Of a stretch of DNA of 64,000 nucleotides, positions 1 through 64,000 are shown piece after piece; positions within the stretch are counted from its first letter, which is position 1; each line of letters opens with the position of its first letter. Origin of the DNA: Lachnospiraceae bacterium. Its GTDB lineage: Bacteria; Bacillota; Clostridia; Lachnospirales; Lachnospiraceae. Where the stretch lies: assembly GCA_910575775.1 (NCBI GenBank), contig CAJTEY010000001.1, positions 434,001 to 498,000 of the forward strand, in the 5' to 3' direction. Both the position numbers and the translations under genes were made by a program. Under the pieces are notes generated by a model that made no database searches, had not been told where the DNA came from, and saw only the letters and a program-made list of their open reading frames with translations.

Positions 1-957
1 TATCATTCTTTTCCCCGCATCTGATATTTCTTTTCTTACATTTTTGTCTTCCATCTCTGACAGGCTATTTATGATTTCAAATTCCACCGCGCGTTTTGCA
101 CATATTTTTCTTCCAAATCCTTTTCCGATAAACATGTCTGCATTTCGGACTTCATGCCCAGCGCCTGGAAAAATAAGAGCCGGCGTACCGATTGCAGCTG
201 TTTCATGTAAGGTATTGCCCCCGGCACAAAAAACCAGATCCGCCTCATAGATCAGCCGGTACAGGAAGGGAATATTGTGATATACATTGACGTTTGCATA
301 TTTCTTTAAAACAGATTTTATTTCCTCCGTTTTTTGAAATCCCCCGCCTAATACAAAATCAAAGTCCCAGTCTTTATAACGCTCCGGCAGCCATTTGGCC
401 AATATAAGCGAATATCCATACGGATCAACGCCGCCCATAGTGATTACAATCTTTCTTATTTCTGAATGCACCGTCTTTTCTCTTTTGTGATAGTCCGCCA
501 GTTCTGGAAATAAAACCAGATACTTTTCCCCAAAATATTTTTGTGCACAAGAATCAGGGTATTTCCAATAGTAAGGATCAATCATAGGATTTACTATCAC
601 ACTGCAGTCCAGCTTCCTGTGTCCCCATTCATCAACACATATCACCTTACAGTCAGGTATTTCTCTCTTGAATTTCCCAAGAAAAGCATTTTCTATTTTT
701 CTTAAGTTAAAAAGATAATTGCCACAGACGTGTAATTTGCACTTTTCGATAAGATCCGACGCATCTCCAACCCTTCCTTCATATTCCAAATAGGGAACGG
801 GAATCCGCTCCTTCAAAGGAGCCGCCGCTTCTTTATTTATGTAGAATAATACCTCATAACCTGCGCTCAAAAAGGTGTCTGCGCACACAATGCATTCCAT
901 CAAATGTCCGCTTGCCACCCGCTCGTCAGCCTCCGTAACAATCGCTATTCTCTTCAT
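1..957 (-). CDS. PseG-like UDP-sugar hydrolase / GT-B fold protein, 3' end beyond window
   Basis: Reading leftward from an ATG at 957 the frame stays open to the window edge, giving at least 318 residues, so the C-terminus is missing. The N-terminus (MKRIAIVTEADERVASGHLM) matches the PseG pattern, with the GHxM histidine near residue 18. A glycine-rich stretch near residue 270 (FCAGGNTLHETAAIGTPALI) matches the nucleotide-sugar-binding C-domain of PseG and MurG-like proteins. PseG removes UDP from a diamino-trideoxy sugar in the cytoplasm before condensation with phosphoenolpyruvate. The start overlaps the neuB stop by four bases (ATGA), so the two are translationally coupled, which supports a nonulosonic-acid role. 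Substrate is not provable. A glycosyltransferase of the same fold is the main alternative. Confidence 0.8.
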   Translation of the reverse strand, partial: MKRIAIVTEADERVASGHLMECIVCADTFLSAGYEVLFYINKEAAAPLKERIPVPYLEYEGRVGDASDLIEKCKLHVCGNYLFNLRKIENAFLGKFKREIPDCKVICVDEWGHRKLDCSVIVNPMIDPYYWKYPDSCAQKYFGEKYLVLFPELADYHKREKTVHSEIRKIVITMGGVDPYGYSLILAKWLPERYKDWDFDFVLGGGFQKTEEIKSVLKKYANVNVYHNIPFLYRLIYEADLVFCAGGNTLHETAAIGTPALIFPGAGHEVRNADMFIGKGFGRKICAKRAVEFEIINSLSEMEDKNVRKEISDAGKRMI

Positions 958-1826
958 CTCTCCTGATATCTTCCTCTCAAGAAATCCCTAAGTACCATTT
1001 CCCCCTCTGTCCGTTTCCACTCTTTCTCACCGCGAATCTCTTCCATCCTCCTGATCTGCCGTACCATCTCGCACAGTTTTTTCGGCTCTATCGACAGCAC
1101 GTGATCGGTTCCCATATATACATCTCCATCGTGGAAATGCTTGATTGGCTCCTCTCTGTCCATGGTAATGTGCTTCTCTATTATTTCCGCTCCCATTGCT
1201 GCCGCCAGAACTGGAACAAAAATGTCATCCGTATGATCCGAATATCCAATCGTCATATTCGGAAATTCTTCCTTAAGAATACTTATCATAGCCAGATGGG
1301 CATCCTTCTCCTGCAGCGCAGTAAGTCCTCTTTGTTCCAGCAAAGGGCCTGTCGGATATTCTGATATACAGTGCAGTATCTTTATTTTTCTGGGACTCTC
1401 CAGCAATTCCACTGCCTGCCTTACCTCTTCAAGCTCCGCCATGCCCGTTGACAAATATACTTCCTCAAAATGTGTATTTATATATTCCAAAAGCTCCTGT
1501 TTTCTGACAAAGCTGCTTGCTATCTTTACCTTTTTCTGTCCGCATTTGTAAATGTCCGCAGCCGTCGCAATAGATACGGGCGTAAAGAGAATATCGATAT
1601 CACATTTCTCCGCCTGTGCAATGAGCCGTTCCATTCTGGGTTGTGGAAGACTGAGGCGGCTGAACCAGTCGTATTCCGGATCGTCTTGTGCAACCTCTGC
1701 CATATCGAGAAGCTGGAACTTCACTACATCACATCCGGCATCCGCCGCCACACAAACCATATCTATCGCCGTATCAAAATTCCCGTTAAAGCATTCTCCT
1801 ACTTCCGCGATCACCTGTGTTCTCAT
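954..1826 (-). CDS. neuB: NeuB-family nonulosonic acid synthase lacking the SAF domain
   Basis: Members condense a 2-acetamido-hexose derivative with phosphoenolpyruvate to make a nine-carbon sialic-type acid. Visible family signatures are the start IAEVGECFNGNFDTA, DVVKFQ near residue 35, FTPVS near 80, KIASSF, LSTGMA, and IGYSDHT followed by IEKHIT, which carry the metal and PEP-binding residues. The start at 1826 forms an ATGA overlap with the neuA stop, and a longer upstream start would run into neuA. The product is about 290 residues and ends soon after the TIM barrel (FLRGRYQER). The usual C-terminal SAF/antifreeze-like domain, which closes the active site of the partner subunit, is absent. 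NeuB, LegI and PseI cannot be told apart by eye. Confidence 0.88.
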   Translation of the reverse strand: MRTQVIAEVGECFNGNFDTAIDMVCVAADAGCDVVKFQLLDMAEVAQDDPEYDWFSRLSLPQPRMERLIAQAEKCDIDILFTPVSIATAADIYKCGQKKVKIASSFVRKQELLEYINTHFEEVYLSTGMAELEEVRQAVELLESPRKIKILHCISEYPTGPLLEQRGLTALQEKDAHLAMISILKEEFPNMTIGYSDHTDDIFVPVLAAAMGAEIIEKHITMDREEPIKHFHDGDVYMGTDHVLSIEPKKLCEMVRQIRRMEEIRGEKEWKRTEGEMVLRDFLRGRYQER

Positions 1827-2452
1827 TCCAAACCCTCTGTCATCTGTTTTTCCAAAATTTTTTCCAACAGCCAAAAATCAAATTTGTCATCTATTTCCAT
1901 ATTTTCATATCTGCTGATATACTTATGCCCGATTTTCGTTCCGTAGCGGTCTCCTTTAAGGATGTTTTCCGCTTTGATCACGTAAACATTCCCGTCGTCA
2001 TAGAAAAAACCTTCGATCTGTTGTCTGGGCAGTGTATTTTTTCCGTACTCTTTATAGTCACACATGAAGCCGGTCGCCAGAGAATCGTAATCATTTTGCA
2101 GAAACTCATCAATGCAGGAATCGATCAGTCCCTTTTCCCGGCAAGGTGACGTGGGCTGTAAAAGCACCAAAATATCTGCTGGCATTTGTCTAAGAACATG
2201 CGCCATAACATCCTGCGTAGACGCAGTATCCCTTGCCAGTCTGGCCGGACGCATCATGACCTGTGCGCCGCAGTTCTGAGCAATCTCTGCAATTTTCTCG
2301 CTGTCAGTAGATACAACCACCGCATCCAGCTTTTTTGCCTCCAAAGCTTTTTCTATCGTCCATGCGATCAACGGTTTTCCGTATATTGTTTTTATGTTTT
2401 TATTAGGCACGCCTTTGCTGCCACCTCTGGCCGGAATCAAACCAAGAATCAT
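1823..2452 (-). CDS. neuA: CMP-nonulosonate cytidylyltransferase (NeuA family)
   Basis: Activates a nonulosonic acid with CTP to the CMP-sugar donor in the cytoplasm. The 209-residue protein begins MILGLIPARGGSKGVPNKN, the nucleotide-binding signature of acylneuraminate cytidylyltransferases. VVVSTDSEKIAEIA, RPARLARDTAST and LLQPTSPCR follow in family order. I chose the ATG at 2452 because the signature begins there and an upstream ATG would lie inside the methyltransferase gene. It starts two bases past the methyltransferase stop and overlaps neuB by ATGA, so neuA, neuB and the PseG-like gene form a coupled block. It is the third cytidylyltransferase of this cassette, with 8552-9304 and the N-domain of 11606-13312. 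Substrate is unresolved. Confidence 0.9.
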   Translation of the reverse strand: MILGLIPARGGSKGVPNKNIKTIYGKPLIAWTIEKALEAKKLDAVVVSTDSEKIAEIAQNCGAQVMMRPARLARDTASTQDVMAHVLRQMPADILVLLQPTSPCREKGLIDSCIDEFLQNDYDSLATGFMCDYKEYGKNTLPRQQIEGFFYDDGNVYVIKAENILKGDRYGTKIGHKYISRYENMEIDDKFDFWLLEKILEKQMTEGLE

Positions 2453-2454
2453 TG

Positions 2455-3072
2455 TCAGTCTCCTATCCTGAATACCGAATGAGTATCTATACTTCCAGTT
2501 TCCACATCTTCTTCCACAATCTTTTCCAGACACTTCCATGGCAGATACGCGCACATTTCATCCAGATTTGTAAAATATTCTTTTCCGTATTGCTGAACGC
2601 CTGCTTTGTAGAATGTCTGGTTCACCATTACTGTTTTCCCGTGAAAAAAGTACTGAAGATTTTTTAAAATTACGTCTATGTCATCCAGAATATACCACAT
2701 GATTTCTGCAAACAGACACGCATCATACTGAGCCAGTTCTTTCTGATATGTCGAAATGTTCCCAATCAAAAAGTGAATATCAGGATAATTGTTCTTTGCT
2801 TTTTCGATTGCCGTTTTCGATATATCCATTCCTGTAATTTGCAGCCCCGGGTTGCTTTCTTTCCAAAAGTTTGATCCCCACCCTAGTCCACAGCCCACTT
2901 CCAGCAGGGATTGTATATGGTATTTTCGTATGCTGACATTCGTTGCATGTCTGACATACGAATCTGCAATACACGCTTTCTGGTTCCAGGGATCTTCAAA
3001 TTTCTGATACATTTCTTCAAATCTGCCAATAAATTTGCCATCCTTTATGACATAGTCTTGATAGCGTTCCAC
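2455..3072 (-). CDS. class I SAM-dependent methyltransferase
   Basis: A 205-residue Rossmann methyltransferase. Motif I is LLEVGCGLGWGSNFW near residue 57, followed by ITGMDISKTAIEKAKNNYPDIHFLIGNIS (acidic loop and motif II) and DACLFAEIMWYILDD (motif IV). It starts with GTG at 3072, preceded by an AGGA ribosome-binding site. The stop is two bases from the neuA start, so it belongs to the same transcript. Likely role: methylation of the sugar or intermediate made by the neighbouring nonulosonate enzymes. The acceptor atom cannot be read from the sequence. Confidence 0.8.
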   Translation of the reverse strand: MERYQDYVIKDGKFIGRFEEMYQKFEDPWNQKACIADSYVRHATNVSIRKYHIQSLLEVGCGLGWGSNFWKESNPGLQITGMDISKTAIEKAKNNYPDIHFLIGNISTYQKELAQYDACLFAEIMWYILDDIDVILKNLQYFFHGKTVMVNQTFYKAGVQQYGKEYFTNLDEMCAYLPWKCLEKIVEEDVETGSIDTHSVFRIGD

Positions 3073-3122
3073 TTCTTCGTCCTGCCTTCCGTTTTATAAA
3101 ATTCTCTGTGTAAAAATGGTCT

Positions 3123-3758
3123 TTAGTCCGCTTCCGAAACTGCCATTCTTGCCGGGACACCATCTGCCCCTACAATATTGAGCGGATAGCAGTGTAATTG
3201 ATAACTGCCCTCTTCCACCTTGGATAAATCCAGTGTCTCAGCAATCAGCACATCGCCCGAAAGCAAAACAGAATGTACGCTTTTCCCCGAAATGCGTTTT
3301 GATCTGGGCCGTTCTATCGTCATATAGTCAATGCCGACCATTTTTACCTTTTTTGCAACCAGATCTGCCGCTGCCTCATAATCCAGTGTGACATAGTCTG
3401 TCAGCACCATATCCCCACGAAACATCTCAGAATTATCTGTTTTGAAAATCACGATGTCTCCCGCCTCAATTTCATAGCGGCTCAAAATTTCTGTCGTGAT
3501 CTCTTGATTTCCCCGTACATCAAATACTTTGGCTCTTCCATTCATTGCTTCCAGCGGCAGCTCATCAATGGTTTTTCCCCCGATAATAAAATGTGCCGGC
3601 GCGTCTATATGCGTACCCGTGTGAGAACCCATGGAGATGAGCGATACATTGGCGCCATCCCCTTGGCGAAGATCCTGTACGCGCTTAATGTAAAAGTCAG
3701 GATTATTGGGATAAATAGCCATACTACTTCGATAGGGAAAACTAATGTCTGTCAGCAT
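3123..3758 (-). CDS. cyclase-family (kynurenine formamidase-like) metal hydrolase
   Basis: About 211 residues with the diagnostic metal site HTGTHIDAPAHFI near residue 45, as in the arylformamidase/cyclase family, plus a later VGIDYMTIERP segment. These enzymes are zinc or manganese hydrolases acting on amides or lactones. The ATG at 3758 gives MLTDISFPYRSSM, the normal start of the fold, and overlaps the upstream epimerase by 17 bases. A longer start at 3806 reads through epimerase sequence. Within a glycan operon a lactonase or deformylase step is an attractive guess (inference). I know of no standard nonulosonic acid route that needs this enzyme. Confidence 0.8.
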   Translation of the reverse strand: MLTDISFPYRSSMAIYPNNPDFYIKRVQDLRQGDGANVSLISMGSHTGTHIDAPAHFIIGGKTIDELPLEAMNGRAKVFDVRGNQEITTEILSRYEIEAGDIVIFKTDNSEMFRGDMVLTDYVTLDYEAAADLVAKKVKMVGIDYMTIERPRSKRISGKSVHSVLLSGDVLIAETLDLSKVEEGSYQLHCYPLNIVGADGVPARMAVSEAD

Positions 3759-4617
3759 TTTCTTCCATCTCCTGTATACACTCGATGATTCCCTGTCCCA
3801 GGTCATGATAGCAATTGCTCACCAGCTTATAATTGATGCTGGGTTTATAGGTATAGGGCGTTACATTATAATGCAGCTCCGACACCATCCGATCATAAAC
3901 CACATTCAGATGCTTATCCAAAATCTCAGCAATCAGTGCTATGATCTGCCTGCGGCAGTATGCCTCATGACCTGTCAGCTGCAAATGCCGGTTGACATAC
4001 TTTTCATCCAACACCTCGACACTCAGCTCCGCTGCATCCATTACGTGAATATACTCCCGCATATCCTCCCCTGTGCCGGAGCAATGTATGGTATCTCCTT
4101 TCATTGCCTGCTCTATCATTTCTCTCATGCCGTTATTTCTATCAGCCCTTGGTCCGTACAGGGATCCATATCTCAATATGGTGTAAGACTGTCCATATTT
4201 TCTTTGATACTCCTCTATGTAAATCTCCGCCGCCTGTTTGCTGCAGCGGTAAAACCCGCCCTTCTCACTGTTTGCATAAAAGGAGCTGGCATAAACAAAG
4301 CGGCGGATTTTATGTGTCACACATGCATCCAGAATATTGCAGGTACCCACAACATTCAGCATAGCTGTATCTACGGGGCGCGTAGATGCATCATCTAAAT
4401 CCGCTATGCCTGCATAATCATATACAAAATCGCTGCCTTCTACCGCCGCTGAAACCTGCTGTCTGTCCAAAATATCACCGATAACCATATTTTGTCCGCT
4501 CTGCAGATATCCCGACTTTGCCTTGTCAAAAATGATTACCTCATATCCCTTTTTTAGCAACTCATCCGCCACATGGCTTCCTAGAAAGCCGGAACCGCCA
4601 AAAACAACCGCTCTCAT
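3742..4617 (-). CDS. NAD-dependent sugar epimerase/dehydratase (extended SDR)
   Basis: A 291-residue extended SDR. The N-terminus MRAVVFGGSGFLGSHVADELLKKGY is the GxxGxxG NAD(P)-binding loop. FVYASSFYANSE carries the catalytic serine region, but the Tyr-x3-Lys position reads FYRCSKQAAE, so the active-site Tyr is present as Y-R-C-S-K. LRYGSLYGPRAD follows, as in UDP-sugar epimerases and dehydratases. The ATG at 4617 directly follows the TAG stop of the HAD gene. Likely converts a nucleotide sugar for the same pathway. C4-epimerase, dehydratase and reductase are all possible. Confidence 0.82.
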   Translation of the reverse strand: MRAVVFGGSGFLGSHVADELLKKGYEVIIFDKAKSGYLQSGQNMVIGDILDRQQVSAAVEGSDFVYDYAGIADLDDASTRPVDTAMLNVVGTCNILDACVTHKIRRFVYASSFYANSEKGGFYRCSKQAAEIYIEEYQRKYGQSYTILRYGSLYGPRADRNNGMREMIEQAMKGDTIHCSGTGEDMREYIHVMDAAELSVEVLDEKYVNRHLQLTGHEAYCRRQIIALIAEILDKHLNVVYDRMVSELHYNVTPYTYKPSINYKLVSNCYHDLGQGIIECIQEMEENADRH

Positions 4618-5259
4618 CTATCTTTCCTCTAACATTTCTTCTATTTGCAGCAAATTATCTACTTTGCACACGAGATCCCGAAAGGCTTCTTTATTGTCAT
4701 CCGTATTCCGTCCGATGAACCGCAGGTCTGTATGCTGTGCTGCCTTTTGGTCTGTAACAGCATCTCCTACAAAGCACATTTCATCTTTTTGATAACCGCC
4801 CTCTTCACAAATAATCTCTACTATTTCTTCTTTTTTCATTGGTGTTCCATATATTTTTTTGAAAAAAACACCCAATTTTCTTTCTTCAACAATTCTTTTC
4901 AGTTCTTCTTCCGGCGTACCGGATGCCACATACAGATCATATTTCCGATAATTTCTCTCCAAAAATTCTTTTGCCCCGGGAACAAACGGACATTCCATAA
5001 CGCGTGTGAACACGATTTGCGCAAACCGGTCTGCCAGCATTTCTCCTGCCTCATCGGTGTATGCCTCTTTTCTTATTTCCTCTATAAAATACCGAAACTT
5101 AACATGCCGGGAAATTCCCATATGATCCTTGTGATATGCCACAAAGGCTTCTGCCTGCGGCTTTGGATAATCCTTTACTACCTCGGCAAATGCCTCTGTC
5201 TTAATGGAAGCAGACTCCAGAATCACCCCATCGAAATCAAATACAATCGCTTTTATCAT
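4618..5259 (-). CDS. HAD-superfamily phosphatase (beta-phosphoglucomutase-like)
   Basis: A 213-residue haloacid dehalogenase-type hydrolase. Motif I is IVFDFDGVILES at the N-terminus, with the nucleophile Asp at residue 8 and a helical cap after it. Motif II is LYVASGTPEEEL, and motif IV is CFVGDAVTDQKAA. The ATG at 5259 (MIKAIVFDFDG) is the natural start and overlaps the dehydrogenase gene by 23 bases. HAD phosphatases recur in nonulosonate and heptose pathways, where they remove a sugar phosphate. Here it lies between a PGDH-like dehydrogenase and a sugar epimerase. The exact phosphoester is unknown. Confidence 0.83.
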   Translation of the reverse strand: MIKAIVFDFDGVILESASIKTEAFAEVVKDYPKPQAEAFVAYHKDHMGISRHVKFRYFIEEIRKEAYTDEAGEMLADRFAQIVFTRVMECPFVPGAKEFLERNYRKYDLYVASGTPEEELKRIVEERKLGVFFKKIYGTPMKKEEIVEIICEEGGYQKDEMCFVGDAVTDQKAAQHTDLRFIGRNTDDNKEAFRDLVCKVDNLLQIEEMLEER

Positions 5260-6163
5260 GACCGATTCCCAGCCCTTCCAGTAAATTATGTACTGCCTCT
5301 GTTTCCATGACAGCCCGCCCTTCTTTCGCACCGGATGAGATATGCGGTGTCAAAATGACATTTTCCAGCTCGCACAGTCTGCCTTTATAAGGCTCCTGCC
5401 CGTATACATCCAATGCTGCTCCCTGCATCCTGCCCGTTTTCAGCGCTTCATACAACGCATCCTCATCCACAAATTTTCCTCTGGATGTGTTGACGAGAAA
5501 AGCGCCTTCTTTCATCTCCAGCAGTTCCTGCCGGCCGATTATATAGTCCCCTTCTTCGCATCCTGATGTATGAATGGTTATAATATCTGCCCATTTAATA
5601 AGCGCTGATTTATCCATGAATGCATAACCGTTTTCCAGATCACGGATATCTGTGTATGCAGTCTCCGCTCCGAAAGCTGTAAGGAGCTGGGCAACCTTGC
5701 TTCCGATTCTCCCGCATCCGATGATACCGACCTTTTTTCCTTTCAGAAGAAACCCTGTCATCTTGTTCCATAAGCCGGACTTTACTGCCGTATTCATGTT
5801 GGATACATTTTTTAAAAGGTCAAGCAAAATAGTAACTGTGAGTTCCGCCACAGAGTCTACCGGGGCATTAGGTGTATTATACAGTCTGACCCCCAACTCC
5901 CTGCATGCTTCTTGATCCACGCTGTCCATTCCCACACCGCATCTGGATATCACCTTGATATTAGGGCGCTTCTCCAACGCCTCTCTTGTAATTTCTTCCA
6001 CACCTGCTATTACTGCATCCACGTCTGCAGTCAGATCAATAAATTCTTCTGTAGTCAGCTTTCTTCCATAAGGATTCATTGCCACATCCATTTTTGCTTC
6101 ACACAGCTTTAACGGCCGACTGTCCGCTTTCCCGAATGAGCTGGTTGAAATCAATACCTTCAT
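5237..6163 (-). CDS. D-isomer 2-hydroxyacid dehydrogenase (PGDH-like)
   Basis: A 308-residue NAD-dependent 2-hydroxyacid dehydrogenase. VISRCGVGMDSVD is the substrate-binding loop, VGIIGCGRIGSKVAQLL the dinucleotide-binding loop, LVNTSRGKFVDEDAL the Arg-containing catalytic segment, and LTPHISSGAKEGR holds the catalytic His. There is no ACT or other regulatory domain, so it resembles a dedicated pathway enzyme rather than housekeeping SerA. The ATG at 6163 has an AGGAG ribosome-binding site seven bases upstream. It opens the HAD-epimerase-cyclase run and probably oxidises or reduces a hydroxyacid in the sugar pathway (inference). Confidence 0.82.
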   Translation of the reverse strand: MKVLISTSSFGKADSRPLKLCEAKMDVAMNPYGRKLTTEEFIDLTADVDAVIAGVEEITREALEKRPNIKVISRCGVGMDSVDQEACRELGVRLYNTPNAPVDSVAELTVTILLDLLKNVSNMNTAVKSGLWNKMTGFLLKGKKVGIIGCGRIGSKVAQLLTAFGAETAYTDIRDLENGYAFMDKSALIKWADIITIHTSGCEEGDYIIGRQELLEMKEGAFLVNTSRGKFVDEDALYEALKTGRMQGAALDVYGQEPYKGRLCELENVILTPHISSGAKEGRAVMETEAVHNLLEGLGIGHDKSDCI

Positions 6164-6215
6164 ACTTTTTTCTCCTATCTCTCTCTCACAATGATTCTCA
6201 CATCCTAAAATAGTT

Positions 6216-6817
6216 TTATGGAAAAATACCAATATCCTTCTTATGGTCAAAATTAGGATACTTTTTTCTATTAGAAACGATCTGTGATGGGTTGCCTATC
6301 ACAATTGAGTATTCTGGTATATACTCTTTCACCACAGCCCCTGCTCCAATCACGCTTCCCTTCCCAATATATGCCCCAGATAAAATAGTCGCTCCCCTGC
6401 CAATCCATACGTTATCCTCAATAACAATGGAATAGATCCGATCCTTGTATTTAATTTTCTTTGCGCAATGTCCTCTTTTCTGAAAGGGTAGTTCTGAAAA
6501 TCTATAATCGTGGTTCCCCCCTCTGATAAAAACATCTCTTGCCGCTAATAAATAATTGCCAACGTAAATTCCATAACTGTCTTCCGCATCTATCACACAA
6601 TTATCATTTAGCGTTAACCCCCCCCCAAATGTAAATTCTTTCCCGCATAAATTTGCGCCGTTCTTGATACATTAACTGTACTAAAATCAACACGGACTCC
6701 TTTTTCTACCAGATATTTCCGGAGTCTGTTTCTGTACTGTGTCATTTTAAGCTCTGCAAGTTTTTCCATCATGTGGTTACATAGCATCCCCATAAGTTGG
6801 TTGCCGCCATATCTCAT
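6216..6817 (-). pseudogene. hexapeptide O-acetyltransferase, switched out of frame at a G9 tract
   Basis: Two overlapping reading pieces make one left-handed beta-helix acyltransferase of about 200 residues. The N-part runs from the ATG at 6817 to a TAA at 6614-6616. The C-part resumes in another frame to 6216 and holds the hexapeptide repeats (VWIGRGATILSGAYIGKGSVIGAGAVV) and the C-terminal YSIVIGNPSQIV. The break lies exactly at nine Gs on the coding strand (6618-6626). Ten or seven Gs would give a continuous LGG(G)LTLNDNCVIDAED; nine give an immediate stop. Everything else is intact, as expected of a phase-variable gene caught OFF rather than a decayed one. The start overlaps the SDR stop by ATGA. 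Probable role: O- or N-acetylation of the surface sugar. An assembly error in the tract is the alternative. Confidence 0.85.
6618..6626 (-). repeat. poly-G tract (9 G on coding strand), candidate slipped-strand switch
   Basis: Nine consecutive Cs on the plus strand read as nine Gs in the acetyltransferase coding strand. The present length puts TAA directly after the tract. A gain of one G or loss of two restores the frame. Tracts this long are otherwise nearly absent from the window. Confidence 0.9.
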
Positions 6818-7545
6818 AGAAAATCTCCTCCGTCTACTGTTATGATCTGCCCCGTAATAAATCCTGCCCCCTCTGACAACATGTAAAGAACCGTGCTGGC
6901 TATTTCTTCCTTTTTTCCTCCACGCTTCAGAGGTATCATAGCAACCCGCTCTGCCACATCCTCCTCCGTCAGTCCTTTTCGTTTTCTGTTAAACTGTGTA
7001 TCAAAGAATCCAGGGGCAACTGCATTCACCAAAATACCGTTAGGCGCCAGATCCCGCGCCATCCGCTTTACCGCACACTCTAAAGCCGCTTTCGCCATGC
7101 CATATCCGATTGTTGTGCTCCCGCCGCCCCTTCTCACGGATGCCGTACTGACAAACAAAATCCTTCCCGCTCCCTTTTCTTTCATATACCGCTGTGCATA
7201 CTTCGCCAGCATAAACGGATAGACCGCATTGAACAAATATTCATCCACCAGATGTTCTTTTTCTATTTCTTCCCAGTGGCATGTACAGGAAATGTTTCCA
7301 AGGAAAATGACGATACTGTCTATACTGCCTGCCCACTCAACATATTCATCTACAATTCTTGCACAGTCACTTTCTCCGGCAATCGTACACTGAATGAGCT
7401 TTACCTGTTCGTATTCCTCATATGGTTCAACCGCCTTCTTATTGGAAGAATAATGAAGGCCGATCCGATATTCTCCATCTAATAGTTTCGGAATGACTTC
7501 TGATGCCAGTTCACTGCTCGCCGCAGCAACCAATACATGCTTCAT
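6814..7545 (-). CDS. short-chain dehydrogenase/reductase (FabG/PtmA-like)
   Basis: A 243-residue classical SDR. The catalytic Tyr-x3-Lys is in YGMAKAALECAVKRMA, preceded by ILFVSTASVRRG with the catalytic serine. NGILVNAVAPGFFDT and FITGQIITVDGG are standard C-terminal SDR motifs. The N-terminal nucleotide loop is degenerate (VLVAAASSELASE instead of TGxxxGIG), so cofactor binding may be altered. The ATG at 7545 has an AGGAG site eight bases upstream; an earlier start would enter the radical SAM gene. SDRs of this type (such as PtmA) occur in legionaminic acid modification loci, which fits the setting but does not prove the substrate. Confidence 0.82.
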   Translation of the reverse strand: MKHVLVAAASSELASEVIPKLLDGEYRIGLHYSSNKKAVEPYEEYEQVKLIQCTIAGESDCARIVDEYVEWAGSIDSIVIFLGNISCTCHWEEIEKEHLVDEYLFNAVYPFMLAKYAQRYMKEKGAGRILFVSTASVRRGGGSTTIGYGMAKAALECAVKRMARDLAPNGILVNAVAPGFFDTQFNRKRKGLTEEDVAERVAMIPLKRGGKKEEIASTVLYMLSEGAGFITGQIITVDGGDFL

Positions 7546-7559
7546 ATCATGTTCTCCTA

Positions 7560-8540
7560 TCAGCGGCATTCTTTTTGAATCTGTGCCGTGCGCCATGGAC
7601 ATCCGTTGCAGTCATTCACCTCATGGGACAGTCCCTGTGTATGTAGTTTCCGAATCTCCATCATCCTCTCATCATGCCAGCAATCATAAATGGATCTATC
7701 GTTGACATTTCCGAGGCACATACCACGAATGTCATCATTGTTACAACCAAAGATCGTCCCATCCCACTCGATTGTCATTCTCTGCCATAGCTGCGGACAT
7801 GCCCACTCACCGCGCAGTTCCGTATTTCTACAAGATTCATCTTTAAAATCAATGGCTGCCACTTCATCGGCGTAGTCTTTCCATTTTCCAACATATTGAT
7901 TCAAATCCAGGTTCTCAAGTTTAACTGTCTGAATTCGGATTTTCGGATAGGTAACCCGATACTCTTCCCGCAGTCTTTTTAATGTCTCTATATTGTGCAA
8001 AACCACATCCAGTTTTGCACCAAGTCTGACAAACTCATATTCTTCGGCATTCGTCCCATCAATAGAAATAGAAATTCGATCCAGATGAGCTTCGATCAGT
8101 GCGCGGGAAACTTCCTCTGTCAGCAGCATTCCGTTTGTATTAAAGTAAGTATCCAGCACTCCCCGCTCCTTAGCATACCTAACCATTTCCGGCACATCCT
8201 TATTAATCAGAGGTTCTCCACGATAGCTGAGTTTCAATCCCCATAAGCGTTTATCTGGTTCCGGAGAAAACTGATCCAGCACTCTCTTGAACGTCTCAAG
8301 GGAAAGATTACCCAACTGATTCTTCTGCAAAAGAGGCAGCTTGTCACAAAAGGTACACCGCAAATTGCATAAGCTTGACGCTTCTATATCCAGATGAAGC
8401 GGTATCGGTCTCAGATAAAACCGCTTCGGATACTGCTGCCAGGCATCCCTATATTCTAAATATTCTTTTGACACCTCATCGGGAAGATTTCCCCCCGTTA
8501 AGGATTCAAAATTAGAGTTCGGTTTCACTGTTATTCCCAT
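7560..8540 (-). CDS. radical SAM-SPASM domain protein
   Basis: A 326-residue radical SAM enzyme. The [4Fe-4S] motif is CNLRCTFC (Cys 58, 62, 65), followed by the GEP-like SYRGEPLINKD and a C-terminal SPASM region with clustered cysteines (WACPQLW, FGCNNDD, NDCNGCPW). Such enzymes use SAM and iron-sulfur clusters for radical dehydrogenation, epimerisation or rearrangement. The ATG at 8540 has a GGAG site and lies 11 bases after the cytidylyltransferase gene. The same pair of activities is fused in one protein at 11606-13312, so this enzyme may act on a nucleotide-activated sugar or its precursor (inference). No peptide substrate gene is visible nearby. Confidence 0.85.
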   Translation of the reverse strand: MGITVKPNSNFESLTGGNLPDEVSKEYLEYRDAWQQYPKRFYLRPIPLHLDIEASSLCNLRCTFCDKLPLLQKNQLGNLSLETFKRVLDQFSPEPDKRLWGLKLSYRGEPLINKDVPEMVRYAKERGVLDTYFNTNGMLLTEEVSRALIEAHLDRISISIDGTNAEEYEFVRLGAKLDVVLHNIETLKRLREEYRVTYPKIRIQTVKLENLDLNQYVGKWKDYADEVAAIDFKDESCRNTELRGEWACPQLWQRMTIEWDGTIFGCNNDDIRGMCLGNVNDRSIYDCWHDERMMEIRKLHTQGLSHEVNDCNGCPWRTAQIQKECR

Positions 8541-8551
8541 AATTTCTCCTT

Positions 8552-9304
8552 CTACTTTGCATATGGAACACTGTCTTCCGTAAAGCCATGCATCTTTAAC
8601 CAGGTTTCCGCCAACGGCATCTGCCACTCATAGTCAACGTCAACCCCTCCCCACTGTTTAATCGGGTAGATTTTCTGTCCCATCCAGCGCTGCGGTAAAA
8701 CGCCGTAATTTAAGTCCTCCAGGCATCTTGGTCTGACTACCGACAGACAGACATCCGCAAAATAGGTGTCTCCCTGCTCATCCCTGTCGCAGCTGATCTG
8801 CATATCTTTCGGATAGAGTTCAAACGGGATAAACGGATGTAACAGACCATCCTCACCGATCTTTCTTGCACGTACAGTAGAGTACATATTATATTTTGAC
8901 GCTGTGACGGCCGAGTCGTATTCCGGATGCTGCCGCAGAATCCGCACGCCCTCATCGATCTGTTCCGGCAATACGCAAGGCGCATTGCAGTGTAACAGCA
9001 CCATCATTTCTATGTCCTTTTTCAGTTCGTCTCTAATATATTTGTAACCATGTACGAAAGCGTCTTCGCCGTGAGCTTCCTTGGTGCACAGATATGCCGG
9101 ACGCTTGATGATATTTGCCCCCTGCTTCTCTCCAATGCGGATAATGTCGGGAGAATCCGTAGAAATATATACTTCGTCTACCTCCTTCGCACACATGGCA
9201 GCTAACAGCGGATACTCCATCAGCGCACGTCCCATTACAGGATACGTATTTTTTCCGGGAAACCCTATACTTCCCTGTCTTCCAATCAATAATGCAGCTA
9301 TCAT
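8552..9304 (-). CDS. second acylneuraminate cytidylyltransferase-like protein
   Basis: A 250-residue NeuA-like nucleotidyltransferase. It starts MIAALLIGRQGSIGFPGKNT, a variant of the ARGGSKGxxxKN loop, then has VYISTDSPDII, KRPAYLCTKEAHGEDAF and LLHCNAPCV in place of LLQPTSP. C-terminal residues WGGVDVDYEWQMPLAE match the family end. It is clearly distinct from the copy at 1823-2452. The Gly-Gly to Arg-Gln change and CNAPC substitution suggest a different sugar. It sits 11 bases ahead of a radical SAM gene. Probably activates a second sugar acid with CTP. Confidence 0.82.
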   Translation of the reverse strand: MIAALLIGRQGSIGFPGKNTYPVMGRALMEYPLLAAMCAKEVDEVYISTDSPDIIRIGEKQGANIIKRPAYLCTKEAHGEDAFVHGYKYIRDELKKDIEMMVLLHCNAPCVLPEQIDEGVRILRQHPEYDSAVTASKYNMYSTVRARKIGEDGLLHPFIPFELYPKDMQISCDRDEQGDTYFADVCLSVVRPRCLEDLNYGVLPQRWMGQKIYPIKQWGGVDVDYEWQMPLAETWLKMHGFTEDSVPYAK

Positions 9305-9367
9305 ACCTGTTTTCCCCCTTGTCTGTTCACTCTTCCCAATACTTCTATATATTCCATTCTCTCTGAC

Positions 9368-10399
9368 TTACTTAAGTAAAGTCTCCCGCAGTTCATCCAC
9401 GCTCTTATCCGCATGCTCATATCCGAAATAAATGGGCGCACACTTATGATGCTGTGTAACCCAATGACTGTTCGGAACCGCTGCCTCCACCTTTGCGATG
9501 ACATCTCCCAAGTCACCCGGTCCGAATACCTGCCCGGTTTCCTGCGTCAGCGGCGTATCAAACACGATATATTTGTAATACCCCGATACCATTCCATCAG
9601 GAAGTTTCACGCGGTTTTCAAAGATCTGATCGTACTTTTCCGCCAGACTCTTTTTCCATTCCAAAATCATAGGCAGGCGTTCCATCTGAACGATTCCCAA
9701 TGCCGCCGTAAACTCATTGATTCTGCAGTTAAATCCATTCTCCAGCTTATAGTAAACATGCCCGTCAATAACTTCCTTACCATAATTGCGGTATTTTTCA
9801 ACCCACTTAAGCAGTTCTGGATCTTTACTCACTACCATTCCACCGTCACCGAGAGGCATAGTCTTTGTCGCATAGAAGGAATATGCACCTGCAATTCCGT
9901 AATGGCCACCAGTCTTTCCGTTCCACCAGCCCCCATGTACATGGGCACAATCCTCAACCAAAGCAATTCCCCGCTCCTTGCAGTAGTTTGCGATCTCTTC
10001 AATCTCAAATGCAATATGCCCGCCAATGTGGACAACAATCACCGCTTTGGTTTCGTCGGTAACCTTCTTTTTCATATCCTCCAGACTCAGGCACAAATCT
10101 TCCTTGTTGCAATCGGCAAAAATAACGTTGCCGCCTGCCATCTGCACCGCTCTGGCATCCGCCCAAAAAGTGTTCGCGGGTACAATGACATCTTTTCCTC
10201 TGACATCGATATATTCCAGTATCGCAAGCAGCGCCGCTCCACCAGAGGCAACCGCTCTTGCACCAAGCCTGACATAGTCACCAAATTTTTCTTCAAAAGT
10301 TCTTTGCATTTTTCCCTCTGACCAGAAATTGGAATCAAAAATCTGCCGCTCCAATTCGTAAAACTTTTTTCTATATTCTTCTTCAAACGGAATTACCAT
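9368..10399 (-). CDS. DegT/DnrJ/EryC1/StrS aminotransferase
   Basis: A 343-residue PLP-dependent sugar aminotransferase. IVPANTFWADARA is the substrate/PLP segment, ALVEDCAHVHGG carries the Asp that contacts the PLP ring nitrogen, and SFYATKTMPLGDGGMV holds the Schiff-base Lys at about residue 179. Family proteins transfer an amino group from glutamate to a keto-sugar nucleotide. The length is slightly below the usual 360-400. The ATG at 10399 follows an AAGGGG site. Gene order places it just upstream of the second cytidylyltransferase. Substrate unknown. Confidence 0.85.
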   Translation of the reverse strand: MVIPFEEEYRKKFYELERQIFDSNFWSEGKMQRTFEEKFGDYVRLGARAVASGGAALLAILEYIDVRGKDVIVPANTFWADARAVQMAGGNVIFADCNKEDLCLSLEDMKKKVTDETKAVIVVHIGGHIAFEIEEIANYCKERGIALVEDCAHVHGGWWNGKTGGHYGIAGAYSFYATKTMPLGDGGMVVSKDPELLKWVEKYRNYGKEVIDGHVYYKLENGFNCRINEFTAALGIVQMERLPMILEWKKSLAEKYDQIFENRVKLPDGMVSGYYKYIVFDTPLTQETGQVFGPGDLGDVIAKVEAAVPNSHWVTQHHKCAPIYFGYEHADKSVDELRETLLK

Positions 10400-10404
10400 A
10401 TGTT

Positions 10405-11583
10405 TCAGCCCCTTTCCTGGTAAATTTTCTGAATGATCTGTTCCAGTATTTCATAAGATAATATTTCGGGAGTACCCTCCTCTTTGATAAATGCATGAAT
10501 ATATCTTTCTCTCATGCTATCCACAATCACATTCGCATACTCCCAGGGTTCCTCTTTACACTCCGTTATATCCATATTACAGACTCTCAAATCAAATATC
10601 TTATAGTTCGCATAAAGCCATCTATGATACAATCTATGATGGATCATACTATCATCCATCAATATCATGACAGGTTTCTTAAATAACATAGTATATGACA
10701 CTGCCGTTGACCATTGCATGATTACAAGCTTCGCCTTTGCCGTCAGTTCACAAGTCTGGTCAAACACAATTTCTCTTCCACCAAAATCCGCATTGCTGTA
10801 ATCTGTGTGCGGATGCCCCGCTATCACTACAGGCAGTCCATAATGCTCCTCCAGCTTTTCAAAAATTTTATTCCTCTTCTGACTATGTTCTTGCGGGTTT
10901 TCCCTCCAGGGATCTGTATATCCGAACATTACGCTGTCTATATCAACCAGCCCAAATCCAGAATCAACATATAAAATTAATTCCTCGCTTGCAGAAATCC
11001 CCTTCCTTTCAGATTCCAGATATCTGTCATAGTCTCCTGTATGAATATAATACATTCTTTCCTCATCTACATTTTTCGGCGGGACCGACAGACACTGGTG
11101 TGTGTTCAAAATATAATAATCCGCAATATCTTCTGCATGCCTGGACTTGCTATTTTTACACAAAAGCTTTTTCATCTCAGAACGGATAAGACCCCCAAAA
11201 CTGTTTGTTCTTTTCGGCCAATCCTTTTTCGGAATTTCAGCCGAACCATACTCCAGAGATCCTGTGCTCCAGTACATAATGGCTGTACAATTCCACCGTT
11301 TCAGTTCAAGCAGCAATTCTCCCGCTATATTAACTGTCAGGATAAAAACAGCGCCTGCATTTCCTGCAATTTCTTTTATCGTATCCTGCGGGCTCAGCTC
11401 TCGTAAATTGCCTCCTTGATAATACCCTTGTGGTATTTCCACCCGACTATATCGGCCTGCATCTATGTTCCATGCTTCTACCGCATATCCTTTCGTTTTC
11501 AGATACGCGCATCCAAATCTTTGGTAGTCTCTGTTGGTAAAGCTTCTATTGAGACAAAAAATAACTTTATATGTTCTTTTCAC
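10405..11583 (-). CDS. putative surface-glycan transferase of unknown family
   Basis: A 392-residue cytoplasmic protein I cannot place firmly. The second half, VVIAGHPHTDYSN followed by TAKAKLVIMQWSTAVSYTMLFKKPVMILM, resembles the C-domain of GT-B enzymes such as CDP-glycerol transferases and polysialyltransferases, where a His and a Ser/Thr-rich turn bind the nucleotide. The N-half has no clear motif. The start is GTG at 11583 behind GGAGG. It lies between two nonulosonate-type genes, five bases ahead of the DegT gene. A CMP-sugar-dependent transferase is a reasonable guess given the neighbouring cytidylyltransferases. Confidence 0.6.
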   Translation of the reverse strand: MKRTYKVIFCLNRSFTNRDYQRFGCAYLKTKGYAVEAWNIDAGRYSRVEIPQGYYQGGNLRELSPQDTIKEIAGNAGAVFILTVNIAGELLLELKRWNCTAIMYWSTGSLEYGSAEIPKKDWPKRTNSFGGLIRSEMKKLLCKNSKSRHAEDIADYYILNTHQCLSVPPKNVDEERMYYIHTGDYDRYLESERKGISASEELILYVDSGFGLVDIDSVMFGYTDPWRENPQEHSQKRNKIFEKLEEHYGLPVVIAGHPHTDYSNADFGGREIVFDQTCELTAKAKLVIMQWSTAVSYTMLFKKPVMILMDDSMIHHRLYHRWLYANYKIFDLRVCNMDITECKEEPWEYANVIVDSMRERYIHAFIKEEGTPEILSYEILEQIIQKIYQERG

Positions 11584-11605
11584 AACTTTACCGGCCTCCT
11601 GCAGC

Positions 11606-13312
11606 TTATATAAAATCTTTGGATTTAATCTGTTCTAACCGTTCCATCAGTTTATTAAATTTACTTACTCTGCACTGAGGACAATATTTACTGCAAAATC
11701 CGGCATCCCTAACGGTCTGCATCTGTCTTAGCCGCTCTTCCCCCAGCCATATTTCACGGAAATTTTTGTCATTTATATTGCCGATCGGTTTTACCCAGTC
11801 ATAGATATTCAAGCGGCCGCACAGATACACACTTCCATCCCCTGATATAATACTGGTGATGCTGTTTGTAACACAGGGCAAATCACTGTTCCCGGAATCT
11901 GCATTTTCTTTCATACCGTCTATAATTACGCCAAAAGCAGAGTTCTGATAAAACTTCAAAAAGGAAAGATCCAAGTCTATCACGGACAAATCTTCACAGT
12001 CTACCACCGGCCTGCACTGAATATAAGAAGCGCCGCTCTCCCTCACGCGCATTACCAGCGGTTCAATCTGAGAAATATTTTTATTTGTCACCACATATCC
12101 CACACCAACAGTCTGACAGTGCTTTGCATAGTGGGCAATGTCCGATATCACTCTCTCAAAACAGTCAACTCCTTTTAATTCAGCATATTCCTCCGCTGTC
12201 GACGCATCCAGACTGACTCTGATCCATTCAAACTCCTTAAGAAGCTCCTGGTCAAGCGTAACTGTACCATTTGTAATCAGTCCCAAAGCCAGTCCCTTCT
12301 TCTTCGCATAAGAAACCACCTCAGAAAAACCCGCGTACAGTGTCGGTTCTCCTCCACCTTCCAGAGTGATTCCTTTGGTGCCTCCGGCCGCCAGATCATC
12401 AAATAATGCCTTGATCGTTCCCATACTTAACTCAGCGTCTTTTCCCTGTCTTGACCTCAGATCATTGTCGGAGCAATAGACGCAGCGCAGGTTACAGGTA
12501 TTTGTCAGCGTCATTTCAACGCTGATCGGGTATGAAAAATCCGACTTTTCACGCTTCAAAAGACTATGTACCTTGTCGGGATGCAGGAATAGCTTTTCAA
12601 TTCCGACTTCTTTTGCCGGTGCGTCCAGATTGTAACGGCTCAATATTTTATGCGCATCCAGATATGCACATATGCCAGCGTTAGTAATTTCATCTATATT
12701 GCCAGCCACTTCCTGAATCACTTCCAGGTCCTTTTCTGTTTCCAGACATAATCGGTATCCTTTTCTTTTTTCGCACAGATTTTTCTTCAATACATAAAAC
12801 TGACTCTCGTTTTGCCTGATAAAATAGGAAAATGTCTCCCGTTGATTCGTATTTAGTTCCCTCCGATTTAGTTCAAGTATGAACTGCGTGCGGAACACCT
12901 CACATCCTGTTCCCCACAGAACTCCCTTGTTATGCTCGTTATATGAATAGTCAAAGTTACCATCCACATGCTCTCTATATAGGGCATCCATTTTCTCCAG
13001 ATCAACGAACGGATAATTAGCAAATATGCGCACAAAATGATCAGCCTCAGAAAGCAGAGCCGAACCGCATACCCGATCCAATACGTCTCTGTAATCGCCC
13101 CTGTATACTTTAATTTTCTCCTTTTGTGCAATTTCCTCAAAAACCGTATCTTCTTCCCTTTTCGACGTTGCAATAATAATTTCATACGCAGGCTTACTTT
13201 TTATCCTGTGAATCAAGTACGAAACAACATCGACACCGTTGATCTGTCCCAGATACCTTTCCTTATAACCTCCGATGTTAGAAACCTGCAAAACGATCGT
13301 AATTTTGTCCAC
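11606..13312 (-). CDS. SpsF-like cytidylyltransferase fused to radical SAM-SPASM enzyme
   Basis: A 568-residue two-domain protein. Residues 1-210 match SpsF/CMP-KDO-type nucleotidyltransferases: YKVYRGD-type segment VYRGDYRDVLDR, VRIFANYPFVD in place of VRITADCPLID, and WGTGCEVF. The N-terminal nucleotide loop is degenerate (VLQVSNIGGYKERYLG instead of IQARMGSTRLPGK), so catalysis may be altered. Residues 260-560 form a radical SAM domain with CNLRCVYC (Cys 273, 277, 280), TLEGGGEPTLY, LGLITNGT, and a SPASM tail (VYLCGRL, FCSKYCPQCR). The start is GTG at 13312 with an AAAGG site. The fusion ties sugar activation to radical chemistry on one substrate (inference). Confidence 0.85.
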   Translation of the reverse strand: MDKITIVLQVSNIGGYKERYLGQINGVDVVSYLIHRIKSKPAYEIIIATSKREEDTVFEEIAQKEKIKVYRGDYRDVLDRVCGSALLSEADHFVRIFANYPFVDLEKMDALYREHVDGNFDYSYNEHNKGVLWGTGCEVFRTQFILELNRRELNTNQRETFSYFIRQNESQFYVLKKNLCEKRKGYRLCLETEKDLEVIQEVAGNIDEITNAGICAYLDAHKILSRYNLDAPAKEVGIEKLFLHPDKVHSLLKREKSDFSYPISVEMTLTNTCNLRCVYCSDNDLRSRQGKDAELSMGTIKALFDDLAAGGTKGITLEGGGEPTLYAGFSEVVSYAKKKGLALGLITNGTVTLDQELLKEFEWIRVSLDASTAEEYAELKGVDCFERVISDIAHYAKHCQTVGVGYVVTNKNISQIEPLVMRVRESGASYIQCRPVVDCEDLSVIDLDLSFLKFYQNSAFGVIIDGMKENADSGNSDLPCVTNSITSIISGDGSVYLCGRLNIYDWVKPIGNINDKNFREIWLGEERLRQMQTVRDAGFCSKYCPQCRVSKFNKLMERLEQIKSKDFI

Positions 13313-13344
13313 TTTTGCTTACCTTTCCTATATAATCATTCATA

Positions 13345-14365
13345 CTATTGGATACTGTTATGTGCCACACAGTTACGGCACACCTTGCATAGTGACTTAT
13401 TTAGAATAGAATTTCTCAACCCCTTCATCTTGTCACTGTTCCACGCCTGTACAAGATCTATTTCCATGATATTGCCTATGGGCATGTAGTACCCGTAATT
13501 ATTGCAGCACGGAAAAATATCACCATTATAATTAATCAGAATCTCCCGGAACGGATTCAGACATTGAAAATCTATTTCTGGAAGCGGAAGCTCCTCCGGC
13601 TCCTTGAGCACATTCCAATCTTTGTAGTCAATCAGGCACTGATAATCAATAATGTCTACTTTATCCTTCCATTTCTCAAAAAATTCTTCCTGCTCATACT
13701 TGTTCTCTTCCTGCATGACATAGCTCACCCGGACAATCGGCAGAACAGAATTACGCCACTTTTTCAGCTCCAGCAGGCGGTTCAGATTCCCTTCCACCCG
13801 TGCCAGTTGCCCCCCTTATCTTTTTATAGGTGGCATCCTGTGCTGCATCCAGCGACACATACACTCTCTCAAACTGGATATCAATTAGGTAGTTTGCAAT
13901 GTCTTCCGTTAAGTTATAGCCATTTGTCATCAAAAAACAATCTAAGGTATCTGTAGATTTCATCTTTCCGAGTATCTTCTTGATATCAGGATGGATCAGA
14001 CATTCGGCAGATGCGCCCACAAAAATAGATGGAATGTTATGCTCCTGACACTGGGATATGATACGATCCACAATCTCATCTGATATGTTTACTTTCTCTT
14101 CTGTCGTGAAAAAATTTCTTGTACACATCTTGCACTTCATGTTACAATAGGAATTCGTTTCAAAAACAACATAAAGCGGCGCTTTCGGAATCTCCTTTAA
14201 CGCCGACGCAGCGTTCCATCTTTCCCGGTACTTTCTGAATGCGTCTCCATGGATGCTTTCCAGTGTTTTCTCTACATTTGTAAACTCATAGTGTAATAAC
14301 TGGTGATTGTCTAACACCTTCGTCACATTTTCATTGACTATTCTTTCACCCTTAAACTGATCCAT
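13345..14365 (-). pseudogene. radical SAM-SPASM protein, frameshifted at a G6 tract
   Basis: From the ATG at 14365 the frame encodes the radical SAM core with CNMKCKMC (Cys 74, 78, 81), LMTNGYNL and YVSLDAAQDATYKKIRG. It then runs out of frame at six Gs (13810-13815) to a stop at 13751. One G fewer gives the natural continuation RGQLARVEGNLNRLLELKK, and that frame runs to 13345 with the SPASM end (FPCCNNYGY, GNIMEIDLVQAWNS, CKVCRNC). Rejoined, the protein would be about 340 residues. Both halves look undamaged, so this is a recent or reversible event, or a sequencing error. It is the third radical SAM-SPASM gene of this cassette. Confidence 0.82.
13810..13815 (-). repeat. G6 tract at the radical SAM frameshift point
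   Basis: Six Cs on the plus strand (six Gs in the coding strand) mark the exact switch of reading frame. Five Gs would restore one open frame. The tract is short, so a single fixed indel or read error is as likely as true phase variation. Confidence 0.6.
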
Positions 14366-14409
14366 ATCTCATCATCCTTCCGCCTTCATATTGTTTGCAA
14401 AACCACACC

Positions 14410-15837
14410 TTACAACTCATCAATCACATCCCTGATAGACAAAATGGGACAATTCATCTTTTTACACAAATCGTTTCTGATGGAATCGTAGTAAAACACC
14501 GAAGTAACCACAATGGCATCCACTTCTTCCAATGGATCACTGCTCTTTACTACTTTACAGTCCGTAAAAAGCCAGTCAGCATTTTGATCAATAGCATACG
14601 CCGCTTCCACAGACGAGGACTCCAGCTCTTTGAGAAGTGCCTGCCCCACCTGGCTCATTCCATAAATGGCAATTCTCCTGTAACCACATTTTTCAAGATA
14701 CGCAGCCGGCGATCTTCCCTCCTGCTTCGCCAGCACCCATCTGCTCATCAAGGAAAACAGTTCAAAATATTTTTCTTCGTTTTCCTTTGCTTTCCTGTAT
14801 CTATACTGCGCATATGCCAGTTCCACCGAACCATCCTCGCTCCAGACCGCTTCCTGACAGTCTTTCACATATTTGATTCCCCCCGACGATGCAAGCCATT
14901 CCTCGTCTTTATAAGAACTGTTTTTGTATACTTCCAGATTATTTCCATTACAAATCTGTGCTCCCATCATGTACTTAAACAAATACTTTACGCATCGGTT
15001 CTCCCTGCAAAACTCTTCATTCCCTATATCTAAATGGTGAAATGACGCCAGTTCTTCAAAGGCTGTCTGAAATACTTGAAAATCTTTTTTACTGCAAAGC
15101 TCTCCCCGAAAGGCTTTCCTGTAAACGTCTATATGTCTGAACTTGATCTGCTCCAAATATGTGAGCCGTATTTCTTCCACCTCGCGCCGCTTCAGCTCAT
15201 CACTGTAAAGTTGTGTCCACTGTCCCGGGAAAATCCGATACGCGATCAGATATTCATGCAGATAAAAAATTTTACCAACAGTCAACATTTTTAACTGCAG
15301 GCTATAATCCTCTGCATAGGAATAGTTCTCATACCAAATATCATGTTCCAGCATTGCCTTCTTTCTAATCATGAAAGAAGAGTGCGGAAAAATATCCACA
15401 TATGTCTCGACAAACGCCACCTCATCGGGTGTATCAGCTGGCGCCATCGCCTCATCCTTCACCACTTTATCACTCATATTCTGCATTGCCGTTCCAAGCA
15501 GAACCACATCTGGATGGTCATCCAGATACTTCACCTGTTTTTCAAAGCGGGTCGGATAGCTGATATCGTCATGGTCTGTTCTGGCTATGTATTCACCTTT
15601 CGCTATGGATATCCCGTAATTAAGGTTTGCGCTTTGTCCTTTGTTCTCCTTGTTGTCAATGAAAATGATTCTGGGATCATCAAATTTCCTGATCACCTCG
15701 GCGCTTCTGTCCCTGGAACAGTCATTGATTATAATAAATTCCCAATCCGTAAATGTCTGGTCAATAATGCTTTGTATCGTTTCTCCCACATATTGTTCAC
15801 AGTTATATACAGACATGACAACAGATACTTTGCACAT
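14410..15837 (-). CDS. GT2 glycosyltransferase with C-terminal Rossmann-like domain
   Basis: A 475-residue protein. Residues 1-230 are a GT-A family 2 transferase: VSVVMSVYNCEQYVGETI, WEFIIINDCSRDRS, and the metal/donor motif ARTDHDDIS. The last 110 residues (ACGYRRIAIYGMSQVGQALLKEL-like start, DQNADWLFTDCKV, VDAIVVTSVFYYDSI) form a small Rossmann-like domain. The same domain appears as the main part of the next gene upstream (15869-16354). The GT domain should add a sugar to a lipid-linked or protein-linked glycan at the inner face of the membrane. The tail may bind a nucleotide or regulate (inference). Confidence 0.85.
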   Translation of the reverse strand: MCKVSVVMSVYNCEQYVGETIQSIIDQTFTDWEFIIINDCSRDRSAEVIRKFDDPRIIFIDNKENKGQSANLNYGISIAKGEYIARTDHDDISYPTRFEKQVKYLDDHPDVVLLGTAMQNMSDKVVKDEAMAPADTPDEVAFVETYVDIFPHSSFMIRKKAMLEHDIWYENYSYAEDYSLQLKMLTVGKIFYLHEYLIAYRIFPGQWTQLYSDELKRREVEEIRLTYLEQIKFRHIDVYRKAFRGELCSKKDFQVFQTAFEELASFHHLDIGNEEFCRENRCVKYLFKYMMGAQICNGNNLEVYKNSSYKDEEWLASSGGIKYVKDCQEAVWSEDGSVELAYAQYRYRKAKENEEKYFELFSLMSRWVLAKQEGRSPAAYLEKCGYRRIAIYGMSQVGQALLKELESSSVEAAYAIDQNADWLFTDCKVVKSSDPLEEVDAIVVTSVFYYDSIRNDLCKKMNCPILSIRDVIDEL

Positions 15838-15868
15838 ATTTTATCTCCTCAAACAGCTTCCCCGGCTG

Positions 15869-16354
15869 CTATGATAAATCCGCTCCATACAGCACCTCTT
15901 CTAAAGAAACAATCGGGTATGACACCTTCTGGGAAAGTTCTTCCTCAATACTCTCAAAATAAAACACCGGCGTTACCACAATTGCATCCACATCCTCAAA
16001 TTCCTCATCTGGTGTAATCACCTTACAATCCGCAAAAATGTGGTCCGCATTTCTGTCAATTCCATAAGCAACTTCTATCCCACTATTTTTCAGTTCATTT
16101 AGGAGTGACATTCCCATATAGTGCATTCCGTAAATTGCAATCTTTTTATAATCTTTTCTCTTAAAATAGGCGGCCATGTCTTTTCCATCCTGTTTTAATC
16201 GCAGCCAGTCATTTGTTATCATATATAAGGACAAATGCTTCTCCGACATCTCCTGTGATTTGTTGACATTCTTTAACATAAAATTTCCAACAATACCGGC
16301 TCCTGCCATAAAACTGGCCACGAATGCCGCAACTGTGCATACTGCTTTTTTCAT
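15869..16354 (-). CDS. membrane-anchored protein with stand-alone Rossmann-like domain
   Basis: A 161-residue protein. It begins MKKAVCTVAAFVASFMAGAG, a single hydrophobic N-terminal segment (residues 4-27) that should act as a membrane anchor. The remainder (YKKIAIYGMHYMGMSLLNEL, GIDRNADHIFADCKV, VDAIVVTPVFYFESIEEEL) is clearly homologous to the C-terminal domain of the adjacent GT2. A glycine loop and beta-alpha order suggest nucleotide or sugar-nucleotide binding, without catalytic residues I recognise. The start at 16354 keeps the anchor at the N-terminus; earlier ATGs add residues out of character. Function unknown. Confidence 0.68.
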   Translation of the reverse strand: MKKAVCTVAAFVASFMAGAGIVGNFMLKNVNKSQEMSEKHLSLYMITNDWLRLKQDGKDMAAYFKRKDYKKIAIYGMHYMGMSLLNELKNSGIEVAYGIDRNADHIFADCKVITPDEEFEDVDAIVVTPVFYFESIEEELSQKVSYPIVSLEEVLYGADLS

Positions 16355-16379
16355 AAATTCGCTTCTCTCTTTCTCTGAT

Positions 16380-17504
16380 TTAAGTGTTTGTAAGCCGGCT
16401 GATAAAATGCTCCAGCGAGTAAAACAAATCATTTTCCGTCACAGGTTTTTCTGCCGTCATAGCATCCATAAAGGCAATTTCTTCACTCTCGTTATCCAGA
16501 TGGATCTCCACGGTTTTCTGCTCCCACGTTTCTGTATCAATGACTAAGATTCTGTTCTCATAACAGACAGGAAGGTATAAATTTCTGCCGTCAAATTCAT
16601 AGCACATGTAATGCCACTTTAAATCGTATGCCGCAATATCTCCCACAGAAAGCGCAATCTTTTCGATCCGGTATTCTGCATCCATCAAATACAAATAAGA
16701 GGAAGCGGCAAGCATAATAATGACTTTGTCCTTAGTGCTGACAAGTCCCACCGGGCAGGCGTCACCCTCCTCGTTCTCTGTTTCCATCCCGCCATATCCC
16801 AGATCGACATCTATTTTCTTTAAGTCATTCTCCTCCGGCTCCCACTCAAATAGTTCTGCACGGGAACGATCCAGCAGGATATACTTCCCCTCCAGTCTGG
16901 TTATCCCTGCAAATTTCTTATTTTCGCTGCAAACTCTGACAGGTCTGATACTGCTGTCAATGTTGCTGTATTTTAAAATATAATTGTTAGTTAAAAGATA
17001 AGTCTCACCGCTGTCGATTTCATAGTCTTTCACCAGGGCAAACATTTTTTCCGTAAAATCTTCTTTATATTTCTGGTACAGTTCTTCCTTCCATGAGATA
17101 GCAGTTATCTCAAAATTCTCTTTATTCGCTCTTATGACCCCCGGGTATTCCATTGGGAGTATAATTACGTTCTCACCAGCTTCATACATCCCTCCACATC
17201 GAAACAGATTTCTGCCCCTCTCATGCAGTTTAGGAAGAGGAAGATATATGAATTTCTGTTCCGACAGATCATACACAGCAATGTCGTCTTCCATGCACGG
17301 GGAACACCAGACCCGTCCGTCCGATACCAATACATCCTCATACAAATCTTGTCCCACCCGGCTCCTCTTTTCACTCATACGGATAAAACACGTTGTGTCT
17401 GTTGACAAATCAATGCTGATAATGCCATTCAAATATCCGGGAACCAGATATAAGGTTTCTCCTTTTTTTGCGATACCTCGAATAACCAGTTTTATATCCA
17501 TCAT
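16380..17504 (-). CDS. beta-propeller-like protein of unknown function
   Basis: A 374-residue protein made of repeated short beta-strand blocks such as GETLYLVPGYLNGIISIDLST, DGRVWCSPCMEDDIAVYDLS, RLEGKYILLDRSRAELFEWEP and DGRNLYLPVCYENRILVIDTET. The spacing of about 45-50 residues and the final aromatic-Asp strands suggest a WD40/Kelch-like propeller. No signal peptide or membrane segment is visible. It lies between a DegT aminotransferase and the Rossmann protein and is probably co-transcribed. Propellers often serve as binding platforms. Its partner or ligand is not evident. Confidence 0.6.
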   Translation of the reverse strand: MMDIKLVIRGIAKKGETLYLVPGYLNGIISIDLSTDTTCFIRMSEKRSRVGQDLYEDVLVSDGRVWCSPCMEDDIAVYDLSEQKFIYLPLPKLHERGRNLFRCGGMYEAGENVIILPMEYPGVIRANKENFEITAISWKEELYQKYKEDFTEKMFALVKDYEIDSGETYLLTNNYILKYSNIDSSIRPVRVCSENKKFAGITRLEGKYILLDRSRAELFEWEPEENDLKKIDVDLGYGGMETENEEGDACPVGLVSTKDKVIIMLAASSYLYLMDAEYRIEKIALSVGDIAAYDLKWHYMCYEFDGRNLYLPVCYENRILVIDTETWEQKTVEIHLDNESEEIAFMDAMTAEKPVTENDLFYSLEHFISRLTNT

Positions 17505-17543
17505 GCTGTCCTGTTTTATCCCTCACAATATCAGCCAGGCAGA

Positions 17544-18653
17544 TTACTTCGCCTCTTTTATTGCCTTCTTCACATACGTGACAACTTTATCCACATCGTC
17601 CATAGTCAGACTGGGATGCAGTGGAATATTAAGCCCTGTCTCATTCAGTTCCTCACAATTCTTTAATACTGCTTTGCTCTTATATAGAGGATTCATATGG
17701 AGTGGATGATACCTCAAGGTCGTGTAAATCCCGTTTTCAAACAGATACTTCGCCACACTGTCTCTGTTGTCAATACGAATAAAATAAGTAAAGTATGAAT
17801 GCTTATCTCCATTGGGCGCATCTTTCGGAGTCTTGATTTCATCTATCCCACCAAACTCGCTCTGATATATTTCCCATATCTTTTTTCGATATGCCTGTAG
17901 GTCATCCAGTTTTTTCAGCTGCCCTAAACCAATTCCCGCCGCTATGTCGGATGGACACATTTTTATGAACGGCTCCACAATGTTGTACTCCCACCATCTC
18001 TCTTTTCCCTGGGTGGAAGCCTCAAAGCCCGACTTTCCTATCCCACAGTACCGCATCAAGGAAGCTCTCTCCATCCATTCCCCATGTCGGGATACGACTC
18101 CCCCTCCTTCTCCAATCGAAAGATTTTTAACCGCATCGAAACTATACACACCCACATCACCGATTAATCCGCAGGCTTTTCCCTTATATGTAGAGTCTAC
18201 CGCATGACAGGCATCTTCAATGACCGGCAGTCCCAACTCTAAAATCGGATCCATGTCCACCGCCAGGCCTCCGTAATGCACCACCATGATGGCAGAGGTA
18301 TTCTCCGTTATCTTTTCTTTAATCGTCTCTGCTGTCACATTCTGGGTATCCATATCGACATCTGCAAAAACGGGAATGCAGTCAGCCAGCAAAACAACCT
18401 GCGCACAGGAAACCCAGGTAAGTGAAGGTACGATAACCTCGCTCCCCTTAGGCAGATCAAGCATCTTCATTGCCATATAAAGTCCGTTCGATCCGCTGTC
18501 AACTAGCAGAAATTTCTCTGCCCCAAGGCGGGCCGCCATATCCATCTCAAACTTCTTGGTTTTCGGCCCCATCCCCATCCACTGTTTTAATATGCTTTCC
18601 GAAATTTCCTCAATTTCCTCGTGTCCTACCTTTGAACCAAATACGTTAATCAT
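17544..18653 (-). CDS. DegT/DnrJ/EryC1/StrS sugar aminotransferase
   Basis: A 369-residue PLP enzyme of the sugar aminotransferase family. VDSGSNGLYMAMKML and VIVPSLTWVSCAQVV form the active site, LPVIEDACHAVDSTYKG has the PLP-contacting Asp, and SFDAVKNLSIGEGGGVVS carries the Schiff-base Lys near residue 176. The C-terminus NIPLHPSLTMDDVDKVV is typical. It differs strongly from the copy at 9368-10399, so two amino-sugar steps are likely in this cassette. The gene is preceded by an AGGAG-like site (aaaggagatcaattatg). Confidence 0.86.
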   Translation of the reverse strand: MINVFGSKVGHEEIEEISESILKQWMGMGPKTKKFEMDMAARLGAEKFLLVDSGSNGLYMAMKMLDLPKGSEVIVPSLTWVSCAQVVLLADCIPVFADVDMDTQNVTAETIKEKITENTSAIMVVHYGGLAVDMDPILELGLPVIEDACHAVDSTYKGKACGLIGDVGVYSFDAVKNLSIGEGGGVVSRHGEWMERASLMRYCGIGKSGFEASTQGKERWWEYNIVEPFIKMCPSDIAAGIGLGQLKKLDDLQAYRKKIWEIYQSEFGGIDEIKTPKDAPNGDKHSYFTYFIRIDNRDSVAKYLFENGIYTTLRYHPLHMNPLYKSKAVLKNCEELNETGLNIPLHPSLTMDDVDKVVTYVKKAIKEAK

Positions 18654-18672
18654 AATTGATCTCCTTTGCTCC

Positions 18673-20319
18673 TTATAAAATATTTATTAATTCCTCTTTC
18701 CGCGGCCGAACCAGATATTCCCGGCTCAAATCCAGCTTTTTTATTTCTCTCTCGTTGAAACAGGTGATAAGCTGTACCAGTTCTTCTTCGTTATAAGCCA
18801 CTCCGTATCGTTTCCCTTCCCATTCTCTGGGCATATAGGTAAAGGTAATGTCCCCAGCCATCCCCAATACAATAACCTTTTTTCCATACATAACCGTCTC
18901 ATAAGATGTTGTTGACTTTGCCGTAATCACAACGTCTGCCCGTTCTATTGCCTCCTGAAACGACTGATCCAAAAATACATGCTCACAAGCTAATTCATTG
19001 ATACCATAATCGCTAAGCGTTCTGGTGCTTAACTGTGGGTGGTTCTTGATATATACTTTGATCCCCTTCTCTTTCAGCCATGTGTCAATTCCCTTTATCA
19101 TTTTTAGAATTCTGGCAGAAGTCGCTTCTTCATAGCTCAAAGCCACCAGGATTCTGTTTTTCCTTCCTGCATAACAATCATTTTTTCCCGCTTTAATTCG
19201 AAAAGCCGGAAACAGAATCGTTGCGGTTTCCCTACAAAAGCGTTTGGGGCTATTAAGAAAAATCCCCCCTATCACACCGATCTGTCTGGGTGCAGCCTTT
19301 TGCCTTATCTGCTCTTTTGACGGCGCAAGGGAAATCCAGTTTGCATCCATTGCAAAGCCTATATATCCAATACTTTTTCCCTCTTTATACAATTTGTTAT
19401 ACGCAGTGAACAGGCCCACCGAACTAGGCTGTCCTTCATACCATCCCACCAGCGTTTCTATTTCTATTTTTCTTTGCCGCATCCTTCTGATTAACAGGTA
19501 TTTCAGTACACACTCCTGTGTCTGTGCTGATGACATGGTTCTTTTCAGATCTCCATTGATGATCGGGGTAACGTCTATCCCATCGAAATATTTTTTACCC
19601 CTGCAGAAACATCGGTTCCAAAAGGGAATTGGCAAAAGCTTTAAGTAATCCTGCCTCTTTAAAAAGTGCTCTTTTAAAACAGTATTCTGGCTCCTGTGCT
19701 TCCTGATCTTTTTGATCAGTCCCTTCTGATCCGACATAATGTCATCCACCAGTAGCGGCAAAAATACGATTTTTTTGTCTGCCAGCTCTTCGATTGGATC
19801 AAACAGGCGATCCCTGTAAATCCCTTTTCGCACATGCGAAGCTAAGATTTCCGAATCTGCCAGAACAATACGACTGCCCGACTGCACTGCTTCCGGCTCG
19901 CTCCACGTTTTTTCCACATATTCTTTTATCAAAAGATTCCGGGCAAATTGTGATATAAATGTAACATCATCAAACCTTGCGGCGTTTTTATCTGCAAATA
20001 TCGCAACTTCCCTGTCTCTGTCTTGAAAATACTTAAACAAAACACATTTGATTTCCTCACAGGGAACGATGATTTCACAAATCTCAGCGTCCTGCTCTGC
20101 CTTTTGAATCGCCAGCAGTACCAGACAAATCTCTTTAAATGCTGCTGAAAGCCAAGGATTCCTGCTTGCCAGACTGGTCGCCCACCAATACAGATTACCT
20201 TTCCACTTCCTGCTCAAATGGTCTATCATCTCTGTATAGACACTACTGTTTTCTTCAAACAGAATGTTGAAAAGCCTTGTGTCTTCCTGAGTCATTTCAA
20301 CCAAATTCAGCTGTTTCAT
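18673..20319 (-). CDS. GT-B-like surface carbohydrate transferase, unknown specificity
   Basis: A 548-residue cytoplasmic protein. The last 150 residues read VYIKNHPQLSTRT, HVFLDQSFQEAIERADVVITAKSTTSYETVMYGKKVIVLG. This resembles the nucleotide-sugar domain of GT-B enzymes and of Leptospira-type surface carbohydrate proteins. The N-terminal 350 residues are helical with no recognised motif. I chose the ATG at 20319 (MKQLNLVEMTQEDTRLF) behind a GGAG site; a start at 20472 would overlap the methyltransferase gene by 130 bases. Likely transfers a sugar or sugar acid in this glycan pathway. Family assignment is tentative. Confidence 0.65.
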   Translation of the reverse strand: MKQLNLVEMTQEDTRLFNILFEENSSVYTEMIDHLSRKWKGNLYWWATSLASRNPWLSAAFKEICLVLLAIQKAEQDAEICEIIVPCEEIKCVLFKYFQDRDREVAIFADKNAARFDDVTFISQFARNLLIKEYVEKTWSEPEAVQSGSRIVLADSEILASHVRKGIYRDRLFDPIEELADKKIVFLPLLVDDIMSDQKGLIKKIRKHRSQNTVLKEHFLKRQDYLKLLPIPFWNRCFCRGKKYFDGIDVTPIINGDLKRTMSSAQTQECVLKYLLIRRMRQRKIEIETLVGWYEGQPSSVGLFTAYNKLYKEGKSIGYIGFAMDANWISLAPSKEQIRQKAAPRQIGVIGGIFLNSPKRFCRETATILFPAFRIKAGKNDCYAGRKNRILVALSYEEATSARILKMIKGIDTWLKEKGIKVYIKNHPQLSTRTLSDYGINELACEHVFLDQSFQEAIERADVVITAKSTTSYETVMYGKKVIVLGMAGDITFTYMPREWEGKRYGVAYNEEELVQLITCFNEREIKKLDLSREYLVRPRKEELINIL

Positions 20320-20341
20320 AATTGTAAAAGCTCCTATGCGG

Positions 20342-21205
20342 CTATTTCTTTTCACATATAATTCCGGCCAGCTCAACTCTTGCATTTTTATAATGCCGCA
20401 CGTTAAATCCCAAAATAGTACGGGGTCTGCATTCCTTATAGCTTCCGTTTCTGCTCTTAAGCAGCCACACACGCCGCTTTGTTCGGAAAAACTCTTTCAC
20501 CAGCCTTTCATATTCTAAAACCGACCTGATATATCCCCAGAAAACTCCTCTGTGATATTTTTTTCCTGCCAATTTTTCTTTTAAAAAGTCTCCCAGTTGA
20601 GGAGCTGTATCCACAATGATAAATATGCCACCCTTTTTTAATATCCGAGACACATTCTTTACAATTCCTTTGATCTCTTCATCCTTCATGCAATACAAAA
20701 CCAGATTTGTCCATACCACATCATAGGAAGCGTCCGGCAGTTCTGATAAATCCTGTGAAACCCAATACTTTGCCACTTTGATATCTTTACTCTTTAAATA
20801 AGAAAAGGACGCACTCTGGCATTCCTGCAGTTCTACATCATAGCCCTTCTTAATCATATATGCTTCAATCAGACCTACCCCACAGCCTACCGAAAGGCAT
20901 TTCGGGTTTATCATTTTCTTTTCCGCAGTAACAGACTGCACCGTTTTTTCCAGCCATCTCGCATATCTGTTTTTGTCTTTATAATAATTAATCTGGAATT
21001 TCCACCCGTTAGCTCCCAGCATTCTGTAAAATTCCTGAAAGAAATCAGCGCTCACAACCTCAGACTTTTTCTTATGAGTCAGAACACATATCTTTTCCAG
21101 AGAAAGATCCTGCCATTCTGTCTGCCATAGTTCATACATCCATTTATTTTTTAATACGGTCTTCATTCTGCAGCTCTTCCCTCTTCCCCGAATTACAATT
21201 TTCAT
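20342..21205 (-). CDS. class I SAM-dependent methyltransferase
   Basis: A 287-residue methyltransferase with motif I CLSVGCGVGLIEAYMIKKGYDVEL near residue 108, motif IV DASYDVVWTNLVLYC, and ILKKGGIFIIVDTAP after it. The C-terminal extension of about 100 basic residues may bind the acceptor. The start at 21205 shares one base with the acetyltransferase stop (TAATG), indicating coupling. Together with the acetyltransferase upstream it likely adds tailoring groups to a surface sugar. Confidence 0.78.
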   Translation of the reverse strand: MKIVIRGRGKSCRMKTVLKNKWMYELWQTEWQDLSLEKICVLTHKKKSEVVSADFFQEFYRMLGANGWKFQINYYKDKNRYARWLEKTVQSVTAEKKMINPKCLSVGCGVGLIEAYMIKKGYDVELQECQSASFSYLKSKDIKVAKYWVSQDLSELPDASYDVVWTNLVLYCMKDEEIKGIVKNVSRILKKGGIFIIVDTAPQLGDFLKEKLAGKKYHRGVFWGYIRSVLEYERLVKEFFRTKRRVWLLKSRNGSYKECRPRTILGFNVRHYKNARVELAGIICEKK

Positions 21206-21936
21206 TATGCTTTACCGATTCTCTCCCGTTTCCACTGCACATTTCCTCTTATTTTCTTACAGGGGATTCCTACATAAATTGCATTCCCCTCATACCCCCC
21301 CCCCCCCGAAACTAAACACTTACTTCCAAAAATAGCCCCATCTTCTATGGTTACCCCCTTTAGGCAGGTAACATCCTCACCAAACCATACATCCCGCCCA
21401 ATTTTAATATTTGCTGCTAAATTCGTTCTAACTCTATCTGCTAAATCAATAATCGAATGAGAATCACTTGACTGTATGTGCGAATTCGTCGAGAACATAC
21501 ATCCTTTTCCTATCTCAACTCTTGTCCCCTCCAAAACTGTCCATTTCGCATCATTTCCCACATCCACTTCGTCTTTTATAATGAGCTTGCTTCCCATGTC
21601 ACCGACATGAATCAGAGAGTTCCGCAATACTACGCCTTTTCCAATAACAATTCTGTTGCCTGATCCAATCATTTCAAACGATACATTGTGAATCCTTGCT
21701 CCTCTATCGATAGAAATTACATGGCCTGTTCCGTCAAACAAGAAACGGCACCCTGTTATCCTGCATTCTTCATGTGAAGCACATGTGTCTTTTTTAATCT
21801 CAATTTTATTTCTCTGCCCTACCACGGCCAGTTTATTGCTTATTCTGTTTTTCATCAAAAACTGTATTTTCTGGCATGGCCCCATTTCCAGCCACAAACC
21901 GCCAAATATATGCTCTAATACTTTTGTGCAACACAT
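21205..21936 (-). CDS. hexapeptide acyltransferase with an in-frame G13 tract
   Basis: A 243-residue left-handed beta-helix acyltransferase. Hexapeptide turns appear throughout (IGSGNRIVIGKGVVL, VEIGKGCMFS, IKIGRDVWFGEDVTCLKGVTIEDGAIFGSKCLVS). The C-terminus NAIYVGIPCKKIRGNVQWKRE is the usual end of CysE/NodL-like acetyltransferases. Thirteen Gs on the coding strand encode four consecutive glycines just before that end. Thirteen is the in-frame length (3n+1), so the gene is now ON; any one-base change would remove the C-terminal lid. The ATG at 21936 has a GAGG site; a later ATG (MKNRISNK) is possible. Probably acetylates the surface sugar. Confidence 0.82.
   Translation of the reverse strand: MCCTKVLEHIFGGLWLEMGPCQKIQFLMKNRISNKLAVVGQRNKIEIKKDTCASHEECRITGCRFLFDGTGHVISIDRGARIHNVSFEMIGSGNRIVIGKGVVLRNSLIHVGDMGSKLIIKDEVDVGNDAKWTVLEGTRVEIGKGCMFSTNSHIQSSDSHSIIDLADRVRTNLAANIKIGRDVWFGEDVTCLKGVTIEDGAIFGSKCLVSGGGGYEGNAIYVGIPCKKIRGNVQWKRERIGKA
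21295..21307 (-). repeat. poly-G tract (13 G on coding strand), candidate slipped-strand switch
   Basis: Thirteen Cs on the plus strand, the longest homopolymer in the window. In the coding strand it falls in frame as four Gly codons plus the last base of a Ser codon. Its length is far above what codon use would require, which is the hallmark of a contingency locus. Confidence 0.9.
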
Positions 21937-21953
21937 CTATGTTATTCCTCTGC

Positions 21954-23315
21954 CTAAACCTGTTCGCCTGCCGAAGTAGTACAGCACACATTCTGCAGCA
22001 TCATCGGCTTCCCAGTCCTCTTATATAGTGCAACTACGCTGCTACTCCCGTCTCCATAATAGGCATCGCTCAACACCACAGCCCGGTCCATGTCCGCCGT
22101 ATCGTCATAGATCCCCCATCCTTCTTCGCAGTATTTCACCACAATTCTTCGATACGCTTCCCAAAGCTGCGGGCGCATAGATTCGATGGTCGCCTGGATC
22201 AGCGGATGGGGTCTCCAAAGCAGAGCCACTTCATCTTTGCTTTTTTTTAAAATCGCGAATACAGACTCCATCTTTCGCAGCATCTTTTCGTCACTGTATA
22301 ATAGCGCACTCACACTCGTATTATAAAAAACAATCTTCTTCCAGCTCCCGTCCGGCTTTTCAATAATCCTCAGCCACTCCGCCGGAATCTCCAGATCCTC
22401 TCTTTTTGTATTCAGAACCTTGTCAATCTTCGGTGACCCTGTCCCCAGAAACTTCTTCTCCAGGAACTTCCTGTCCACATGCTCACCGGGCAGTCCCATT
22501 TCCTTTGCAGCCTTGATATATTCATTGATGTAAATCTGCCGCATATTTTCCGACTGCACGATTACCTGATGGGCAAAAATTGTCCCCGGCGTAAAGCAGA
22601 AATGCTTCATCCCATCAATCGCTGACTGATTGCCAGGATCAATCTCACTCAAAATGAAATAAGGAATATACACTAATTTGTCTGTAAAATTTCTCAAATT
22701 TTTGGCATAGAAATAAGGATGCACGCTGGTCACATGATTGCACTCATCGTAAGGATTGTGAATATAGATTTCATCCGGCCTGCGCGCTTCCAGATCATAT
22801 GCATCATAACGGGTGACCGGCACATACGCCGGATACTGGTCTCCCTCATAGTGCTCTTCCCTAAAACTCCCATCCGGGTTCTTATCAAAATACGGAATGG
22901 GAATCACATAGGCATCGCAGTCAGGATCGGCATCCGCTGCCTTCCAGACGCTCTCCAGGGAATCCCACATGGATGCTTTATAGGGAAGAAACACGATTTC
23001 TTTTCTGTCCTCCGGCAAATCATACTTGATGCCATTTTTCAGCCCCGTCAACTGCTTTTGAATTTTTTTTGACACTTTCCGGCACGCATTTTCATCCGAC
23101 AGGCTCTCACTCACCTGATAAATGTTCTCGCAGTATTCCTCGAGAATATGTACAAGATTTGCATACTTTTCACCTAATGTGTCTATGTAAGTGCCGAGGG
23201 CAATCGCCGACTCCTGGCACTGTGCCAGAGCCTCGGCAGCCCCCTGCGGATTGGAACGGACAGTTTTTGCAATCGCGTCATTGGCATGAAGCAGGGTATC
23301 TGCCATCTGCAGCAT
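21954..23315 (-). CDS. CDP-glycerol glycerophosphotransferase-like glycan transferase
   Basis: About 453 residues. Segments EIVFLPYKASMWDSLESVWKAA, DEIYIHNPYDECNHVTSVHPYFYAKNL, VALLWRPHPLIQATIESM and LSDAYYGDGSSSVVALYKRTGKPMM follow the order of the GT-B, TagF/CDP-glycerol transferase-like superfamily. RPHP and the DGSSSV loop match the donor-binding His and Ser positions. I place the start at the ATG at 23315 (MLQMADTLL) behind AGGA. The frame continues to a TTG at 23543, but that extension runs through palindromic DNA that looks non-coding. It is the first glycan gene of the left cassette. Confidence 0.72.
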   Translation of the reverse strand: MLQMADTLLHANDAIAKTVRSNPQGAAEALAQCQESAIALGTYIDTLGEKYANLVHILEEYCENIYQVSESLSDENACRKVSKKIQKQLTGLKNGIKYDLPEDRKEIVFLPYKASMWDSLESVWKAADADPDCDAYVIPIPYFDKNPDGSFREEHYEGDQYPAYVPVTRYDAYDLEARRPDEIYIHNPYDECNHVTSVHPYFYAKNLRNFTDKLVYIPYFILSEIDPGNQSAIDGMKHFCFTPGTIFAHQVIVQSENMRQIYINEYIKAAKEMGLPGEHVDRKFLEKKFLGTGSPKIDKVLNTKREDLEIPAEWLRIIEKPDGSWKKIVFYNTSVSALLYSDEKMLRKMESVFAILKKSKDEVALLWRPHPLIQATIESMRPQLWEAYRRIVVKYCEEGWGIYDDTADMDRAVVLSDAYYGDGSSSVVALYKRTGKPMMLQNVCCTTSAGEQV

Positions 23316-23437
23316 GTCTTTTTTCCTGTATCGTTCCACCGCTTCTGCCTTCCTTTCTGCCGTGCAAGCAAATTTCATTCCGCCGTGCAAGCTCGATTCC
23401 GCTCCGCTCCATCTCGCTTCGGGCTTTCGCCCTATCA

Positions 23438-23494
23438 TCTCAGGCAAAGCCGGAAATATGTCTGCAGGCAGCCACTTCCTGCCTTTGCCTGAGA
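23438..23494 (-). repeat. stem-loop with 12-bp perfect arms
   Basis: Arms TCTCAGGCAAAG (23438-23449) and CTTTGCCTGAGA (23483-23494) are perfect reverse complements. An inner 5-bp stem (GCAGG/CCTGC) is nested in the 33-base loop. There is no following T-run, so it is not a simple terminator. Confidence 0.7.
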
Positions 23495-23546
23495 CGGCAC
23501 GGCTCAACGAAAAAAATCTGACATAAAATATGTCTTGTCTCAATTA

Positions 23547-23572
23547 TGACAATTCCATACTTTATATCAGAT
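23547..23572 (+). repeat. 26-bp inverted repeat, left copy flanking the ATPase gene
   Basis: Reads TGACAATTCCATACTTTA... on the plus strand. It matches the reverse complement of 25282-25307 at 24 of 26 positions. The two copies bracket the ATPase gene and its promoter. Confidence 0.65.
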
Positions 23573-23625
23573 TTCTCTGCTTCTCTGTGCAATTTACTCT
23601 GCAAAACAGGCGAGCCGGGAAATGC

Positions 23626-25218
23626 TTACACCACCGCCTCCACCACAGTCTTATCCCCGACTGTGATTGTTTTTACACCGACTTCTTTCTTTTGGTTAAA
23701 GTTAAAGCTGAGCATATAACCTTTATTCTTGTGATAATAATTCAGATAATCCACAAGCTGCTGTTCGCCGCGCTCGTTGTATTCATCTCCGTGCCAGATC
23801 TTTAATTCGACTATGAACTGCTCGCCGAGGTAATCTACAATGACATCCGTGCGTCTTTCATCTCTCGTCTGCGCTTCGAGATAATAATTGCCACTTCCAT
23901 TAATAATAGGTTTTAAGTACAGCAGGAAAAACTTTCGACCGTATTTCTCGATGAACTTCATATCCCTCTCGCTGTATATTTCCGTAAAATAGGAAACAAA
24001 CTTTTCCAGAACCAAATCCATATCCAGTTGATTGTTCTTAATGAATCCGATTCTGTCGCTTCCGCCCTGCGCGTAGATGTCGCTGCGAATTGCTTCCTTT
24101 GCCATAAACATATTCAGCAGGCACATCTCAAACAAGCGGTTCGCCACCGTCACACAGCCGTTTTCCTCCTTCAAAAACCCAAACATAACGCCAAGGTTTA
24201 TAGACTTTACTTCCAGACTATGCGGAATCCTTTTTCCGCAATATATGATATCCTCCACTATTTTGTAAAGATCATCGTAAGTATCAAGCTGTTTCACCAT
24301 GCTCTCAAACAACAGATTACTTCCCTTTAATATCACATCAACTGCTTTATCAATGCCCTCTTTGGACCACGCCTTTTTTGCATCCTCAAATCCCACACTT
24401 CCCATGATCTTTTCATCGATACGCTTACAGACCAAAGAGGTGAGCATCGGATAGCCCGAGGTATAGGCATAGATTTCATCTGCCACAGCCCGTATGTCCA
24501 TCCCTGTATGATAATCAGCTTCATATTCCGACAGCATGCCTGCAATCTGTTCCGATGAAAAATTCATCTCAATATCAAAGTCAGCAGCAATGTTCCACGG
24601 GCTGTTGTACTGGTGTTCCGATTCGGGGCGAAGTTTCAGCTTCAGGTTTTTAATGCTGTATACCCCAGCAAGGATGACTGAATGAAAAATTGGCTTTCGA
24701 TCCCGTTTCAGATAGGCACCTCTCAACAATGCAAGAAATTTAACAAACACCTGATTATTTCCCGCACTGTCCACCTCGTCAATAATAAGCACGATCGGAC
24801 GGACGCTTTCACTGCACATACGGCTCAGGAGCTTAAACATCTCATCCATTTCTATCTGAGGATTCTGCACAATAAAATCCGACACCATACCATACAGTTT
24901 CTGCACTTCCTCATCTTCCCGATTTTCAAGAGCATCACGCAGCATACTTACAAAGGCAAGAGAAAATGTATCCCCACTCTCAAATTTTTCATCCGGCATC
25001 TCCTGAAAATCCAGAGAAAACACAAAATAGTCTTCCGCCAAATACTCAGCCAAAGCCCGCAGCGTGGTAGTCTTCCCGTACTGTCTGCCCTTATTGATGA
25101 CAAAGTATTTTTTTCTGTCTACCAGTTTTCTCTTAATTTGTGCCATCCTGTCATCCAACCGCACCATATAATGTTCTTCCGGCCTGCACAATCCCTCTGT
25201 ATTGAAATATCTCGTCAT
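23626..25218 (-). CDS. AAA-family ATPase with C-terminal PD-(D/E)XK nuclease-like domain
   Basis: A 530-residue protein. Walker A is GRQYGKTT (residues 44-51) and Walker B IVLIIDEVD (142-150). The middle is helical (sensor and winged-helix region). The C-terminus RTDVIVDY...FIVELKIW (456-475) fits the PD-(D/E)XK pattern, with Asp458 and Glu471-x-Lys473. This is the common AAA_ATPase-like/DUF1703 architecture, often found in variable loci; its cellular role is not settled. The ATG at 25218 has GGGAGG eight bases upstream, better than the ATG at 25236. It has its own promoter (25250-25278) and is bracketed by 26-bp inverted repeats, suggesting an inserted cassette unrelated to glycan synthesis. 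Confidence 0.82.
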   Translation of the reverse strand: MTRYFNTEGLCRPEEHYMVRLDDRMAQIKRKLVDRKKYFVINKGRQYGKTTTLRALAEYLAEDYFVFSLDFQEMPDEKFESGDTFSLAFVSMLRDALENREDEEVQKLYGMVSDFIVQNPQIEMDEMFKLLSRMCSESVRPIVLIIDEVDSAGNNQVFVKFLALLRGAYLKRDRKPIFHSVILAGVYSIKNLKLKLRPESEHQYNSPWNIAADFDIEMNFSSEQIAGMLSEYEADYHTGMDIRAVADEIYAYTSGYPMLTSLVCKRIDEKIMGSVGFEDAKKAWSKEGIDKAVDVILKGSNLLFESMVKQLDTYDDLYKIVEDIIYCGKRIPHSLEVKSINLGVMFGFLKEENGCVTVANRLFEMCLLNMFMAKEAIRSDIYAQGGSDRIGFIKNNQLDMDLVLEKFVSYFTEIYSERDMKFIEKYGRKFFLLYLKPIINGSGNYYLEAQTRDERRTDVIVDYLGEQFIVELKIWHGDEYNERGEQQLVDYLNYYHKNKGYMLSFNFNQKKEVGVKTITVGDKTVVEAVV

Positions 25219-25249
25219 ACCCTCTACCTCCCGCATTTCCTATAACGAT

Positions 25250-25278
25250 ATTCTAATATTTTCTCCACGGAATGTAAA
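25250..25278 (-). promoter_or_regulatory. sigma-A promoter of the ATPase gene
   Basis: On the minus strand TTTACA (25273-25278), a 17-base spacer and TAGAAT (25250-25255). The start of transcription would be near 25243, 25 bases before the ATG at 25218. Confidence 0.65.
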
Positions 25279-25281
25279 GGT

Positions 25282-25307
25282 ATCTGCTATAAAGTATGAA
25301 ATTGTCA
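25282..25307 (-). repeat. 26-bp inverted repeat, right copy flanking the ATPase gene
   Basis: Reads TGACAATTTCATACTTTA... on the minus strand and matches 23547-23572 at 24 of 26 positions in opposite orientation. It lies just upstream of the ATPase promoter. Confidence 0.65.
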
Positions 25308-25321
25308 AGGTACCTATAAAC

Positions 25322-25624
25322 TTGAATCATCATAAGAATTAGCCGGGCGTTTCCGCCTGCGTCTTATAGCTATATAAGACCGCTTCGCTCCGTGTAGGCC
25401 ACGGTCCTGGCATATCGGAAAGCCGTCAAAAAACAGCTCAGGTAATGCCGTCTGGGAGCTGCCTTCCGGCAGCCTTCCCGGCCCGCTGTATTCTCACACA
25501 GCATTTATGTGCATCATGTATCTCTGCGATCCGTCCGCCTTACGGCATCATCCGATAAAACCTTCCATCCAAACGTCCGCAGACATATGGATATGGGTTC
25601 ATTCCCAGAGCTGCATGAATCAGC
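25322..25624 (-). ncRNA. candidate TnpB-type guide RNA scaffold (omegaRNA-like)
   Basis: The 300 bases directly after the TnpB-like stop have no gene but are rich in compact hairpins on the transcribed strand. These are GCC-GTAA-GGC (25537-25546), GCTGCC-GGAA-GGCAGC (25458-25473), an 8-bp stem GTCTTATA/TATAAGAC (25361-25380) and GGCG-GAAA-CGCC (25346-25357). Three are capped by GNRA tetraloops. The stretch ends in ATTCAAG, whose TCAA matches the right-end cleavage motif of IS608-type elements. In TnpB loci the omegaRNA overlaps the 3' end of the gene and runs through the right end, with the guide just beyond. By position the guide would start near 25321. No transcript evidence is available. 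Confidence 0.55.
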
Positions 25625-26965
25625 CTATTCTCTTTTCCCCTCCTGCGATTTTCTGTAGATCTGCTCTATCCTCCTCGCCCCGTTCAGCGCGATGGAACTT
25701 TGAAAACCACAGGTTTCACAGATGAATCCCTCCGCCAGACGTTTCCCCTCTGACCCGCATGACGAGCAGATACTGCCTGTTCCTTTGGAAGAAATCTCCA
25801 CCAGGGTAATGCCGTTTGTATGGCATTTCTGCAACATTCTTCTTCGGACATATCCCTGCGGACTTTCCGAATGTTTCCTGTTTGCCGGTTTATACCCGGG
25901 GTTCTTTTTATTAATCGTGACAGGCTTTGTAATGACGATCGTACCAGGCTTTTCCGCTTCCAGCATTCGATTAATTCCGGCGTTGACATAGGACTCAATC
26001 TGTGCCTGTTCCTTTTTCTTCCGATGGTCATACTTGATGCCGCCAAGGTTATTCGCCTCTATGTCCGCCGCCTTTTTCCTGTCGCCCTCGGCTATACTTT
26101 TTCGGTAGCTGTTTCGCATTCTGCCCCGCTCCCGGTTTTTCTCCATCAGCCGTTCGCTTTTGGCGGATGCCAGCTCCCCCAGTCCTTCCCCGTATATGTT
26201 CCCGGATGACAGCGTACACATATCGCGGTATCCAAGATGGACAAAAATGGTATTCTGATAATCCTCATGCCGCCGCATCTTCCTATTGACCGGAAGCGCA
26301 ATTGCCACATCGCTTTGTCTGATACAGATGCGGAGCTGTCTGTCGCATGTCCTGTCGTCTTTCAGAGGAAGCCGTATTCTCTTTCTGGGCACTCTTGATA
26401 CGAGGCAGAGCGCACCGTCCCTGTAGGAATAGCCTCCCGGCGATACGCAGAAGCTGTCCGCCCTGCCCGACGGCGCAGGCTTAACCAGATATCTTCTGGT
26501 AAGTCTCCGCAGGAGATTATTCAGGCGTTCCGTATCAATCGCAAGTCCCGCCGCCTTCTCCGGCATCGGATACTCTACTCTGTTTAAGATGGCAGCGTAT
26601 ACAGGATCGAGCCGTAAAACCGTCCGCAAATATAGTCTGTCTTCATCGCTCAGATTTTCATTAGCCGAAACGAGGGTGCGTATTTTATTTTTCAACATCC
26701 CCCACATGCCCTTGATGTCCGTGATCGCATCCCGCACCGCAAGTTCATAGTATACGGAAGGCAGGCCAAGCTGCTCCCGCAGTCCACAATGCCGCATTTG
26801 GGTCATAATGTCATAGATGGAGGCCAGAAGCCCGAGGCTTGCAATTCCGGAATACCGCTCGTAAACGCTGTGTTTCACCTTCGCATAATCTTCCGCGATT
26901 CCTCTAAGAAAATCCATGGTTTCCTGCGGGAGCGTTTCCGTGTACTGCCAGGCTATCTTTGTCAT
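25625..26965 (-). CDS. nuclease-dead TnpB-family protein (TldR-like candidate)
   Basis: A 446-residue protein with the whole TnpB/Cas12f-like layout: helical N-half, a WED-like basic beta region (RKRIRLPLKD), a split RuvC domain and a zinc finger CSSCG...CETCG (Cys 400, 403, 416, 419). All three RuvC acidic positions are changed. RuvC-I IDLG-type Asp is His (FVHLGYRDM, residue 243); the RuvC-II Glu of IVVEDL is Thr (IVITKPV, 346); the RuvC-III Asp of DxNAA is Ala (IALNGA, 426). The frame is otherwise complete, so it is not a decayed pseudogene. Nuclease-dead TnpB homologues (TldRs) are known RNA-guided repressors. The ATG at 26965 follows AAGGA. It is the first gene after the invertible promoter. 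No TnpA transposase is nearby. Confidence 0.82.
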   Translation of the reverse strand: MTKIAWQYTETLPQETMDFLRGIAEDYAKVKHSVYERYSGIASLGLLASIYDIMTQMRHCGLREQLGLPSVYYELAVRDAITDIKGMWGMLKNKIRTLVSANENLSDEDRLYLRTVLRLDPVYAAILNRVEYPMPEKAAGLAIDTERLNNLLRRLTRRYLVKPAPSGRADSFCVSPGGYSYRDGALCLVSRVPRKRIRLPLKDDRTCDRQLRICIRQSDVAIALPVNRKMRRHEDYQNTIFVHLGYRDMCTLSSGNIYGEGLGELASAKSERLMEKNRERGRMRNSYRKSIAEGDRKKAADIEANNLGGIKYDHRKKKEQAQIESYVNAGINRMLEAEKPGTIVITKPVTINKKNPGYKPANRKHSESPQGYVRRRMLQKCHTNGITLVEISSKGTGSICSSCGSEGKRLAEGFICETCGFQSSIALNGARRIEQIYRKSQEGKRE

Positions 26966-27047
26966 GCGGTTTTCCTTCTGCATATCCTTCCCCATGTCCG
27001 ACAGTCAGTCATTCTGCCCATCACAGCTCATACCTCAAATATTGCTC

Positions 27048-27074
27048 TTTCGTAGAATTGCATATTCTGCGAAA
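27048..27074 (+). repeat. 27-bp inverted repeat, left boundary of the invertible segment
   Basis: Perfect reverse complement of 27411-27437. Each copy is itself an imperfect palindrome, TTTCGTAGAAT-N5-ATTCTGCGAAA, with one mismatch between arms. That is the shape of a recombinase core site with two binding arms around a short crossover region. Confidence 0.9.
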
Positions 27075-27113
27075 GTTGTATTTGTGCTGCCTGTAATATT
27101 TATATCGTTATTT

Positions 27114-27142
27114 ATTATATATTGCATAAGTCTTTTTGTCAA
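27114..27142 (-). promoter_or_regulatory. perfect consensus sigma-A promoter inside the inverted-repeat segment
   Basis: On the minus strand TTGACA (27137-27142), exactly 17 bases of spacer, then TATAAT (27114-27119). Transcription should begin near 27107, giving a leader of about 140 bases before the TnpB-like ATG at 26965. Confidence 0.88.
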
Positions 27143-27410
27143 TTTTCTGAAAGATAGTGAACGAACGCTAAGTTTTCCTTGATTCATCCCATTTTTCGCA
27201 GATTCTGTTGTAAAAATTCCTGATAATTCGTAAATTCCATATGTTTCCTTGGCTTTTTGTGGTCACATAAATGGTCAGAAAAAGAACTGCTTATACTGCA
27301 TGAGCCCTTGCTGGATTCGTGACTTTTCACAGGATGCATCCTGTTTAATTGTGGTCAGTCTGTCAGATATCGGAAAAAATGCTCTGTATCTATGTGACAA
27401 CCAGGAACCG

Positions 27411-27437
27411 TTTCGCAGAATATGCAATTCTACGAAA
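27411..27437 (-). repeat. 27-bp inverted repeat, right boundary of the invertible segment
   Basis: Perfect reverse complement of 27048-27074, 336 bp away. It lies 28 bp left of the terminator region that ends the upstream operon. Confidence 0.9.
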
Positions 27438-27465
27438 TTATTTGTGCCATTTTTTATTCGAAGCA

Positions 27466-27508
27466 CAAAAAGGGCTGTGAAAAACGGAAATCTCCGTTTT
27501 TCACAGCC
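27466..27508 (-). terminator. strong intrinsic terminator after the aminotransferase-PseG gene
   Basis: A 16-bp perfect stem, GGCTGTGAAAAACGGA with its complement (27473-27488 and 27493-27508), four-base loop, followed on the minus strand by CTTTTTG. It lies 20 bases past the stop at 27529. The plus strand lacks a T-run, so it should act mainly leftward. Confidence 0.9.
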
Positions 27509-27528
27509 TTGATCTGCTATATTCTTCC

Positions 27529-29691
27529 TTATAACTTCATTATCTCTCCTGCGATCCGTTCCGCTCCCAGGCCGTCCGTCACCCGCGCAAGCCTGCCTGC
27601 CATGCGCTCTCTCAGTGCAGTGTCAAACACAAGCCTTTTCAATCCCTCGCAGACCGCTCCGATACAACCCTCTCTGTCCCGCCTGATATCCCCGGCGAAA
27701 AGCATACGCTCTTCCTCTTCAAAAAACTCTCTGTCATAGCGCTGGTTGTCAGCCGACTGGAAAAATACGGTTGGAACCTGCATTGCGCACAGCTCAAACA
27801 ACATTGTCCCCGCTGCGGAAACCGCCGCGTCGCAATCCGCCATCAGCCCTGCCATATCATGGCAGGGACGGTGAACCTTCACGTTTTCACAGGTTCCTGC
27901 AAACGCCTCGATGGCATCGCCCTGCGGATGGTATGCCCCCACCACCACATGAAAAACAACCGTTTTCAGCTCCTGCATCTGCACCACCCGCTGTAAAATG
28001 CCGAGAATGGCATTGTGCGCATCCCCGCCGCCGCTGGCAAGAAGCACGGAAAAAAATTTTTTCTCCTTTGGCGCATCCTTGATCTTGGTCACGCCAAACT
28101 CCTCCCGCAGAGGCACATAATCCGTTCCCAGAAGCAGCTTTGTCTTATCGCCATAGATCTCCTCATAGGGAAACCGGGTGTGATACGCATTATAATTAAT
28201 CAGCGCATCCACAGGGAAAACCTGCTCAAAACAATCGTCGATGCAGGCCGCTTTCACAAATTCCCGAAGCTCCTCGAAATAAGCGGGTGTCACCTGATAG
28301 GAATCCACCAAAAGGGTTCTGATTCCTGCAAGCTGCACAACCTCCCTCAGTACCGGCAGTTCTTCCTCCATATGATCCCACCGCGTATGCAGGCAGACAT
28401 GCTCCATCTCAGCCCGGGAAAGCATGTCGTCCGCCTGCCCGTCCGCCGTGATAAACAATACCTGCCCGCCCATTTTTATAATCTGCTGCGCTATGGTAAT
28501 GCAGCGCATCATATGCCCAGCAGCCACCGTCTCGTTGGCGTCCGCGCGAATACCGATTACAGGCTGTTTTTCATATAAAGCGAGAACTTCCGCAATCTGC
28601 TCCATCTCCGCATCTCCATATCGCTGATCAATGGGCAGCGCAAGCATGTGCTCAAAAATATAGGCCTCGTTCCCTCCCAGAACTTCCCGGTTCTCCTCTC
28701 CCACCGGCCAGAGTACCGGGGCGTAAACACCGTGTTTTGCCAGAAACCGCTGTAAGCTGTCCCGCTCCTTCGCATAAACCGGCAAGTAGAGTGGCGCCTG
28801 CGCTTCCTCTCTGAAAAGCACCGGCCAGAACCTTTTCATACCGCAGATACGGTCATACAGCGTATCGTAATTTTCCGCCCGCTGACGGCATGCCTCCTCC
28901 TCGTTCACCTTGGAAAGAATCTCCGCAGATATATGTGACATGCGGCGTACACCCCGATAGCAGTCAAGCGTATGCTCCAGCGCCCGGTTTTGTTTGAGAT
29001 ACTCCGATTTCTTCGGCAGCCATCCCGCAGTCAGGGCGCCTCCCGTCCGTCTCTCCTTTTCCTGCAGATACTCCCATTTCTGGACAAGGGGAGCCAGCCG
29101 CTGTCTTGCATATTCCTCTCCCGGTTCCAGTACATCCTCCGCCAAAGGCAGGTCGGAAACCGCAAAACCGCCATCGGGAACCGCATACCATTTCCGCAGA
29201 CTCCCCACCACAAAATCGGCATCCCCACACGCATGATCCAGATAATAGGACTGAGTCACATCCTCCATCACCAGGACGCCTTTTTTTCTGAGAGCCGCCA
29301 GCTGCCTTCTAAGTCCTGTGCAAGTATCCGCTCCATAATATGGATGAACAAAAATAAGCCCGGCATCATGCGAAAACGCCAGACGAAACAGCTCCTCTCC
29401 CGCCGTCTCCAGATCCCTGTCCACAGGATAGAAAACCAGTTTCCAGCCCAGATGCAGAAACGGCAGAAAAACACAGTCGCACATATAGGCCGGCATCAGA
29501 CAGCATTTCGATATGTCCGGCTTTTCCCGTTCCAGGCTGATCAGGGCAAGCTCAATCGCTTCCCTGCCGGAAGCCGTAAAACAGCACTGTTTTTTTCCAT
29601 ATTTACCCACATGCGCAAGATGAAGCGCTTCCGTTATCCCGCCTTTTCCCACTGCAGCAGGATCTATCTCAAAAATACTTCCGATTTCCAT
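27529..29691 (-). CDS. fusion of a DegT-like aminotransferase and PseG
   Basis: A 720-residue two-domain protein. Residues 1-370 form a PLP aminotransferase-like domain: CFTASGREAIELAL, VLVMEDVTQSYYLDH with the PLP Asp, and GSLRKWYAVPDGGF with the Schiff-base Lys at 167. Residues 376-720 are PseG: GIRADANETVAAGHMMRC with the catalytic-type His393, LLASGGGDAHNA, and SAAGTMLFELCAMQVPTVFF. PseG hydrolyses UDP from 2,4-diacetamido-2,4,6-trideoxy-altrose in the pseudaminic acid route. The ATG at 29691 follows GGAGG at seven bases. Operon partners pseB and pseC support the pathway. The N-domain is not a second PseC; its substrate is unclear. Confidence 0.83.
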   Translation of the reverse strand: MEIGSIFEIDPAAVGKGGITEALHLAHVGKYGKKQCCFTASGREAIELALISLEREKPDISKCCLMPAYMCDCVFLPFLHLGWKLVFYPVDRDLETAGEELFRLAFSHDAGLIFVHPYYGADTCTGLRRQLAALRKKGVLVMEDVTQSYYLDHACGDADFVVGSLRKWYAVPDGGFAVSDLPLAEDVLEPGEEYARQRLAPLVQKWEYLQEKERRTGGALTAGWLPKKSEYLKQNRALEHTLDCYRGVRRMSHISAEILSKVNEEEACRQRAENYDTLYDRICGMKRFWPVLFREEAQAPLYLPVYAKERDSLQRFLAKHGVYAPVLWPVGEENREVLGGNEAYIFEHMLALPIDQRYGDAEMEQIAEVLALYEKQPVIGIRADANETVAAGHMMRCITIAQQIIKMGGQVLFITADGQADDMLSRAEMEHVCLHTRWDHMEEELPVLREVVQLAGIRTLLVDSYQVTPAYFEELREFVKAACIDDCFEQVFPVDALINYNAYHTRFPYEEIYGDKTKLLLGTDYVPLREEFGVTKIKDAPKEKKFFSVLLASGGGDAHNAILGILQRVVQMQELKTVVFHVVVGAYHPQGDAIEAFAGTCENVKVHRPCHDMAGLMADCDAAVSAAGTMLFELCAMQVPTVFFQSADNQRYDREFFEEEERMLFAGDIRRDREGCIGAVCEGLKRLVFDTALRERMAGRLARVTDGLGAERIAGEIMKL

Positions 29692-29730
29692 AAGCATTCC
29701 TCCGCCCAACGCCCATTTTTCTTGTCGTGT

Positions 29731-30756
29731 TTATCCGTGTCTCTTCCTGAAGTTCCGATACGCCCACAACAGTTTATAATACGCCATAAACCACAGCGTG
29801 GATTTCATCTGCATACGAATCAGCTTTTTCTGTTCCTCGTGAGTGCGCGCAAGGTAGTACGGGTTTTCCTGGAATTTCGGAAAACGGCAGCGCATCTCCT
29901 CCCCCAGCTTTTTCACAAACCGATACTTTGTCCGTTTCACACCCGCCATATAGGTAAACAGCGTATTCACATAAAAGAGCAGGGTAAAGCTGTACTCCAG
30001 CTCCGGCCGGTATTTATCCAGAAAATCATGCCGCTCAGCTTCTTTTAACATCAGCCTGCCGGCTTCGCATCGGTCCTCACACCGCTTCTCTGAAATGGTG
30101 TGCACGGTGGAGGACTCATGCTGGTAATAGTAATACAGCGGTTCCTCGATATACTCGAAATGATTGGCCAACACCAAATAAGAATTTCCCAGCGCATTGT
30201 CCTCATAAAAGATATGCTCCGGGAACCAGAGTTCATGATCCATGATCATAGAACGGCGGAATATCTTTACCACAAGACTGCCGCCGTCCAGAATCAGACT
30301 CCGCCTCTTCTCATCATCAAGAACCCCCGTCTGGCCGCTCTTATTGTTATGCACCACCTGTCCCACTTTCATGGAATGTTCCGAAGTCAGGCAATAGTCG
30401 CATCCCACCAGATCAGCTCCTGTGCTTTCCGCCCGTCCGATCAGACGCTCGTACATATCGGGCGTAATCCAGTCGTCGCTGTCGATAAATCCAATCCACT
30501 CTCCCTGCGCTATTTTTAAACCTGCATTTTTCGCGCCGCCCTGATGCTTATTCTCTTCCAGATGCAGCGCGTGGAACTTATCCGGAAAACGTTCCTCGTA
30601 CCCTTTCAGTATTTCCCACGACTCATCGGTGGAGCAGTCGTCCACCGCAATGATCTCATAGTCCGCCACCGTCTGTGCCACAAGCGAATCCAGACAATAT
30701 TCCAGTTTTTTGTCCGCCGCCATATTGTAGACCGGAACAATGATACTAAGTTTCAT
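29731..30756 (-). CDS. GT2 family glycosyltransferase
   Basis: A 341-residue GT-A transferase. It starts MKLSIIVPVYNMAADKKLEY, then YEIIAVDDCSTDESW, and the donor/metal motif GFIDSDDWITPDMYERL near residue 95. GCDYCL and a basic C-terminal region of about 100 residues follow. It is soluble or peripheral. The start overlaps the membrane-protein gene by 11 bases. Likely adds a sugar to the glycan built with PseB/PseC products. Donor and acceptor are unknown. Confidence 0.87.
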   Translation of the reverse strand: MKLSIIVPVYNMAADKKLEYCLDSLVAQTVADYEIIAVDDCSTDESWEILKGYEERFPDKFHALHLEENKHQGGAKNAGLKIAQGEWIGFIDSDDWITPDMYERLIGRAESTGADLVGCDYCLTSEHSMKVGQVVHNNKSGQTGVLDDEKRRSLILDGGSLVVKIFRRSMIMDHELWFPEHIFYEDNALGNSYLVLANHFEYIEEPLYYYYQHESSTVHTISEKRCEDRCEAGRLMLKEAERHDFLDKYRPELEYSFTLLFYVNTLFTYMAGVKRTKYRFVKKLGEEMRCRFPKFQENPYYLARTHEEQKKLIRMQMKSTLWFMAYYKLLWAYRNFRKRHG

Positions 30757-33034
30757 CTGCGTCCTCCAACTCCTCTCCTTTCAGCCGTCTGCTAAACCAT
30801 CCTTTATTAAAACAGTACAAAACCGTCAACGCGGAAACTATATCCGCAATGACAAATCCCCACACTGGCCCGTAACGCACATAAATCCGATGCTCCGTGC
30901 CGTCTCCTTTTGTATAAAAACGCATCCGACCGCCGTCACCCCGCTCTATCTTCACGGGCTGCCCAAGCTCATCCTGCGCCCGGTATCCAAGATAATTCTG
31001 CAGGGGCAGTTCCAGATATGCCTCAGAGGAAATCGCCGTGTAGGACACAGCCGCCTTCGTCCCCTCCTTCTTATAGTCACGCACGGACACATCTCCGATA
31101 TCCGATAGAACCACACTGGTGGTCAGTTTGTCATCCGTCGCGTCAATCAGCCGCCATTCATGAGGATAAAACAGGCCCACGCTTGTGCCCAGTTTCGTCT
31201 CATGCCCTTTAGAGGCAACCGACTGCGCGTCCTTATAGGGCACATGATTGTTGTCGGTGGGCACGGTAACGATAATCAAAAGATTCAGCCCCACCAGCAT
31301 CGCGGCTATCACATTCCGATATGGCTTCAAAAACGTCGAACTGGCAAGGCCGGCTGCTCCCACAAAGAGAAAGCAGGCGGATGCCGGACCGAGAAAACGC
31401 CAGGGGAACTGCAGCATTGTGGCAACATTGTAAAAAAGGCCGTTCGCCATAAGCGCCCTGCTCGGAAAATACCCTGTCGTCAGAAAAACAAATATGCCGC
31501 CAAGCACAAAAAGGTAAAGCGTATAGCCGTCCGTCCCGCTTACCCGTCCCCGCTTTTCACACAAAAGATAAATGACCCCGATCCCCACACAGCCCAGAAG
31601 GGCAAGTCCCAGTGAAAAGTACTGTTTATTATACAGACTTATGGACTGCGTCATATTGGAGAGATTGATCGACTGCTCATAGTAGCCGCTCCACCGCAAG
31701 ACCTCCTTGTCCAGCTCTTCATTATAGTAATAATATAAGAACGGCGTCACATACCAGGCATTCAATAAGACAGTAAGCGCTGCCGCCTTGGCCAGCTCCA
31801 CATACCGCCTCTCCTTCGCGATACGCACACAGTACAGGAGTACGGTAACCACGCAGACCGCCGCCACATAAGCTACACTTAAGATATGGCTATGCAGGGC
31901 TCCCGAAAATCCAATGACCAGAAAATACCATTTTTTCCGATCCCCCATAACAATATGATAAAGTCCCGCAATTACCATCGGCCAGAACACCAGCGCCAGT
32001 ATCTCTCCCAGATCCCCTCTGGAAAGCATGTTGGTAAACCGATAAGGCATCAGCGTGTAGAGCACCACCGCCAGCAGCACGCTCCGTCTGGATTTTACCA
32101 TTGATTTTACCGCCACATAGGCACAGACCGCCGCACCTAAATTCGACAGAAAAAGCAGTACCTTGTACGAAAAGGCCAGCGAAACCCTGCATATCCGCAG
32201 AAAAGCGCCTATGTATAAAAACAGATAGGGGTACATGGCGTTCATATAGCCATTGTTCTGCAATCCTTCCGGCAGAATATTGACAGGGATCACCTGTCCG
32301 TCAAGGATGCCGTCCTTAAGCCCCTCCAATCTGGCCAGATGATAGCAGAGATCGTCCGCATTGTACAGATACGTATGCATGATAGGGGTGGTGGCGAGAA
32401 GTGTCACTCCAAGAATCACGCTGGCGTCCACAAGTCCTTCCCCTGAAATTCTCCTGCCGCTTCTCAGATACAGCCAGAAAGCAAGGTGCAGAAGCAGAAA
32501 AACCGCAATGATAAAATATGTGTCCGTGTAAAAAAGCGTATGGGGAGTGATGGAAAATTTCTTGATGGTGAGCGTACCGCTTCCGCAGTAGTTTACGCGA
32601 AACTGCAGCTCTTTCGCATCTTTAGACAGCGTGAAATTCTCCGTCAGCTCCTTCATGCCAGGTTCAATCGGCCAGGCTGCAATCTTGTTGTTCTGTTCCC
32701 ACAGCTCCAGTACGCTGTCCTTCTGGTCAACGCTGTAACTCATGGATACCGTATAGCCACCTCTGTTCATAACATAGGCCGGCGTGCTCGCCACCGAACT
32801 GTATCCCGCCAGAATATCCCCCAGCGTCCTCAGATCCTCCGAGTCAATTAACCCTGCGGCATTCTTGATTACCAGCGCGTTTTCCGTATTAATCAGGCCC
32901 ATGGTATGCTGCAGCTCGATGCCGTCGTAGACGATGGGCTGCTTTCCCTCGTCCCCCAGCCATAAAAGTACGATAAACAGCGCCGCCAGCGACACATATA
33001 TAATTTTTGCCTTCAGTGATATTTCTTCTGTCAT
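30746..33034 (-). CDS. large multi-pass membrane protein (YfhO/GT-C-like)
   Basis: A 762-residue integral membrane protein. One N-terminal helix (residues 9-27) is followed by an extracellular beta-rich loop of about 150 residues. Then come ten or more hydrophobic helices (for example YFIIAVFLLLHLAFWLY, FLVIGFSGALHSHILSVAYVAAVCVVTVLL), and a C-terminal extracellular domain. DDLCYHLARLEGLKDGILDGQ matches the conserved acidic first-loop motif of YfhO-type proteins and polyprenyl-phosphate-sugar-dependent GT-C enzymes. It would transfer a sugar from a lipid carrier outside the membrane. It lies between pseC and a GT2. Confidence 0.75.
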   Translation of the reverse strand: MTEEISLKAKIIYVSLAALFIVLLWLGDEGKQPIVYDGIELQHTMGLINTENALVIKNAAGLIDSEDLRTLGDILAGYSSVASTPAYVMNRGGYTVSMSYSVDQKDSVLELWEQNNKIAAWPIEPGMKELTENFTLSKDAKELQFRVNYCGSGTLTIKKFSITPHTLFYTDTYFIIAVFLLLHLAFWLYLRSGRRISGEGLVDASVILGVTLLATTPIMHTYLYNADDLCYHLARLEGLKDGILDGQVIPVNILPEGLQNNGYMNAMYPYLFLYIGAFLRICRVSLAFSYKVLLFLSNLGAAVCAYVAVKSMVKSRRSVLLAVVLYTLMPYRFTNMLSRGDLGEILALVFWPMVIAGLYHIVMGDRKKWYFLVIGFSGALHSHILSVAYVAAVCVVTVLLYCVRIAKERRYVELAKAAALTVLLNAWYVTPFLYYYYNEELDKEVLRWSGYYEQSINLSNMTQSISLYNKQYFSLGLALLGCVGIGVIYLLCEKRGRVSGTDGYTLYLFVLGGIFVFLTTGYFPSRALMANGLFYNVATMLQFPWRFLGPASACFLFVGAAGLASSTFLKPYRNVIAAMLVGLNLLIIVTVPTDNNHVPYKDAQSVASKGHETKLGTSVGLFYPHEWRLIDATDDKLTTSVVLSDIGDVSVRDYKKEGTKAAVSYTAISSEAYLELPLQNYLGYRAQDELGQPVKIERGDGGRMRFYTKGDGTEHRIYVRYGPVWGFVIADIVSALTVLYCFNKGWFSRRLKGEELEDADET

Positions 33035-33079
33035 TTTCCCTGTATTCCTTCGTTTTTCCGTTATCTATCCCCGTATGAT

Positions 33080-34273
33080 CTACATGCGGTAAAAATCCAC
33101 AATCTTTTGCACCGCCTCAATCACGCTCTCCACATCCTCGTCACTCATCGCATAATAGAGAGGCAGAGAAATGATTTCCTCGTAAAGCTTTTCCGCATTG
33201 GGACAAAGCCCCCGTTTATAACCCAGTTTCTCATAATAAGGAAAATAATAAGTCGGTATGTAGTGCACGTTACAGCATACGTTTTCCGCCGCCAATGCCG
33301 CAAAAAACCCTTTCCTGTCAATGCGCAGTTTTTCCGGCATCAGACGCAGAATATACAGATGCCTCGTTGTATCCGACTCCGGAATCTCACGCTGGACAAA
33401 AAGTGCCGGCATCCCGGAGAACGCCTCGTCATACCGCTTCACAATTTCTTTTCTGCGGCGGCTGAACAGGGACAATTTGTCAAGCTGGCTGATAATCAGT
33501 GCCGCCTGCATATCGGTTATGCGGTAGTTGTAACCGAGAGCAATCTGCTCATAGTACCAGGGACCGTCCGGCTCATGCTCCATCAGCGCTTCGTCTCTCG
33601 TGATGCCGTGCGCCCGGTAAAGCAGTAATTTTTTGTAGTAGTCCTCTTTGTTCGTCAGCACCGCGCCGCCCTCGCCGCCCGTCACCGTCTTCACGGGATG
33701 AAAGCTGAGCGTGGTCATATCAGACAGGGAACCGTTTGGCTGCCCTTTATATTTCGTGCCGATCACATGGGCGCCGTCCTCGATCAGAATCAGCCCGTGT
33801 TTTTTACAGATCTCTCTCAGAGGATCAAGTGCAACAGATTGACCCGTGTAGTCAACAGCGACTACAGCTTTTGTGGCAGGTGTGATGGCCGCTTCCACCT
33901 TCCCCGGATCGATATTATAGGTTTCGGGGTCAATGTCCGCAAAGACAGGTCTTGCCCCACAGTAGAGCGCACAGTTGGCCGAGGCCGCAAAAGTGATAGG
34001 CGTGGTGATGACCTCGTCCCCCTCTTTCACGCCTGCTGCCATCGTCGCTATATGAAGCGCCGCAGTGCCGTTGGCACAGACCACTGCATACCTGGCCCCG
34101 GTCAGCCCGCAGAGTTTTCTCTCCAGCTCTTCGATCTTCGGCCCGCAGGTCAGGTAATCGCTTTTCAGAACCTCCACCACAGCCTGAATATCCGCCTCGT
34201 CTATATATTGATGCCCGTAATAAATAGGCGTCTCCCTGACGGGCTTCCCGCCCTCTATCGCCGGTCTTTCCAT
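33080..34273 (-). CDS. pseC: PseC: UDP-4-amino-4,6-dideoxy-N-acetyl-altrosamine aminotransferase
   Basis: A 397-residue DegT-family aminotransferase. The N-terminus ETPIYYGHQYIDEADIQAVVEVLKSDYLTCGPKI is characteristic of PseC. VITTPITFAASANCALYCGA, LILIEDGAHVIGTKYKG and SFHPVKTVTGGEGGAV (Schiff-base Lys near 195) follow. PseC aminates C4 of the PseB product with glutamate and PLP. The ATG at 34273 is preceded by GGAGG, whereas the upstream in-frame ATG is not. It lies 77 bases after pseB in the same transcript, the expected order for pseudaminic acid synthesis. Confidence 0.93.
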   Translation of the reverse strand: MERPAIEGGKPVRETPIYYGHQYIDEADIQAVVEVLKSDYLTCGPKIEELERKLCGLTGARYAVVCANGTAALHIATMAAGVKEGDEVITTPITFAASANCALYCGARPVFADIDPETYNIDPGKVEAAITPATKAVVAVDYTGQSVALDPLREICKKHGLILIEDGAHVIGTKYKGQPNGSLSDMTTLSFHPVKTVTGGEGGAVLTNKEDYYKKLLLYRAHGITRDEALMEHEPDGPWYYEQIALGYNYRITDMQAALIISQLDKLSLFSRRRKEIVKRYDEAFSGMPALFVQREIPESDTTRHLYILRLMPEKLRIDRKGFFAALAAENVCCNVHYIPTYYFPYYEKLGYKRGLCPNAEKLYEEIISLPLYYAMSDEDVESVIEAVQKIVDFYRM

Positions 34274-34350
34274 GTGTAATCCTCCGTAAATATTTCTACT
34301 GCGAAATGAGGGACACGCATTTCCACACATGTCCCTCCTCTATTTTTGCT

Positions 34351-35346
34351 CTATTTTTCCAGTTCTACCTCTTTTAACAGCGCCCGGATATCGTCAACGC
34401 CAATCCACTCGGTATTGTTGTCGGAGCTGTAATGAAAACCCTCCGCCACCTTTTTCCCCGAAAGATCCGGCTGCTGTCTGTTGTTCCATGTCATCTGCGG
34501 ATAGACAATAAAATGTTTGTCATACTCGTAAGTGGTAGCTGAATCCTCTGTGGTCACCATGATCTCATGCAGCTTCTCCCCTGGTCTGATGCCGGTTTCC
34601 TTTATTTTGCACCCGGGCAGCATGGCCTCCGCCAGATCCGTGATCTTGAAGGAAGGTATCTTGCTGATAAAGGTTTCCCCGCCGTTGGCCTCCGCCAGCG
34701 CCTTGATCACCAGCTCCACCCCCTGGGTCAGACTGATCCAGAACCGGGTCATGCGCAGATCCGTAATGGGAAGTTCTTTCGCGCCCTCCTGTATCAGCTT
34801 ATGGAAGAAGGGAATGACAGAGCCCCGGCTGCCCGCCACGTTTCCGTATCTCACGATGGAGAAATTGATGTCCTTCGTGCCCACATAAGCATTTGCCGCC
34901 ACAAAGAGTTTGTCCGACACAAGCTTCGTTCCTCCGTAAAGGTTTACCGGGTTCACCGCCTTATCCGTAGACAACGCAACCACCTTGCGCACTCCCGTAT
35001 CAAGCGCCGCGTCGATCACGTTCATGGCGCCGTGGATATTGGTCTTAATGGCTTCGTTGGGATTATATTCGCAGGCAGGCACCTGCTTTAAAGCCGCCGC
35101 GTGGATGATGTAGTCCACACCCTCACATGCGCGTTTTAAGCGCTCCACATCGCGCACATCACCGATAAAAAAGCGAAGTTTTTCCCCGTGCTCCTTGAAC
35201 TCATTGGCCATCATCCACTGCTTAAACTCATCCCTCGAATAGATGATGATTTTTTTCGGTTCGTAGTGGGACAGCACGTATCTGGTAAAGCACTTTCCAA
35301 AGGAACCCGTCCCCCCGGTTATCAGTATCGTTTTGTCTTTTAACAT
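34351..35346 (-). CDS. pseB: PseB: UDP-GlcNAc 4,6-dehydratase (C5-inverting)
   Basis: A 331-residue extended SDR. KTILITGGTGSFGKCFTRYVL is the NADP loop, then IIYSRDEFKQWMMANEF, typical of PseB/FlaA1. HAAALKQVPACEYNPNEAIKTN and the active-site YGGTKLVSDKL are diagnostic of inverting 4,6-dehydratases. The product enters the PseC aminotransferase encoded next. The end (ATTYEYDKHFIVYP, NTEWIGVDDIRALL) matches the family. It is preceded by a heavily palindromic 130-bp element after mtnA. Confidence 0.94.
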   Translation of the reverse strand: MLKDKTILITGGTGSFGKCFTRYVLSHYEPKKIIIYSRDEFKQWMMANEFKEHGEKLRFFIGDVRDVERLKRACEGVDYIIHAAALKQVPACEYNPNEAIKTNIHGAMNVIDAALDTGVRKVVALSTDKAVNPVNLYGGTKLVSDKLFVAANAYVGTKDINFSIVRYGNVAGSRGSVIPFFHKLIQEGAKELPITDLRMTRFWISLTQGVELVIKALAEANGGETFISKIPSFKITDLAEAMLPGCKIKETGIRPGEKLHEIMVTTEDSATTYEYDKHFIVYPQMTWNNRQQPDLSGKKVAEGFHYSSDNNTEWIGVDDIRALLKEVELEK

Positions 35347-35397
35347 AAATCTCCTTCCTGTTTCTCACCTTAACCGCCATATCACAGCTATGCCGCA

Positions 35398-35527
35398 GAC
35401 GAACAAGTTCGTCCCGGAGAATGCCGCTTTTCAGGCATTCTCCTGTGTGAGAAAAGTCTGCAAAGCAGACTTAGTACTTCTTCACGAAGCAGCCTTTGCT
35501 GCAAGTGATTAGAAGTACTTCTCACAC
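35398..35527 (-). repeat. multi-hairpin palindromic element between mtnA and pseB
   Basis: A chain of perfect stems: GTGTGAGAA/TTCTCACAC (35445-35453 with 35519-35527) encloses AGTCTGC/GCAGACT (35455-35471) and AGTACTTCT/AGAAGTACT (35473-35481 with 35511-35519), making a three-way junction. Outside lie GGAGAATGCC/GGCATTCTCC (35416-35443) and GACGAAC/GTTCGTC (35398-35413). The outer arm overlaps the mtnA stop. It fits a folded RNA or a dispersed intergenic repeat. Confidence 0.7.
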
Positions 35528-36583
35528 TATGCCAAGCTCGCGAAACGCCTTCTCATACGGTGCCCTGCAAAGCCCTTTTTCCGTAATAATACCTGTAATC
35601 AGCGAATGATCCGTCACGTCAAAAGCAGGGTTATATACCTTTACGCCCTCCGGCGCCATCCGCTCCTTGTACCACATTTCAGTGACCTCTGACGCCTCCC
35701 GCTCTTCAATGGGAATCTGATCCCCCGCCGCAATCGACATGTCTATCGTGGAGCTGGGCGCACACACATAGAAGGGAATCCCGTAATGTTTCGCCAGCAC
35801 GGCCACACCTGAGGTACCGATTTTGTTCGCGGCATCACCGTTTGCCGCCACCCGGTCACAGCCCACAAATACCAGATTCACAAGTCCCCTCTTCATCACG
35901 GCGGACGCCATGTTGTCACAGATCAAAGTCGTATCAATGCCGGCTCCGTACAGTTCGAAAGCCGTCAGTCTGGCCCCCTGCAGCAAAGGCCTCGTCTCGT
36001 CACAGTATACCCGGAAATCCGTCATTCCATGCTCAAGTGCCACATACATAGGCGCTGTTGCCGTACCGTATTTTGCTGTGGCAAGAGTTCCCGCATTGCA
36101 GTGGGTAAGAATCCCGCATCCCGGCTGCATCAGTCCGAAGCCGATCTCGCCAATGCTGCGGCTGATTGCCACATCCTCGTCCCGGATGGCCTGTGCTTCC
36201 GCAAAGAGGCATTCCTTGATCTCATCCACCGGTCTGCCCGCCTGCGCCAATAAAGTGCGTTCCATCCGATCTAGCGCCCAGAACAGATTGACCGCCGTCG
36301 GGCGCGAGGATGCCAGCACTTTTTTCTGCTCCCTGAATGCCGCCAGAAAAACCTCGTAATCCTGCGTCTCGATGCGGGATGCAGTAAGCGCAATCCCGTA
36401 GGCTGCGCAGACGCCGATCGCCGGCGCCCCTCTGACCCGCAGAAAACGGATCGCCTCAAAGATATCTTCTATTTTATCAATCTGAAGCACCTTAACCGTG
36501 CCCGGAAGCAATGTCTGATCCAGTATTTCCAGACAGCTCCTGTCCGCAGAAAGGCGGACTGTATCCAATTTTAATGCATCCAT
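35522..36583 (-). CDS. mtnA: MtnA: S-methyl-5-thioribose-1-phosphate isomerase
   Basis: A 353-residue member of the MtnA/eIF2B-alpha family. RVRGAPAIGVCAAYGIAL, ILTHCNAGTLATAKYGTA (catalytic Cys), ALEHG and VGCDRVAANGDAANKIGT (catalytic Asp) are all present. It isomerises methylthioribose-1-phosphate to methylthioribulose-1-phosphate in methionine salvage. Length is normal. A consensus promoter directly upstream drives it. Why it precedes pseB is unclear; it may simply share the transcript. No other salvage gene is visible. Confidence 0.95.
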   Translation of the reverse strand: MDALKLDTVRLSADRSCLEILDQTLLPGTVKVLQIDKIEDIFEAIRFLRVRGAPAIGVCAAYGIALTASRIETQDYEVFLAAFREQKKVLASSRPTAVNLFWALDRMERTLLAQAGRPVDEIKECLFAEAQAIRDEDVAISRSIGEIGFGLMQPGCGILTHCNAGTLATAKYGTATAPMYVALEHGMTDFRVYCDETRPLLQGARLTAFELYGAGIDTTLICDNMASAVMKRGLVNLVFVGCDRVAANGDAANKIGTSGVAVLAKHYGIPFYVCAPSSTIDMSIAAGDQIPIEEREASEVTEMWYKERMAPEGVKVYNPAFDVTDHSLITGIITEKGLCRAPYEKAFRELGIV

Positions 36584-36609
36584 ATCTGCTCCTCATTCAC
36601 AATATGTTT

Positions 36610-36638
36610 ATTATAGGCAGTTTCCACGGGTGTGTCAA
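36610..36638 (-). promoter_or_regulatory. consensus sigma-A promoter of mtnA and the pse operon
   Basis: On the minus strand TTGACA (36633-36638), 17-base spacer, TATAAT (36610-36615). Its -35 overlaps the stop codon of the upstream membrane-protein gene. Only 20 bases separate the expected start from the mtnA ribosome-binding site. Confidence 0.88.
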
Positions 36639-38161
36639 TGTATTTCACCCTGCGCCTCCCACTCGTCCCGGGGGATGGCTACCAACGACTTTTTCCTGAA
36701 AAACAATGCCATTTTCTCGTTTGTCCACTCCTCCTTGTCAAGCGTTATGGGCAAATGCACAAGAGGTTCCTGTTCCCCCACAATAAAAGGCACCACCGCG
36801 TCCTCCACGTTCTCATCAGTCAAAATTTCGGTCAACTCGTCCATCTGCTCCTTATAGACTGCCGCCCTTCCCGTGCGCATATAATGATAGCACACATAAT
36901 CCGTGCTGTTTTTCAGATCTTCACAGCAGATGCACAGAATCAGAATCGCTGTCCCAAAGCCGGCAGCATACACGGGCAGACGCAAACTTCCGCCCCCTCC
37001 GCCGCTTTTTTCACAGATCCATCCAAACCCATAGAGCATACTGCCGAAAAGTGCAAGAATAAATGTCCAGAAAATGGTATTGGGCACACCCACAGAAACC
37101 GATCCGTCGGAGACAGATCCGCCCACAAACACAACCGGCCAGTATACCGCACAGTACAGCCCCCACAAATACAAGATCACCAGTCCTGGACATGGAAAGT
37201 GCAGCCGCAGTCCGGGAACCGTCTCCCTCAATATGTCCCACAAAATGACGGCCACCACGAGCATTGCCGCCATCGCCACGGGATAATCCCGGAAGGACTC
37301 AAAGATTCCCCGCGCTCCCGCCGTCAGGGCTGCACCGACCGCCTGTATCATTCCCGCCACAGTGACATGGTACTGTGAGCCGCCGCGCACCGCATTGCCA
37401 GGCGCAAGGGCGCTGACTAAAAGCCCTGCCATTTCAAACGACATGGGAATCAGCATAAAAAACGCTCTGCGATCCCTGCGGAAAAACAGAACCACAAACA
37501 GCAAAAACAGACCGAGGCCCAAAATCGCCGTCAGATAATTGGTTCCTCCGAGAAGCGTCATCCACAAAGCTGCCAGAACAATATCCCGTTTACGGAAATC
37601 CAACATATAGCGGACAAAACAGGCGCAGGCAAACATAACAAGCGCAAAAGGCACCGTATAGTGCGCCGCCCCGTTGTACCAGAAAACCGCCGAAGTCTGA
37701 TACGGCACAAACTGGATCAGCACAAGCAGTATTGCAGCATCAAGCAGGAGAAAATCCCGTCTGGATATATGCAACAGCCGTACCAGCAGGCAATAAAGGA
37801 AATCCGATACACTGCCGGTCAGAAGTCCCGTCATCAGAACAGGAACCATCCAGTATGCGTCATGGGAAAAAACCTCCGGCTGCAGTGAAAACAGGAAAAC
37901 GGAAAACCAGGTTCCCTGCCAGGAAAAGTAATATTTCTTCACGCTCGCAAACGCCGCCTGCAGCACACGAAGTACCGAGTGTGTATCCACCCACGCCAGA
38001 TGCGTCAGCAATCCAAAAGACCAGTCATCCCCTGAAGCCCGGTCCACGCCCGCCAGTGCAATGACGGGAAACAGACTTAGGATAAAGACAATAACCGCCG
38101 CCCATGTCAGAGGCGTTCTGATATTTCTCATGTTTACGGTATCCATCCAAGTTTTTTTCAT
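36635..38161 (-). CDS. polytopic membrane protein, DUF6056/GT-C-like
   Basis: About 508 residues with ten or more transmembrane helices (LTWAAVIVFILSLFPVIAL, FLLLDAAILLVLIQFVPY, LLFVVLFF). The first outer loop holds GDDWSFGLLTHLAWVDT, an acidic motif typical of DUF6056 and GT-C sugar transferases. FWYNGAAHYTVPFALVMF and LGGTNYLTAI are other conserved segments. The ATG at 38161 overlaps the previous stop (ATGA); an earlier start would add arginine-rich residues not expected before a first helix. Probably transfers lipid-carried sugars outside the membrane. It ends the polysaccharide operon. Confidence 0.72.
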   Translation of the reverse strand: MKKTWMDTVNMRNIRTPLTWAAVIVFILSLFPVIALAGVDRASGDDWSFGLLTHLAWVDTHSVLRVLQAAFASVKKYYFSWQGTWFSVFLFSLQPEVFSHDAYWMVPVLMTGLLTGSVSDFLYCLLVRLLHISRRDFLLLDAAILLVLIQFVPYQTSAVFWYNGAAHYTVPFALVMFACACFVRYMLDFRKRDIVLAALWMTLLGGTNYLTAILGLGLFLLFVVLFFRRDRRAFFMLIPMSFEMAGLLVSALAPGNAVRGGSQYHVTVAGMIQAVGAALTAGARGIFESFRDYPVAMAAMLVVAVILWDILRETVPGLRLHFPCPGLVILYLWGLYCAVYWPVVFVGGSVSDGSVSVGVPNTIFWTFILALFGSMLYGFGWICEKSGGGGGSLRLPVYAAGFGTAILILCICCEDLKNSTDYVCYHYMRTGRAAVYKEQMDELTEILTDENVEDAVVPFIVGEQEPLVHLPITLDKEEWTNEKMALFFRKKSLVAIPRDEWEAQGEIH

Positions 38162-39837
38162 TCCCTCAAATCTCCCGTGCCGCTCCAGGCGTCCCCGTCG
38201 CCGCCGTAATACCATTCGGTGCAATACTTATGCGAATGCTGCAGATGAGACTCCGCCAGCTCTCCATTCCCGGATGTAATCCGCAAACGCTGTGCCTCCT
38301 CTTCCTTCCCGTCATCATACAAAGGAAGATAAGCCACCACCGCGTCCGCCGCCTCGATAGAAGGTTCTTTGACCGGTTCCCCGCCCGCCGCACTGACAAA
38401 ATACACTCTGTCGTATTCCATCAGTTCATCCGCCACGGCCCAGATACACCACTCCTCTCCCGGCTTATATACATATACCGCAGGGATTTGGGCCGCAGCC
38501 TGTTCTCTGGCAAGAGCCACCCCCTCCTCTGCCTCCGGGTAAAGAAATACCACGCCCGCCTGCACATAACCAAGCGCGACGACTGCCACGCAAAAAACTG
38601 CCACGGCCCATTTCCTGAAGAACCACCGCAGTAAAAAGGCCGCGCCCAGAAGTAAAAGCAGTACCGCAATTCCATAAATCGGAATCTGGTAGCGGTTGGA
38701 AGTATCCCCCAGCAAAAGCGCAGTCTTGGACACCGCCAGAAAATAGCCCGCCGCCGTAAAAAACAGCATATAAAAAGACACGCCGCTGAAAACCTGCCGC
38801 TCCCCACACTGCCCGCTCCCTGTTTTTTCCGACGTCTGTGTGTGCGCCCGTTTCCTTTGTGACGCCTTCATCATACAGCCGGCCAGCGCCACCACTCCAA
38901 AAAGCAGAATGATCAGCCCCAACAGGCCGCCGAACACATACCTGTTCATCAGATCCCAGAAAAAACCGATCCTCTCAAACGTGTTGGACAGATCGAAAAA
39001 GTTTTCCGTCGCCTGCGCGCCCCGCTGTCCTTTGAACATCTGTCCGGGAAAAGCCGGATAAGTCAGATATGCCAGTACGAAGGCCAGTACCTGAAAAAAC
39101 CCGTACCTCAGGCAGTTTCCAATTCCTCTGTCCCGCCACAAAAGCCATACACAAAAAGCCGCCGCCAGAAAAAACAGGAAGATAAAATAGTAATACTGCG
39201 TCAGAAACCCCACATAAGTCACTGCGGCCATGGCCAGTAATGTTCTCAAAGAAATCTTTGTATCGCACTGTCCCGAACTGCCCTGCAGTCTCTGCACAGT
39301 CGACACATGCAAAACAGCGCAGAGCAGCACAAAGGTAGTCAGCATCTCGTACATTCTGATAAACACCACACCGCTCATAGCCGCCGGACTGAATCCATAG
39401 ACAAAAGTTACGAAAAAAGGCAGATCCTTGTCCCTTCCCGCAGCTAAATATGACAAATATGTCAGCAATATAAGATTGATGCCGTGAAAAAGGAGATTAA
39501 CCGACAACCCGATCCACTTGGAAAACACGCCCGGCACCAGGGAGGCCGCTGTGTGGAAAACCCAGTAATACATGGGCGGATGCACATCCCAGGACTGCAC
39601 CTGTTTCACCAGTCCATACTGGAACCTTTCCTCTGGAAGCACCACAAATTCATTGCGGTATGCATCCCTCTCCATCCATTTCCCATCTTCCACATAAAAT
39701 CCGTTCGTCCGCGCTGTGGAGTAATATGTGTAAAACTCATCCTCATGGAATCCCTGTTTCTGGGTGCAGAACCAGAAAGCCGCCGCCATCTGCAGAATCC
39801 AGAGTACCATAAAGCAAATGTAATATTTACTTTTCAC
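38158..39837 (-). CDS. GT-C membrane glycosyltransferase (PMT/GT39-like)
   Basis: About 559 residues, multi-pass. The first outer loop contains FHEDEFYTYYS, with the acidic pair used by GT-C enzymes to bind polyprenyl-phosphate sugars, and QSWDVHPPMYYWVFH, the second conserved motif. Helices include ICFMVLWILQMAAAFWF and LLGLIILLFGVVAL; the last 130 residues are outside. I prefer the GTG at 39837, which overlaps the GT2 stop as GTGA with a GAGG site; a GTG at 39858 is possible. It would decorate the repeat unit outside the membrane. Confidence 0.78.
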   Translation of the reverse strand: MKSKYYICFMVLWILQMAAAFWFCTQKQGFHEDEFYTYYSTARTNGFYVEDGKWMERDAYRNEFVVLPEERFQYGLVKQVQSWDVHPPMYYWVFHTAASLVPGVFSKWIGLSVNLLFHGINLILLTYLSYLAAGRDKDLPFFVTFVYGFSPAAMSGVVFIRMYEMLTTFVLLCAVLHVSTVQRLQGSSGQCDTKISLRTLLAMAAVTYVGFLTQYYYFIFLFFLAAAFCVWLLWRDRGIGNCLRYGFFQVLAFVLAYLTYPAFPGQMFKGQRGAQATENFFDLSNTFERIGFFWDLMNRYVFGGLLGLIILLFGVVALAGCMMKASQRKRAHTQTSEKTGSGQCGERQVFSGVSFYMLFFTAAGYFLAVSKTALLLGDTSNRYQIPIYGIAVLLLLLGAAFLLRWFFRKWAVAVFCVAVVALGYVQAGVVFLYPEAEEGVALAREQAAAQIPAVYVYKPGEEWCIWAVADELMEYDRVYFVSAAGGEPVKEPSIEAADAVVAYLPLYDDGKEEEAQRLRITSGNGELAESHLQHSHKYCTEWYYGGDGDAWSGTGDLRE

Positions 39838-40820
39838 TGTCCCAACCTCATCTTCCACGCGTGCACACCTCTGACCGTCCGGGGCGCCGCTGTAAGCAGC
39901 AGCAGATATACCTTATTTTTTCCCGTCAGATAGGGATTTTTTATCGTGTCGCCCACATGCAGCAGCAGATATTTTTTTACATTGATATAAAATGCGTTGT
40001 CCCCTCTCATCTGGGAAAGAGGCACATGCAGCATATACTCCAGCCTCTGGTAGAGATTAAAACGCACCGCGTGCTCATGCAGGGCAGGATATTTCCGATC
40101 CACAAGCTGCTGCACCTTATCCGCGTTCTCCACAATATCCAGAAACACCCGCGAGAAACTGTCCTTCGTCCGCTTTCTGGTGGTGCTCTCCTGCCTGCAC
40201 ACCACATGGTAGCCCTGCCCGGGCAAAATACCGATTCCCGGAATCTCCTGCAAAATCTCCAGGAGCAGCCAGAAATCCTCATTCAGTTCTCCTTCCGGGA
40301 ATCGGTGTCCTTTAAAGACTTCCCGTGTAAACAGCTTCGTGCAAAAAGAGCTGTCCCCCAGGTGGAGCAGAAGCTCCTTTATAAAAGTTTCGGAATCACA
40401 GAATCGCTCCTCTTCCGGCGGAATGCACACATCCGGCAGCCGTCTTCCCTCTTCGTCCACCTCGTCTCTGGAAATCTGCGCCACAGGATATTTCCCCTCC
40501 TCCAGAGCGCGCGCCAGTTCCCCATAGACATAAGCGTCCACATAATCATCGCTGTCCACAAACCCGATATATTCCCCGGAAGCCAGAGAAAGCCCCAGAT
40601 TTCTGGCTGAGGAAGCGCCTCCGTTTTCCTTATGACGCACAAGAATGCGCTCGTCCGCCGCCAGCCTCTCACAGAGTTCGCCCGTGCCGTCCGTGGAGCC
40701 GTCGTCAATCAGAAGAATCTCCAGATTGGTGTATGTCTGGGCGCAGAGGGAACGGACGCACCTTTCCAGACATCCTATGGAATTGTAAACCGGCACGATC
40801 ACGCTGACTTTTTTCGACAT
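39834..40820 (-). CDS. GT2 family glycosyltransferase
   Basis: A 328-residue GT-A transferase: VSVIVPVYNSIGCLERCVRSL, NLEILLIDDGSTDGTGEL, NGGASSARNLGLSLASGEYIGFVDSDDY, then a helical C-half. The ATG at 40820 (MSKKVSVIV) has a GGAAGGGA site. A longer frame begins within the next gene and lacks a ribosome-binding site. It belongs to the repeat-unit assembly set; donor unknown. Confidence 0.87.
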   Translation of the reverse strand: MSKKVSVIVPVYNSIGCLERCVRSLCAQTYTNLEILLIDDGSTDGTGELCERLAADERILVRHKENGGASSARNLGLSLASGEYIGFVDSDDYVDAYVYGELARALEEGKYPVAQISRDEVDEEGRRLPDVCIPPEEERFCDSETFIKELLLHLGDSSFCTKLFTREVFKGHRFPEGELNEDFWLLLEILQEIPGIGILPGQGYHVVCRQESTTRKRTKDSFSRVFLDIVENADKVQQLVDRKYPALHEHAVRFNLYQRLEYMLHVPLSQMRGDNAFYINVKKYLLLHVGDTIKNPYLTGKNKVYLLLLTAAPRTVRGVHAWKMRLGQ

Positions 40821-40905
40821 GCTGTTCCCTTCCGCCTCTCTCACAATGTCACAGTTCCTCCTCCGGCCGACTGCAGCCTTCATACCATACTGCCCGTCAT
40901 TCCGC

Positions 40906-42075
40906 TTAAGACGACGGCAGAAATTTGCCCGGCCTGATAATGGGGGCCTCACTCAACGGCCCTTCCTCCTCCGGGCTTATCCTTCCTCGCTGCATGCCGT
41001 CCACAAACCGCAGGAGGGCAGAGGCCGCATGCTCCGCATTCCAGGTATCCCGGATCGTCTCGTAAGCCGCGCGTCCCATGCCCTTTCTCTCCTCCCAGTT
41101 TTCAAAAAGGTCCAGCACCAGCGCCTCCATTATCTCATACCGTCCGCCGGGATAAAGCAGGCCGTTTTCCCCGTGGCGGATCAGATAAGGAGCCGCACCC
41201 ACGCGGGCGTCAGCCACTTCCACACAACCGCTGTTCATGCCCTCATTGACAACCGCGCCCCAGCCCTCAAGCTGGTTGCTGGTAAAGAGATGAATATGGC
41301 ATTTCTCCATCACGTCCCGCACCTGATCCGGTTTCGTATAACCGTAAAACACAAAATCTTCCGACAGGCCTTCCCGCTCCACTTCCGCCTTGACCGCAGC
41401 TTCCAGTTCACCGCCGCCCAGCATGTGCATGCGGTAAGCATATCCCTTCTTCCGAAGCGCTTTTCCGATCCGCACCGCGTACTCCGGGTGCTTTAAAGGA
41501 ATAAACCGCCCTGCCCAGACGATGTTTAGAAGCCCGTCTTTTGATTTCATTGCCTCAAATGCCGCATCGCTGTAGGTCCTTAGTTTCGTAAAATATCCCC
41601 ACTTAAACAGCTTCCCCGGATATGCGCCGATCATATGAAAATCCGAGGCCGTGTAGGCTCCCGCACAGAGCATACAGATATTTTGTCCCCGGTATCTGAT
41701 GTGCTCCCGGTATTTCGCTGCAAGCCCTCTCGGAGACACCGCCTTCCACTGTCCTTCCCGGTACAGCCGTTCACTCACGCGGAGCGTGGTTCTGCCCGAC
41801 TGCAGTCTCGGTGTCACGATATCCTCCCTGCCCGTCCAGCCAAAAAGCACCACGTCGCTTTCCATAATCCGTTTCAGGCACTCGTACTCATCCTCGTAAA
41901 GACACATGACATAAGGTATTTCATCTACGGCAACGCTCCATCCCATCTCCACGCGCTCCGCCTCCATAGGCATCGTCTGGATAAAGACAAATCCTTTCCC
42001 AAGCCGCTTATAGAGCGCCTCGCAGAAGGGAAGCTGATGATGGTTGATGTAGTTTGAAACAAAGGTAAAAGTCAT
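40906..42075 (-). CDS. GT4-like glycosyltransferase (GT-B)
   Basis: A 389-residue GT-B enzyme. The donor-binding half contains LNIVWAGRFIPLKHPEYAVRIGKAL, MHMLGGGELEAAV, VFYGYTKPDQVRDVMEKCHIHLFTS and EGWGAVVNEGMNSGCVEVAD, the EX7E-like nucleotide-sugar motif. It starts four bases inside the next upstream stop (ATGA at 42072-42075). The first half has SNYINHHQLPFCEALYK, the acceptor side. Adds a sugar during repeat-unit assembly on the cytoplasmic face. Confidence 0.85.
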   Translation of the reverse strand: MTFTFVSNYINHHQLPFCEALYKRLGKGFVFIQTMPMEAERVEMGWSVAVDEIPYVMCLYEDEYECLKRIMESDVVLFGWTGREDIVTPRLQSGRTTLRVSERLYREGQWKAVSPRGLAAKYREHIRYRGQNICMLCAGAYTASDFHMIGAYPGKLFKWGYFTKLRTYSDAAFEAMKSKDGLLNIVWAGRFIPLKHPEYAVRIGKALRKKGYAYRMHMLGGGELEAAVKAEVEREGLSEDFVFYGYTKPDQVRDVMEKCHIHLFTSNQLEGWGAVVNEGMNSGCVEVADARVGAAPYLIRHGENGLLYPGGRYEIMEALVLDLFENWEERKGMGRAAYETIRDTWNAEHAASALLRFVDGMQRGRISPEEEGPLSEAPIIRPGKFLPSS

Positions 42076-43358
42076 TCCACCATCTCCCTGTAAATATGCA
42101 TCAGACGGTAATAGTTCTGATCCGCGTCATGGTTGATGCGGGCATGCTTTCTTGCATTGTCGGAGAGCCGGTCCACAATGGCCTCCTTGGTAAACACCTC
42201 GATAATGCTGTCCGCCAGCGCATCCACATCTCCGGGCGGATAGAGGAATCCGTCCCCGCCGTCCGTCAGAATGTTGTGTATGCCTCCCACATTGGCCGCC
42301 ACACAGGGCACACCCAAAAGCATCGCCTCGCCGACGGAATTGGGAGAATTTTCAAGTACCGAGGGACAGACAAATACCTGGCAGCTCAGATACTGTTTTT
42401 TCATCTCCTCTGCGTCAATCCGCCCAAGCATATTTATTTTTTCCTCCAGCTGATTTTCCCGGATCAGCTTTTTTAAATATTTGCCGTATGCGGGGAGTTT
42501 CAGCGCATCCTTCCACGTCTCCGTCTTCAGAATATCCGCACCCGCCACATAAACTTCCGCATCCGGGAACTGCTCCAGAATCTTCGGCATCGCCTTCAGC
42601 AGATAGTGGAAACCCTTGAGCGGATAATCTCCCTGGCTTAAAAAGATACGATGGGTCTGGCAGTTATTTTTATTCCATCTGTCACGGTAAAACACACCGC
42701 GCAGTGTCTCATTCAAAAAGTGATACGTTGCGTCCGGATTTATCTTTTCCGTCTCCGCCCGGTCAAAATCTGTGCGCCCCGCTATATGTCCTGTCCGTTT
42801 AATCGCCTCGATTTCATACTCACCGCGCTTCTCAAACTTTTTCTGCTGCCGTCTGATGCTGTCCTTTCTGACACGGTCACGGAAGGTGCTCTGTCTTTGT
42901 ACCTTCACCGGCAGATCCGCCATATATACCTTCGCAATCGCGGAGACAAGCCCCTGAATGCTGATCAGCGTCCGCTCCGGCCGGTCAAACACCTTAATCG
43001 CTGCCAGCGCATGCGGAAATTCCGTGCCGAACACATGCAGGATATCCGGCTTAAAATCGTTTATGATCAGCTCAAAGTGCTTCTCCAGCGCTGTGTCGTA
43101 ACGCTCCGGCGCAGTCAGATCCTCCACAAAACCGTAACAATGACAGGAAATATTCTCACCCAGAGGCATCATCCGGTCAAAATTCCCCAAGGACTCATCT
43201 ACCGGGAACGCAATGCCCAGCTCAATACGGTTTCTCTCCTGCTCCATCACCACCCGGTCCAACAGCCCGGAAAGCCAGCCTTCCCTGTTGCTGCAGGGAA
43301 GATTTAATCTCTTGGCGATGGCTGGCAGCATAATATTGCACACCCACAAAACCTTCAT
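42072..43358 (-). CDS. GT4 family glycosyltransferase (GT-B)
   Basis: A 428-residue GT-B transferase. RIFLSQGDYPLKGFHYLLKAMPKIL, AEVYVAGADI, INMLGRIDAEEMKKQYLSCQVFVCPS and ENSPNSVGEAMLLGVPCVAANVGG mark the GT4 donor domain with the EX7E pattern. The N-domain VLWVCNIMLPAIAKRL is typical. The gene ends in a four-base overlap with the following GT4 gene. It is part of the polysaccharide operon. Sugar unknown. Confidence 0.88.
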   Translation of the reverse strand: MKVLWVCNIMLPAIAKRLNLPCSNREGWLSGLLDRVVMEQERNRIELGIAFPVDESLGNFDRMMPLGENISCHCYGFVEDLTAPERYDTALEKHFELIINDFKPDILHVFGTEFPHALAAIKVFDRPERTLISIQGLVSAIAKVYMADLPVKVQRQSTFRDRVRKDSIRRQQKKFEKRGEYEIEAIKRTGHIAGRTDFDRAETEKINPDATYHFLNETLRGVFYRDRWNKNNCQTHRIFLSQGDYPLKGFHYLLKAMPKILEQFPDAEVYVAGADILKTETWKDALKLPAYGKYLKKLIRENQLEEKINMLGRIDAEEMKKQYLSCQVFVCPSVLENSPNSVGEAMLLGVPCVAANVGGIHNILTDGGDGFLYPPGDVDALADSIIEVFTKEAIVDRLSDNARKHARINHDADQNYYRLMHIYREMVE

Positions 43359-43412
43359 CTGATCGTACCTCCGTCTTCCTTCTCACTCTACGCATTTTTC
43401 ACGGCAGACGCC

Positions 43413-44309
43413 TCAAACCTGCCCCCGTTTTTTCCCCTTTGTTTTTCCATACAGTCCCGCCTTCAGTTTCTGATAGGCACCCGCCGTCACCTCATTGGAC
43501 GAAAGAAAAGCCCGAAACGGCGCAAGTGTCAAAAACATAACCGTCCTGTACTTTAGAATCTGCCTGCGGCTCATATATTTTTTCACAATATATGCGTGTT
43601 CCGCCGCAGAACGTTTCCTGTTCTCCCCGTCTTCCGAAAAACCCTTCCCCTCATAGGACGCAACCGTCAGCGGCATATAAGCCATAGACGCGTGCGCCCG
43701 GTAATAGCACCAGAGAAAATGCTCGTAATCCGCACGGACTCTGTAACACGTCCGAAATCCCCTCTTCACAAGAAGCCGTCTGTCGTAAAAGCATGCCTGA
43801 TGGCAGGGTACATTGCGGTAACAGGCAAAATCATCTATCACAGGATTGGACATCACATGGGCGCCCGTGGACCGCTCCACAATATTGCCGTAAAAAACCA
43901 CCGGGCATGAACGCTTTTTTTCACCGCTGCAGCTCTGCGCCGCCATCCCTCTTTTCCGCTTTCCATTGTCTGTCCCGGGCACCGTCATTTTGCCGCGCTT
44001 TTCGATCTCCCGCCTCACCCCGGCAAGAACCTCCTCATCTGCAAAATAGTCTCCGCAGTTAAGGAAAAACAGGTACTGCCCCGCCGCATGGGAAACGGCC
44101 CGGTTCATGGCATCGTAAATCCCCTCGTCCCGCTCTCTGAAAAGTTTCAGATCCGCTCCTGTGCGCAGCTTCTCCACAGACCCGTCCGTGGACAGCCCGT
44201 CCTGTACAATGATCTCATAATCCGTCTCCGTCTGTTCCCGGATGCTTGCGATCGTTTTCTGTAATTTTTCGCCTGCGTTGCGGCAGACTACGATGATACT
44301 GAACGTCAT
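43413..44309 (-). CDS. GT2 family glycosyltransferase (WcaA-like)
   Basis: A 298-residue GT-A protein: TFSIIVVCRNAGEKLQKTIASIREQ, YEIIVQDGLSTDGSVEKL, ERDEGIYDAMNRAVSHAAGQYLFFLNCGDYFAD. The DEGIYDAMNR motif is typical of the colanic acid/WcaA-type subgroup. A basic insert (GKRKRGMAAQSCSGEKKRS) lies near residue 115. The C-terminal third is helical. Co-transcribed with the polymerase upstream. Specificity not readable. Confidence 0.85.
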   Translation of the reverse strand: MTFSIIVVCRNAGEKLQKTIASIREQTETDYEIIVQDGLSTDGSVEKLRTGADLKLFRERDEGIYDAMNRAVSHAAGQYLFFLNCGDYFADEEVLAGVRREIEKRGKMTVPGTDNGKRKRGMAAQSCSGEKKRSCPVVFYGNIVERSTGAHVMSNPVIDDFACYRNVPCHQACFYDRRLLVKRGFRTCYRVRADYEHFLWCYYRAHASMAYMPLTVASYEGKGFSEDGENRKRSAAEHAYIVKKYMSRRQILKYRTVMFLTLAPFRAFLSSNEVTAGAYQKLKAGLYGKTKGKKRGQV

Positions 44310-44340
44310 ACTTTTTTATCCCCATAATGCTTCCTTTTAC

Positions 44341-45492
44341 TTACGTCACATCTGACAAAATGTCTACCATCTCGTGGAAGAAAAATGTCTTGTAGGGCAG
44401 GATCAGTACGCCGTCATTGGCACCCTTTTTCAGATACATGACGAAATACGCCACCGCCGCCAAGAGAATGCCTGCCCGGAAAAGACGCCGCCATTTTTTA
44501 TCGGGCACCGCCTTTAAAAGCATCGGCAAAAACAATATCTGGCTTACCATCAGATAATATCCGATCCGCGAGATGATGGGCAGAAAGGAGCAGAACACGT
44601 AGAGAATGAGTGCCCCCAGATTTAAGTATGTGTAAAACCAGAACCGCTGATTCCACGCTTTCTCTTTCTCTATATTTATGTCATTTTTTTCGCCTTCTTC
44701 CCGGCGCCGCATCCAGGACACGATTCCCGCAAAGAGAAGAACCGCAGCGCATCGCAGAATGCTGATATAGCTTGTACCGCCCTCCAGATACTCCGTATCC
44801 TCATAAGTCGGATACAGAAAAACCACCAGTTTCAGATAAAAGTCCTGTAAAAACAAGAAAGTACTGCAAAAAACCGCCGCTATGGCAAGCTGCCATTTTT
44901 TCCACGAAAGGGACGAAAGAAAATAGAGCGGAATCACTACCAGTAGCGACTTGTGGAAAGCCGCGCCCAGACACACCAGAACCACAAATCTTCCCCACTG
45001 CCTCCGCAGCACGAACTTCATGGAGTAAAGCGCCAGGGCAAGCGCCAGATAGTAGCGCACAGTGCTGAACGTCTGGAAGTAATACCCCAGCGTCATAAAC
45101 AGGAAAAAAGTCAGCCCAAATTCATCACTCTGCTCGTACATGGCAAGCAGGAAAAACAACGCTGTCACAAAGGAATAAAACGCAAATACCAGCAAAAAAT
45201 TTTCAAAGCCCGACAGTCCGTAAATCAGTTTGACCAGCAGATTAAATCCAATTTCCGTCGGCACATAGGCATCGCAGTTGACCAGATGCATGAACTCCAC
45301 ATACTTCGCATAATCATTGCCCACATTGAGCCTGCACGCGGAGAGCAGAAACAAAATCAGAAAAATGGCTGTCAGACAGACGCGGTTACAGAGCTGCTGT
45401 CTCGTGATTGTATGAGGTTTTCCCGCCGGATGGCTGTCCACCAGACTTGCAAGAAGCGCCGTCACAGCCGCAATCGTGATATATAAAATCAT
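44341..45492 (-). CDS. EpsG-like polysaccharide polymerase
   Basis: A 383-residue membrane protein with about ten helices (MILYITIAAVTALLASLV, LTAIFLILFLLSACRLN, LLVFAFYSFVTALFFLLAMY). RLNVGNDYAKYVEFMHL and TEIGFNLLVKLIYGLSG match the EpsG family (G-x-D-Y ... E-x-G). This family polymerises exopolysaccharide repeat units outside the membrane, in the role of Wzy. The ATG at 45492 overlaps the stop of the previous gene (ATGA). It is the only polymerase candidate in the operon. Confidence 0.82.
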   Translation of the reverse strand: MILYITIAAVTALLASLVDSHPAGKPHTITRQQLCNRVCLTAIFLILFLLSACRLNVGNDYAKYVEFMHLVNCDAYVPTEIGFNLLVKLIYGLSGFENFLLVFAFYSFVTALFFLLAMYEQSDEFGLTFFLFMTLGYYFQTFSTVRYYLALALALYSMKFVLRRQWGRFVVLVCLGAAFHKSLLVVIPLYFLSSLSWKKWQLAIAAVFCSTFLFLQDFYLKLVVFLYPTYEDTEYLEGGTSYISILRCAAVLLFAGIVSWMRRREEGEKNDINIEKEKAWNQRFWFYTYLNLGALILYVFCSFLPIISRIGYYLMVSQILFLPMLLKAVPDKKWRRLFRAGILLAAVAYFVMYLKKGANDGVLILPYKTFFFHEMVDILSDVT

Positions 45493-46271
45493 CTGCCGCG
45501 CGCCTCCCGCACGCCTGCGCGCATCATAAGAAATGCTTTCCCGACCGATATTTCCCGGCACATCGTTTTTCTGTGGACCCACAAAAACCGAAGGGAAAGG
45601 GGAAGCGCCAGTTTCCCGTAAAGATAATGATAGAGTACGCCCCTGTCACGGAAAAACTTCCGATGATAGCCCGAAAACCATGTGGATTCCCGCTCCTGCT
45701 CCCTGCCAATACATGCGGTATGCGCGTAAATCCGAAGACCCGCTTTCAGGCAGTCCCTCAAAAACAGGCTGTCCTCCCCGTTGCTGTACTTCGCGCCGCC
45801 GCCAAAAAGCAGCGAGTAGTGCACGTTCGCCCTGCGCAGCGCGTCAAGTTTCGCCGAGATGCTGTAAGCCGGATATCTGCCGTAATTGCGGTAAGTGATC
45901 CTGCGGATCTCACGATTCCAGTAAGTCCTGCGGGAAGCTGCGACCTCCACGTTGAAAAGAATCATATCCGCGTCGGGCAGAGATTCATACGCCCTGCGGA
46001 TTTTTTCCGCATAGCCCGAAGCCAGTATGATATCCTCATCAGAAAAAAGCGTCACATCCCCGGATGCGTGTAAAAGCGCAGTATTGCGGCTCAAACCCAC
46101 GCCCCGTTCCGGCATGGAGAAGCACTTCACACGTCCGCTCTGCACCACAAGCGTCTCATAGCCATAGCTGTCGCACTGGTTTACAAGCACCGCATCCGTA
46201 ACGATATTCATTTGTGGAATAAGCTCTGCGGCATTTTTATCCACGGCAGAGACCAGCACCTCAAGCTTCAT
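45489..46271 (-). CDS. GT2-like glycosyltransferase
   Basis: A 260-residue protein. The GT-A core is shortened: LEVLVSAVDKNAAELIPQM, CFSMPERGVGLSRNTALLHASGDVTLFSDEDIIL. SDED replaces DxD, and GEDSLFLRDCLKAGLRIYAH in the second half is the usual acceptor-side motif (EDS/ED). The ATG at 46271 overlaps the chain-length gene by ATGA. The C-terminus is rich in Arg and may contact the membrane. Probably adds a sugar to the repeat unit; unusual N-part makes specificity uncertain. Confidence 0.75.
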   Translation of the reverse strand: MKLEVLVSAVDKNAAELIPQMNIVTDAVLVNQCDSYGYETLVVQSGRVKCFSMPERGVGLSRNTALLHASGDVTLFSDEDIILASGYAEKIRRAYESLPDADMILFNVEVAASRRTYWNREIRRITYRNYGRYPAYSISAKLDALRRANVHYSLLFGGGAKYSNGEDSLFLRDCLKAGLRIYAHTACIGREQERESTWFSGYHRKFFRDRGVLYHYLYGKLALPLSLRFLWVHRKTMCREISVGKAFLMMRAGVREARGR

Positions 46272-47239
46272 TGTTTCCCCAATCTTCCGTAATATTTCCT
46301 CAAAAACCGTCCGTCCGCATCTCTGACCGCCACACCGCACAGTGTGCAGTCCTGCGTCCTTAGCTGCTCTGTCACATAGGACAGGAATGCGCCGTGCACC
46401 GCACCAAAAGGCAGGGACAGTACCACGCCGTCCGCTCTGCGCATTTCCTGCAGCTCCTTCTCTGAAAAGGATTTGCCCCTCTCCACTTCACAAATTTGGA
46501 TATTCCCCACCTTTTCCCGCAAATAGGCGAGATTTGTCTCATAGTCCCGCTTCAGCGTCTCCTCGCCGGAAGCATAACCCAAAAACGACACTTCTGTCAC
46601 TCTTCTGATGTCCCCCGCCACAAAAATACGGTCATCCATCACATAGCATAGGGAAAAGCCGAGAAGGCTGAGAAGCAGTCCCAGAGATGCGCCCAAAAAC
46701 ACAGCCTGCGCCATCCGGCTGTCCGCCACCGCAAGCCGGGCCTCCGTCTTCTGGATCGCATGAATTTCCAGGAACTCTTTTGCCTGTCCGCCATATGTCT
46801 CAAGAGCCTGCACCGCCGCACCGAGAATCGCATCCGTCCGCTCCGCCCTGTGGGTCGTCACCGTGATCGTCAAAAGCCGGATGTCCGAAAGGATCTCCGC
46901 TCTGACTGCCGCCTCCGTCTCCTCCCGCGTATAATCCGCCGGAAGATTCTGAAGCGTTAACTCCATAATCGGATCAGCCGCCATCAGGTCGTTCCATGTG
47001 TAGCCGTTGTACGCCTGATAGACCTCCCCCGTTTCATCCGCCGCAAAATCCAGATACACCTTCGCAAACGCCTGATACTCCCGCTCCGACTCCGGCACCG
47101 TGCGAACGGCCGCATAGACAACCGCCCCAAGAAGCGCGCCCCCGATCAGCGCCCCGAAAATAAGCGGCAGGCGGCCGAGCAGGCACATCATATATTTTTT
47201 TAAATCCATGCCGTCATCGGCATAGCGCCCGTCCTTCAT
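46268..47239 (-). CDS. Wzz/YveK-like chain-length determinant
   Basis: A 323-residue membrane protein. Helix one (LPLIFGALIGGALLGAVVYAAV, about 24-45) and helix two (AVFLGASLGLLLSLLGFSLCYVM, about 175-200) bracket an extracellular region, as in Wzz/CpsC proteins. The last 110 residues (FLGYASGEETLKRDYETNLAYLREKVGNI, RADGVVLSLPFGAVHGAFLSYVTEQL) resemble the start of a CpsD/BY-kinase domain without its P-loop. It probably sets chain length with the EpsG-like polymerase. The ATG at 47239 follows an AAGGA site. Confidence 0.8.
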   Translation of the reverse strand: MKDGRYADDGMDLKKYMMCLLGRLPLIFGALIGGALLGAVVYAAVRTVPESEREYQAFAKVYLDFAADETGEVYQAYNGYTWNDLMAADPIMELTLQNLPADYTREETEAAVRAEILSDIRLLTITVTTHRAERTDAILGAAVQALETYGGQAKEFLEIHAIQKTEARLAVADSRMAQAVFLGASLGLLLSLLGFSLCYVMDDRIFVAGDIRRVTEVSFLGYASGEETLKRDYETNLAYLREKVGNIQICEVERGKSFSEKELQEMRRADGVVLSLPFGAVHGAFLSYVTEQLRTQDCTLCGVAVRDADGRFLRKYYGRLGKQ

Positions 47240-47258
47240 AACATAAATCCTTCCCCTT

Positions 47259-48629
47259 CTACTTCATGGCTGTCGTCTGGTTCTGGTCAACCCCCTCCGT
47301 GCTCTCCGGCTTGATCAGAATTTTCAGCGTCAGAAGCATCAGCTTCAAATCCAGCCACACGGAATACTGCTCGATATAAGTCAGATCCAGCTTCAGTTTA
47401 TTGTAGGGTGTCGTATTGTATTTCCCGTAAACCTGGGCGTAGCCTGCAAGCCCCGCCTTCACCTTCATGCGAAAAGCGAACTCCGGCATCTCCTCCATAT
47501 ACTTTTCAATAATATCCGGCCGTTCGGGTCTCGGCCCGATAAAGGACATCTCTCCCTTTAGGATGTTAAAAAGCTGCGGCAGCTCATCAATCCTTGTGGC
47601 GCGGATGAACCGTCCCACCGGCGTGATCCGGGGATCGTTTTTGGACGCAAGCCTTGCCACGCCGTCCTTCTCCGCGTTCTCTTCCATACTCCTGAATTTT
47701 AAAATATAAAATTCCTTCCTGTCTCGCGTACAGCGGATCTGCTTATATAAGACCGGGCCGCCGTCGTACAGCTTAATCGCCGCCGCCGTAATCAGCATAA
47801 AGGGCGATGCAAACACCAAAAGCAGGACGGAGCAGACCAGATCGATCAGCCGCTTCGCCACCCGCTGTTCCACTTTGAGGGAATACTCTCTTGTCAGATA
47901 AATCGGCGTGTCAAACAGGTGCAGCTGATCCGCGCCCCTGATAAGCACATCCGTAATCTTCGGCATCATATACACACGCACGGACAGACTGTAACAGTAT
48001 TTTAACAGGGCGTTCCTGTCCACCGCAGAAATATCCCACAGCACCACCGCTCCGTAGCCGTTTCCGATCTCCGCTTTGACCGCCTCCATGCCCTCCAAAA
48101 TATTCATGCACTTTTTGATCCGATACTTGTCCTTTCTCGTCTCAAACTTCATCACAATATCGTCAATGGGACGTTCTCCGTGTATGATCAGAATTTCTCT
48201 TGGCGGAAAAGCCTTGTAATAGCAGATATTACAGAAAAACACCCAGACACCTGCAAGCGCGGTCTGAATCAGCATCGTCCAGACGATGGGCCGCACATCC
48301 ACAACCCAGTTCGCCATCAAAGAAATCTGAAAATAGGAGATCACATTGACAAACAACAGGGAAAACAGTTCCGAAATGAACACATCTACGGGTTTCAGGT
48401 AGCCGATCTTTAACGCGCCGTATGTATTCGCAAAGAAAAACAGTAGCACGAAATAGATCAAAAGGATCAGCACATGCCCCTTGAAATAAAACCGAAAATT
48501 CCTGTACACTTTCAAAAACGGGTAGTACGCCGTCAGCCAGAAATACGCATAGACTGCCATCTGGAAGATTAACCCGATAAAAGATAGTTGTAAAATAATC
48601 AGTCTTTTAAATGTCTCCACTTTTCTCAT
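47259..48629 (-). CDS. polyprenyl-phosphate sugar phosphotransferase (WbaP/EpsL-like priming enzyme)
   Basis: A 456-residue polytopic enzyme. Four to five N-terminal helices and a small Rossmann-like middle (EILIIHGERPIDDIV) lead to the catalytic domain: QRVAKRLIDLVCSVLLLVFASPFMLITAAAIKL, LYKQIRCTRDRKEFYILKFRSM, RITPVGRFIRATRIDELPQLFNIL, SFIGPRPERPD. These are the signature motifs of bacterial sugar transferases. It puts the first sugar phosphate on undecaprenyl phosphate. Which sugar is not predictable. Near the head of the operon. Confidence 0.92.
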   Translation of the reverse strand: MRKVETFKRLIILQLSFIGLIFQMAVYAYFWLTAYYPFLKVYRNFRFYFKGHVLILLIYFVLLFFFANTYGALKIGYLKPVDVFISELFSLLFVNVISYFQISLMANWVVDVRPIVWTMLIQTALAGVWVFFCNICYYKAFPPREILIIHGERPIDDIVMKFETRKDKYRIKKCMNILEGMEAVKAEIGNGYGAVVLWDISAVDRNALLKYCYSLSVRVYMMPKITDVLIRGADQLHLFDTPIYLTREYSLKVEQRVAKRLIDLVCSVLLLVFASPFMLITAAAIKLYDGGPVLYKQIRCTRDRKEFYILKFRSMEENAEKDGVARLASKNDPRITPVGRFIRATRIDELPQLFNILKGEMSFIGPRPERPDIIEKYMEEMPEFAFRMKVKAGLAGYAQVYGKYNTTPYNKLKLDLTYIEQYSVWLDLKLMLLTLKILIKPESTEGVDQNQTTAMK

Positions 48630-48633
48630 GGTC

Positions 48634-49467
48634 TTATATCCGCCTCACCGTCGCCCTGTAAGCCCAGAACACAAAATAAAATGCACTGGCAAAAACAGAG
48701 AGTTTCTCCTGTCTGCGGTACAGATTCCAGATCCGCTTCACCGCCTTGCATTTATTGGAAGACAGGGATCCCCTCGGCCTTCTGTAGACTGCAAGCACCT
48801 CGTCAAGCCCGCAGGCTGTATGGCCCGCCCGCAGAATCTGCCACCATGTGGCCGTATCCTCACTCTCCACTTCCGGCATCCGCATCAGTTCATCCGGGAC
48901 AATAGCCCGGTCAAGCACTACCGTGGTTGTGAAGATAATCGTCCGCGACAATGCTTCTTTATAAGTCAGAGTTTCCGGCACGTGCACTACCCTGCCCGTA
49001 GGTCTGGCCGATTCATCCCCAAACTCATAGGCGGAAAACGCAAAACCCGCCCGCTTTTCTTTCATAAAAGAAAGCTGCTTTTCCAGCTTGTCCCAAACCC
49101 AGATATCGTCCGCATCGAGAAAGGCTATATACTGTCCGCCAGCCAGATCCAATCCCGTATTGCGGGCCGCCGCCGCACCCTCATTCCTATTCTTGCAGAT
49201 CAGAACTACTTTTTTTCCCTCTCCGCAAAGGTACTCCTCCATATGTCCTATCTTTTCGGAGGCAGCCGCCGCCGGGTGATGCGGGTATGCCGACAGTGTT
49301 TTTTCAATCGCCTCCACACTGCCGTCCCCGGAGCAGTCATCCACAAGCAGAAGTTCCCATCTGCCGTATGTCTGTGAAAAAACCATCCCGATGGTGTCTG
49401 CAATGTAGGCCGCCGCCCGGTACACCGGCACGATGATGCTGACCAGCCCGGCTTCTCTATTCTTCAA
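48634..49467 (-). CDS. GT2 family glycosyltransferase
   Basis: A 277-residue GT-A transferase: LVSIIVPVYRAAAYIADTI, WELLLVDDCSGDGSVEAIE, NEGAAAARNTGLDLAGGQYIAFLDADDIWVWDKL, then ATTWWQILRAGHTACGLDEVLAVYRRPRGSLSSNK, the acceptor-side end typical of the family. The start overlaps the upstream gene by 11 bases. Part of the operon headed at 50407. Acceptor unknown. Confidence 0.87.
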   Translation of the reverse strand: MKNREAGLVSIIVPVYRAAAYIADTIGMVFSQTYGRWELLLVDDCSGDGSVEAIEKTLSAYPHHPAAAASEKIGHMEEYLCGEGKKVVLICKNRNEGAAAARNTGLDLAGGQYIAFLDADDIWVWDKLEKQLSFMKEKRAGFAFSAYEFGDESARPTGRVVHVPETLTYKEALSRTIIFTTTVVLDRAIVPDELMRMPEVESEDTATWWQILRAGHTACGLDEVLAVYRRPRGSLSSNKCKAVKRIWNLYRRQEKLSVFASAFYFVFWAYRATVRRI

Positions 49468-50407
49468 GTTCCTGTCCTCCGATCTCTTCCCTGACCAGAT
49501 AGATGGGTCTCCTCTTCACTTCCATATATGTCTTTGATAAGTATTGCCCGACAATCCCCATGCAAAACAGCTGCACACCGCTGACCATCATAATAATGCA
49601 GACAAGCGAAGGCCAGCCGGAAGTCGGATCGCCAAACAACAGTTTGCGTACGATCGTCACAATTATCATGATAAAGGCAAGCAGACAGAAGAGCACGCCC
49701 GCCACAGACGCTATGGTCAGCGGCACCGTGGAAAAAGCCATGATACCCTCGAGAGAATACAGGAAGAGCTTCCAGAACGACCATTTCGTCTCGCCTTTTT
49801 TGCGTTCCACATTTTCATATTCCAGCCACTTGGTGTCATAGCCAACCCAGCCGAAAATCCCCTTGGTAAAGCGGTTATACTCCGACATGGACAAAATCGC
49901 ATCCACTACCGGCCTGGTCATCAGCCTGTAATCCCTGGCGCCGTCCACAATTTCCGTTCTGGATATCCTGTTCATAAGTCTGTAAAACATCCTGGCAAAA
50001 AAAGAACGGATAACGGGTTCTCCCTTTCTGGTCACACGCCTGGTCGCCACCGAATCATACCCCTGTTCAATATAAGAGTACATCTCCGGCAGTAGCGAAG
50101 GCGGATCCTGCAAATCCGCATCCATCAGTACGGCAAGATCTCCCCTGCACTTCTGAAGACCCGCATAAATCGCCGCCTCCTTGCCAAAATTGCGGGAAAA
50201 AGAAATCAGGCGTACCCTTCCGTCCTCCTTATGGAGCTTTTTCACCTCGGAAACCGTCTGGTCTTTCGAGCCGTCATCCACATATAATATCTCAAATTCT
50301 ATCTGCTTTTCGTGGAAAAAATCTGTATTTTTACATAATTCATCGTAGAAATCCCTGACATTCTCTTCTTCGTTATAGCAGGGTACAATGACACTGAGTA
50401 GCTTCAT
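49457..50407 (-). CDS. GT2 polyprenyl-phosphate glycosyltransferase (GtrB/DpmI-like)
   Basis: A 316-residue GT2 with two C-terminal membrane helices (FSTVPLTIASVAGVLFCLLAFIMIIVTIV and LVCIIMMVSGVQLFCMGIVGQYL). The catalytic part has VIVPCYNEEENVRDFYDEL, LYVDDGSKDQTVSEV, NFGKEAAIYAGL and LMDADLQDPPSLLPEM, with ADLQDPPE-like motif of the GtrB family. Such enzymes load a hexose onto undecaprenyl phosphate as donor for GT-C transferases, two of which lie downstream. The ATG at 50407 has an AAAGGAG site. First gene of the operon. Confidence 0.9.
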   Translation of the reverse strand: MKLLSVIVPCYNEEENVRDFYDELCKNTDFFHEKQIEFEILYVDDGSKDQTVSEVKKLHKEDGRVRLISFSRNFGKEAAIYAGLQKCRGDLAVLMDADLQDPPSLLPEMYSYIEQGYDSVATRRVTRKGEPVIRSFFARMFYRLMNRISRTEIVDGARDYRLMTRPVVDAILSMSEYNRFTKGIFGWVGYDTKWLEYENVERKKGETKWSFWKLFLYSLEGIMAFSTVPLTIASVAGVLFCLLAFIMIIVTIVRKLLFGDPTSGWPSLVCIIMMVSGVQLFCMGIVGQYLSKTYMEVKRRPIYLVREEIGGQELEE

Positions 50408-50436
50408 AACAGGCTCCTTTCGTGCATACCGATATA

Positions 50437-50445
50437 AGTGTACCA
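50437..50445 (-). promoter_or_regulatory. possible extended -10 element of the polysaccharide operon
   Basis: On the minus strand TGGTACACT, an extended -10, lies 30 bases ahead of the ATG at 50407 and right after the terminator of the previous gene. The -35 (TTCCTT in the terminator T-run) is poor. An operon promoter is needed in this 80-bp gap. Confidence 0.35.
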
Positions 50446-50453
50446 TATTTACA

Positions 50454-50481
50454 TAAAAAAAGGAAGAGACGCATCTCTTCC
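50454..50481 (-). terminator. intrinsic terminator after the Spo0A-type regulator
   Basis: Perfect 8-bp stem GGAAGAGA/TCTCTTCC (50462-50469, 50474-50481) with a four-base loop, followed on the minus strand by seven or more Ts. It separates the regulator transcript from the polysaccharide operon. Confidence 0.9.
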
Positions 50482-50489
50482 CTCACAAT

Positions 50490-50870
50490 TCATATCAGAT
50501 TGTTTTTCAGCCGTATGTAGTCCGCTACAACGGCGATATATTCACTGTTCGTCGGTCTGGTGTACTCCAGTGTATTTGTGTATCCGAACAGTTCTTCAAA
50601 CAAATCGCTGTTCCCTCTGTCCCAGGATACCTCGATCGCATTGCGTATCGCCCGTTCAATTTTCGTGTCTGTCGTCTGGTACATCTTCGCCAGATCAGGA
50701 TAGAGCAGTTTCGTCACACTACCCACCAGTTCCATGTCTTCCACGCACATTCCCACTGCACTTCGCAAAAACTGATAGCCACGCAGATGTGCCGGTATCC
50801 CAAGTTCCAGCATCAGGTCGGAAATTGTTTTCTCAAGTTCCTTCGGACTAATCACATTCTGTTGTGCCAT
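50490..50870 (-). CDS. stand-alone Spo0A C-terminal DNA-binding domain protein
   Basis: A 126-residue protein that is essentially the Spo0A effector domain. TKLLYPDLAKMYQTTDTKIERAIRNAIEVSWDRGN covers the helix-turn-helix and recognition helix, and LFGYTNTLEYTRPTNSEYIAVVADYIRLK is the end of the domain. There is no phospho-acceptor receiver domain, so DNA binding cannot be controlled by the normal phosphorelay. The N-terminal 30 residues are helical. It has its own promoter and terminator. It may bind 0A-box-like sites and control the adjacent polysaccharide operons (inference). Confidence 0.85.
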   Translation of the reverse strand: MAQQNVISPKELEKTISDLMLELGIPAHLRGYQFLRSAVGMCVEDMELVGSVTKLLYPDLAKMYQTTDTKIERAIRNAIEVSWDRGNSDLFEELFGYTNTLEYTRPTNSEYIAVVADYIRLKNNLI

Positions 50871-50904
50871 TCCCCTCTACTCCTTTGCAATTTTGATAAT
50901 TTTT

Positions 50905-50933
50905 GATATATAGTTTCATACTGCTTTCGACAA
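50905..50933 (-). promoter_or_regulatory. promoter of the Spo0A-type regulator
   Basis: On the minus strand TTGTCG (50928-50933), 17-base spacer, TATATC (50905-50910), 35 bases before the ATG at 50870, which has an AAAGGAG site. Confidence 0.5.
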
Positions 50934-51021
50934 TCATATCAAAAATGCATCGCGCTGTAAACGGTAATTTATCGCGCTGAGGAATATTTTTGCACGAAAA
51001 GGCACTTTTTCATGTTCAGTA

Positions 51022-51963
51022 CTACATCCTTGCCTTACTTTCATTTGCCTTAAACCACTCGTAGGCCAGCTTTACACCCTCCTCAAGCTCTACTTTGTGC
51101 TGCCAGCCGAGTCCGTGAAGCTTCGTGACATCCGTAAGTTTTCTGGGCGTGCCGTCAGGCATTGTCTGATCCCAGACAATCTGTCCCGTATAGCCGACCA
51201 CCTTTTTCACCGTCTCCGCCAGCTCTTTGATCGTAATTTCCTTGCCCGTTCCGATATTGACATGCTGTTCCCCGCTGTAATTTTCAAGAAGGAATACACA
51301 GGCGTCCGCCATATCATCCACATACAGAAACTCGCGAAGCGGGGTGCCTGTCCCCCACAACATCACTGTAGGCGCACAGTTCACTTTCGCCTCATGGAAC
51401 TTGCGGATCATCGCAGGCATGACATGGGAGCCCTCCAGATCATAATTGTCGTGCGGCCCATAAAGGTTTGTAGGCATGCAGCTTATGAAATCATCCCCGT
51501 GCTGCCGTTTATAAAACTTGCACATTTCAAGTCCCGCAATTTTGGCAATCGCATACGCCTCGTTCGTCTCCTCCAAAGGCCCCGTCAGCAGCGCATCTTC
51601 CGGGATCGGCTGGGGCGCCATTCTCGGGTAAATACAGGTACTTCCCAAAAAGAGAAGCTTCTTCACCTGATACTCATGGCAGCAGTGAATGACATTACAC
51701 TGAATCTGCATATTGTCGTAGGCAAACTCCGCAGGCGCGGTGTTGTTCGCATTAATGCCCCCCACCTTGGCCGCAGCCAGCACTACCACATCAGGACGTT
51801 CTTTTTCGAAAAAATCCCGCACCTCCTGCTGACTGGTCAAATCAAGTTCTTTGTGTGTCCTGCCTATGATATTTTCATATCCCTTTGCCTGCAGAGACCG
51901 CACAATCGCGCTGCCTACCAGCCCCCTGTGCCCCGCCACGTAAATCTTGTCCGTTTTATTCAT
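51022..51963 (-). CDS. fcl: GDP-L-fucose synthase
   Basis: A 313-residue extended [22 protein letters not shown] is the NADP loop; [61 protein letters not shown] (Tyr-x3-Lys) and [29 protein letters not shown] are diagnostic. It epimerises and reduces GDP-4-keto-6-deoxymannose, made by Gmd upstream, to GDP-L-fucose. The ATG at 51963 follows GGAGG. It has its own promoter at 52018-52046. Confidence 0.95.
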
Positions 51964-52017
51964 ATTGGCTAACCTCCATATCTGTGTACAAATGCCGTTT
52001 TGCCCCAAGCATCTATC

Positions 52018-52046
52018 AGTCTAACATAGGATGCCCCCTTTTACAA
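52018..52046 (-). promoter_or_regulatory. sigma-A promoter of fcl
   Basis: On the minus strand TTGTAA (52041-52046), 17-base spacer and TAGACT (52018-52023), with TG one base ahead of the -10. It sits in the 140-bp gap before fcl. Confidence 0.65.
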
Positions 52047-52103
52047 GAGACGCACCCATGTCCCACAGTCGCTCCGGCACCGAAATACCCCTGTTTCATA
52101 CCG

Positions 52104-53837
52104 CTATTTGTCCGCCCGGAATCCATCCGAAATCCCTTCTCCCAGAAACCCTATTCCCGCCTCTGACGGTGAAGACGGAAAGCTACTGTATCCTACCTGG
52201 TCTCCCGCAATCGGACAGTAAAAAGTGACACCTGCAATCTCATATGGCCGCGTCTCATAATTATCATAATCCTTCTGGACAAGCCAGTAGTCGTTCACAT
52301 AGGAACCGGCTGTTTCCCGCGCCAGTGCTGCCCCTTTATATATGAGAAGAAGAACTATGAGGGCAGAAACTGTCCGCCCCGATGCCATCCGCCATCCGCC
52401 ATCCGCAAAGCGCATCACCGCCTCATAAAGCCCCCCGAACACCACTGCCGCCGTCAGGTACACCCAGACACAGCCATAGCGGATCAACGGCGAAGTGCAG
52501 AGCCAGAAAAGAAAAGAAGCCGCCACTGTCGCCTGTGCGAGAAAGAGCGCCGGGGACATCACACGCTCCCGCGCCACAGAATCAGTCAAAGACGCCCTGT
52601 ATTCCTTATGCTTTCTCCATATCAGATACGCTGCCTCCGCCAGAAGCACGGCCACCGCAGCCACAGCCGCCAGCACAAAAACTTTATCGCTCCCCGCCAG
52701 TGTCCCAAACCACCCTGGAAGCCATTCCCGCACCGGCATGTCGAACTGCGCCACGTCCGTGTAGCCCCTGCCCCAAACCTGTATCTCCCTCGCGTCGTAA
52801 TCCGCCAGCCCTCTCGGAATTTTCCAGACCACATCAAACAGATCTATCTGTGTAAACGGGTAAACAAGCCATCCCGAAATCACCACATTCCGAATAAAAA
52901 AAGGAAGCGCCGTCAAGATTCCCAGTCCCAGATATGCGCCCGTCTCTCCCCATCTCTTCTCCCCGGTCAGCCGGCATGTCGGATAAACCGTAAGCAGAAG
53001 AATCAGCGCAGCCGACAGCTTTACCGTCATCAGAAACACGCCGAGAACACACAAAAGCGCATAGGGCAGAATTGTCTTTTCCCCTCTCTCCGAAAGATCC
53101 AGCCACCTTATCACAATATAAAATGCCACAAGCACCATAAAATAATCCGAAGCCGGGGAGATCATTTCATCAAAAATGTTCACCAGATAATATACACACA
53201 TCACTCTGGCAAAGTCACTCGTCCGAATCCTCCCTGCCCGCAGGGATTTTCCGATTGACAGACAGACTACCGCCAGCAGAAACGAAAGCCATCCTGCCGC
53301 GCAATGAAAAGACGGTCCACCCAGAAAAGCCATACTGTAAAGGGCAGACAGAGCAAAGGAAGAACTGTTGTAGGCAAGCCTGCAGTGCAGATTACCCAGT
53401 CCCCTCACCGCACCGTACTCCTCGATCCAGCGGATACTCTGGGCATGATAAAGTCCCGTGTCGTAGTGAATCATTCCCCGGGACGCGCCGTAGGCAAAAA
53501 TAAAGAACAGGACGAGAACCGCACCGAAGACAAACCGGGAAAAAGTCTCCTCCGTGGAAAACACCATCAGACGTACCGTTTCTGCAAACGCCTTCCTGTT
53601 GACCAAAATAATCAGCGCACAGAGAACGCACAAAACCAAGTTCGCCGCCAGTCCCACACCCGAAAACAGACTGAAAAACTGCGCGTAAACCGTCACGCTG
53701 ACAAGTCCGCACATAAAATAGGCATCCGCATTCAAGGTACAATAAGGAAGGTGCCGCGTGATGACACGCAGCACACCATATCCAATTATAAATGTAGTTA
53801 TACCAATGTAAAGCCAAATAACAATTACTGACAGCAT
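52104..53837 (-). CDS. polytopic membrane protein (LIC_10190-like, GT-C type)
   Basis: A 577-residue multi-pass protein. [40 protein letters not shown] is a conserved outer-loop motif with an acidic Asp-Thr-Gly pair, as in the LIC_10190 membrane family. Ten or more helices follow ([38 protein letters not shown]). The C-terminal 60 residues are outside ([25 protein letters not shown]). It lies between gmd and fcl, overlaps gmd by 13 bases, and may be a sugar transferase for fucose-containing glycans (inference). Confidence 0.68.
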
Positions 53838-54901
53838 GTTTCTTTGTTTTTGTATTCCTCGCAGCTCATTCCTGCGGCTTCCTTCAGATCCGCCTCCATC
53901 ATCATAGATACCAGCCCTTTGAAGTCAACCTTCCGTCTCCAGCCAAGCTCCTTCTCAGCCTTCGCACAGTTACCCCACAAAAATTCTACCTCGGCAGGAC
54001 GGTAAAATTCAGGATTGACATCAACAAGCAGACGGCCGCTCTTCGCATCATATCCCTTCTCGTTAACGCCGGTTCCCTCCCAGCGGATCTGTATGCCAAG
54101 CTCCTCAAAAGCCGCCTCCACAAACTCCCTGACCGTATGCGTCTCGTTGGTGGCAAGCACATAATCGTCAGGCTTGTCCTGCTGCAGCATCAGCCACATA
54201 CCTTCTATATAATCGCCCGCAAAGCCCCAGTCTCTCTTCGCGTTCATATTGCCCAGAGACAGCTTCTCCTGTTTTCCAGCAATCATATTCGCTATGGCAA
54301 GCGTAATCTTTCTCGTCACAAAATTCTCACCGCGTCTGGGTGACTCATGGTTGAACAAAATGCCGTTGCAGGCATACATGTTGTATGACTCCCTGTAATT
54401 TACTGTAATCCAGTACGAGTAGAGCTTCGCCACACCGTAAGGGCTCTTCGGGTAAAAAGGCGTCTTTTCGCTCTGGGGCGCCGTCTCCGGGATACCCCCG
54501 AAAAGTTCTGATGTGGAAGCCTGATAATATCTGCACGTCCCGCCGTTTACACGAATCGCCTCCAAAAGCTTCAGCGTGCTTACGCCCGTAGCCTCCGCCG
54601 TGTACTCAGGCACCTCAAAAGACACCCCTACATGGGACTGCGCCGCCAGATTATATACTTCCGTGGGACGGATCTCCGCAATCAGCCGCATGAGATTGCT
54701 GGAATCCGTGGTATCCGCATAATGCAGAAAAAATTTCACCTTGTGATAATCCGACGCGATCAGATGATCAATCCTTCCCGTATTGGCAATGCTGTGTCTG
54801 CGGATCAGACCGTGCACCTCATACCCCTTCTCCAGCAGGAACTCCGCCAGATAAGAGCCGTCCTGTCCTGTAATTCCCGTAATTAATGCTGTTTTCTGCA
54901 T
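53825..54901 (-). CDS. gmd: GDP-mannose 4,6-dehydratase
   Basis: A 358-residue extended [34 protein letters not shown] is the NADP loop, then [56 protein letters not shown] and [17 protein letters not shown], all hallmark Gmd sequences. It converts GDP-mannose to GDP-4-keto-6-deoxymannose, the substrate of Fcl. Length is normal. Confidence 0.96.
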
Positions 54902-55010
54902 ATTTTTCTTACCTTCCTATTCTCATCTGTCTGCACATTTTCTATTGACACCGCGAACATTCTCTCATAAAAACTCCCCGCTGTCAAAATTTCATACCGG
55001 CACCTGTGCG

Positions 55011-55850
55011 TTACTGTCCGAGATACTCGGCAATGGCATCGTGCCAGTCTGAAAACACAAAGTCAGATGTCATCTTTAACATATAATTATCCAGAATGGA
55101 ATAGGCCGGACGCTTCACCGCCGCTCCATACTCCTCCGAAGTAATGGCTTCCACCACAGTCTTTTTTCCTGCCAGACGGAAAATTTCCTCCGTAAACTGT
55201 GCCCAGCTACAATCCCCCTCACATGTGGCATGGAACAGCCCATAGTTTTCCGTTGGCAGCAGATAAGTGACGGCTTTCGCAAGCTCTCTGGCACTGGTTG
55301 GCGAACCCACCTGGTCACACACCACCCGCACCTTGTCATGCGTCTCAGAAAGCCTCAGCATGGTCTTCACAAAATTCTTGCCATCCCCGTAAAGCCAGGC
55401 CGTGCGCAGGATAAAATGCCTGTCACTGAACTCTTTCACGAACTCTTCCCCGGCAAGCTTCGTCCTGCCGTATGCACCCTGCGGTCCTGTCGGATCGGTC
55501 TCTTTATAAGGTCTTTTCCCGTTTCCGTCAAACACATAATCCGTGGAAATATGCATGAGTTTTGCGCCCGTCTCGCCTGCCGCAATACTTAAGTTGCGTG
55601 CGCCTACAGCGTTGATCCGAAAAGCCAGATCCTCCTCCTGCTCACAGGCTTCCACTGCCGTGTACGCTGCACAGTTGATAATAGCATAAGGGTTGATCTC
55701 CCGGACAAATTTCATCACCTCATCAATCTTCGTAATATCCAGTTCCCCCACATCCGTATTGATCAATTCGTATTCCGTGCTCCCGGTATATTCCAGATTG
55801 ACGGCCCGGCCCAGCTGCCCGTTACATCCTGTCACGATTATCTTCTTCAT
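55011..55850 (-). CDS. rfbD: dTDP-4-dehydrorhamnose reductase
   Basis: A 279-residue extended SDR of the RfbD family. IIVTGCNGQLGRAV is the NADP loop; GELDITKIDEVMKFVREINPYAIINCAAYTAVEACE, MHISTDYVFDGNGKRPY, and YGRTKLAGEEFV with the catalytic Tyr-x3-Lys follow. FILRTAWLYGDGKNFVKTMLRL is typical. It makes dTDP-L-rhamnose. RfbA, B and C are not in the window. The ATG at 55850 has an AAGGA site. Head of the leftward transcript into gmd. Confidence 0.93.
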   Translation of the reverse strand: MKKIIVTGCNGQLGRAVNLEYTGSTEYELINTDVGELDITKIDEVMKFVREINPYAIINCAAYTAVEACEQEEDLAFRINAVGARNLSIAAGETGAKLMHISTDYVFDGNGKRPYKETDPTGPQGAYGRTKLAGEEFVKEFSDRHFILRTAWLYGDGKNFVKTMLRLSETHDKVRVVCDQVGSPTSARELAKAVTYLLPTENYGLFHATCEGDCSWAQFTEEIFRLAGKKTVVEAITSEEYGAAVKRPAYSILDNYMLKMTSDFVFSDWHDAIAEYLGQ

Positions 55851-56017
55851 GTTAAGCTCATCCTTTCTCCAGATCCTCATCAGTCATACTTCCACCAGAT
55901 TTACGTTATTTATTCTAACACATACAACGCCAAACATGCACATAATTTTTCAAAACAGCCAGTATTCACACAATGAAATTTTTATAAGGATAAAGAAAAA
56001 CTAATTTTAAGATTTTT

Positions 56018-56046
56018 TTGTAGTGACTCCCCCTGCCCGTTATGAT
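56018..56046 (+). promoter_or_regulatory. promoter of the DUF3048 lipoprotein
   Basis: Plus-strand TTGTAG (56018-56023), 17-base spacer and TATGAT (56041-56046), 100 bases before the ATG at 56146. The rest of the 295-bp divergent gap from 55851 is AT-rich and shows no other clear signal. Confidence 0.6.
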
Positions 56047-56145
56047 AAAATGTACGCGTTGACAAAGAGCAGTGCGCAGACGGCCCTGAGACAATACGGA
56101 ATCGGGCACTCACTGCGATTACAATAAGGAGGATTTATACGAAGC

Positions 56146-57297
56146 ATGAAAAGATTACAAGTTTTACTTCTCGTCGCTCTGTCTTCCACCCTGCTTCTTA
56201 CCGGCTGCGGTGAGAAAAAGGAAGAAAAGCCGGAGGTGGAAGCGCCTGTCGTGGAACAGATCATCGACGATCCCCCTGAGGAAGAAGAGTCCCCGGAGGA
56301 AGCAGTGGAAGAGGAGACCAGTGAAGATGCACCTCCCTCGGATGGTATGGTTCGAAGCCGCATCACAAATGAGTGGGTCGATGAGGAGGTCAACAACACA
56401 AGGCCGCTCGCCATTATGACCCCCAACACAAAAACCGCTTCCCAATACGGCATTTCCGATGCAGATGTTCTGTATGAATGTAATGTGGAAGGAAGCATTA
56501 CCCGTCTGATGTGGGTAATTCAGGACTGGCGCAATGCGGATAAGCTCGGCAACATCAGAAGCTGCCGCGACTACTATGTATACTGGGCTTTTGAGTGGGA
56601 TGCCCTCTATGTCCATTTCGGTGGTCCCTTCTACATAGACGAGGTAATCAGCCGCACGGATCACATTGACGGCAAAACGAGCGGCAATTTCTTCCGGGAT
56701 AAGAACGCGAAAAACGCAACCGACAATGCTTTCATAGATGCAGCCGGCGTCCTTGCCGATGTGGATCAGAAGGGGTATTCCCTCCAGATGCGTGACGGTT
56801 ACGCAGATGAGCAGCACTACCGTTTCGCGCCCGCAAACGAGCCTAACACCCTTTCGCAGTACAGTGACGCAGTCACGGCAAACCGGGTGGACATGTCCCC
56901 CGCTTACCCTGTCACCAACTGCTACTTCGTCTACAACGGTGAAACAGGTCTCTACGAACGATTCCAGCATCTTTCCGGCTCCTCGGACGGACCACATACG
57001 GATCTGGCCAACGGAAAGCAGCTCGCCTTTAAGAATATCCTGATCCAGAACACCTACTACGAGGTGCGCGATGACAAAGGTTATCTGGCGTTCCGCTGCC
57101 ATGACAACACAAGAGACGGCTGGTTTTTCACCAACGGCAAAGGCATTCATGTGAACTGGGAAAAATCTTCCGATTACGGCGCGACAAGATATTATGACGA
57201 TGCCGGGAATGAAATCGAATTAAACACCGGCAAAACAATGGTGTGCATCGTGGAGGACGGCGACTCCTTCCTTGTGGATGACCAGGAAATAAAATAA
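56146..57297 (+). CDS. DUF3048 (YerB-like) lipoprotein
   Basis: A 383-residue secreted lipoprotein and the only plus-strand gene seen. A signal peptide ends in the lipobox LLLTGC (Cys 21). A Glu/Pro-rich linker (residues 24-65) precedes the DUF3048 domain: RPLAIMTPNTKTASQYGISDADVLYECNVEGSITRLM, NIRSCRDYYVYWAFEWDALYVHFGG. The C-half WEKSSDYGATRYYDDAGNEIELNTGKTMVCIVEDGD matches the YerB C-terminal domain. AGGAGG precedes the start. It would be anchored on the outer membrane face of a Gram-positive. Function of the family is poorly known. Confidence 0.88.
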   Translation: MKRLQVLLLVALSSTLLLTGCGEKKEEKPEVEAPVVEQIIDDPPEEEESPEEAVEEETSEDAPPSDGMVRSRITNEWVDEEVNNTRPLAIMTPNTKTASQYGISDADVLYECNVEGSITRLMWVIQDWRNADKLGNIRSCRDYYVYWAFEWDALYVHFGGPFYIDEVISRTDHIDGKTSGNFFRDKNAKNATDNAFIDAAGVLADVDQKGYSLQMRDGYADEQHYRFAPANEPNTLSQYSDAVTANRVDMSPAYPVTNCYFVYNGETGLYERFQHLSGSSDGPHTDLANGKQLAFKNILIQNTYYEVRDDKGYLAFRCHDNTRDGWFFTNGKGIHVNWEKSSDYGATRYYDDAGNEIELNTGKTMVCIVEDGDSFLVDDQEIK

Positions 57298-57328
57298 ATA
57301 TCGCCGACCGGCTGTGCCGGCCAAAAAG

Positions 57329-57356
57329 GGAGCGCCCAAACCGGACGCTCCTCTTT
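57329..57356. terminator. bidirectional terminator between the lipoprotein and galactanase genes
   Basis: Stem GGAGCG (57329-57334) with CGCTCC (57346-57351). It is followed by TCTTTCT on the plus strand and by CTTTTTGG on the minus strand. It serves the two convergent genes. Confidence 0.75.
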
Positions 57357-57369
57357 CTATACTGTCTGT

Positions 57370-64000
<6,631 letters not shown>

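Follow-up and report, generated by a model that had tools for sequence, protein, structure and literature searches.

Nuclease-dead TnpB-like proteins with a predicted structured leader RNA behind an invertible promoter at predicted surface-glycan loci of Lachnospiraceae

A gene for a nuclease-dead TnpB-like protein was found behind an invertible promoter and ahead of predicted surface-glycan genes, and it belongs to a family of such proteins found in Lachnospiraceae. It is adjoined by a predicted structured scaffold RNA, and judging from the sequences compared here the protein and the RNA are likely to act jointly in cell-surface regulation that can be switched on and off. The locus was analysed in a stretch of DNA of 64,000 nt, hereafter the window, to which all coordinates refer. 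If the proposal is correct, the domestication of TnpB, so far known for flagellin, also reaches the control of cell-surface glycans in Lachnospiraceae, and is joined there to phase variation by tyrosine recombinases and to an RNA without an Rfam model.

The protein (456 aa; 25625..26995, minus strand) was defined by its frame, Pfam, alignment and a structure model. An earlier note on this DNA had described the same frame as 25625-26965 with 446 aa; the frame stands, but that start is an internal Met, and the first ATG gives the longer product. Its description as a full-length homologue of TnpB proved correct, as the Cas12f1-like/TnpB C-terminal domain (PF07282) matched with 33.8 bits against a curated cut-off of 26.3 and the fold is that of Cas12f/TnpB; NF040570 scored 46.6 bits, under its 100-bit cut-off. 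Searching the PDB with the AlphaFold2 prediction (a single model with mean pLDDT of 75.9 and pTM of 0.51) ranked Cas12f and TnpB relatives first, with the best E of 2.6e-9, and residues 1 to about 240 superposed on solved TnpB/Cas12f chains at approximately 3 Å. It should be added that the whole-chain fits often had rmsd of 10-27 Å and that the domain arrangement of the model is unreliable.

Profile-profile alignment with hhalign (probability 96, E 3.9e-9) was done with four other TnpB-family proteins as partners, two of which, L106 and L108, carry all catalytic acids by reading. It paired the strands FVHLGY, VITKPV and SIALNGA of the dead TnpB with GIDLGV, VIEDLN and DRDMNAA of the partners, respectively. 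By these strand placements H253 (26237-26239, minus strand) corresponds to the Asp of RuvC-I, T356 (25928-25930) to the Glu of RuvC-II and A436 (25688-25690) to the Asp of RuvC-III, and hence the catalytic acids are replaced by His, Thr and Ala, just as had been read earlier from the sequence alone. The same RuvC-III position was obtained from a sequence profile against solved Cas12f chains. Of the checks proposed earlier, alignment to TnpB upheld the residue positions, and the predicted structure matched Cas12f/TnpB chains.

A homology search at E 1e-3 gave 563 homologues of the dead TnpB. The alignment of 187 rows consisted of the window protein, 120 homologues among the matches listed (of 563) and 66 locus translations, 20 of which repeat a locus, and the database-protein rows may also repeat loci. 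An acidic residue was present at any of the three RuvC sites in 0 of 187 rows, the commonest triads being HTA in the window type and APR, SPK or AVK in the second type, while the zinc-ribbon cysteines 410, 413, 426 and 429 were kept in all 187, so that the four-Cys finger is intact as had been claimed. The ratio dN/dS (NG86) was 0.060-0.145 in 17 of 20 pairs, although most of these had dS above 1; in the other three pairs synonymous change was saturated or absent. Since the acids are lost and the four Cys retained in every row and dN/dS is low, these data point to selection for the dead protein, in line with the earlier suggestion, for which dN/dS had been named as a check.

By their record titles, thirteen related loci belong to Lachnospiraceae, including one Acetatifactor and one unclassified isolate, and a second dead TnpB copy, 37% identical, is present on a different contig of the same genome. 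Matches were found in 11 of 61 relatives and in 19 of 397 genomes of the family, with the own genome counted in both, hence the presence is patchy. Y1 transposase matches were confined to contigs C17 and C23, with none on C1 or C3, the contigs of the two dead TnpB copies, which by this search of the genome's contigs appear separated from the transposase. Frequent truncation of homologues had been named earlier as a sign against selection; degraded or truncated copies do occur (L099, L100, L101 and in G036), as does a gene with an internal stop (L045), yet only as exceptions. One of them, L100 (G398:C75), has an apparent internal deletion but still has its RNA, together with the zinc-ribbon end and an N-terminal part reaching to approximately residue 144.

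The claim of an invertible promoter was borne out by the sequence, with the segment found in both orientations among related genomes. Upstream of the dead TnpB, two perfect inverted repeats of 27 nt lie 336 nt apart, the proximal one at 27048..27074 being 100% complementary to the distal one at 27411..27437; by reading, each resembles a crossover site of tyrosine recombinases, with two arms and a short spacer. The segment between them (27075..27410) has no recombinase gene and carries a promoter-like site of sigma-70 type, TTGACA-17-TATAAT (12/12; 27114..27142, minus strand), aimed at the dead TnpB gene and thus in the ON position. A terminator-like hairpin after the upstream gene is located at 27473..27508 (minus strand). 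The segment aligned in reverse to those of L003 (112 flipped against 9 direct) and L005 (68 against 11), whose promoters are directed away from the gene, and among relatives 8 of 13 compared pairs of segments were in opposite orientation. With repeats around a promoter and both orientations seen, the window switch can be classed from its sequence as a promoter inverton.

When the repeat was searched genome-wide at up to 3 mismatches, four sites were found, forming two inverted pairs, one upstream of each dead TnpB; a reversed control pattern had no occurrence in the whole genome. The segment of the second copy contains a tyrosine recombinase (Phage_integrase), and in many relatives such a gene likewise lies within the invertible segment. 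A close recombinase is encoded only once in the genome, in this second segment, the next best being 31% identical; we infer that it serves both switches. Of the 43 loci for which 650 nt or more of upstream sequence could be compared, 28 had an inverted-repeat pair (at least 21/24), against 0 of 43 shuffled stretches. For ten of the 15 loci without a pair in the compared stretch, the upstream sequence was only about 1500-1600 nt long, and the pairs of L011 and L014 lie farther upstream. A second class of switch, with loops of about 100 bp between repeats of the TTGCAAAAAGTATAGGTTTTGCAA type, was observed in L062, L063, L078, L096, L097 and L098 and, in weaker form, in L070, and near these switches no match to the second copy's recombinase was seen.

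In most loci the gene is followed by a conserved sequence ending with CTTAT or close variants; L074 is devoid of it. The core of the predicted RNA, an omega-like scaffold with a pseudoknot placed by covariation and by the R1 match, spans 25329..25452 (minus strand) and comprises the CTTAT end plus 3 nt. It is preceded by the 5' part of the leader, from the stop codon of the gene to the core (25453..25624, minus strand), which is of variable length according to sequence comparison. Of 46 loci entered for extraction of the RNA, eight were dropped for lack of a pattern start or end (L013, L022, L035, L037, L043, L046, L051 and L060). In the 15 sequences of the window type 87.8% of pair cells were standard, compared with 33-39% for slid partners, which served as a guard because the helices had been picked by eye from the aligned sequences, a bias in their favour. 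Both sides were changed in 20 of 33 pairs, a value reached by 1 of 500 shuffles; the paired share and the covariation score were each matched by 0 of 500, and the further pair types by 112 of 500. The pseudoknot directly before the 3' end of the RNA could be formed in 15 of 15 window-type sequences, via three base-pair solutions. For the second type, in which 16 of 23 cores were aligned and L038, L040, L045, L047, L048, L052 and L053 were left out as long or diverged, 93.5% of pair cells were standard and the pseudoknot was nearly invariant. The distal portion of one helix was 54% paired in A2.

No Rfam family was found at the RNA, either in evalue mode on 24900-27600 or in gathering mode on ten loci. 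The R1 model matched the window RNA at the same place as the core. With R1, the RNA was detected in 5 of 37 genomes, all five with the gene, and with R2 in 27 of 35 genomes chosen by hand (G323, which holds a third branch of dead TnpBs described below, was excluded) and in 0 of 7 gene-free controls, each search scoring at most about 95 candidates, so that absence is no proof. Among the genomes searched, the RNA was confined to those with the gene or a gene remnant. Furthermore, 39 of the 45 loci measured have the start of their first same-strand ORF of at least 150 aa no more than 200 nt past the RNA; the six others are L012, L020, L034, L038, L046 and L060, some of them at contig or stretch ends.

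The 42 R2 matches comprised 31 after an open full-length gene, one after the gene with an internal stop, four after degraded genes, three cut by contig ends and three with no gene remnant by tblastn. These three gene-less RNAs (L096, L097 and L098) all belong to one draft genome, G343, and are located about 300 nt past the start of a different inverted-repeat pair. Two of them are followed by genes of glycan type: the second gene of L096 encodes a glycosyltransferase, and L097 has a nucleotidyltransferase gene. At L098 about 790 nt separate the RNA from the next same-strand ORF (DUF1919). The same genome has an intact dead TnpB gene (L074) with no RNA within its 20 kb. Since G343 has both gene-less RNAs and an RNA-less intact gene, the simplest reading is that one locus can supply the protein and another the RNA, and that retaining the RNA by itself is of use to the cell.

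Predicted surface-glycan genes lie downstream of the dead TnpB, in agreement with the glycan locus reported in the earlier note. Between them and the RNA, an AAA ATPase with a PD-(D/E)XK-like domain (Pfam AAA_35 and PDDEXK_3; 23626..25236, minus strand) starts 95 nt past the RNA end. Such a gene was observed 95-147 nt past the RNA end in the window, L003, L004, L005 and L025, with Pfam run on the window copy only; it looks as if the spot after the RNA takes up extra genes. In the window the ATPase gene is followed by a gene with no Pfam match (21954..23543, minus strand), by reading a relative of the gene after the second copy's RNA in L016. In L035, L037, L044, L051 and L059 the module heads genes that by reading resemble secreted or surface proteins, not glycan enzymes.

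The region at the guide position in the window (25314..25331, minus strand) was assessed by sequence comparison: its first 6 nt are common to close relatives and the rest is unconserved. Across 43 loci the first two 5-nt bins after the scaffold averaged 85% and 79% A+T. In nine close pairs the 120 nt ahead of the scaffold end were 82-96% identical; guide positions 1-6 were identical in seven of them (50% and 67% in the other two), and positions 7-20 had 50-64% identity in eight and 86% in one, over a short alignment and without a computed baseline. Positions 7-20 differ even between L011 and L012, which share a genome and encode identical proteins.

In their own genome, patterns from the window copy matched only themselves, both at 21 nt with 3 mismatches allowed and at 15 nt with 1 allowed; a 21-nt pattern from the second copy, again with 3 mismatches allowed, gave the same result, and the guide-target search within the window gave no match above chance. 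Sibling loci were searched with 14 guides, keeping matches of at least 10 nt, and then with 30 guides against 29 promoter regions: the 25 same-genome pairs had mean match of 6.3 nt and the 816 foreign pairs 6.6 nt, and guide positions against their own promoter regions averaged 6.8 nt, compared with 6.6 nt for foreign ones. Two candidate matches were rejected, one of 16 nt within the same locus in L063, A+T-rich almost throughout, and one of 12 nt from L008 to its own upstream region, AT-rich as well. The RNA-guided targeting proposed earlier by analogy with TldRs thus found no backing, as 15-21 nt patterns had no second match in the genome and sibling loci did not exceed foreign ones. These searches would all miss guides of 6-9 nt, and room is left for a very short guide because the first six bases are conserved and a guide of 6 nt is enough for a studied TldR, according to PMC13418256.

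Several known systems resemble the one described here. Cas12f/TnpB nucleases share the fold and the zinc ribbon, but have the catalytic acids that are missing here, where moreover no Y1 transposase is present on the contigs of either copy. At the Upx loci of Bacteroides fragilis (UpxY/UpxZ) an invertible promoter is likewise followed by a regulator gene heading a surface polysaccharide operon; UpxY, however, is a NusG paralogue, whereas here a TnpB/Cas12f fold is combined with a large RNA, and a Pfam scan of the dead TnpB revealed no NusG family, which an antiterminator of UpxY type would be expected to show. TldRs were reportedly described in 2024 as TnpB-like nuclease-dead repressors associated with fliC and oppF. 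Phage-encoded TldRs silence host flagellin. The present proteins are similarly TnpB-derived, devoid of RuvC acids, accompanied by a predicted structured RNA beside the gene and near genes for surface structures; they differ in having no identifiable guide target for 15-21 nt patterns, downstream genes for surface glycans or secreted proteins, RNA copies without the gene in one genome, and no confirmed viral relative in one viral-contig scan (two peptide patterns, 7 stretches, 0 confirmed).

The nearest precedent is the published csrA-tldR-hin loci (PMC13418256), in which hin genes and promoter inversions of about 120 bp occur upstream of csrA-tldR flagellin loci, and for which the same source reports predicted cross-targeting guides of TldRs. 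In both cases a chromosomal dead TnpB stands behind an invertible promoter, with several copies per genome. Unlike those loci with the serine invertase Hin, the present ones have recombinases of the tyrosine type, their repeat arms measure about 21-34 nt, and no flagellin family was found by Pfam in the nine main ORFs of window region 18673-33034 (the ORF listing had a minimum of 80 aa, and csrA, being shorter, falls below it). The main text of PMC13418256 does not mention capsule, polysaccharide or Lachnospiraceae. The earlier note had not known the context to be described; the csrA-TldR/hin loci show that for flagellin a dead TnpB combined with an inverton is already on record. The surface-glycan family, its tyrosine-recombinase switch, the RNA and the gene-less copies were not found in the open-licence literature.

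As for the mechanism, the reading ranked first, tentatively and with somewhat less than even confidence, is that the dead TnpB binds the conserved leader RNA just after its gene and thereby controls the operon led by this RNA. The recombinase from the second copy's segment would flip both switches of the genome, and in the ON state a single transcript would cover the protein gene together with the RNA and the operon. Protein from any locus would bind the RNA while this transcript is being made, much as TnpB does with its omega RNA, and the complex would act on the same transcript, most simply by antitermination, with RNA polymerase kept going through the long untranslated leader and reaching into the long operon, so that no guide would be needed. 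The idea of antitermination is a guess, prompted by the kind of operon, which combines surface polysaccharide genes with an invertible promoter and an untranslated leader, and modelled on the Upx loci. More doubtful still is the general form of this reading, in which TnpB would have turned into a guide-free leader-RNA factor and the omega RNA into a portable cis element heading phase-variable surface operons, the dead TnpB, in cis or trans, riding the nascent RNA and carrying RNA polymerase through the operon. In favour of the leader are the position of the RNA ahead of an ORF (39/45), its copies without the gene and the freely varying positions 7-20; on the other hand, the gene-less RNAs come from one draft genome, and at L098 the next ORF is about 790 nt away. 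The zinc ribbon helps TnpB to hold the guide-target duplex, and its retention in 187/187 rows would be more readily understood if the protein had kept its binding to DNA. An RNA tied to the leader would also suit a guide acting in trans and made only in the ON locus, the nearest studied relatives depend on guides, and the six guide-position bases identical in 7/9 close pairs equal the reported seed length of a TldR.

A strong rival, placed second and in our estimate less probable than the leader reading, is TldR-like repression in trans, by which the dead TnpB and guide RNA of the ON locus would silence rival surface operons. Apart from the conserved zinc ribbon and the conserved first 6 nt (7/9 close pairs), sufficient as a guide for a TldR in PMC13418256, it would fit the dead RuvC, the TnpB fold, the omega-like RNA with its pseudoknot directly before the guide position and an order of parts similar to the csrA-tldR loci with hin inversions described there. 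It is opposed by the 15-21 nt patterns with no second match in their own genome, by sibling promoter pairs (mean 6.3 nt, n = 25) compared with foreign ones (6.6 nt, n = 816) and by a guide position that is AT-rich and unconserved beyond position 6. Variation at the guide position would be accounted for by a self-addressed R-loop, ranked third and improbable, where the bases after the scaffold are identical to the locus's own leader DNA and CTTAT, or a variant of it at the end of the scaffold, acts as target-adjacent motif; the complex would then always bind its own operon whatever the sequence, so cutting had to be lost, consistent with the RNA close ahead of an ORF and a nuclease dead in every row. 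Such use of the scaffold end is putative, and ordinary TnpBs avoid self-targeting because the target-adjacent motif is missing at the right end. Quite improbable is a regulator of the switch itself, in which inversion would be biased by binding of the complex to the invertible segment or to the region of the recombinase: the gene and an inverted-repeat pair are neighbours in 28/43 loci, but L096-L098 have repeat pairs and the RNA without the gene, and guides match their own promoter (6.8 nt) hardly better than foreign ones (6.6 nt). Least probable is a decaying, functionless transposon relic, as the degraded copies in L099, L100, L101 and G036 might suggest, given dN/dS of 0.06-0.15, four Cys in 187/187 rows and no Y1 transposase on either copy's contig. 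For the preferred leader-RNA reading and for guidance in trans alike, G343, with its RNA-less gene and several gene-less RNAs, would offer a direct route to the question of guide versus scaffold-only function in dead TnpBs.

Two further observations should be added. The dead TnpB genes of L011 and L012 are identical over the aligned part (dN and dS of 0) and their downstream genes differ, with the similarity stopping directly past CTTATGATGAT, which suggests recent copying or conversion reaching the scaffold end. A third, distant branch of dead TnpBs, with RuvC acids apparently lost by reading, was recognised in genome G323 (L131, 5062-6309; L132, 5205-6416, reversed). R2 gave no match at the L050 and L058 copies, and the conserved downstream sequence of this branch is different and ends with GTTAT. 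Its genes are placed behind an inverted-repeat pair (18 nt in L131 and 12 nt in L132, with about 350 bp between) and precede nucleotide-sugar genes, an epimerase and a UDP-glucose dehydrogenase.
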